Positions 1-33,762 of a DNA stretch of 33,762 nucleotides are shown piece after piece; position 1 is the first letter of the stretch, and the number at the start of each line of letters is the position of its first letter. The notes below the pieces were generated by a model, which was given only the letters and a program-made list of their open reading frames with translations, was not told the DNA's origin and did no database searches. A program made the translations under genes and the position numbers. The DNA is taken from positions 1-33,762 of the forward strand of contig CAJOPR010000016.1 of NCBI GenBank assembly GCA_905236395.1, written 5' to 3'. The stretch comes from an uncultured Bacilli bacterium. Lineage in GTDB: Bacteria; Bacillota_I; Bacilli_A; RFN20; CAG-826.

Positions 1-11
1 CGTCCACAACT

Positions 12-86
12 GGACACTTAGTTCAGCGGGAGAACGCTTCCTTCACACGGAAGAGGTCACAGGTTCGATCCCTGTAGTGTCCACCA
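12..86 (+). tRNA. tRNA-Val(CAC)
   Basis: A full cloverleaf with encoded CCA can be drawn. The acceptor stem is GGACACT/AGTGTCC with discriminator A. The D-stem is GTTC/GAAC. The anticodon stem is CTTCC/GGAAG with loop TTCACAC, anticodon CAC at 44-46. The T-stem is ACAGG/CCTGT with loop TTCGATC. It reads the GUG codon. The window starts 11 bases upstream, so this may be an internal member of a longer tRNA cluster. Confidence 0.96.
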
Positions 87-94
87 GGAAATAT

Positions 95-170
95 GCCGTC
101 TTAGCTCAATTGGCAGAGCAATCGATTTGTAATCGATAGGTTGTTGGTTCGATTCCGATAGACGGCACCA
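95..170 (+). tRNA. tRNA-Thr(TGT)
   Basis: Cloverleaf with acceptor stem GCCGTCT/AGACGGC, discriminator A and encoded CCA. The anticodon stem is ATCGA/TCGAT with loop TTTGTAA, anticodon TGT at 128-130. The T-stem is GTTGG/CCGAT with one G-T and one T-G wobble, loop TTCGATT. It lies 8 bases after tRNA-Val and is probably co-transcribed with it. Confidence 0.97.
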
Positions 171-181
171 CTTAATAAAAT

Positions 182-206
182 ACAGTCCGAAAGGGCTGTT
201 TTATTT
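182..206 (+). terminator. Rho-independent terminator of the tRNA unit
   Basis: The stem ACAGTCC/GGGCTGT (182-188 and 193-199) closes on a GNRA-type GAAA loop (189-192) and is followed by a T-rich tract. Its T-tract overlaps the -35 box of the next gene. Confidence 0.85.
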
Positions 207-231
207 ACATCTTGGATTTGAATTATATAAT
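204..231 (+). promoter_or_regulatory. Promoter of the SGNH lipoprotein gene, probably leaderless
   Basis: -35 TTTACA (204-209, 5 of 6 to consensus), 16-bp spacer, -10 TATAAT (226-231, 6 of 6). The expected transcription start, about 7 bases after the -10, falls on the ATG at 238. The gaggt at 233-237 abuts the ATG and is too close to act as a Shine-Dalgarno site. Confidence 0.7.
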
Positions 232-237
232 TGAGGT

Positions 238-873
238 ATGAAACTAAGATCTTTGTCTCTTTTACTATTAACACCATTTCTAACTGGTTGTTTAAAAGCG
301 GAACTTGATTACAACGCAATGTATTGGAATATAGTCTCTGACTTTCAATCTAAGATTGAGGAAGATAAAAACTGCGATATCGATTTTCTCGGTGATTCAA
401 TCACAGAGAAATACGATGTTAATAAATACTATCCAGAATACAAGGTGGCTAATAGGGGTATCTCTGGCGATACCACAAGTATGATGATATACCGTTTAGA
501 TATATCCGCGGTTTTACTTGAACCTAAAGTAATTAGTTTACTAATAGGCACTAATAACTTAGATACATGTATGGATCACTATGAAACCATACTTAGTTGC
601 TTTAGCGAACAGATCCCAGACACAAAAGTAGCGGTCATATCAATCCTTCCTCGAAGAGGCGATAGTGAATGCCAAAAGATTAAAGAAAATAACATAGAGA
701 TCAAATCTCTTGCGGAAAAATATGGATATACCTACGTAGACCTATATGATAAGTTCACCAAAGATAACAAAGTGAACGAATCTTTATTTAAGGATGGGTT
801 GCATCCAAATGAAAAAGGCTATCAGCTTTTAACTGATAACCTCAAACCAGTTTTTGCAAATTGGTTAGATTGA
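238..873 (+). CDS. SGNH/GDSL-family hydrolase lipoprotein
   Basis: A 211-residue predicted lipoprotein of the SGNH (GDSL) esterase/lipase fold. The N-terminus has two basic residues, a hydrophobic stretch and a lipobox LTGC, so Cys18 would be lipidated and the enzyme would face outward on the membrane. The family blocks are present. Block I is FLGDSIT with nucleophile Ser54. Block II is NRGISGD (72-78). Block III is IGTNN with Asn106, where the family usually has GTND or GxND. Block V is DGLHPN with the Asp186/His189 pair. The family cleaves esters of lipids or acylated glycans; nothing here fixes the substrate. The ATG is required to keep the signal peptide, and it sits at the predicted transcription start. 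The 3' end overlaps the convergent phosphatase gene by 9 nt. Confidence 0.88.
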   Translation: MKLRSLSLLLLTPFLTGCLKAELDYNAMYWNIVSDFQSKIEEDKNCDIDFLGDSITEKYDVNKYYPEYKVANRGISGDTTSMMIYRLDISAVLLEPKVISLLIGTNNLDTCMDHYETILSCFSEQIPDTKVAVISILPRRGDSECQKIKENNIEIKSLAEKYGYTYVDLYDKFTKDNKVNESLFKDGLHPNEKGYQLLTDNLKPVFANWLD

Positions 874-1287
874 TTTGAGTATATCTTTCACGCATTGTGT
901 GATTTGCTTAACAACTACATCAAAACGATCCGTATACCACGGATCTTCTATTTCATATATGCCTTCTGTGAATTGATAGATGGGCATTATTTTATTTGAT
1001 TCGCCAAACATTCTTAAAAGAGAATATTTATTCTCATTATCCATATAGAAGATATAGTCAGCATTATTAAAATCATTTTGATCTATTCTTGTCGCGTGGT
1101 GTCTTTCAAATGGAATGTTGTTTCTCAAAAGTTCACGCTTCATCGGAGGATAAATATCATTTCCAATTTCTTCAAAAGATGTAGCGCGTGATTCAATAAT
1201 GAAGTCATGTGAAAGATTCTTCATTATGTATTCCGCAGCGACACTTCTACAAATATTACCATGACAGACAAAGATGATTCGTTTCAT
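865..1287 (-). CDS. Low-molecular-weight protein-tyrosine-phosphatase family protein
   Basis: A 140-residue cytoplasmic phosphatase of the LMW-PTP family, which removes phosphate from protein tyrosine or, in some Gram-positives, arginine. The P-loop is at the N-terminus, VCHGNICRS, giving the CX5R signature with nucleophile Cys8 and Arg14. The general acid is in the late DPWY motif (Asp115). Length matches the family. A His at position 9 and the loop residues do not let me decide between tyrosine and arginine phosphatase. There is no ribosome-binding site before the ATG. A -10-like TATCAT at 1299-1294 sits 6 bases upstream, so the mRNA may be leaderless. It is divergent from preT and convergent with the SGNH gene. 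No kinase is visible in the window. Confidence 0.88.
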   Translation of the reverse strand: MKRIIFVCHGNICRSVAAEYIMKNLSHDFIIESRATSFEEIGNDIYPPMKRELLRNNIPFERHHATRIDQNDFNNADYIFYMDNENKYSLLRMFGESNKIMPIYQFTEGIYEIEDPWYTDRFDVVVKQITQCVKDILKSI

Positions 1288-1332
1288 ATGTATATGATAT
1301 CTGCTTTTGTGGTTTTAATTAACAGGTTGGTT

Positions 1333-1341
1333 TGTTAGAAT
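1333..1341 (+). promoter_or_regulatory. Extended -10 promoter of preTA
   Basis: TGTTAGAAT fits the extended -10 pattern TGnTAnAAT. The upstream hexamer at the right distance, TTTTAA (1313-1318), is a poor -35, which suits an extended -10 promoter. The transcription start would be near 1348, inside the palindrome at 1345-1363. Confidence 0.5.
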
Positions 1342-1344
1342 GTA

Positions 1345-1363
1345 ATTAAGAATTATTCTTAAT
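1345..1363. promoter_or_regulatory. 19-bp perfect palindrome, candidate preTA operator
   Basis: ATTAAGAAT-T-ATTCTTAAT is a perfect 9+1+9 inverted repeat over the predicted preTA start of transcription. A dimeric repressor bound there would block initiation. The one-base spacer makes a stable RNA hairpin less likely than a protein site. No regulator gene is adjacent. Confidence 0.55.
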
Positions 1364-1386
1364 ACTTTTTACTGGAGGAAATCATC

Positions 1387-2619
1387 ATGTCCAAAAAGTA
1401 CCAAGAAGAATATGAAGTTGGGTATACGCCCAGACTAGTCATGGAAGAGGCTAGTAGATGTCTTTTATGTTTAGACGCTCCATGTTCTTCAAGTTGTCCA
1501 GCAGGAACTGACCCTGCTAAATTTATTCGTTCTCTCCGTTTTAAAAACGTGAAGGGAGCCGCGGAAACAGTCCGTATCAATAACATTCTTGGTGCGATAT
1601 GCGCAAGAGTGTGTCCAACAGAAAGATACTGCCAAGAAGGCTGTTCTAGAAGTGGTATTGATAAACCAATTGATATCGGAAGAATTCAACGTTATATCAC
1701 CGACTTCGAAGATGCCTTAAAGATGGATATCTTAGAAGTTAAAGAACCTAATGGTAAGAAAGTTGCCATTATCGGTAGTGGTCCTGCTGGCTTAACAGTG
1801 GCTGCGGAACTCGCTAAAGAAGGCTTTAAAGCTACTATTTACGAAAAAGAAGCTAAAGCCGGTGGCTATTTAAGATATGGTATCCCAGAATACCGCTTAC
1901 CAAACGAAGTGGTTGATAAAGAAATTAACCGCATCGTCAAACTCGGAGTTGATATCGTTTTAAATACCAAAGTTGGTGAAGATGTCAAATTCGAAGATCT
2001 TAAGAAAGAATATGATGCAGTCGTCTTAGCGGTTGGTTCAAGTGAAGGTAAGATGCTACCAATGTTTGAAGGCAATCGTAAAGTCATTAAGGCTGTTGAT
2101 TGGTTAAAGAAAACCAAAGATAGAAAAGGAAAAGTCAAAGTTCCAGAGAACGTCCTTGTTATCGGTGGTGGTGACGTCGCAATGGACGTCGTTACATCCT
2201 TGAAACTATTAGGATGCCCACACGTCACAGATGTTGTCTATGAACAATTCTCTGAATTCAGAGCCTCCAAGAAAGAACTTATGGGCGCTCAAGAACAAGG
2301 TGTCACAATTATTGATGGCTATGTCCCAGTGGGTACCGCCAGAGGTGGAATTGTGAAGTTCAAACACAGAGTGATTCCTGCTGAACTTAAAGTCAAAGCT
2401 GATCTCATCATCTTAGCGGTTGGACAAATCGCTAACGTCGATGGATTAGGTGTTGAATTAGATAAAGGCGAAGTAAAAGCCAAAGGATGCAGAGTCCCAG
2501 AGACAAACGTCTTCTTTGCCGGTGACATCGGTCATGGTGAAAAGACGGTGGTCTGGGGTGTCAGATCTGGTAAAGAAGTCGCCTTCGAAGTTAAAAGATT
2601 TTTAGGAGGTAAAAAATAA
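1387..2619 (+). CDS. preT: NAD(P)-dependent dihydropyrimidine dehydrogenase, subunit PreT
   Basis: The 410-residue electron-input subunit of the bacterial dihydropyrimidine dehydrogenase, which reduces uracil and thymine to their 5,6-dihydro forms. The N-terminal helical Fe-S domain carries Cys25, 28, 33 and 37 (CLLCLDAPC then SSSCP) and Cys72, 76, 82 and 86, enough for two [4Fe-4S] clusters. A FAD-binding Rossmann motif GSGPAG is at 130-135. A second dinucleotide motif GGGDVAMD for NAD(P)H is at about 260-267. Length agrees with E. coli PreT (about 412). The start has a clear GGAGG at 1374-1378. The stop overlaps the preA start by one base (TAATG). The glutamate synthase small subunit is the nearest alternative family, but pairing with PreA settles it. 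Confidence 0.95.
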
Positions 2620-3890
2620 TGGTTAAGAAAGATTTATCCATTACCTTCATGGGGGTAAAATTCCCGAACCCATTCTGTTTATCATCTTCCCCAGTCGGTA
2701 ACTGCTACGACATGTGCGCTAAAGCATACCGCGAAGGTTGGGGTGGTGTTGTCTTTAAGACAATTGGTCCAAAGCATTATCTCATCGATGAAGTTTCTCC
2801 ACGTTTTGATGCTTTGACAAAAGAAAGCGAACCATTCGTTGGTTTTAAAAACATGGAACAGATCGCTGAGCACTCCTTAGAAGAGAACTTAGCGGACCTC
2901 CGTAGACTTAAGAAAGAATTCCCTAACCAAGTCTTAATTGCCTCAATTATGGGCAGCAATGAAGAAGACTGGGAAGTATTAGCTAAACTCGTCACTGAAG
3001 CCGGTGCGGATATGATTGAACTTAACTTCTCATGCCCACAGATGACTTCTCACGCGATGGGTAGTGATGTTGGTAGTAATCCAGAGCTTTGCCGTAAATA
3101 CTGCGCTGCTGTTAGAAGAAGCACAAAACTTCCATTTATGGCTAAGATGACTCCAAACATCACAGATATGTGCGTACCCGCGATCGCCTCTATCGAAGGT
3201 GGTGCGGATGGTATCGCTGCAATCAATACAATCAAATCAATTATCAATGTTGATTTAGATAAGAAAGTTGGTTTACCAATCATTGATGGTAAATCCGCTA
3301 TCTCTGGATATTCTGGTAAGGCCGTTAAACCAGTCGCCTTAAGATTTATCCAACAGATGAAAACTAATCCTCAACTCAAGGATGTCGAAATCTCCGGTAT
3401 CGGTGGTATCGAAACTTGGGAAGATGCAGCGGAATTTATCTTATTAGGCTGTAAGAACTTACAAGTCACAACCGGTATTATGCAATATGGCTATCGTATC
3501 GTTGAAGATATGAAAAACGGCTTAATGCATTATATGGAAGAACAAGGTGTTGATCGTCTTGAAGACTTAGTGGGCTTAGCCAATAAGAACATCATTCCAG
3601 CGGAAGAACTCGACAGAGACTACATCGTCTATCCAGAAATCAACTCCGACAAGTGTGTTGGTTGTGGTAGATGTGTCATCTCCTGCTATGATGGCGCTCA
3701 CCAAGCCATGGAATGGGACAAAGAAGCTCGTAGACCAAGCTGCAACCATGATAAATGTGTTGGCTGCTTACTCTGTGGTCTTGTCTGCCCTGTCGGCGCG
3801 ATCAAACCAGGTGAAAGAGTTTTAAAGAAAGGCCGTAAAGCCAAAAACTTATCTAAGATGGTTCTCCAAAATTCCATGGAGAAACTCTAA
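2619..3890 (+). CDS. preA: NAD-dependent dihydropyrimidine dehydrogenase, subunit PreA
   Basis: The 423-residue catalytic subunit partnering PreT. Residues about 1-310 form the dihydroorotate-dehydrogenase-like FMN barrel, with the active-site segment [17 protein letters not shown] around Cys139 and the phosphate-binding segment GIGGIETW. The C-terminal ferredoxin domain has two [4Fe-4S] motifs, [11 protein letters not shown] and [12 protein letters not shown]. From memory the sequence is very close to E. coli PreA along its whole length, with a lysine-rich C-terminal tail. In mammalian enzymes a catalytic Cys lies in the loop after SCP; here the aligned position appears to be Val151 (see findings). 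It requires Fe-S clusters (the suf operon is in the same window) and FMN. It ends before the terminator at 3905-3925. Confidence 0.96.
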
Positions 3891-3904
3891 TATATTAATT
3901 AAAT

Positions 3905-3925
3905 AACCCCGTTTTGCGGGGTTTT
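3905..3925 (+). terminator. Rho-independent terminator after preA
   Basis: A perfect 7-bp GC-rich stem AACCCCG/CGGGGTT (3905-3911 and 3917-3923), loop TTTTG, then a short T-run. Only 8 bases separate it from the Shine-Dalgarno site of the next gene, so it could be leaky or act as an attenuator. Confidence 0.8.
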
Positions 3926-3946
3926 CTTCGTTTAGGAGGAAGCGTT

Positions 3947-6900
3947 ATGAAACGCAATAAAATTCTTTTTGGGTTGTTAACTGGATTATCATTAGGTCTT
4001 TTAGCTATTGCTGTAGCACCTAAGGGTGGCTCAGTCAAACAAGCTGAGGCTAGTGGAGATTATTCCTATACTTTGGTGACTGATGTCAGTACATTAGCTA
4101 ATGATGATGAAGTAGTAATCAAACTTGAAAATGACACTTTAGGTGTTACTGGATGGAATGGTAATAAAGATGCCACTGCGTCCGGTACCGAAAGTGAATG
4201 GTTACACTATGTAGTTAAGAACAAAAGCACCAGTGGTGTGAAACTATACGATGGTTCAGAAGAGAAGTATATTGCTTCTCCTTCAGACAACCATTTCAAA
4301 TACGATGCTAGTGGTGGTGTGTGTTCTGTTTCCGATGAAACCAATTATTTAGGAACTTTGGTTTGTAACGACAGATACTTAAGCAAAAATGGTACTAACT
4401 ACAGATTCTATGCAAATAGAAATACAGCGTATGACTATTTCAAGATGTATAAGGTGGAAGTTGCGAGAACTATTACCAGTATCTCTGTTAAGACACCTCC
4501 AACAAAAACTTCATACTATGCTGGTGAGACTTTTGATCCAACTGGCTTAGTTATAACCGTACATTACTCAGATAGCACTGATGCTGATGTTGCATACGCT
4601 GGCCACGAATCTAGTTTTGGATTCAGCCCATCTGGTGCCTTAGCGGTATCCGATACCTCCGTCACTATTTCCTATGGCGGAAAATCCTGTTCTCAAACGA
4701 TTTCAGTTGCCGCTTTGGTGATTTCTCAAATTCAAATCACCCATTTGCCAAGCAAAACAAATTACTATTTGAATGAATCGCTTAATACTGCAGGATTAGT
4801 TGTTACTGGAACTTATCAAGGTGGAACAATGGATGTTACAAGTGATTGTACCATTTCTCCAACTGGACCATTCACCGCTGTCGGTTCTGTAACTATCTAT
4901 GTCACATACGGAACATTGGATCCAATCTCCTTTACCGTTAGTGTTTCAGTTGAACCTGAACAAGATAAATATAGATTAGTCACAGATGTATCCACATTAG
5001 ATGTCGGTGATGTTATTTTGTTAACATCATTCGATGAAAGAAGTGATTCTCCAACTTATAACCATTATGTTGCCTTATCTTCAACATACAACACTTCAAA
5101 ATCTGTCTATCATTCAATGCCAATCACCATTGAAGAAGACGGCAGTCTTATAAAAGGGTTACCATCTGACTCAGACTTTGAGGCAATGGAAATCACATTA
5201 GCAGCAGGTAGTGTGACTGGTACATATGCTCTACAAACCGCTGAAGATAATTACCTAGCTGCACCTATTGGCGATAATAACTGGCTTTTGAATCAGTCAA
5301 CAGTGGATGCCGCTGCATCATGGGATATCAGCATCGATAGTGATGCCAAAGCATCTATCGAAAGTCACGTTGTCCCAGCAACCGCTTCAAAAAATCACAA
5401 CCTTTTGAAATATGGTCCTCAAAATACATCAACCACAACATTCAATAGATTTGCCTGTTATAAAACATCATCTACTGGTGTGTATCTATCATCAATTTTC
5501 GTTAAAGAAATTGACTCTACTAGCGTCTCGCTAGATGAAACTTCTTATGAAGCTAATGTTAATGACACATTTGAATTAACAGCAACAGCATCTGGCTTTA
5601 CACCAGCAACTTATGAATGGACATCTAGTGATGATGATGTCGCTGAAATCAATGCTGGCACTAATAGTGCAGTTATCACATGTAAGAAAGGTGGCACTGC
5701 CACAATCACAGTCGCTGCCAAATCAGCAGATAATTCAATTATTGAATATGCATCATGTGAAGTTACTGTTATAAAACAATTAACAAACCTCAACGTAACC
5801 GGCACATGCAATCTTGAATATGTCGAAGGCCAAGAATTCGATCCAGATGGATTGACAGTTACCGCAACATATAGTGATTCAACTACAGAGGATGTTACAA
5901 ATGAAGTGGAATGGACACCAAGCCCATTAACCGTAGGAACCACATCTGTCGTTGGTACATATGCTGGTGAGGAAATTGAAATTAACGGCTTAACTGTTGA
6001 CCCAATTCAACTAGAATACATTACCATTTCCGGACAAACAGAAACATTTGTCGAAGGAACACAATTTGCCTTTGGTGGAACAGTCACCGCCCATTACAAC
6101 AACGGAACAGATTCTGATGTTACTGCGAGTGCTACATTTACAGGATATGATTTATCCACTACAGGCATTCAAACGGTCACAGTTAGTTACACCGATGGTG
6201 GTGTTACTGAGACAACAACATATGACATCACTGTTAACGCAAAAGAATTAAGCAGTATTTCTGTTACTGGCGCTCAAGTCACATATAAAGTTGGTGATGA
6301 ATTCGTCAAACCAACAGTCACCGCCCATTACAACAACGGAACATCCGAAGATGTCACGGCCGCTGCTGATTGCTCTGGCTATAATATGGATGAAGCAGGT
6401 GAACAAACAGTCACAGTTTCATATGGTGGCAAAACCACAAAATATACAATTACAGTTTATAAAGAACTTGCTAGCATTGAAGTTGTTGGCACAATTCCTG
6501 AACAAACCAGAGGAAATAACTTTGTTAAGCCAACAATCCAAGCTAACTATACAGATAGCACAAACGCTATTGTCACAGATCAAGTAACCTTTACTGGTTA
6601 TGACAAAACCACAGCAGGTGTGCAAACAATTACCGCTTCTTATACTGAAGCTGATATTACAAAAACAACTGAATTTGAAGTTACAGTTAATAAACCATTA
6701 TTAATTCAAATCAGTGTTTCTAATCCTAAGACATCATACTTACTTGGTGACACATTTGTGAAACCAACAGTCATGGCTTTATATGGCGATGCTATAGAAG
6801 AAGATGTTACTGATTCAGCTACATTCACTGGCTACAACATGAATCAAACCGGTGTTCAAACCGTTACAGTCAGTTATACCGAAGCCGGAGAAACAGAAAC

Positions 6901-7615
6901 AACCACATATCAAATCACTGTCAGCGCGACATTAGCGAGCATTTCCGTCAGTGGTCAAAAAGTGGAATTCTGGGTGAATGATACATTTGAATTTGGTGGA
7001 ACAGTTACTGCCACATACGCCGATAGCAGTTCTAAACAAATTACATCTGGTTACTATGTGGATCACTCACAAGTTGACATGACAACTGTTGGTACCTACA
7101 CAGTCACAGTTTCATATGAAGAAAACAACATTGAAAAATCCACATCTTACCAAGTGACAATTAAGAAAGAAGTCTTAGCTTCTGTTTCTATCTCCGGAAA
7201 CACCAAAACACAATTTGAAGTCGGTGATGATTTTGCCTTCAATGGCACAGTCACCGCGACATATGAAAGTGGCAAGCACTATGATGTTACCGCGAACGCA
7301 GTGTTCTCTGGATATGACATGAATGTTGCTGGAACCCAAACCGTCACAGTTAGCTACACAATGGATGGTGTGACTAAATCCACAACCTATACGATTACAG
7401 TCACTAACCCAGGCGGTGGAGGAGATGATTCCTCATCATCAGAAGGTGGCTCATCCTCAGAGGGTGGATCATCCGGTGGTGGAGAAACACCAGTCAATCC
7501 AAGCAACAATGGTTTCAATCCATTGTGGATTATCCCAATCGCTATTGGTGGTGCTGTCTTAGTGGCAGGATTAACAGTTGGTATTGTCTTCTTCGTTAAG
7601 GCGAGAAAAAGATAA
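3947..7615 (+). CDS. Large Ig-like repeat cell-surface protein
   Basis: A 1222-residue predicted secreted, membrane-anchored protein. The ATG at 3947 is chosen because AGGAGGA (3934-3940) lies 6 bases upstream; an in-frame upstream TTG sits inside the terminator. Layout: signal peptide (1-34); a module starting YTLVTDVSTL (about 36-169); two Big_3-like Ig repeats (about 173-336); a second module starting YRLVTDVSTL (about 340-520); a Big_2-type Ig domain (about 525-610); seven tandem Big_3-like repeats of about 77 residues (610-1153); a Gly/Ser-rich spacer (about 1155-1183); a single C-terminal membrane helix ending in KARKR. There is no LPXTG, so anchoring is by the helix rather than sortase. 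The domains suggest adhesion or carbohydrate contact; no catalytic motif is seen. The stop overlaps the GH3 start by one base. The repeats share near-identical DNA in places. Confidence 0.88.
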   Translation: MKRNKILFGLLTGLSLGLLAIAVAPKGGSVKQAEASGDYSYTLVTDVSTLANDDEVVIKLENDTLGVTGWNGNKDATASGTESEWLHYVVKNKSTSGVKLYDGSEEKYIASPSDNHFKYDASGGVCSVSDETNYLGTLVCNDRYLSKNGTNYRFYANRNTAYDYFKMYKVEVARTITSISVKTPPTKTSYYAGETFDPTGLVITVHYSDSTDADVAYAGHESSFGFSPSGALAVSDTSVTISYGGKSCSQTISVAALVISQIQITHLPSKTNYYLNESLNTAGLVVTGTYQGGTMDVTSDCTISPTGPFTAVGSVTIYVTYGTLDPISFTVSVSVEPEQDKYRLVTDVSTLDVGDVILLTSFDERSDSPTYNHYVALSSTYNTSKSVYHSMPITIEEDGSLIKGLPSDSDFEAMEITLAAGSVTGTYALQTAEDNYLAAPIGDNNWLLNQSTVDAAASWDISIDSDAKASIESHVVPATASKNHNLLKYGPQNTSTTTFNRFACYKTSSTGVYLSSIFVKEIDSTSVSLDETSYEANVNDTFELTATASGFTPATYEWTSSDDDVAEINAGTNSAVITCKKGGTATITVAAKSADNSIIEYASCEVTVIKQLTNLNVTGTCNLEYVEGQEFDPDGLTVTATYSDSTTEDVTNEVEWTPSPLTVGTTSVVGTYAGEEIEINGLTVDPIQLEYITISGQTETFVEGTQFAFGGTVTAHYNNGTDSDVTASATFTGYDLSTTGIQTVTVSYTDGGVTETTTYDITVNAKELSSISVTGAQVTYKVGDEFVKPTVTAHYNNGTSEDVTAAADCSGYNMDEAGEQTVTVSYGGKTTKYTITVYKELASIEVVGTIPEQTRGNNFVKPTIQANYTDSTNAIVTDQVTFTGYDKTTAGVQTITASYTEADITKTTEFEVTVNKPLLIQISVSNPKTSYLLGDTFVKPTVMALYGDAIEEDVTDSATFTGYNMNQTGVQTVTVSYTEAGETETTTYQITVSATLASISVSGQKVEFWVNDTFEFGGTVTATYADSSSKQITSGYYVDHSQVDMTTVGTYTVTVSYEENNIEKSTSYQVTIKKEVLASVSISGNTKTQFEVGDDFAFNGTVTATYESGKHYDVTANAVFSGYDMNVAGTQTVTVSYTMDGVTKSTTYTITVTNPGGGGDDSSSSEGGSSSEGGSSGGGETPVNPSNNGFNPLWIIPIAIGGAVLVAGLTVGIVFFVKARKR
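6079..6109 (+). repeat. 31-bp exact repeat, copy 1, in tandem Ig repeats
   Basis: A 31-base stretch encoding the core of TVTAHYNNGT, identical to 6313-6343 and 234 bases away, exactly one 78-codon repeat unit. Nucleotide identity above that of the flanks suggests recent duplication or gene conversion between Ig repeats. Confidence 0.9.
6313..6343 (+). repeat. 31-bp exact repeat, copy 2, in tandem Ig repeats
   Basis: Second copy of the sequence at 6079-6109. The bases immediately outside both copies differ, so the exact match is 31 bp. Confidence 0.9.
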
Positions 7616-10026
7616 TGGATATCGAAGGAATACTAAGTAAGCTTACTCTAGAACAAAAGGCGTCCTTATTAGTGGGTCACACTAATATGACAACGATGCC
7701 TATAGAGGAATTAGGTATTCCTTCTTTAGTTATGTCCGATGGACCTAATGGTGTCAGAAAAGAAGGAGAAGGTGGAGCAGTAGATGTTATTACCAATACA
7801 CTTCCCGCAACTTGTTTTCCATCCGGTTCATCATTAGCCTGCTCATGGGATAACGAATTGTTATTCAAAGTGGGTAAACAAATAGGTAAAGAATGTAAAC
7901 GTTATAAAACTAATGCGATTCTAGGACCTGGTGTGAATATCAAACGAAATCCATTATGTGGACGTAACTTTGAATATTATTCCGAAGATCCTATATTAGC
8001 TGGTAAGTTAGCGGCTTCTTATATCAATGGTGTCCAGTCTGAAGGTGTTCTTGCGTGCATCAAACACTACGCATGTAATGACCTTGAGGAGTGGAGATAT
8101 ATTGGTGATTCAGTTGTTGATTTAAGAGCGCTAAATGATATTTATCTCAAACCATTTGAAATCGCAGTCAAAGAATCTAATCCAGGAATGATAATGACCG
8201 CTTATAACCAAATTAATGGGACTTTTGCTAGTGAAAATGAATATTTAATTAGAGATAGACTTCTCAATAAGTTTGGTTTTAAAGGTCTATCAGTTACTGA
8301 CTGGGGCGGACTAGTTCATAGAGACTTATCGCTTAATGCTGGTCAAGATATTGAGATGCCAGGACAAGTACCTGAGAATGTTCAAAAGATTATCGATGGT
8401 GTGAATTCTGGGCTTATTGATATCAAGACTGTTGATGCCTCGGTGAGAAAACTACTTGAAGCGATTGAAAAGACAAGAACCGACGAAGTTCTTGATGACT
8501 CAGTATTTGAAGAAAGCAAACAAGTTGCGTTACAAGCTGCGTTAGAAGGTGCAGTCCTACTTAAGAACAAAGGCAATTTGTTGCCACTAGATAAAATCAA
8601 ACGCTATGTCGTAGCGGGAGATCTCTTCTCCGAGATGCGTTATCAAGGTGGTGGATCTTCTTTAGTGAGCCCATATTTCGTTTTAGATAACAAGACCGCA
8701 TTTGATAATGCTGGAATTGATTACATCTTTAAACGTGGATATAACATCAACTCTAGTAAAGTGAATCTCACCTTTGAAGAAGAAGCCCTTAAAGCTAGCA
8801 AAGATATTCAAAACATTATCTTCTTTATGGGCTTAGATGATTTATCAGAATCCGAAGGATATGATCGTAAGAAAGATATGAAGGTTCCTGAGAACCAAAT
8901 TCATCTTTTAAAACGATTGGTGAAACTAAATAAACATATCACCTTAATGTTATATGGTGGCGCGCCATTTGAAATTCCAGAAGTGGATGATGTGGATGCG
9001 ATTCTATATATGAATTTAACCGGTGAAATGTCTGGTGAAGCACTTAGACAACTCCTATTTGGAGAAGTATCTCCTTCAGGAAGACTAGCGTATACATGGA
9101 TGAAGTCATATGAAGACGTTCCTTTTGGAAAAGAATTCACATCTTCCCCTGTGGAACTATATAAAGAATCCATTTATGTTGGATATCGTTATTATTCTTC
9201 TGTGGGTAAAGAAGTCTTATATCCATTTGGTTATGGACTTACCTATGGTAGAAACACAATTAGTGATATCCACATTAAACAAAAAGAAGACCACATTGAT
9301 GTTGGCTATACATTAACTAATAAATCAGAAGTAGAAGCGGTTTCCGTTATCCAAGTTTATGTGGGACATAAAGGCAGTAATATCCCTCATCCTTTAAAGG
9401 AATTAAAAGGATACGCTAGAACAGCGTTAAAACCGGGGGAAAGAGAGGATATCTCTTTAAGCATAAAAGTCGCGGATTTAGCCTTTTATGATATGAAAAC
9501 TGGTGAAGATGTATTAGAAGATGGTCAATACATCATCTATGTTAGTGAAAATGTTAATAACGACTACTATAAAGAAGAGATAAATATCTCTGGCACTAAG
9601 CTTGAGTGTAGAGAGGAAGATAAACCATATCTAGACCCTCATAATCTCCTTGAACTTACCAATGAGCAATATGAAAAGTTCTTAGGTAGACCAATTCCAG
9701 TCTATAAGAAACAAAAACCATACACATTTGAGACACCTATCGCGGAATATAAATCCTTCTTTGGCTCTATCGTCAAATCATTGATGATGAAACAAGGCGA
9801 CAAGATTATTAAGAAGGCCAAAAAGATTAAAGATGAAAAAGAGAGAACTAGATTAATCAAATCTGGTACATTTATTAAGAAAATGATGTCCGCGAACTGC
9901 CTCAGAAGTTTAGTTCACAGCAGTGGTGGAATCGTCACTTATGAATCCGCTCAAGGAATACTTGATGTGGCTAACGGAAAACTCATTTCTGGCATGAAAA
10001 AATTAAAGAATTTGAAGGGTATTTAA
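7615..10026 (+). CDS. Glycoside hydrolase family 3 (beta-glucosidase-like), cytoplasmic
   Basis: An 803-residue family 3 glycoside hydrolase. The N-terminal barrel has SDGPNGVR, the KHYACND segment (Lys150-His151) and the nucleophile Asp229 in VTDWGG. The second domain has SESEGYDR, whose Glu414 matches the acid/base Glu of family 3 beta-glucosidases. A fibronectin-III-like domain follows, containing PHPLKELKGYAR. About 120 lysine-rich C-terminal residues go beyond that domain. No signal peptide is present, so it should act on imported oligosaccharides. Substrate (beta-glucoside, xyloside or other) cannot be told from sequence alone. It starts within the stop of the surface-protein gene (TAATG) and is followed at once by the YunG-like gene. 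The coupling hints that the surface protein and the glycosidase serve the same carbohydrate source. Confidence 0.9.
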   Translation: MDIEGILSKLTLEQKASLLVGHTNMTTMPIEELGIPSLVMSDGPNGVRKEGEGGAVDVITNTLPATCFPSGSSLACSWDNELLFKVGKQIGKECKRYKTNAILGPGVNIKRNPLCGRNFEYYSEDPILAGKLAASYINGVQSEGVLACIKHYACNDLEEWRYIGDSVVDLRALNDIYLKPFEIAVKESNPGMIMTAYNQINGTFASENEYLIRDRLLNKFGFKGLSVTDWGGLVHRDLSLNAGQDIEMPGQVPENVQKIIDGVNSGLIDIKTVDASVRKLLEAIEKTRTDEVLDDSVFEESKQVALQAALEGAVLLKNKGNLLPLDKIKRYVVAGDLFSEMRYQGGGSSLVSPYFVLDNKTAFDNAGIDYIFKRGYNINSSKVNLTFEEEALKASKDIQNIIFFMGLDDLSESEGYDRKKDMKVPENQIHLLKRLVKLNKHITLMLYGGAPFEIPEVDDVDAILYMNLTGEMSGEALRQLLFGEVSPSGRLAYTWMKSYEDVPFGKEFTSSPVELYKESIYVGYRYYSSVGKEVLYPFGYGLTYGRNTISDIHIKQKEDHIDVGYTLTNKSEVEAVSVIQVYVGHKGSNIPHPLKELKGYARTALKPGEREDISLSIKVADLAFYDMKTGEDVLEDGQYIIYVSENVNNDYYKEEINISGTKLECREEDKPYLDPHNLLELTNEQYEKFLGRPIPVYKKQKPYTFETPIAEYKSFFGSIVKSLMMKQGDKIIKKAKKIKDEKERTRLIKSGTFIKKMMSANCLRSLVHSSGGIVTYESAQGILDVANGKLISGMKKLKNLKGI

Positions 10027-10452
10027 ATGTATAAATTCTACGGTCACGAAAACGTGCAAAATATTAAACCTATAAGCAAAGCTTATCCTAATGTCAAAAA
10101 TCCTCTCGATTTATATGACAAAATGAGCGATATTTGGTGTGAATATAGCTGCGCTCCAAGAATGAGAAAAGATTGGTCCAAAAAGAACATGACTTTAGGC
10201 CAATGTTCAATCACTTCTTTCCTCATTCAAGACATCTTTGGTGGAGAGGTTTATGGTGTTCCACTTAAAGAAGGTGGATACCATTGCTTCAACGTTGTTA
10301 ATGGAGTGATGTTTGATCTTACTAGCGAACAGTTTGGTGAAGAAAAATTAGAATATACTTTAAAGTATCCTCAAAGCAGAAAAGAACACTTCTCCAGTGA
10401 AGAAAAATATCATAGATATTTGTATCTCTGTAAAGAGCTTAAAAATAAATAA
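10027..10452 (+). CDS. YunG-like family protein of unknown function
   Basis: A 141-residue soluble protein whose pattern resembles Bacillus YunG-type proteins: GQCSITSFLIQDIFGGEV (58-75), then YHCFNVVNG, then FDLTSEQF. The invariant-looking Cys60, His86 and Asp97 are spaced like a papain or transglutaminase-type catalytic triad; that is inference, as I know of no established activity for the family. No signal peptide or membrane segment. The ATG begins at the base after the GH3 stop, so it should be translated by coupling. A terminator follows at 10480-10514. Confidence 0.65.
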   Translation: MYKFYGHENVQNIKPISKAYPNVKNPLDLYDKMSDIWCEYSCAPRMRKDWSKKNMTLGQCSITSFLIQDIFGGEVYGVPLKEGGYHCFNVVNGVMFDLTSEQFGEEKLEYTLKYPQSRKEHFSSEEKYHRYLYLCKELKNK

Positions 10453-10479
10453 TAAATATCTTGATACATACCGTTAAAT

Positions 10480-10514
10480 AAATGCTTTGATTGATTATCA
10501 AGGCATTTCTTTTT
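10480..10514 (+). terminator. Rho-independent terminator after the Ig-protein/GH3/YunG unit
   Basis: A 12-bp stem at 10480-10491 and 10497-10508 (one G-T pair), loop TGATT, then CTTTTT. It closes the 3947-10452 unit. Confidence 0.85.
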
Positions 10515-10521
10515 ATATATG

Positions 10522-10530
10522 TGATATAAT
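10522..10530 (+). promoter_or_regulatory. Extended -10 promoter for the flippase-GT-recX-yhaM unit, probably leaderless
   Basis: TGATATAAT is a perfect extended -10 (TGnTATAAT). The transcription start is expected near 10537, leaving about 3 bases before the ATG at 10540, and no Shine-Dalgarno site is present. Confidence 0.7.
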
Positions 10531-10539
10531 ATTCGCGCT

Positions 10540-11997
10540 ATGGCGAACTCAGAAGAACTACAAAAACAAGTAGAACAGTACGAACAAGACCTAAAAACTG
10601 GTAAGAAGAAGAGTAAGAAGAGTGTCGTTAAATACATTCTTAATATCTCTCTTGTTTTATTGGTGACCGCAGCATCTATCATCATCTCTGTTTGGGGTAA
10701 GACTCAATCAATTTGGGAAAACTTTATGTCCGCGGATATCAAGGGTGTTCTCATGATTTTAGGTGTCATGCTAGGAACTATCTTGATTCGTTCTTTTATT
10801 CTTTTTTGTTTCGCGCGCTTATACACAAGAAGATATCACTTCCATCAAGCTCTTGCTGTTGACCAAATCGGTGTTTTCTATAACGCAGTGACTCCTGGTG
10901 CTAGTGGTGGTCAAATTATGCAAGCCTATACCTATAAGAAACAAGGCTTACATATTTCTAGCGCTGTTAGTGCCTTAGCGATGTATTCCATCGTTTTCCA
11001 AATCGTTTTAATCACTTATGGATTACTTGCTTTCATCCTTAAATACGATTTGATCATGAGTATTGAATTTATCACTATCAAACTTGATAAAGTGGTGATT
11101 AATATTCCAATCTTGTTATTAACAATCCTTGGTTTTATCTTAAATATTTCCGTTATCTTAGGCGTGTTACTAATGGCGTACTGGCATGGATTCCATAACT
11201 TTGTTATGGGACCAGTCATTTCCCTATTAACTAAGTTAAGAATTGTGAAGAAACCAGATAAGACTAGAGAAGATCTAAGAATCCAGGTTGAAAACTTCAA
11301 AATTGAGTTTAGACGTTTGTGGACTAACATCCCGTTCTTTATATTGGTCGCGGTTTGTTTCGCTATCTATATGACTCTTAAGTTCTCCGTTCCATATTTC
11401 TGTGGTTTGGCGTTAGGTAGTGAGCATACATCCATCCAATATTTCTGGGATAGCGTCTTCTTAGGAAACTACCATCAGATGATTACCGGACTTATTCCAA
11501 TTCCTGGTAGTGCGGGTGTTTCTGAATACGTCTTCTCTAAACTTTTCTATAACCAATCTAACCCAGCGGAAGGTTTCTATTTCGTCAGTCAATTAACTCC
11601 TGGTGAAGAAATTCCATTTACCAAGGCCAGTGAAACCTTAACTGTTTCCGCTTTGTTACTTTGGAGAAGTATTACATTTATTATTCCTATCGTTATTGCT
11701 GGTATCACCACAGCGTTCTATCATACCAGAAACAAAGAACCAAATCAGAGATGGGAAATTCCAGATCGCGAAACATTTGTTGCCCTTCAAAGCGAGACTT
11801 ATGTCATGCGTAAAGAAGAGGTGGAAGCCCTTATTGCTACACAAACTCTCTCTAGACAAGCCATCTTAGAAAAGATGAGAGGTAATAACCGCGATAAACA
11901 TAAACCTAAAGTGGATAAAAAACCAAAACGCGATAACGCCCCGATAGATGATGACTATCATACAGTGGATATTAAAGAAGAGGATGATTCTATCTAA
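10540..11997 (+). CDS. Flippase-like integral membrane protein (LPG synthase TM domain, UPF0104/YbhN type)
   Basis: A 485-residue membrane protein of the lysylphosphatidylglycerol-synthase transmembrane (MprF N-half-like, UPF0104) family. A charged cytoplasmic N-terminus of about 37 residues precedes several hydrophobic segments. The family hallmark FYNAVTPGASGGQIMQAY lies between the early helices, and a later segment has GLIPIPGSAGVSEY. A hydrophilic, lysine/aspartate-rich C-terminal tail of about 110 residues follows. There is no aminoacyltransferase domain, so it is not a full MprF. It may translocate a lipid or glycolipid. The stop overlaps the start of a glycolipid-type glycosyltransferase (TAATG), which supports a joint membrane-lipid role. 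Confidence 0.82.
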   Translation: MANSEELQKQVEQYEQDLKTGKKKSKKSVVKYILNISLVLLVTAASIIISVWGKTQSIWENFMSADIKGVLMILGVMLGTILIRSFILFCFARLYTRRYHFHQALAVDQIGVFYNAVTPGASGGQIMQAYTYKKQGLHISSAVSALAMYSIVFQIVLITYGLLAFILKYDLIMSIEFITIKLDKVVINIPILLLTILGFILNISVILGVLLMAYWHGFHNFVMGPVISLLTKLRIVKKPDKTREDLRIQVENFKIEFRRLWTNIPFFILVAVCFAIYMTLKFSVPYFCGLALGSEHTSIQYFWDSVFLGNYHQMITGLIPIPGSAGVSEYVFSKLFYNQSNPAEGFYFVSQLTPGEEIPFTKASETLTVSALLLWRSITFIIPIVIAGITTAFYHTRNKEPNQRWEIPDRETFVALQSETYVMRKEEVEALIATQTLSRQAILEKMRGNNRDKHKPKVDKKPKRDNAPIDDDYHTVDIKEEDDSI

Positions 11998-13172
11998 TGA
12001 AAATAGCGATTTTCACTGATACATATCCTCCTTTTATCAATGGTGTTTCTACATCCGCTTTTAACTTGGTTCAAACCTTAAAAGCACATGGCCATGATGT
12101 CATCGTTGTTACCCCAAGAGTAACTGATGGAAAACTTGAATATAAAGACGGTGTTATTTGGGTTCCGGGATTAATGCTTAAATGGCTCTATGGATACCGC
12201 ATCACTAACATCTATTCTCGTAAGATTATTAAGATGCTTAAGGATTTTGGTGTGGAACTAATCCACAATCAAACCGATGTTGGTTTAGGTCAATTCTCTC
12301 GTATTGCGGGAAGACAATTGAAAGTTCCTAGCGTCTATACATATCACACAGCCTATGAAGACTATACCTATTATTTTGTTCATGGCTTGATGGACCGTAT
12401 TGGTAAAAAAGCCATGCGTGAATACGCAAAAACAGTAGCGAAGAATTGTACTGAATTTATTACTCCAAGTAATAAGACTAAAGATTATATGCGCGCTATT
12501 GGAAGCGATATCTATGTGAATGTCGTTCCTACTGGTATTGATTTTTCCATCTTTGGTGAAGATAAAGTGGATAAAGAAAAACAAGCTAAGTTCAAAGAAG
12601 AACATAACATCACCGATAAGACTAAAGTGTTCTTATTACTAGGCCGTGTTGCGAAAGAAAAGAGTATGGACTATTCCATCCGTGGCTTTGCCATGTATTT
12701 AAAAAAGCATCCAGAAGTAGACGCGAAAATGTTAGTGGTGGGTGATGGTCCACAGAAGACTGAATTGGAATTATTAGTTCATGAATTACATATAGCGGAT
12801 AAAGTAGACTTTATTGGTAAAGTTCCTGCGGAAGAAGTGCCTTTCTATTACCATCTCGCCGATATTTACACATCTGCATCTATTACCGAAACCCAAGGCT
12901 TAACATTTATGGAAGCCATGGCTAGTGGCACGATCGTTTTGGCGAGATTTGACTCCAACCTTGCAGACACAATTGTGGATGGTCAAACTGGTTTCTTCTT
13001 TACTGATGAACAATCCTTTGTCGAAAAAGCGGAACGTATCCTTTCATTAAGTGAAGAAGGTAAGAAAGCCATCGTTGACAGTGCTTATAAAACTGTGGAT
13101 ATGTATTCCATTGATAAATTCTATGAAAACATTATGGAGGTTTATAACCGTGCCCTTAGAAAATACTGGTAA
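11997..13172 (+). CDS. GT4 glycosyltransferase, probable 1,2-diacylglycerol glucosyltransferase
   Basis: A 391-residue GT-B fold glycosyltransferase of family 4. The N-terminal domain begins MKIAIFTDTYPPFINGVS, with a glycine-containing acceptor loop. The C-terminal domain carries VFLLLGRVAKEKS and the E-x7-E donor motif with Glu298 and Glu306 (ETQGLTFME). It is close in style to the monoglucosyl-diacylglycerol synthases of Acholeplasma and Gram-positive cocci, which add glucose to diacylglycerol on the cytoplasmic face. Other GT4 activities (phosphatidylinositol mannosyltransferase-like) cannot be excluded. It is coupled to the upstream flippase-like gene and overlaps recX by 23 nt. Confidence 0.85.
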   Translation: MKIAIFTDTYPPFINGVSTSAFNLVQTLKAHGHDVIVVTPRVTDGKLEYKDGVIWVPGLMLKWLYGYRITNIYSRKIIKMLKDFGVELIHNQTDVGLGQFSRIAGRQLKVPSVYTYHTAYEDYTYYFVHGLMDRIGKKAMREYAKTVAKNCTEFITPSNKTKDYMRAIGSDIYVNVVPTGIDFSIFGEDKVDKEKQAKFKEEHNITDKTKVFLLLGRVAKEKSMDYSIRGFAMYLKKHPEVDAKMLVVGDGPQKTELELLVHELHIADKVDFIGKVPAEEVPFYYHLADIYTSASITETQGLTFMEAMASGTIVLARFDSNLADTIVDGQTGFFFTDEQSFVEKAERILSLSEEGKKAIVDSAYKTVDMYSIDKFYENIMEVYNRALRKYW

Positions 13173-13962
13173 AACCATCCGCAAAGTTAAAGTTAACAAG
13201 AAAGATGCGACAATTTCTTTTGTCGATAAATCTAAACTCAAGATTCCTCTAGAGGTTCTTGCTAATTTCTATTTATATGAAGGCAAGACCTTAAACAATA
13301 AACAGATCAAGGAAATCAAAGATTTCTCTAACTCCGCGACCCTTTTAAAGTACGCGATGTCTTTACTTAAGAAGGGACATTATTCCGAATGGAAGATGAG
13401 AGAAAAACTCTATAACAAAAATGCGAAGAAAAGCGATGTGGAAAGAGTCATTAAATCATTAAAAGATCACGATCTCATTAATGATAAGATGCTTGCCTTA
13501 GATTTATATGAATATGGAAACGAGAGAGATCTCGGTAAAAATAAGATTATCCAAGAGATCTCTAATAAAGGCGTTTTTGATGATGTTATTGCTAAGCTCA
13601 AATTTCCTTCTTCTTTAGAAAAGAAAAAGGCTTTGAATAATCTCGATAAGTTAGAGAGAAAATATCAAAAGTATGCTTATGAGCAAAAGAAACAACATAT
13701 CTATAAAGCTTTGTTGGGTTTAGGTTTTGATAGCGATATCGCTTTAATCGCGCTGAATGAAATCAAAGGACCGATTCAAAAAGAAGAGAAAGCCAAGCTA
13801 GATAAAGACTTTGAAAAAACACTCCTTCATTTCAAAAGAAAATATGAGGGATATGAATTAAAAAACAAAGTTGTAACTTCGTTAAGAAACAAAGGTTACA
13901 AGATGAAAGATATATTAATTAAATGGGAGAAAAGTTATGATGAAAATGATTTCGGAATTTAA
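13150..13962 (+). CDS. recX: Regulatory protein RecX
   Basis: A 270-residue RecX-family protein, a modulator that binds RecA filaments and limits recombination. The sequence has the RecX three-helix repeats: ATLLKYAMSLLKKGHYSEWKMREKL, then VERVIKSLKDHDLINDKMLA, then LGKNKIIQEISNKGV. I place the start at GTG 13150 because GGAGG at 13136-13140 lies 9 bases upstream; earlier in-frame ATGs lie within the GT4 gene and lack this signal. It overlaps the GT gene by 23 nt and yhaM by 26 nt. Its length is normal for Bacilli RecX (about 260-270). Confidence 0.85.
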   Translation: MPLENTGKTIRKVKVNKKDATISFVDKSKLKIPLEVLANFYLYEGKTLNNKQIKEIKDFSNSATLLKYAMSLLKKGHYSEWKMREKLYNKNAKKSDVERVIKSLKDHDLINDKMLALDLYEYGNERDLGKNKIIQEISNKGVFDDVIAKLKFPSSLEKKKALNNLDKLERKYQKYAYEQKKQHIYKALLGLGFDSDIALIALNEIKGPIQKEEKAKLDKDFEKTLLHFKRKYEGYELKNKVVTSLRNKGYKMKDILIKWEKSYDENDFGI

Positions 13963-14872
13963 AGATGGCGAACATATTTCTGGCCAATTCTTAGTCAGCA
14001 ATTCCGCAAAGTGTGTCAATAACAGCGGAATGAATTATTTAAATCTTGATTTAAAAGATTCCTCTGGCGTCATCAACGGTAAGAAATGGGAATCTAACGC
14101 AGAAGATGAAGCGTTATTCCAAGTCGGTAATGTCGTCTATATTGAAGGCGAAGTCCTTAAATACAAAGAATCTTTACAAGTCAAAATCTTATCCGCGAAA
14201 GCCGTGGATATGGATGATGTAGATGTCGCAAAGTTCATTAAGCAACCTCCAGTTCCAAAAGAAGAACTAGTGAAGAGATTTAACGCCTACGTAGAAAGCA
14301 TTAATAATGAAGATTGCCGTAAGATACTTGATTACTTAATCAAGAGATTATCTCCAAAATTATTAGATTATCCCGCAGCAGTGAGTGTTCATCACGATTA
14401 TGCCTCTGGTTTATTAATGCACACCGTCTCTATGGCGGATGTCGCAAATTTCCTCGCAGATTATTATCCAGATGTGGATAGAGATATCTTGATGACCGGT
14501 GTCTTACTCCATGACATGGGTAAAACCATTGAGTTTGAAGGACCAGTTATCTATAAGTATTCCTTAGAAGGAAGACTACTCGGACACATCTCCTTAATGG
14601 TTAGTGAAATTAGACGCGCCGCAGAAGGACTAAAGATCACAAGTGAAGTCCCACTATTATTAGAACATATGGTGTTATCGCATCATGGACAACCAGACTT
14701 CGGTTCTCCAGTACTTCCAATGACTAGAGAAGCTCTCTTATTATCAATGATTGATAATTTAGATAGTAAAATGGTGATCGTGGAGAAAGCGTTAGAGAAT
14801 GTCAATCCTGGTGAATTCTCTCAAAAGATCTTCCCACTTGATGGCAGAATGATCTATAAACCAAAGAAATAA
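13937..14872 (+). CDS. yhaM: 3'-5' exoribonuclease YhaM family (OB-fold plus HD domain)
   Basis: A 311-residue YhaM-type exonuclease. Residues about 10-90 form an OB-fold nucleic-acid-binding domain. The HD domain has VHHDYASGLLMH (His162) and LLHDMGK (His192-Asp193), the metal-binding pair, with further His residues in LSHHGQPDFGS. The enzyme trims RNA and single-stranded DNA ends in the cytoplasm. Two adjacent ATG codons (13937 and 13940) can serve as the start behind GGAGAAA. It is the last gene of the flippase-GT-recX unit and ends before a bidirectional hairpin. Confidence 0.9.
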   Translation: MMKMISEFKDGEHISGQFLVSNSAKCVNNSGMNYLNLDLKDSSGVINGKKWESNAEDEALFQVGNVVYIEGEVLKYKESLQVKILSAKAVDMDDVDVAKFIKQPPVPKEELVKRFNAYVESINNEDCRKILDYLIKRLSPKLLDYPAAVSVHHDYASGLLMHTVSMADVANFLADYYPDVDRDILMTGVLLHDMGKTIEFEGPVIYKYSLEGRLLGHISLMVSEIRRAAEGLKITSEVPLLLEHMVLSHHGQPDFGSPVLPMTREALLLSMIDNLDSKMVIVEKALENVNPGEFSQKIFPLDGRMIYKPKK

Positions 14873-14884
14873 GATTAAAACCAC

Positions 14885-14912
14885 AAAAAAGGCCGCCTAA
14901 GCGGCTTTTTGT
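14885..14912. terminator. Bidirectional terminator between yhaM and the HIT gene
   Basis: The stem GCCGC/GCGGC (14892-14896 and 14901-14905), loop CTAA, is flanked by an A-run on the left and a T-run on the right. It can therefore stop transcripts from both converging genes. One extra G bulges on the left arm. Confidence 0.85.
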
Positions 14913-14929
14913 TTACCTTTGGTAATATA

Positions 14930-15343
14930 TTAGAGATTGTCTTTAATTGTGCCTGCAAGCGCGGGGAGGTTTAATCCTTCCGCGTTATTCTTCATAGTGA
15001 TTTCAAATCCTTCACCTTCGCCATAACGTGGAATGACGTGGACATGGAAGTGCATAACACTTTGTCCCGCTTCTGGATAACAGTTAGAAAGGATGTTAAC
15101 ACCTTTAGCGCCGAGCATCTTGATATCAACTTGTCCGATTCTTTGAGCGACGTCCATAACTTTATGCATCACTTCTTGTGGAGTGGATAAGAAATTGTCG
15201 TAGTGTTTTTTAGAAATAACTAAGGCATGACCTTTGGTCACTTGGGAGATATCTAGAAAGGCCAAAACATCTTCATCTTCATATAACTTGTAGCAGGGAA
15301 TCTCTCCTGCGACGATTTTGCAAAATACATCTTTTTCGTGCAT
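14930..15343 (-). CDS. HIT family nucleotide hydrolase (HinT/Hit-like)
   Basis: A 137-residue histidine-triad protein. The signature QSVMHFHVHVIPR gives His98, His100 and His102 (HxHxHxx). The N-terminal CKIVAGEIPCYKLYEDEDVLAFLD is typical of bacterial HIT proteins. The family hydrolyses adenosine phosphoramidates and related nucleotides in the cytoplasm. A good Shine-Dalgarno site (AAAGAGGTG) precedes the ATG. A candidate promoter, -10 TATAAT (15374-15369) with -35 TAAACA (15397-15392), lies within the terminator of the upstream lipoprotein gene. Confidence 0.92.
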   Translation of the reverse strand: MHEKDVFCKIVAGEIPCYKLYEDEDVLAFLDISQVTKGHALVISKKHYDNFLSTPQEVMHKVMDVAQRIGQVDIKMLGAKGVNILSNCYPEAGQSVMHFHVHVIPRYGEGEGFEITMKNNAEGLNLPALAGTIKDNL

Positions 15344-15368
15344 ACTAACACCTCTTTAATATATTTAT

Positions 15369-15397
15369 ATTATATAAAGGAAAAAGGAGGTTGTTTA
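15369..15397 (-). promoter_or_regulatory. Candidate promoter of the HIT gene
   Basis: -10 TATAAT on the minus strand (15374-15369), 17-bp spacer, -35 TAAACA (15397-15392, 4 of 6). The -35 lies in the loop of the preceding terminator, so the two elements are interleaved. Confidence 0.5.
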
Positions 15398-15405
15398 GAC
15401 CTCCT
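15381..15405 (-). terminator. Terminator of the foldase lipoprotein pair
   Basis: On the minus strand AGGAGG/CCTCCT (15405-15400 and 15390-15385) closes a 9-base loop and runs into a T-tract (15385-15381). It is 17 bases beyond the lipoprotein stop. Confidence 0.8.
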
Positions 15406-15421
15406 ATATTTTTCCTATCGA

Positions 15422-17272
15422 TTAATCGAATAGATCTGGATAGTTATCCTTGAAGTAATCGTAGATCTTTTGATCATGATACTTAATCGCTGCTTTTTCT
15501 AACCAATGTTTGGTGGAAGAAGTTTGATATGTATCATTATCTGCGATAATTCTTGCGACTTCGTTTAAGATTTCTTCTTTACGATCCGCTTCATACTTGG
15601 TGGATTCTTTAGCGAGTTTACTACCGGAGACAGCTTCTTCGATTTGAATGACATAGTATTTGCCACTTTCGTAGAAGAGGATATCATCCATTGGATCCGC
15701 ACCAGCTTGTTTGCTGGCTTTCTTTAAGTAGTACTTACCATTGATTTTGGCAACAAGTTTGGATTCGTTCGGATAGACTGTATAAGATGCAGATTCGAAT
15801 CTATCACGAACGACATCGACGTCATCTTTCTTATCTTTGTTATCTAAGATATTAGCAACACCGATGTTGAATAAACGTGATTTGATAGAATCTGGTAAGT
15901 CAGCGACACCGTTACTCTTGATGTACCAACCATCGGTTGTGTAATCTTTCTTTCTGATGTCGTTTTCTTTCATCTCTTTACCGACAGCTGCATTATATGT
16001 GTAGCTACCTGTGAAATCGCTTTCAACAGATGCATCTGTGGTATTGATGTTGTCTTTAATCTTGGCGAAGTTAGCCATCATATCACCGTAATCGGTGCCC
16101 TTGTAATAGGTGTATGATTCACCATCGTAGCCTGTGAATGTTTCTTTTGGGAACGCACCGGCATACGCAGGTACGGACATGACTGCTTCAAGATAGTCAT
16201 TTGTGCCGTTATCAACGAAACCTTTAGCAGCTTCGCTGATGGCTTTGAAGTTTGCTAATGTGATGTCAGCATCCTTCACACTGATAACATTTCTAACGAA
16301 ATATTTCATTAAGTAGTCAGCACCAGCAACGTTGTTGCTATTTTCGCTAATGGCGATGACGTTGACTTTTCTGGCGGCACTTCTACCTAAGTTGTTGTAG
16401 GATTCATCGAACAAATATTGTTCAACTAATAATGAACGATAGATTGTTGGGATGATTTCATCTTCAACATATGTGAGTGTGTCATCAGTCTTTTCTTCCA
16501 CTTGCGCTAAATCCCAAGCTTTTGGATCTTGATAGTTAGCTCTGTGCAAGTATGTAGTACTTGTAACTTCTGCATCAGCAGTAGGAACAAGTGTTGTGAA
16601 AACATCTTCTTCTTGAACTTCAGGAGTGATAACAACCTTATAGGATTCTTTTGTCAGTACTGTTGAGGAAGCATATGGATTAGCAACCTTGTATAATTGA
16701 CTTCTGAGTTCCGCTAAGAATTTCTTTTCAGAGAAATAGCCTCTGTCATTGTTATAGCTACCACCGGAGATGGAACCATAGAATGTTCTAGCAATTCTAT
16801 CTTCGATAGTGTTCCATTTTGCGATAACACGTGCATATTCACGTGCCTTGGAATCATCGTCAGTTTGACGATCACCTTTGGAATCTGTGGTCCAGAATGC
16901 TTTGTGTTTTTCGATAAATGTATCTGCTTTGGTTTTATCAGCAGATGATGCGGAAGCAGCAGCTTCTTTTAATGTGATTTCGTCTTCGCCTAAGTTATAT
17001 GGTTCAGCGATTCTGTTATATCTACCGAAAACGGAGACAGAGTATTGATATAAGACTTTATCTAAGACAGCGCTTGCTAAAGAGCCATCTCTATAAGCAT
17101 CTTCGATGATGCTCACTAAGTTGTGATAAATTTCGTCATTGCTATCAGTAAAGGAGACTAATTCATCATCATAGTTTGATGGTTTGGCTTTGATTTCGTT
17201 ACCACAAGCCACTAAGCCCATTGTAGATAAGAGGGCAACCGCTAAGATCTTTTTAAAACGATTATTTGACAT
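15422..17272 (-). CDS. Lipoprotein, PrsA/SurA-like foldase paralogue lacking an obvious parvulin core
   Basis: A 616-residue predicted lipoprotein. The signal peptide ends in the lipobox LVAC (Cys23). The beginning of the mature part (DELVSFTDSNDEIY, then a helical SurA-N-like stretch) matches in style the protein encoded just upstream, so the two are likely paralogues. The C-terminus (YYVIQIEEA, then a long amphipathic helix, then IYDYFKDNYPDLF) resembles the chaperone part of PrsA/SurA. I do not see the HIL parvulin motif of its neighbour, so it may be a chaperone without isomerase activity. The start has CCTCCTT (minus-strand AAGGAGG) at 17281-17287. It overlaps the upstream gene by 11 nt. 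Confidence 0.72.
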   Translation of the reverse strand: MSNNRFKKILAVALLSTMGLVACGNEIKAKPSNYDDELVSFTDSNDEIYHNLVSIIEDAYRDGSLASAVLDKVLYQYSVSVFGRYNRIAEPYNLGEDEITLKEAAASASSADKTKADTFIEKHKAFWTTDSKGDRQTDDDSKAREYARVIAKWNTIEDRIARTFYGSISGGSYNNDRGYFSEKKFLAELRSQLYKVANPYASSTVLTKESYKVVITPEVQEEDVFTTLVPTADAEVTSTTYLHRANYQDPKAWDLAQVEEKTDDTLTYVEDEIIPTIYRSLLVEQYLFDESYNNLGRSAARKVNVIAISENSNNVAGADYLMKYFVRNVISVKDADITLANFKAISEAAKGFVDNGTNDYLEAVMSVPAYAGAFPKETFTGYDGESYTYYKGTDYGDMMANFAKIKDNINTTDASVESDFTGSYTYNAAVGKEMKENDIRKKDYTTDGWYIKSNGVADLPDSIKSRLFNIGVANILDNKDKKDDVDVVRDRFESASYTVYPNESKLVAKINGKYYLKKASKQAGADPMDDILFYESGKYYVIQIEEAVSGSKLAKESTKYEADRKEEILNEVARIIADNDTYQTSSTKHWLEKAAIKYHDQKIYDYFKDNYPDLFD

Positions 17273-19301
17273 AGCATTTTCCTCCTTCTTTATAAGCGTC
17301 TTCGACTGCTTTCTTTAATTCAGCACGGTTTTGTTCTGTAACAGCTTCGCCGGTGATTGCTTGAATTTCAGCATCGGTTAAGTCGCGAATGTCTTTTGTA
17401 AAGGCAATCTTACAACCTTCTGAGACAACACGGTTTAAACCATGTCTATAGAAGTCTTGTGTTTCGAGTAATTCGAAGTATGTCTTCCAAACTTCTTGGA
17501 TGCCTTCATCTTGATCGGCTTTATTCTTTTCTCTTTGTAATTCAATATAGCCATCGATGAGATCAAAGAGTTTCTTTGTCTTAGCATCTTCTTTATTGAC
17601 GTCATCTCTTGCAGATAAGACTTCGTATAAACGGTAGTCATATGTGCTATCAAATCCTTTAATAGCGGATTTAACTGTTTCTGCACGAGAGTTGTATTCA
17701 GATTTATTCTCAGAATAAATGAAGTCAACGTATGTGTGTTCACCAGCAGGAATTGTTGGGTAATCACTATCGCTTGGAATAGCAGTGGTGTAGTAGTCTT
17801 CTAATTTGACAGCAGAATTGAAATCATAAATTGATTTCTCAACGATCATGAGGTGGATACCGAATTGGCTACGAACACCGATGATGACATTGCCCTTTTC
17901 ATCACAAAGGACTTTTTCATTACTGCCGTTATTGAAACCAGCGTTGGCTTTGAAGCCTGCTAATGTGGCGTAATCGATTTCTTGCTCGGTCTTGTCATAC
18001 TTCACATATGGATCTTTATTTGCGTAGTATTCAACACTATCGGTTGTGTCCAAAATATCTCTGATGGTGTCATCAGTGATTTCTGAATTATTTGGACGAG
18101 AACCATTTGTAATAACAAAGATGCTGTGGTTGTTGAGATATCTATTCCACAATAAGTTTCTTGGATATACTGCGGATTTACCATCTTCAACTGGTAAACC
18201 AGTTACTTCATTATTTTCTAAGTTTGCAACATCACCTAATTCTTTGAAAACAGAATAAGGAATTTCCACAATGCCTCTTGCCGCCATATATTCTTTAGCG
18301 GTTTCACCTGGAGTGTGGATTGTCTCATCGTCTGCTCTGTGTGCGGTGTATCCAGGCATGGATGTGCCTAGACCTAACGCAGCGTCGATTTCAGAGCTTA
18401 CACCTGTATTCTTTTTAACTGCGTCATAGGCATAAATACCTAATTGGAATTCATTGACCATTCCGAGTTTGCCACCAGAAATAGCGTTGGTCATAAGACC
18501 GACGTCACCATATGAGGAAGCAGATGAATCTTCACTCTTCTTTTGGGCAACTTCACCGAAGGTCATTGTGCCTTTGGCTAATAATTCCACTGTTTCGCTT
18601 AATAATTTAGCTTGATCTGCACTGACGGATCCACGTGTGTATTCGTTTGCGCCGTCTTCGACTTTAACTAAAATATGGCGTACATGGTATGGGTATCTAG
18701 AATTGGCCTTTGTGCTCTTCGCGGATGTGCCGGCTGCGGATGCGCCTTCTTTCGAACTAGACCATAAACCTAAATATTCACGTCTGAGTTCATCCTTGTG
18801 TTGCTCATAGTACCAATCTTCGATTTCAGATTTTTCTAATTGGTAGATGTAGTATTGGAGAAGTTCTTCTTCATCCTTTACACCTTTTTCTGAGAGAATG
18901 GCCTGCCATTCTGTCTTGTAATCGGTGCCATTAGTTTCTGCATTTTGTGAAGCGGTTTCTTTAGAACCTCTCACATTATCTTTGGCTTCTTTGACAATCG
19001 CATTGTAGTTCTTCTTAACGCCCTTTAATCCATTTGGGTCGCTGCCGTCTTTGTCTTTTTGAAAGGCATGACGGATAAGAACTTCCATAACTGACTCATA
19101 GTATTTGGAAATACCTGAGGAACTCTTCATATAGTCATCGTACATATCGTCGATGCGGATGCTGAGTTCTTCATCGCCGTAACCTGTAAAGTTAACCAAG
19201 TTTTCCTTATTACTTGTAACTTTTGCAGCGTCACAGGCGGACAAAGCCATAGTAGCAATGAAACTAGTAACTAATCCGATAGATAGTTTACTTTTTTTCA
19301 T
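17262..19301 (-). CDS. Lipoprotein foldase with parvulin-type (PpiC) prolyl isomerase domain, PrsA-like
   Basis: A 679-residue predicted lipoprotein with signal peptide and lipobox LSAC. Start ATG 19301 is chosen for the AAGGAGT site just upstream and for the signal peptide; the in-frame extension to 19370 has neither. The middle carries a parvulin-like domain: YHVRHILVKVEDG, then LAKGTMTFGEVAQKKSEDSSASSYGDVGLM. The end of the isomerase domain resembles GIHLMIVEKS. Long insertions make it about twice the size of Bacillus PrsA. It should act outside the membrane, folding secreted proteins such as the Ig-repeat protein; that link is inference. Its promoter is at 19339-19367, divergent from suf. 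Confidence 0.82.
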   Translation of the reverse strand: MKKSKLSIGLVTSFIATMALSACDAAKVTSNKENLVNFTGYGDEELSIRIDDMYDDYMKSSSGISKYYESVMEVLIRHAFQKDKDGSDPNGLKGVKKNYNAIVKEAKDNVRGSKETASQNAETNGTDYKTEWQAILSEKGVKDEEELLQYYIYQLEKSEIEDWYYEQHKDELRREYLGLWSSSKEGASAAGTSAKSTKANSRYPYHVRHILVKVEDGANEYTRGSVSADQAKLLSETVELLAKGTMTFGEVAQKKSEDSSASSYGDVGLMTNAISGGKLGMVNEFQLGIYAYDAVKKNTGVSSEIDAALGLGTSMPGYTAHRADDETIHTPGETAKEYMAARGIVEIPYSVFKELGDVANLENNEVTGLPVEDGKSAVYPRNLLWNRYLNNHSIFVITNGSRPNNSEITDDTIRDILDTTDSVEYYANKDPYVKYDKTEQEIDYATLAGFKANAGFNNGSNEKVLCDEKGNVIIGVRSQFGIHLMIVEKSIYDFNSAVKLEDYYTTAIPSDSDYPTIPAGEHTYVDFIYSENKSEYNSRAETVKSAIKGFDSTYDYRLYEVLSARDDVNKEDAKTKKLFDLIDGYIELQREKNKADQDEGIQEVWKTYFELLETQDFYRHGLNRVVSEGCKIAFTKDIRDLTDAEIQAITGEAVTEQNRAELKKAVEDAYKEGGKCYVK

Positions 19302-19338
19302 CTTTTCTCGTACTCCTTTTACTGAACATAGCGGTAAT

Positions 19339-19367
19339 ATTCTAAATATTATGGTTTTTAATTGCAA
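19339..19367 (-). promoter_or_regulatory. Promoter of the foldase lipoprotein operon
   Basis: On the minus strand: -35 TTGCAA (19367-19362, 4 of 6), 17-bp spacer, -10 TAGAAT (19344-19339, 5 of 6). It is divergent from the suf promoter across about 70 bases. Confidence 0.6.
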
Positions 19368-19383
19368 CAACTAATTAAAGATT

Positions 19384-19396
19384 ATTACTTAGTAAT
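19384..19396. promoter_or_regulatory. 13-bp palindrome between divergent foldase and suf promoters
   Basis: ATTACT-T-AGTAAT is a perfect 6+1+6 inverted repeat. It lies 17 bases upstream of the foldase -35 and 43 bases upstream of the suf -35, in the only long intergenic gap nearby. It could bind a regulator of either operon. Confidence 0.35.
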
Positions 19397-19438
19397 GTCC
19401 CTAATTATGGAAAATCGAAAGAAAAATTATCGTATTGT

Positions 19439-19467
19439 TTGTAATTGATTTTTATAGTGAGTAGAAT
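19439..19467 (+). promoter_or_regulatory. Promoter of the suf operon
   Basis: -35 TTGTAA (19439-19444, 4 of 6), 17-bp spacer, -10 TAGAAT (19462-19467, 5 of 6). Transcription should start near 19474, leaving a short leader with AGGTG (19481-19485) before the sufC ATG. Confidence 0.6.
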
Positions 19468-19492
19468 ATATGCCGATTTGAGGTGAATTGAT

Positions 19493-20311
19493 ATGTCTAA
19501 GCTGATTATTAAAAACCTACACGCCGAAGTTGACGGAAAGGAAATTCTCAAAGGAATTGATTTAGAAATTAACGAAGGCGAAACTGTGGCAATCCTCGGG
19601 CCTAACGGTCATGGTAAATCCACTTTATTAAATGTCATTATGGGGCACCCAAAATATGTCGTCACACAAGGAACCGTTTTCTTCGATGATAAAGACGTAT
19701 TAAGTTTGACAACTGATGAGAGAGCAAAACTTGGATTATTCCTCGGTATGCAAAACCCCAGTGAAATCCCAGGTGTTATCAATAGTGATTTTTTAAGAGC
19801 AGCGGTAAACGCCAAAGGCGAGAAACCAATTTCTACATATCAATTCTATAAATTACTCGATGGTGCGACCAAAGAATTAAAGATGCCATTTGACTTAGCG
19901 ACCAGATCCTTAAACGAAGGCTTTTCTGGTGGTGAAAAGAAGAGAAATGAGATTCTCCAAATGCTACTTTTGCAACCAAAAATCGCTATGTTAGATGAGA
20001 TCGATTCTGGACTAGATGTTGATGCTATCCAAATCGTTGCTGATGCCATCAAAAAAGAAAAAGAAAAAGGAGTGGGTTTTTTAGTCATTTCTCACTATGC
20101 CAGATTGTTCGATTTAATACAACCTACAAGAGCGGTTGTTATCGTTAACGGAAAAGTGGTCATCGATGGTGGACCAGAAACCATCAAACGAATCGACCAA
20201 ACTGGTTACGAATTCATTAAAACTGAACTCGGAATTGAGATTCAAAAGGAAGAAAACGCGATGAATACCGTTTCAATCGGTTCATGTGCGGTGAAAGAAG
20301 CAATTAAATAA
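19493..20311 (+). CDS. sufC: Fe-S cluster assembly ATPase SufC
   Basis: A 272-residue soluble ABC-type ATPase of the SUF Fe-S assembly machine. Walker A is GPNGHGKS (36-43). The signature is NEGFSGGEKKRNE (Ser145-Glu148 core). Walker B is IAMLDE with catalytic Glu169, followed by the D-loop SGLDVDA. SufC powers the SufBC2D scaffold that builds Fe-S clusters in the cytoplasm. It is the first gene of sufCDSUB, the order usual in Bacilli, and overlaps sufD by one base (TAATG). Confidence 0.96.
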   Translation: MSKLIIKNLHAEVDGKEILKGIDLEINEGETVAILGPNGHGKSTLLNVIMGHPKYVVTQGTVFFDDKDVLSLTTDERAKLGLFLGMQNPSEIPGVINSDFLRAAVNAKGEKPISTYQFYKLLDGATKELKMPFDLATRSLNEGFSGGEKKRNEILQMLLLQPKIAMLDEIDSGLDVDAIQIVADAIKKEKEKGVGFLVISHYARLFDLIQPTRAVVIVNGKVVIDGGPETIKRIDQTGYEFIKTELGIEIQKEENAMNTVSIGSCAVKEAIK

Positions 20312-21123
20312 TGGAAAGATTGAAAGTTTTAGCTTCTAACAATCAAAAAATGGTCTTAGGAGATGGCACTTCTCTTAAATATCTTTTGAATGCGGAAAAT
20401 AAGGAACTTTCTTCTTCATATTTAATTAAAGAAAATACAAATATTGATCTATTGATTTTGAATATTTCTGATGCTGTAGATGTTCATTTTGAATTAGAAA
20501 GAAACTCTCATTTACATCTCTCGGTGTTAGCTAATAAACCTCTAAAAACCTTAAAAATCTCCGCAAATGTTGCGCAAAACGCTGCAATTGAGTGCTATTA
20601 TGCCGATTTTGTTCAAGGAGAATGTAAAGGTGAGATCAACATCAATCTCAATGAATCTAATGCTGTTTGTGATTGGCACTTAGCATCATTAACAGAAGAT
20701 AAAGATAAAAAGAGCTTTGATGTCTCTGTTTTCCATAATTCTAAGAGCACTTTTGCACAAATGGATAATTATGGAGTCATTAGAGATGATGGAAAACTTA
20801 CTTTCTCAGGTATTTGCCACATCAAGAACGGTTCTAGCGGATCTAAAGCCCACCAAAATGCCAAGATTATGGTGTTTGATGAACTCAGCAATGGTATCGC
20901 TAAGCCAATTTTGAAGATCGATGAGAATGATATAGAAGCTAGCCACGCTGCAGTAGTGGGAAAAATAAATGATGAACACACCTTTTATTTAACCTCTCGT
21001 GGCTTATCTATTGATGCTGCAAAGCGCATCATTACTCTTGGATATTTAAAGCCTATTTTGAAAGGTTTTGATGATGAAGATATCAAGAAAGAAATTGAAA
21101 ACTTGATAGAAGGGAAAATGTAA
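20311..21123 (+). CDS. sufD: Fe-S cluster assembly protein SufD, short form
   Basis: A 270-residue SufB/SufD-family protein. The C-terminal family core is clear: HQNAKIMVFD, then DIEASHAAVVGKIN, then FYLTSRGLSIDAAKRIITLGYLKPIL. It has the beta-helix-like middle but lacks most of the N-terminal helical region of the usual 420-440-residue SufD. It sits between sufC and sufS, where SufD belongs, and SufB is encoded separately downstream. It would form the scaffold with SufB and SufC. The shortening is not from a frameshift, since the gene begins within the sufC stop. Confidence 0.88.
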   Translation: MERLKVLASNNQKMVLGDGTSLKYLLNAENKELSSSYLIKENTNIDLLILNISDAVDVHFELERNSHLHLSVLANKPLKTLKISANVAQNAAIECYYADFVQGECKGEININLNESNAVCDWHLASLTEDKDKKSFDVSVFHNSKSTFAQMDNYGVIRDDGKLTFSGICHIKNGSSGSKAHQNAKIMVFDELSNGIAKPILKIDENDIEASHAAVVGKINDEHTFYLTSRGLSIDAAKRIITLGYLKPILKGFDDEDIKKEIENLIEGKM

Positions 21124-21124
21124 T

Positions 21125-22354
21125 ATGTACGATTTAGAGAAAATACGTAAACAATTTCCAATGTTAAACAATAAACAGATGCAAGGTCATAAGCTTGTTT
21201 ATTTGGATAATGCTTCTACAACTTTTAAGCCTCAATTTGTTATTGACGCTGTGAAAAAGTACTACGAGGAAGAAACCGCCAATCATCATAGAGGCGATTA
21301 CGATCTTTTATTCAACATGGATAAGAGAGTCCAAGATACTAGAATTACAGTTTCTAAATTTTTAAATTGTGAACCCAATGAAGTCGTATTTACTGCTGGT
21401 GACACAATGGGATTAAATCTAATTGCTCTAGCATATACATTCCAATACCTAAAGAAAGGTGATGAAATCTTAGTTAGTGAAGCCGAACACGCTTCCAACT
21501 TATTACCTTGGTATCAAGCGAGCCACATTACTGGTGCAGTTATTAAGTTTATTCCATTAGATAAAGATGGTGTTTTGACAGTTGATAACCTTAAAAAGGT
21601 TATTACTGATAAGACTAAAGTTGTTTCAGTCGCACAAGTTAGTAACGTCCTTGGTAATGTTGTGGATGTTAAAGCGTTTGCTAAAATTGCCCATGAACAT
21701 GGTGCGGTCCTTGTGGTTGATGGCGCTCAATCTGCTCCACACATGAAGATTGATTTCAAAGATATGGATATCGACTTCTTAACAATATCTGGACATAAAA
21801 TGTGTGCACCCACAGGTATCGGTTGCTTAATCGGAAAATATGAATTATTGCAAGACATGCAACCATACTATGTTGGTGGAGGTATGAATGTTACCTTCAA
21901 CAAGGAAACAGAAATGATTCCATATGACGCGCCAATGAAGTTTGAAGCCGGTACACAAAACATTGCGGGTATCTGTGGCTTAAAAGCGGCCATTGAATTC
22001 TTGATGGAATTAGGAATTGATAATATTCATCAGCATGATAGAGAATTGTGCGATTACGCTATTTCTAAACTAGAAAAATGTGATGACATTATTATTTATA
22101 ATAAAAATGCAAGAAATGGCATTATTACCTTTAATAGAAAAGGCGTGTTTGCTCAAGATGAAGCAACCCTATTAAATAGCAAAGGTATTGCCGTTAGAAG
22201 CGGACAACATTGTGCTAAAGTTCTTAATGATTATTTAGGAACTGTGGCAACAGTGAGAATGTCGACATATTTATATACATCCAAAGAAGAAATTGATGCC
22301 TTCTTAGATGCTGTTATTAATGGAGGAGATATTTTAGATGCTTACTTTAACTAA
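21125..22354 (+). CDS. sufS: Cysteine desulfurase SufS
   Basis: A 409-residue PLP-dependent group II cysteine desulfurase, which takes sulfur from cysteine as a persulfide. The PLP Schiff-base lysine is Lys225 in SGHKM. The catalytic cysteine is Cys363 in RSGQHCAK, near the C-terminus. The N-terminal YLDNASTTFKP is characteristic. It begins one base after sufD ends and overlaps sufU by 17 nt. Its sulfur acceptor is the SufU encoded next to it, rather than SufE. Confidence 0.96.
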   Translation: MYDLEKIRKQFPMLNNKQMQGHKLVYLDNASTTFKPQFVIDAVKKYYEEETANHHRGDYDLLFNMDKRVQDTRITVSKFLNCEPNEVVFTAGDTMGLNLIALAYTFQYLKKGDEILVSEAEHASNLLPWYQASHITGAVIKFIPLDKDGVLTVDNLKKVITDKTKVVSVAQVSNVLGNVVDVKAFAKIAHEHGAVLVVDGAQSAPHMKIDFKDMDIDFLTISGHKMCAPTGIGCLIGKYELLQDMQPYYVGGGMNVTFNKETEMIPYDAPMKFEAGTQNIAGICGLKAAIEFLMELGIDNIHQHDRELCDYAISKLEKCDDIIIYNKNARNGIITFNRKGVFAQDEATLLNSKGIAVRSGQHCAKVLNDYLGTVATVRMSTYLYTSKEEIDAFLDAVINGGDILDAYFN

Positions 22355-22766
22355 TGATATGATGCGTCAAATTATTATGGATCATTACAGCAATCCTCTT
22401 AATAAACATCAACCAAACACTGATAAATTTGAAAAAGTTCACATGCATTCTGATAACTGCATTGATGATTTAGATATTTTTCTACTTGTAGAAAATAATA
22501 TTGTTAAAGATGCATGTTTTGATGGTGTGGCTTGCACAATTTCCACAGCGTCCACAGATATTATGTGTGACTTATTAAAAGATAAAAACATCAAAGATGC
22601 GAAATACATTATTGACCAATACAATCATATGATTCACGAAGAACCATTTGATGATTCTGTACTAGAAGAAGCGATTGTCTTTATTAACACATCTAAACAA
22701 GCCGCAAGAATTAGATGTGCAATGATTGGCTGGAATGCTGCGGACAAAATCTTAGGGGGCAAATAA
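22338..22766 (+). CDS. sufU: Zinc-dependent sulfurtransferase SufU
   Basis: A 142-residue IscU-fold protein of the SufU type. The zinc ligands fall where expected for Bacillus SufU: Cys41 and Asp43 (DNCIDD), Cys66 (GVACTIS) and Cys127 (RIRCAMIGW). The usual Cys-Gly-Asp of the first motif reads Cys-Ile-Asp here. SufU accepts persulfide sulfur from SufS and passes it to the SufBCD scaffold. A strong GGAGGAG precedes the start inside the end of sufS. Confidence 0.93.
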
Positions 22767-22771
22767 TCTTT

Positions 22772-24169
22772 ATGGTGGATGATATTAAATTCCAAGAAGA
22801 TTATAAATACGGTTTCAAAGATGAAGACGTATCAGTCTTAAAGACTGATGTGGGTATCAATGAAGAGATTGTTACCCAGATTTCACGTTTGAAAAATGAG
22901 CCTGACTGGATGCTTGAATTTAGACTTAAAGCATTAAAAGCTTTTAAAGCGATGCCCTTACCTAAGTTCGGTCCAGATCTTTCCTATTTGGATTTTGATT
23001 CATACACATATTTCACTAGACCTAGTAAGAAAGAAGTCCAAAACTGGGACGAAGTTCCTGAAACAATTAAGAACACTTTTGATAGATTAGGTATCCCTGA
23101 AGCGGAACAAAAGTATCTTTCTGGTGTTTCTACACAATATGAATCCGAAGTTGTCTATCACAATATGTTAAAAGAGATTCAAGATAAAGGCGTTATCTTC
23201 TTGTCCACAGATATGGCATTAAAGCTATACCCGGATTTATTTAAAAAGTACTTCGGTACAGTAGTGCCAATTGCTGATAATAAATTCTCCGCTTTAAACG
23301 GTGCGGTTTGGTCTGGCGGATCATTCATCTATGTACCTAAAAATGTGCATTTGGATAAACCTTTGCAGAGTTATTTCAGAATTAATAATGAAAAATCCGG
23401 TCAATTTGAACGTACTTTAATCATCGTGGATGAGGGTGCTGATGTCCATTATGTCGAAGGATGTACTGCTCCAACATATAGCAAAGAGTCATTACATGCC
23501 GCTGTCGTGGAAATCATCGTTTTAAAAGGCGGTAAGTGTCGTTATTCAACAGTCCAGAACTGGTCAACCAACATTGTCAATTTGGTCACCAAACGCGCTG
23601 TTTGCTATGAAAACGCCCAAATGGAATGGATTGATGGAAACATCGGTAGTCAAACAAACATGAAATACCCAGCTTGTATCTTAAAGGGAGAAGGTGCCAA
23701 AGGCACATGTATCTCTATTGCGGTAGCAGGTAAAGATCAATATCAAGATGCTGGCGCTAGAATGATACATGAAGCTAGTAACACAACATCTACTATTATT
23801 TCTAAATCTATCGTGAAGAATGGTGGTGTTGCCAACTATAGAGGTACAGTCAGACATAAAGAAGGCGCTAAGAACTGCCGTAGTCACGTTGAGTGTGATA
23901 CTTTAATTTTGGATAATATATCACGCAGTGATACTATCCCCACTAACGAAGTTAAGAATAACTCATCTTATATAGAACACGAAGCTACTGTTAGTAAGAT
24001 TAGTGAAGAGCAACTCTTCTATTTGATGAGCCGTGGTATTAGTGAAAAAGAAGCCACACAAATGATTATTATGGGATTTATTGAACCATTCTCCAGAGAA
24101 CTTCCTATGGAATATGCAGTTGAGTTGAATCAACTTATTAAAATGGATATGGAGGGAAGCGTCGGATAA
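22772..24169 (+). CDS. sufB: Fe-S cluster assembly scaffold SufB
   Basis: A 465-residue SufB, the same length as Bacillus SufB. Family segments include [51 protein letters not shown], and [24 protein letters not shown] with the conserved [13 protein letters not shown] end. I start at ATG 22772, five bases after the sufU stop, with a G-rich site (22755-22759) upstream; an upstream in-frame ATG lies inside sufU and adds a non-family tail. SufB receives sulfur and assembles the cluster with SufC and SufD. mnmG begins two bases after its stop. Confidence 0.95.
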
Positions 24170-24171
24170 TT

Positions 24172-26037
24172 ATGGATTATGAAGTAATTGTTGTCGGTGG
24201 TGGACACGCTGGTCTTGAAGCGGCGTTTGCTTGTGCTCACATGGGCCACAAGACACTTTTACTTACCATTAATATCAAGAAAATGGGCAATATGCCTTGT
24301 AATCCATCCATCGGCGGATCCGCTAAAGGCATTGTTGTTAGAGAAATTGATGCCTTGGGTGGCATGATGGGCAAAGCTGCTGACCATCATTATTTACAAA
24401 TGAAGATGCTCAATACGGGTAAAGGCCCGGGCGTCCAATGCCTAAGAGCACAACAAGATAAATTAGAGTATCCAGATTATTTACAGAACCTTGCCTTACA
24501 CACAGATAACCTTACAGTTAAAGAAGAAACCGTTAACGCTTTATTAAATGATGATAAGCATGTTTTTGGTGTTAAGACTACTATTGGAAATGAATATACT
24601 GCTAAAGTAGTAATCTTAACAACAGGAACATACATGGAGAGTAAAATCTTCCGTGGCAACGAGGTTCTTGATGAAGGCCCCGATGGAGAGCAGCCATCAC
24701 GTGGATTATCACCATATTTAAGAAGTATGGGAATTGAAACCACACGTTTTAAGACTGGAACCCCGCCAAGAATTAAGAGTGATTCAATTGATTTTACCAA
24801 GGGAAGTGTCCAACCAGGTACCAAAGGTAAATATGCATTCTCATATGAAACTAATGAATTCATTCCAGTTGAAGAACAAATACCTTGTTATCTAATCTAT
24901 ACAACACCTGAAACCCACAAGATTATCCGCGATCACTTAAAGGATTCTGCGATGTATTCTGGTTTGATTACAGGTGTCGGTCCAAGATATTGCCCATCAA
25001 TCGAATCAAAGATTGTTAACTTTGCAGACAAAGAAAGACACCAATTATTTTTAGAACCAGAATCTAGATATACCGATTCAATTTATGTCCAAGGATTTTC
25101 AACATCTATGCCTAAAGATGTTCAAGAAGAGATGGTTAGATCATTACCTGGTTTCGAAAATGCCGTGTTTCTTAAATACGCGTATGCTATAGAATACGAT
25201 TTAATTGTCCCTGAAGAATATGGGCCAACATTAGAACTAAAGAAGTGGCCTGGTTTATATATCGGTGGTCAAATCTGTGGAACTTCCGGTTATGAAGAAG
25301 CTGCTGGTTTAGGTTTGATGGCTGGAATTAATGCTTGTTTAAAGATCGAAGGAAAAGAACCACTCATTTTAAGAAGAGACCAGTCATACATTGGCGTTAT
25401 GATTGATGATTTAGTCACAAAAGGCACATTAGAACCATATAGATTAATGTCTTCACGTGCGGAATTTAGACTTTTATTACGTCATGATAATGCTGATTTG
25501 CGTTTAACTGATATTGGATATCAAGTAGGTTTAATTAATAAAGACAGATATCAAAGATTTACTGAAAAAAGAGCCAATATTAATAAAGCTGTGGAGATTT
25601 TAAAGTCAACTTATCTCGGAAAACGTAAAGAAGTCGAAGAATATCTTACTGGATTAGGCTTCAATGAACTAAAAGGTGGAGTTCAAGCCTTTGAGATTTT
25701 AAAGCGTCCAGGAGTAAAATACACAGAAATTGCAAAGTTTATTCCAGCTTTAGAAGATATTTCACTAGATGAGTTTGCTATTGAAGAGGTAGAAATCATT
25801 GCAAAGTATGAAGGCTACATCGCAAAGCAGATTAAGGAAGCTGAAGGCATGGCTAAACTCGATCAAATGAAGATTCCAAGTGGTCTAGACTACCTAAATA
25901 TGGATGGCTTAGCTTTAGAGGCAAGAAGTAAGTTAAACAAAATACAGCCTTTAACTATTGGACAGGCCTCTAGAATCTCCGGAGTTAACCCTGCTGACAT
26001 ATCAATATTGATTTTGAACATAAAAAAGAAGAATTAA
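24172..26037 (+). CDS. mnmG: tRNA uridine-5-carboxymethylaminomethyl modification enzyme MnmG (GidA)
   Basis: A 621-residue FAD enzyme that, with MnmE, builds the 5-carboxymethylaminomethyl group on wobble uridine 34 of several tRNAs. The N-terminal FAD motif GGGHAG is at 9-14. The family motifs MPCNPSIGGSAKG (Cys43), KTGTPPRI and YIGGQICGTSGYEEAAGLGLMAG are intact, as is the C-terminal MnmE-binding helical domain. Length is normal. MnmE is not in the window. The gene follows sufB by 2 nt and precedes rsmG by 2 nt, so modification of tRNA is tied to the SUF operon. Confidence 0.97.
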   Translation: MDYEVIVVGGGHAGLEAAFACAHMGHKTLLLTINIKKMGNMPCNPSIGGSAKGIVVREIDALGGMMGKAADHHYLQMKMLNTGKGPGVQCLRAQQDKLEYPDYLQNLALHTDNLTVKEETVNALLNDDKHVFGVKTTIGNEYTAKVVILTTGTYMESKIFRGNEVLDEGPDGEQPSRGLSPYLRSMGIETTRFKTGTPPRIKSDSIDFTKGSVQPGTKGKYAFSYETNEFIPVEEQIPCYLIYTTPETHKIIRDHLKDSAMYSGLITGVGPRYCPSIESKIVNFADKERHQLFLEPESRYTDSIYVQGFSTSMPKDVQEEMVRSLPGFENAVFLKYAYAIEYDLIVPEEYGPTLELKKWPGLYIGGQICGTSGYEEAAGLGLMAGINACLKIEGKEPLILRRDQSYIGVMIDDLVTKGTLEPYRLMSSRAEFRLLLRHDNADLRLTDIGYQVGLINKDRYQRFTEKRANINKAVEILKSTYLGKRKEVEEYLTGLGFNELKGGVQAFEILKRPGVKYTEIAKFIPALEDISLDEFAIEEVEIIAKYEGYIAKQIKEAEGMAKLDQMKIPSGLDYLNMDGLALEARSKLNKIQPLTIGQASRISGVNPADISILILNIKKKN

Positions 26038-26039
26038 GT

Positions 26040-26741
26040 ATGAATAAAGAACAACTTTTAGGACAATTTAAGGAATTTGAAATACCACATAATGACAAAT
26101 CAGTGGAATTACTTTTCAAGTTCATGGAAGAAACATTATCCACGAATGAAAAATTCAATTTGACTTCTATTACTGATAGAGATCAATTCGTGGAGAAGAT
26201 GATTTTTGATTCTGCCTTAGTTCTTGCTGATATTGATTTGAAAGAGAAATCTATTATTGATGTAGGAACGGGCGCCGGGTACCCAGGAATGGTGCTTAAG
26301 ATATTGGAACCATCTTGCGAAATGACTCTTTTGGATTCCACTAAAAAGAAAATTGATTATCTCGATAACTTCGCCAAGGTAAATAACTTAAAAGTTAATT
26401 GTGTTGCTGCTAGAGCAGAAGATTATTGCAAATCACATAGAGAGTATTTTGACTTCGCAACAGCGCGTGCAGTTGCATCTCTTCCAATTCTATTGGAAGT
26501 GATCACACCCATGCTCAAGGTAGGCGGGCATTTACTTGCGCTTAAAGGCCCAGGATATGAAGACGAAATAAATGAATCTAAGATTGCTTTTGAAAAGCTT
26601 AATTTAAAGATTGAATGTGTTAATGAGTACGTATTACCCGAGTGTAAAGAACAAAGGGCAATTATTGTGATTCGCAAGCTTAAAGAAACTAATAAGAAAT
26701 ATCCTCGTGAGTATAACGAGATAAAAAGAAAACATTTATAA
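26040..26741 (+). CDS. rsmG: 16S rRNA (guanine-N7) methyltransferase RsmG (GidB)
   Basis: A 233-residue class I SAM methyltransferase that methylates G527 of 16S rRNA. The SAM-binding motif IIDVGTGAGYPG is present. The preceding KFNLTSITDRDQFVEKMIFDSALVL and the later ATARAVASLPILLEVITPMLKVGG are typical of the family. It directly follows mnmG, the classical gidA-gidB pair, and closes the suf-mnmG-rsmG run. Loss of this enzyme gives low-level streptomycin resistance in other bacteria. I see no terminator between it and the FMN riboswitch. Confidence 0.96.
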   Translation: MNKEQLLGQFKEFEIPHNDKSVELLFKFMEETLSTNEKFNLTSITDRDQFVEKMIFDSALVLADIDLKEKSIIDVGTGAGYPGMVLKILEPSCEMTLLDSTKKKIDYLDNFAKVNNLKVNCVAARAEDYCKSHREYFDFATARAVASLPILLEVITPMLKVGGHLLALKGPGYEDEINESKIAFEKLNLKIECVNEYVLPECKEQRAIIVIRKLKETNKKYPREYNEIKRKHL

Positions 26742-26771
26742 ATAAATCTATGATATTCGCTACTAGAAGTT

Positions 26772-26777
26772 TATAAT
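26772..26777 (+). promoter_or_regulatory. -10 box upstream of the FMN riboswitch
   Basis: TATAAT lies a few bases before the riboswitch P1 stem, so the leader would begin close to 26784. No good -35 is visible at the proper distance. Confidence 0.5.
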
Positions 26778-26782
26778 GAAAT

Positions 26783-26887
26783 CACTTCAGGGCAGCGAAT
26801 AACGCGACCGGCGGTAAACCCCGCGAGCCGAAAGGCATGAACTTGTGAGATTCAAGTGGCGACAGTAAAGTCTGGATGAAAGAAGTG
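26783..26887 (+). ncRNA. FMN riboswitch (RFN element) aptamer
   Basis: The P1 stem is CACTTC/GAAGTG (26783-26788 and 26882-26887). Conserved aptamer blocks appear in order: AGGGCAGCG, GACCGGCGGTAAA, CCCGCGAGCC, GTGAGATTCAAG, GCGACAGTAAAGTCTGGATG. These match the RFN consensus. It binds flavin mononucleotide and controls the riboflavin transporter gene just downstream. Confidence 0.97.
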
Positions 26888-26892
26888 TTTTT

Positions 26893-26916
26893 TGGCCCTG
26901 GTAGGGGCTATTTTTT
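26893..26916 (+). terminator. Expression platform of the FMN riboswitch: hairpin that also holds the Shine-Dalgarno site
   Basis: The stem TGGCCC/GGGCTA (26893-26898 and 26905-26910) with a 6-base loop is followed by six T residues ending one base before the ribU ATG. The GGGG at 26903-26906 is the only Shine-Dalgarno candidate and sits in the right arm. The hairpin can therefore stop transcription and hide the ribosome site. Confidence 0.75.
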
Positions 26917-27609
26917 ATGAGTTCATTTGATTTAACAAGGATGGTAGTGGGTATTGCCTTTGCAGTTGTTGCAGCGGTATTTTTCCTATCCAAATTGTTT
27001 AAGAAAAAGAGCCCCTTAACTACCAAATTCATTGCAAGAACCGGCTTATTTGCCGCAATGTCAATTATTTTATATTTAGTTCCAGGACTTAAATTTAATG
27101 TCCCATTCTTCCCAGCGTTCTTAGAATTTCACTTTGATGAAGTTCCTGCTTTAATTGCAGGATTTGCCTATGGTCCATTAAGTGGCTTCTTCGTTATCTT
27201 AATTAAGACAATTGTTAAGTTACCTATGACTAGCACAATGGGCGTTGGTGAATTGGCGGATCTTATTTACTCAGTAGCGTTCATCATTCCTTCCGCCATA
27301 TGGTATAAATACCATAGGAACATAAAAGGAGCGTTTATAGGCTTGCTCTTAGGTACAGCTGTGCAGATAGTTGTATCTTCATTTGTGACATCCTTCCTCA
27401 TCTTAGACTTCTATATCTTCATGATGGGATGGCCAAAAGTAGTCATATTAAATATGTGTAAAGCTGCTAACCCAGCTGTTACATCGTTAGGGTGGACGTT
27501 CTTATTCTTTGTCGCGTTACCGTTCAATGCTATGAAGGATGCGATAGTGGTTATTATTACATTCCTCTTATACAAGAGGTTACACAAAGTAATTGATAAA
27601 ATTGGGTAG
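26917..27609 (+). CDS. ribU: Riboflavin ECF transporter S component RibU
   Basis: A 230-residue integral membrane protein with about six hydrophobic segments, the substrate-binding S component of an energy-coupling-factor vitamin transporter. The family segment FLEFHFDEVPALIAGFAYGPLSGFFVILIKTIVKL and the later GVGELADLIYSVAF are typical of RibU. It needs the shared EcfA, EcfA' and EcfT parts, which are not in this window. The upstream FMN riboswitch confirms riboflavin as substrate. The start ATG directly follows the T-tract of the expression platform. Confidence 0.95.
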   Translation: MSSFDLTRMVVGIAFAVVAAVFFLSKLFKKKSPLTTKFIARTGLFAAMSIILYLVPGLKFNVPFFPAFLEFHFDEVPALIAGFAYGPLSGFFVILIKTIVKLPMTSTMGVGELADLIYSVAFIIPSAIWYKYHRNIKGAFIGLLLGTAVQIVVSSFVTSFLILDFYIFMMGWPKVVILNMCKAANPAVTSLGWTFLFFVALPFNAMKDAIVVIITFLLYKRLHKVIDKIG

Positions 27610-27610
27610 A

Positions 27611-27643
27611 AAAAAACTAGGTTGTTTGATGGCCTAGTTTTTT
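27611..27643. terminator. Bidirectional terminator between ribU and ferredoxin
   Basis: An 11-bp perfect stem, AAAAAACTAGG/CCTAGTTTTTT (27611-27621 and 27633-27643), around an 11-base loop. The A-run and T-run allow use in both directions by the converging genes. Confidence 0.9.
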
Positions 27644-27650
27644 CATATCA

Positions 27651-27830
27651 TTACTCCTCGACGGAGATTGCACCAACAGGGCAGATACTGGCGGCGTCTT
27701 CTTCACCAAGTTCAGCGACAGGTTCTGCTAATCCGCTGTCACCCATTTTGAAGTCATCTGGATATGTGCCTGCGCAGCAACCGCATCCGATGCATAAGCT
27801 TTGGTCGACTCTGACTTTTTTCTTAGCCAT
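27651..27830 (-). CDS. Single-cluster [4Fe-4S] ferredoxin
   Basis: A 59-residue cytoplasmic ferredoxin carrying electrons at low potential. Ligands for one [4Fe-4S] cluster are Cys13, Cys16 and Cys19 (CIGCGCC) with the remote Cys50 in CPVGAI. The position that would hold the fourth Cys of a two-cluster type is Tyr23, so only one cluster is expected. Cys18 is an extra cysteine inside the motif. I start at ATG 27830, with GGAGG 9 bases upstream; a TTG three bases earlier is the alternative. It has its own strong promoter and terminator. Confidence 0.94.
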   Translation of the reverse strand: MAKKKVRVDQSLCIGCGCCAGTYPDDFKMGDSGLAEPVAELGEEDAASICPVGAISVEE

Positions 27831-27857
27831 CAATAAATTCCTCCTAGGTTTGTAAAA

Positions 27858-27886
27858 ATTATATCTTATCTATGTCTTTCTTTCAA
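27858..27886 (-). promoter_or_regulatory. Strong promoter of the ferredoxin gene
   Basis: On the minus strand: -35 TTGAAA (27886-27881, 5 of 6), exactly 17 bp, -10 TATAAT (27863-27858, 6 of 6). It is the closest to consensus in the window and implies abundant ferredoxin. Confidence 0.85.
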
Positions 27887-27966
27887 TAATCTGACCAAAA
27901 ATAAAAAATGTCATTTCCCCCTACAAATAATTCCTATTTTTTTATAAAATAAAACAAGTAGGATTT

Positions 27967-28266
27967 ATGGGTATTTCAAGAGTTCAGAAATTTAAAGATT
28001 ATCGAAATTCCCTTATTAAAGAGGAAGCTCCTGTTTTAGAAACCCCCAAATCCTCCTCAGAAAGTGATCAAAATTATGATCATTTAGATACAACTTCCAC
28101 TCTTCCAATGGATGAGGTTATAAAGACCTTAAACGAAGAAGATGAGGAAGCTGTTTTTATTAAAAAACAAAGAAGAATGAATGCGCTAAAGATTGCCTTA
28201 TTTGTTTTAGTAGGTGTTATCTTAGTCGCAGGAATAGTGGTATTTGGAATACTCGTTTGGAGGTAA
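27967..28266 (+). CDS. Small single-pass membrane protein of unknown function
   Basis: A 99-residue protein with a hydrophilic, acidic N-terminal part (about 1-70, with a Ser-rich patch and a run of Glu/Asp) and one C-terminal membrane helix (about 73-97, ALKIALFVLVGVILVAGIVV). Basic residues KKQRR precede the helix, which suggests the N-terminus stays in the cytoplasm. I do not recognise the family. It lies 6 nt before cmk and is probably co-transcribed with it. The AGTAGGA upstream is a weak ribosome site. Confidence 0.65.
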   Translation: MGISRVQKFKDYRNSLIKEEAPVLETPKSSSESDQNYDHLDTTSTLPMDEVIKTLNEEDEEAVFIKKQRRMNALKIALFVLVGVILVAGIVVFGILVWR

Positions 28267-28272
28267 TTATTT

Positions 28273-28953
28273 ATGAAAATTACTGTTGCTATTGATGGAC
28301 CAGCTGCTGCTGGAAAATCCACCGTTGCCAAGAAAGTTGCAGAGATTAAGGGCTACACGTACATAGACACTGGCGCTATGTATCGTGCTTTCACATGGTA
28401 TTGCATGGAGAAAGGCGTTGATTGCCAAAATGAAGCGGCATGCGTAGCATTAATTCCTGAAGTCCATATCAAATTAAGACCTGGACATATTGTGCTTTGC
28501 AATGATAGAGATATCTCTAAAGAGATAAGAGAACCAAGAGTGTCTGGAAATGTTTCCTATATTGCCTCATATAAAGACATCCGTTTATTCCTCGTTGATC
28601 AACAACGTGAAATGGCTGGCAAACATTCTGTAATTATGGATGGTAGAGATATTGGAACATACGTCTTACCAAATGCTGATGTTAAAATCTTCCAAATCGC
28701 CAGTGTTGAAACACGTGCTATCAGAAGATACGACGAGAATATTTCTAAAGGAATTCCTTGTACATTAGAAGAAATCGAAGAAGATGTGAGAAAGAGAGAC
28801 TATATCGATTCACATCGTGACTTCGCTCCATTAAAACCAGCTGCTGATTCTATTCTTCTTGATACCTCATTCATGAGTGTTGATGAAGTGGTTGAAGCAG
28901 TCATTGAAATCATCGACAAGAAAGTCGCGGAAAAGGAGGCTAATAATGCCTAA
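28273..28953 (+). CDS. cmk: Cytidylate kinase
   Basis: A 226-residue (d)CMP kinase that phosphorylates CMP and dCMP with ATP. The N-terminal P-loop is IDGPAAAGKST, followed by YIDTGAMYRAFT. The NMP-binding and lid segments VIMDGRDIGTYVLPNADVKIF and KRDYIDSHRDFAPLKPA are present. A GGAGG lies 10 bases upstream of the ATG. It overlaps der by 8 nt. In Bacillus other genes lie between cmk and der; here they are adjacent. Confidence 0.97.
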   Translation: MKITVAIDGPAAAGKSTVAKKVAEIKGYTYIDTGAMYRAFTWYCMEKGVDCQNEAACVALIPEVHIKLRPGHIVLCNDRDISKEIREPRVSGNVSYIASYKDIRLFLVDQQREMAGKHSVIMDGRDIGTYVLPNADVKIFQIASVETRAIRRYDENISKGIPCTLEEIEEDVRKRDYIDSHRDFAPLKPAADSILLDTSFMSVDEVVEAVIEIIDKKVAEKEANNA

Positions 28954-30256
28954 AGGCATTGTTGCCATCATTGGATCACCTAACGTTGGTAAATCAACAA
29001 TCTTCAATCGTATGATTGGAGAGAGACACGCCATCGTAGATGATGAAGCCGGCATAACCAGAGATCGCTTATATGGAAAATGCGAATGGTTAGGCCGTTC
29101 TTTTTCCATTATCGATACAGGCGGAATTGAAGCTGCTAATAGACCTTTCCAAGAACAAATCCGCATTCAAGCGGAAATCGCTATTGAAGAAGCTGATGTA
29201 ATTATCTTTGTTGTGGATGGTAAGGTTGGTATTACTGCAGACGATAGAATGGTTTCTAAGATGCTTTACAAAGTAAAGAAACCAATTATCTTAGCGGTCA
29301 ATAAAATTGACGAAGGCAGCCACATTTCGGACGCCCAAGAATTCTATGCGCTAGGCCTAGGCGAACCACTTGTGGTTTCGGGTGCGCACGGCATCGGAAT
29401 TGGTGACCTCTTAGATCGAATCATTAAATATTTGCCCGAAGAACATGATGAAGTTGATGAAGAGAAAATCACCTTCTGTATGGTGGGTAGACCAAACGTT
29501 GGCAAATCTTCCTTAGTTAATGCGATTCTTAACCAAGAAAGAGTTATTGTTAGCAACATTTCTGGAACCACAAGAGACTCAATTGATACCCCATTCGTAA
29601 AGGGAGATAAACAATATGTCGTCATCGATACGGCCGGACTCAAAAAGAAGGGTAAAATTTATGAGTCCATTGATAAGTATTCTGCGATACGTGCTTTAAA
29701 GGCCATTGAACGCAGCGAAATAGTGTTATTAGTGCTTGATGGCAAAGAAGGAATTACCGAACAAGATAAACACGTCATTAGCTATGCAACCGATTTACAT
29801 AAGGCCATTATTATTGTTGTTAATAAATATGATTTAGTAGATAAGGAAACAAATACAACAAGCGAGATGACAAAATGGATTAGGCAGGAATATAAATTCT
29901 TGGATTACGCACCAATATGTTTTGTATCTGCGTTGAAGAAGCAGAGAATCAATACTATCTTTGAGACATTAGAGATGGTTCATAACGCTTATCACACCAG
30001 AGTTAAGACCAGTTTACTTAACGATGTTATACAAGATGCTCAGATGATGAATCAGAGCCCAAATTTCAATGGTGGTCGTATAAAAATTTTATATTGTTCA
30101 CAAGTTTCTTCAGCCCCTCCAACGATCGTCTTATTTGTAAATAATTCCGATTGGATGCACTTTTCTTATTTGCGCTATTTAGAAAACCGTTTGAGAGAAA
30201 CTTTTAATTTCGAAGGAACTCCTATAAATCTTGTAGTTAGAAATCGCAAACTGTGA
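28946..30256 (+). CDS. der: Ribosome-assembly GTPase Der (EngA)
   Basis: A 436-residue protein with two tandem GTPase domains and a C-terminal KH-like domain, needed for 50S subunit maturation. First domain: GSPNVGKS (10-17), DEAGITRDR, DTGG, NKID. Second domain: GRPNVGKSS, SGTTRDSIDT, DTAG, NKYD. The C-terminal domain ends in GTPINLVVRNRKL. ATG 28946 is chosen for AAAGGAGG at 28932-28939 and the exact family length; an in-frame ATG at 28877 lies inside cmk. The stop overlaps the -10 of the HU gene. Confidence 0.98.
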   Translation: MPKGIVAIIGSPNVGKSTIFNRMIGERHAIVDDEAGITRDRLYGKCEWLGRSFSIIDTGGIEAANRPFQEQIRIQAEIAIEEADVIIFVVDGKVGITADDRMVSKMLYKVKKPIILAVNKIDEGSHISDAQEFYALGLGEPLVVSGAHGIGIGDLLDRIIKYLPEEHDEVDEEKITFCMVGRPNVGKSSLVNAILNQERVIVSNISGTTRDSIDTPFVKGDKQYVVIDTAGLKKKGKIYESIDKYSAIRALKAIERSEIVLLVLDGKEGITEQDKHVISYATDLHKAIIIVVNKYDLVDKETNTTSEMTKWIRQEYKFLDYAPICFVSALKKQRINTIFETLEMVHNAYHTRVKTSLLNDVIQDAQMMNQSPNFNGGRIKILYCSQVSSAPPTIVLFVNNSDWMHFSYLRYLENRLRETFNFEGTPINLVVRNRKL

Positions 30257-30262
30257 TAGAAT
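30254..30262 (+). promoter_or_regulatory. Extended -10 promoter of the HU gene
   Basis: TGATAGAAT fits the extended -10 (TGnTAnAAT) and overlaps the der stop codon. No good -35 lies at 17 bp. The start would be near 30269, followed by AAGGGGAG (30276-30283) before the ATG. Confidence 0.5.
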
Positions 30263-30289
30263 ATTTGTTATGATGAAGGGGAGTAAAAA

Positions 30290-30574
30290 ATGTCTAAATT
30301 AAACAAACGCGACCTTATTGAACAGGTATCCGAAAAAGCCCATGTCAGCAAGAAAGATGCTGAAAGCGCAATCGATGCAGCCTTTGCTTTAATTGAAAAG
30401 TCATTATTAGAGGGACAAGAAGTCAACATTACTAACTTCGGTTCCTTCTTACCTAAAACTCGTCAAGCGAGAGACGGTACTGATCCAAAGAGTCACAAAA
30501 GAATTACGATTAAAGAGGCTAGAACAGTATCATTTAAATTATCGAAGCAGTTCAAGGCTAAGATTAATCGTTAA
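30290..30574 (+). CDS. hup: DNA-binding protein HU
   Basis: A 94-residue HU-family nucleoid protein. The N-terminal helices begin MSKLNKRDLIEQVSEKAHVSKKDAESAID. The beta-arm region is INITNFGSFLPKTRQARDGTDPKSHKRI, with arm residues usual for HU, and the C-terminal FKLSKQFKAKIN follows. It bends and packages DNA. The gene follows der as in many Bacilli but has its own extended -10 and terminator, consistent with higher expression than the genes before it. Confidence 0.96.
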   Translation: MSKLNKRDLIEQVSEKAHVSKKDAESAIDAAFALIEKSLLEGQEVNITNFGSFLPKTRQARDGTDPKSHKRITIKEARTVSFKLSKQFKAKINR

Positions 30575-30576
30575 AA

Positions 30577-30604
30577 AAAGAGAACCCAAAGGGTTCTTTT
30601 TTTA
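30577..30604. terminator. Bidirectional terminator between HU and the asparagine-synthetase-like gene
   Basis: AGAACCC/GGGTTCT (30581-30587 and 30591-30597) around AAA, with an A-run on the left and T-run on the right. The T-run overlaps the end of the converging minus-strand gene. Confidence 0.85.
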
Positions 30605-31660
30605 TTTATCAACAATCTCGTTTAGGAACTTCTCAAGTACCCAGATTAACCATTTCTGATTTCCTGTGAATTGAGACATATCTAAGTTTTCTTTAAACTC
30701 AGGTCTTGTTGGTCCTTTCCAAGTCTTGAAATATTCATCAACAGGACGTGGCATTGGAATCTTTTCAGGAATAGGAATTTCTGGATAACATTTTCTGAAT
30801 AATTCTCTAATCAAATATTTCGATTCACCCGCTCTAATTCTTGGTAGATCGAGTGGTTCTGCCATCTTCACGTAAGCACTTGGATCGAATAGTGGAACGT
30901 ACTTCATTTTTGCGGTGATAACAGCGTTACAATATGAGCCACTGGATTCATGTGCAAAGACATCATCGATGAACTTCAAATAGTCAATTTTGTTACCTGG
31001 TAATCTATATCTTTCATAGAGATAATCGATATCAACAGGTTCCTTCAAAACCTTCTTTGGATCAACGAATGTATAGAACTTTTTCCAGTCATCGAAATCC
31101 CAATCTCTGCTGAGCATTTTATCCATACCACCGAAGACTAAATCACTTCCATCAGCGGCAACGATTTGTTCGACGCCATCTTTCTTTGCTTGAAGTGCGG
31201 CCTCCATAATTTGTGGTTCGATGGAATGAACTGGAGCGCCTTTTTCTTTCATTAAAGGAATGAGATTTTTCTCAACAACATTCCAGTCGATATCGACATA
31301 GTGGAGATTGAGTTTATAGTGTTTGGCGTATAGTTCCGCACGATGTAAATCATCTTGTCCATATTTGCCACCGAGGAAGCGGAATGTGTATGCATCTGTA
31401 CCTGGTTTTAAGAACGCGGCAAGGCATGCGCTATCCATACCACCAGAGAGCAAAATACCTAATTTAACTGTCTTTTGTCTCTCTTCAAAAAACTTCTTAT
31501 AAGCTGCTGCAATATCATCAGCAGTCCACACTAAAACTCTCTTTTCTTCTGGATATGGAATGTCTAGAGTGTGGTGTAAGCCTTCTTTGAATTCAACCCC
31601 GTCTTTTTCGATGTAACGGAAGGCGAGGAAACTCGACATACAATACTTTTTATCGACCAT
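30602..31660 (-). CDS. Asparagine-synthetase-like enzyme without glutaminase domain
   Basis: A 352-residue protein matching only the C-terminal synthetase half of asparagine synthetase B. It has the ATP-pyrophosphatase P-loop LSGGMDS (72-77), a later ADGSDLVFGGMDK equivalent to the family GxGSDELFGGY, and ESKYLIRELFRKCYP. The first about 35 residues look like the linker that normally ends the glutaminase domain. The N-terminal Cys2 Ntn glutaminase domain is absent. The start at ATG 31660 has GGAGG 8 bases upstream, overlapping the stop of the amidohydrolase gene, so the short form is natural. It would adenylate a carboxylate and attack it with ammonia or an amine. Asparagine formation, or a beta-lactam-synthetase-like reaction, are both possible. 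It is the last of three coupled genes. Confidence 0.82.
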   Translation of the reverse strand: MVDKKYCMSSFLAFRYIEKDGVEFKEGLHHTLDIPYPEEKRVLVWTADDIAAAYKKFFEERQKTVKLGILLSGGMDSACLAAFLKPGTDAYTFRFLGGKYGQDDLHRAELYAKHYKLNLHYVDIDWNVVEKNLIPLMKEKGAPVHSIEPQIMEAALQAKKDGVEQIVAADGSDLVFGGMDKMLSRDWDFDDWKKFYTFVDPKKVLKEPVDIDYLYERYRLPGNKIDYLKFIDDVFAHESSGSYCNAVITAKMKYVPLFDPSAYVKMAEPLDLPRIRAGESKYLIRELFRKCYPEIPIPEKIPMPRPVDEYFKTWKGPTRPEFKENLDMSQFTGNQKWLIWVLEKFLNEIVDK

Positions 31661-31673
31661 TAATTGATCCTCC

Positions 31674-33242
31674 TTAGAACTTATTATGTGAGAACAAACC
31701 ATGGAAGATAATTCCAGGGATTGAACGTGTTTGTTTTGTGTATGATTTACCACCTAATATGGTATCAACAACTTCTAGTTTCGCTAATTCATCATTAGAA
31801 CATTCATATGGGTTTCTAGATAAGATAACCATATCAGCAATCTTGCCTTCTTCTAAAGAACCTCTTTCTTTTTCATCAAAGGTGATAAAGGCGCCATTAT
31901 AGGTACACATTCTTAAAGCATCCTTGATGTTCATAGATTCTTTTGGATTGGAGTGATTAACGGCTTTGTATAACCAAACCAATGGTTCTGGATCTGTACA
32001 TGGTGCATCACTACCTGCACCCACAACGCATCCAAGCTTATTGAATGTTTCAATTGGATTGAGCCTATTTGCTCTTTCTTCGCCAAGAATTGACGTAATA
32101 TACGTCATTGGTTCTTGTGCCCAGTTATCAAAGGCGATTTGCATTGGCAATTGAATGTGATACTTTTTACAAATTTCTAAACCTTCTTTAGTAGGCAAAC
32201 AAGCGTGAATGATGCCATGTCTATGATCTTCCCTTGGGAAGTCATCTAATGCCGCTTTTAAGGCGCGTGTGGCTTGATCAAACGCTTTATCACCAATTGC
32301 ATGCATTTCAATCTGTAAGCCCGCTCTATTGGCTTTCTTACAGAAATCTATAACTTTTTCGTCTGAATAGTATAAAACACCGCAGTTTTTCGGATCGTTT
32401 AAGTATGGTTCATTCATTGAAGCGTCAATTGAGCCATAGCATCCATCAAGAGCGCATGCGAAACATCCACCGATACGTGTAAGCTTTCTATTCTTGGCGA
32501 CTTTAATGTTCATGGATTGAGGGAAAATTCTCAATTGGAAGCCGTTTTGCGCGGATTTTGCCATCATTTTTTCTAAAGTGATGTCCGCGTTAAGTGGGAA
32601 TCCAACACCGCTAACAGTATGGACCATACCTATACCTTTGCTGGCTTGATAATCCATAGAACGTTGCATGGATTTCATTAATTGGATAATAGAGATTGAG
32701 TTTGTGACATAGTCACTAACTTTAAAGAACGCTTCCTGGTTCATTTCACCGGTATCTGGATGATAGCCTCTTAAGCCTTTAACTTTTTTATCGATCTTCT
32801 TAAGAAGAACCGAGTTAACGACACAAGCGTGTCCATCATATTTAACCAAAAATAGTGGTTTCTTTGGACAAACTTTATCTAATTCTTCTCTTGTTACTAA
32901 GTGACCTTCTTCCACTGAATATGGGGAAGCTCCAAAAGCAACAATGAGTTTGTTCTTGCTCTTATTTACAAATTCTTCAACCATTTTGACGATCTCTTTG
33001 TTTGAACGAGCGTTCATAACATTAAGACCATCGTGGAAGATGCTATATGATGCAAAGTGTTGATGGGTATCGACGAATGATGGAATTAAACATTTTTCGC
33101 CGAGTTCAACAACTTCAGCGTCTTTATATTGTTCTGGAAGTTCATTTCCGACAAAAACTATTCTTCCCTTATCTTCAACAAGGTATTTGAAAACATCGTC
33201 ATTTTTGTTGACTGATAATATTGATCCTTTATAAATTTTCAT
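31674..33242 (-). CDS. YtcJ-like metal-dependent amidohydrolase
   Basis: A 522-residue amidohydrolase of the YtcJ/Amidohydro_3 type. The start of the barrel has DTHQH (His60, His62) as the first metal pair. HAIGDKA carries a later metal-region His, and GSDAPCTDPEP the typical late Asp. C-terminal GSLEEGKIADMVILSRNP is the usual end of the flanking beta-sandwich. The family hydrolyses N-acyl or cyclic amide bonds in small molecules; the substrate is unknown. It starts at the last base of the cytidylyltransferase stop (TAATG) behind AAGGAAG. Its stop overlaps the ribosome site of the asparagine-synthetase-like gene. All three genes thus appear translationally coupled. Confidence 0.85.
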   Translation of the reverse strand: MKIYKGSILSVNKNDDVFKYLVEDKGRIVFVGNELPEQYKDAEVVELGEKCLIPSFVDTHQHFASYSIFHDGLNVMNARSNKEIVKMVEEFVNKSKNKLIVAFGASPYSVEEGHLVTREELDKVCPKKPLFLVKYDGHACVVNSVLLKKIDKKVKGLRGYHPDTGEMNQEAFFKVSDYVTNSISIIQLMKSMQRSMDYQASKGIGMVHTVSGVGFPLNADITLEKMMAKSAQNGFQLRIFPQSMNIKVAKNRKLTRIGGCFACALDGCYGSIDASMNEPYLNDPKNCGVLYYSDEKVIDFCKKANRAGLQIEMHAIGDKAFDQATRALKAALDDFPREDHRHGIIHACLPTKEGLEICKKYHIQLPMQIAFDNWAQEPMTYITSILGEERANRLNPIETFNKLGCVVGAGSDAPCTDPEPLVWLYKAVNHSNPKESMNIKDALRMCTYNGAFITFDEKERGSLEEGKIADMVILSRNPYECSNDELAKLEVVDTILGGKSYTKQTRSIPGIIFHGLFSHNKF

Positions 33243-33688
33243 TACTTATCTTCCTTTGGGCTTGATTGGAATTTATCTAATGCAGCGTTGATTTTTGTTG
33301 ATGATATACCTTTGGTATATGGGAAATAAATGATCTTGATACCAGCAGCATCAAATTCTTTCTCATATGCTTTCCATTTGTCTGTACCGTACCAGTCGTC
33401 ACCAACGAATAACATTGTGGCTCCTAGTTTCTTACACATACTTAATTTATCCATATCATATTGTGGGACTGCAGCATCCACGTATTTGCATGAACGCACG
33501 ATCTCAATACGATCTTCAAAAGGAATCATGGCGTGTTTGCCTTTATAGGTGACTAGTTCATCAACGGTAACTCCGACGATGAGCTTATCGCACATTCCTT
33601 TTGCGTTCTTTAATAAGTTGAGGTGACCAATGTGAAATAGGTCATAAACCCCAGCGGTATAACCGATTACTAATTTCTTTTCTTCCAT
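33242..33688 (-). CDS. TagD-like cytidylyltransferase/adenylyltransferase
   Basis: A 148-residue nucleotidyltransferase of the glycerol-3-phosphate cytidylyltransferase (TagD) superfamily. The signature GVYDLFHIGHLNLLKNAK holds the HxGH motif. Later ISSTKI corresponds to the RTxGISTT-type motif of TagD. It would couple CTP (or ATP) to a phosphorylated small molecule. A CDP-glycerol role is the closest known function, but no teichoic-acid gene is in the window and the partners here are unusual. It is first in the operon, with an AGGA site upstream and a promoter overlapping a palindrome. Confidence 0.85.
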   Translation of the reverse strand: MEEKKLVIGYTAGVYDLFHIGHLNLLKNAKGMCDKLIVGVTVDELVTYKGKHAMIPFEDRIEIVRSCKYVDAAVPQYDMDKLSMCKKLGATMLFVGDDWYGTDKWKAYEKEFDAAGIKIIYFPYTKGISSTKINAALDKFQSSPKEDK

Positions 33689-33715
33689 AATAAATCCTGC
33701 CTATTAGACATAACT

Positions 33716-33744
33716 ATTTTACTTATGGTAAATAGTATTTCCAA
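33716..33744 (-). promoter_or_regulatory. Promoter of the cytidylyltransferase operon
   Basis: On the minus strand: -35 TTGGAA (33744-33739, 4 of 6), 17-bp spacer, -10 TAAAAT (33721-33716, 5 of 6). The -35 lies inside the inverted repeat at 33734-33749. Confidence 0.55.
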
Positions 33745-33749
33745 ATACT
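33734..33749. promoter_or_regulatory. 16-bp inverted repeat over the -35 box, candidate operator
   Basis: AGTATTT-CC-AAATACT is a perfect 7+2+7 palindrome covering the -35 box of the operon at 33716-33744. A repressor there would block RNA polymerase. The window ends 13 bases beyond, so the regulator, if adjacent, is outside. Confidence 0.5.
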
Positions 33750-33762
33750 TTTATATATTCTC

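Follow-up and report, generated by a model that had tools for sequence, protein, structure and literature searches.

A cytidylyltransferase paired with a glutaminase-less AsnB-like ligase: a candidate module for amide-bearing surface headgroups

A TagD-like cytidylyltransferase and an AsnB-like amide ligase are encoded together at the right end of the window (the whole 33,762-nucleotide stretch analysed, which is one entire contig, C16, of a 978 kb, 79% complete metagenome-assembled genome of an uncultured Bacilli bacterium), and the two constitute a conserved pair that recurs in distant bacteria. With somewhat better than even confidence, the pair can be thought of as a two-enzyme module making a CDP-activated, amide-bearing headgroup, which a LicD- or TagF-type transferase attaches to a surface glycan.

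Three minus-strand genes form the operon at this end of the window. Their positions and junctions are as an earlier note on this DNA had described them, and all are seen in the sequence:

33242..33688, minus strand: TagD-like cytidylyltransferase, 148 aa; PF01467 (CTP_transf_like), Pfam 5.3e-21
31674..33242, minus strand: Amidohydro_3 (YtcJ-like) hydrolase; Pfam 9.6e-56; co-transcribed with the pair in the window
31660..31676, minus strand: ribosome-binding site AAGGAGG, before the ATG of the AsnB-like gene and overlapping the amidohydrolase stop; sequence reading
30602..31660, minus strand: AsnB-like amide ligase without glutaminase domain, 352 aa; PF00733 (Asn_synthase), Pfam 3.5e-13
30573..30604, no strand assigned: probable intrinsic terminator, GAACCC-AAA-GGGTTC between A and T runs; sequence reading

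The TagD-like gene ends in TAATG, a one-base overlap with the start of the amidohydrolase gene, and the Shine-Dalgarno sequence of the AsnB-like gene overlaps the TAA of the amidohydrolase. The start of the AsnB-like gene is placed at the ATG at 31660 and not at the GTG upstream, since nearly all relatives have the same M-x-D-K start. The operon and the HU gene are convergent, and the hairpin between them is probably a terminator common to both. (Two large minus-strand ORFs of the window, at 15422-17272 and 17262-19370, encode 616 and 702 aa; they have no NCBIfam match at E 1e-20.) The window runs only 74 bp past the start of the TagD-like gene and, because it is a full contig, sequence upstream of the operon's first gene is absent.

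Searched with only the AsnB-like protein as query, 84,980 species genomes yield 33 loci, across Bacilli, Clostridia and Bacteroidales. In every one of them a TagD-like partner (57-91% identity) adjoins the AsnB-like gene, is fused to it or, in the decayed cluster L039, lies a few kb off. Five loci (L011, L013, L016, L032, L037) encode single-protein AsnB-TagD fusions, AsnB first, and a second, divergent fused clade exists within the window's own family (L003-L005 and L071, closed genome G329). The suggestion that the two enzymes serve one pathway thus stands, on linkage or fusion in all 33 loci. The earlier note had named joint conservation of all three genes as a point on which its proposal would turn; that check has been run, and the trio is not conserved, whereas the pair is. 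The conserved unit is the cytidylyltransferase with the AsnB-like enzyme. Among close relatives of the window genome the pair is rare: of 113 other genomes from its family and order, 5 have an AsnB-like match (one of the five a fragment), and the closest carrier of the pair is genome G063, on the same contig as locus L007. Most loci are capsule or EPS clusters, in which glycosyltransferases, flippases and sugar transferases are also encoded. A plain asparagine synthetase using ammonia, present in the operon by chance, would have the AsnB fold and catalytic residues that are described below; on the other hand, it would not be linked or fused to a cytidylyltransferase at every locus, in polysaccharide clusters, and the AsnB-like protein scores 32.9 bits against TIGR01536 (AsnB), where the cut-off is 267.1. 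This explanation merits next to no credence.

The pair is mobile, being found in several phyla, on plasmids and in phages. Six Lactiplantibacillus plantarum plasmids, conjugative or mobilizable, carry it. The p83-18.1 EPS cluster comprises Wzz, CpsD, CpsB, a sugar transferase, three glycosyltransferases, EpsG, the TagF-like, TagD-like and AsnB-like proteins and a flippase; the last three before the flippase are the only non-glycosyl biosynthetic genes of the L. plantarum EPS cluster. Bacteroidota and Bacillota TagD-like proteins are intermixed in a tree, some of them ~80% identical, which implies transfer between phyla. AsnB-like proteins separate into several clades, and most of their TagD-like partners stay ~75-85% identical. 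INPHARED phage records contain no match to the AsnB-like protein; viral contigs do, and in L133, L134 and L136 the AsnB-like and TagD-like genes lie a few kb from that of the major head protein (phrog_1357), in cassettes that also hold split transketolase or sugar epimerase genes. The gene rows of two further contigs, possibly phage, read LicD, TagD-like, AsnB-like, DUF362 (L132) and AsnB-like, DUF362, TagD-like, LicD (L131); a DUF362 gene directly adjoins the pair in these as well as in L008, L029 and L033. Two differing AsnB-like copies occur in tandem with one TagD-like gene in L008, L022, L026, L027, L029 and L033, which suggests more than one product, or a heteromer.

The distribution of the amidohydrolase is of another kind. 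By tblastn over the 33 loci plus the window, the window and L007/G063 alone have it within the operon. Its orthologs, at 63-69% identity, are in genomes G055, G026, G022, G098 and G086 (L125:6066-7634, L126:5832-7400, L127:4546-6090, L128:6151-7716, L129:6186-7820), none of which has the pair; each ortholog adjoins an NTP-transferase/choline-kinase fusion gene, and LicD is close by in three of the five loci. Judged by this context, the amidohydrolase belongs with LicD/choline-type headgroup loci of the window's lineage, and the window's operon probably acquired it from a locus of that type. (L125:9400-11280, in a LicD/choline-kinase locus, encodes a fusion of an NTP transferase with an octopine-dehydrogenase-like domain, and this fusion may be the maker of an N-(1-carboxyethyl) amino-alcohol headgroup.) The earlier note had treated the trio as one unit, in which the amidohydrolase could free an amine and the AsnB-like enzyme could attach that amine to a cytidylyl-activated headgroup. 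The coupling of the genes in one operon, retained in L007, and the recurrence of amidohydrolase orthologs in LicD/choline-kinase loci speak for this arrangement, but its confinement to the window and a single other locus and the orthologs in five pair-less genomes make it improbable; since those orthologs occur apart from the pair, the amidohydrolase is unlikely to be a general supplier of amine.

What recurs beside the pair is a transferase. LicD (PF04991) or Glyphos_transf (PF04464, TagF-like) directly adjoins the pair in 27 of the 33 loci and is no more than three genes away in 29. LicD is on the same contig as the pair in all seven other same-class genomes carrying the pair, of those searched. 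In closed genome G329 it lies 10 bp upstream of the AsnB-TagD fusion gene, and in L007, the nearest relative, a divergent LicD gene precedes the start of the TagD-like gene by 73 bp. The window's own LicD/TagF partner would lie beyond the contig end (LicD being known from L007), and the earlier note missed it because the contig ends there. Members of the TagD-like subfamily also stand beside LicD or TagF-like genes without AsnB (L054, L055, L074, L118, L124), which makes AsnB look like an accessory to a CDP-headgroup system.

The TagD-like protein scores 88.6 bits against TIGR01518 (TagD), under the curated equivalog cut-off of 165.4. Its HxGH nucleotidyltransferase motif is present (it reads HIGH in the window, and both H and the G are invariant in A2), its signature is YTKGISST in place of the RTEGISTT (RTxGISTT) of TagD, and Met occupies the position of TagD W74. 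The nearest solved relatives by profile are ECT, TagD and the Fom1 cytidylyltransferase (CyTase). In L009 a true TagD adjoins the TagD-like gene, which implies that the substrate of the latter is probably different from that of TagD; plain glycerol-3-phosphate was rejected as a candidate on this ground and on that of the signature. The proposal that the cytidylyltransferase activates a headgroup that gets amidated is probably right.

The AsnB-like protein had been described as a synthetase without its glutamine-hydrolysing half, and in this Pfam and an alignment of 44 relatives agree. No N-terminal glutaminase (GATase) domain with catalytic Cys is matched in any of the 33 AsnB-like members. 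The AlphaFold model (pLDDT 92) has human ASNS, AsnB and carbapenam synthetase as its top PDB folds, a likeness of fold only, with TM 0.4-0.5 to the query. The SGGxDS pyrophosphate loop and the invariant Asp are kept in 44 of 44 relatives, except for one Gly-to-Ser change in the loop, as is the catalytic Lys that aligns with K449, plasmid and phage copies included; the position equivalent to E348 is Glu or Asp in 37 of 44 (K449 and E348 in AsnB numbering). That this last position is not strictly kept would accord with a catalytically dead protein serving as regulator or scaffold of the cytidylyltransferase, and it also counts against the module reading. A dead protein is nevertheless very improbable, given conservation of the pyrophosphate loop and catalytic Lys, and given that a canonical full-length enzyme takes its place in genome G225.

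In that genome a full-length AsnB (604 aa, beginning MCGIAG, with GATase_7; 402.8 bits against TIGR01536, over the cut-off of 267.1) is translationally coupled to a TagD-like gene whose product is 74% identical to a family member, and this pair adjoins a flippase-TagF fusion gene. AsnB-like proteins begin near a YL..R motif that aligns, by eye, with the post-glutaminase linker of the full-length homolog P0004, and hhalign aligns the synthetase part over its entire length (E 1.1e-12). A start at the linker is as expected if the AsnB-like enzyme has lost a glutaminase domain. The glutamine-dependent AsnB of G225 is the strongest hint that ammonia is the nucleophile, but a full-length homolog beside a TagD-like gene is found in this one genome only, which also weighs against the module reading.

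The nucleophile might alternatively be an organic amine (an amino alcohol, amino sugar or amino acid). The AsnB-like enzyme has no glutaminase domain, its clades are diverse next to a nearly constant TagD-like partner, and there is precedent in the amidation of glucuronate with serinol phosphate by Cj1438C in the Campylobacter capsule (PMC11800397). A HisC-like class I/II aminotransferase is beside the pair in L023 (11258-12397) and, in L014 (8797-9915), lies between the two genes, in the place that the amidohydrolase has in the window. Yet an amine-making gene is missing from most loci and from the L. plantarum cluster, and G225 has its full glutamine-dependent AsnB; an organic amine is unlikely, if by no means negligible. 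Since AsnB-like clades vary and TagD-like partners vary little, different clades may take different second substrates.

For the module as favoured here, the chemistry and order of steps that we infer, as distinct from the linkage, fusion, residues and partner swap that are observed, would be these. The TagD-like enzyme would form CDP-X from CTP and X-P, a phosphorylated acid; the AsnB-like enzyme would adenylate the carboxylate of X with ATP, before or after cytidylylation, and capture ammonia to form the amide; and the LicD- or TagF-type transferase would pass the X-amide phosphate to a capsule, EPS or glycolipid acceptor. (The closest NCBIfam match of window positions 11997-13172 is alpha-monoglucosyldiacylglycerol synthase, at 248 bits against a cut-off of 400; LicD could therefore have a glycolipid as its acceptor in this organism.) The p83-18.1 cluster is devoid of any other headgroup-making gene, and X-P should accordingly come from central metabolism. 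The best fit is 2- or 3-phosphoglycerate, with CDP-glyceramide and glyceramide phosphate as product, because it is an acid of central metabolism that can be amidated, and a CDP-glycerate donor and glyceramide phosphate are both known: CDP-glycerate is the established activated donor made by CpgD (PMC12275187), and D-glyceramide 2-phosphate is an O-antigen substituent of Providencia alcalifaciens O22, as cited in PMC6222762. This assignment of X is a guess, with an appreciable but minority chance of being right. X may also vary, as split transketolase genes beside some phage versions suggest. PhpF, a PF01467 enzyme, activates phosphonoformate (PMC6697681), which means that PF01467 enzymes can take small acidic phosphorus compounds. 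A phosphonate substrate is nonetheless unlikely: PEP mutase is absent from all eight genomes searched, with positive controls found, and among the 33 loci occurs at L039 alone (981-2573, as a fusion with an NTP transferase; the cluster there also includes a TagD-like gene and a broken AsnB-like gene).

Each component has known counterparts. Wall teichoic acid synthesis with glycerol phosphate by TagD/TagF also combines a PF01467 enzyme with a Glyphos_transf protein in surface-glycan loci, but the TagD-like protein departs from TagD in score and signature, and an amide ligase is added. The LicC/LicD phosphocholine system likewise makes a CDP-headgroup by means of a cytidylyltransferase and transfers it with LicD; in contrast, the present cytidylyltransferase has a TagD-like and not a LicC fold (MobA-like/COG1213), the module includes the AsnB-like ligase, and no choline kinase was seen to recur with the pair. 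Among the phosphonate-pathway enzymes Fom1, PntC and PhpF, PF01467 is shared by Fom1 and PhpF, and Fom1 also has the PYTxGISST motif in common with the TagD-like protein; fusions of cytidylyltransferases with partner enzymes are common in those pathways (PMC6697681). The partner here is an amide ligase, and PEP mutase is lacking from the eight genomes searched and, L039 apart, from the loci. CpgD, the phosphoglycerate cytidylyltransferase of Caulobacter, produces the CDP-glycerate that is proposed as precursor for the module, but its fold differs from that of the TagD-like protein, and homology was rejected on this ground; its authors report no homology to TagD (PMC12275187). AsnB, beta-lactam synthetase and carbapenam synthetase share the synthetase fold and catalytic residues with the AsnB-like enzyme, which differs in lacking the glutaminase domain and in being tied or fused to a cytidylyltransferase. 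Campylobacter Cj1438C also forms an ATP-dependent amide bond for capsule decoration; its substrate is an in-chain sugar acid, joined to serinol phosphate or ethanolamine phosphate with no CDP activation (PMC11800397), unlike the CDP-activated headgroup proposed here. The literature searched holds no description of the pair, of AsnB with LicD, or of CDP-glyceramide. As far as searched, then, the kinds of component are known and their combination is undescribed.

Phosphate headgroups of bacterial glycans (choline, glycerol, ribitol) influence host recognition, immune sensing and phage adsorption. If the reading is true, the module adds an amide-bearing headgroup through a small, portable gene set, and many genes of gut bacteria and lactobacilli that are named only 'asparagine synthase C-terminal domain' or 'adenylyltransferase/cytidyltransferase family' would acquire a role. 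The location of the pair next to genes for phage heads points to use of the module by phages too, to alter the host surface or their own particles. Stated at its broadest, and with prospects a little short of even, the proposal is that primary-amide headgroups, for example glyceramide phosphate, form a novel class of surface decoration, and that a cytidylyltransferase and an ammonia ligase, a dedicated pair spread across phyla, plasmids and phages, would make them in CDP-linked form.
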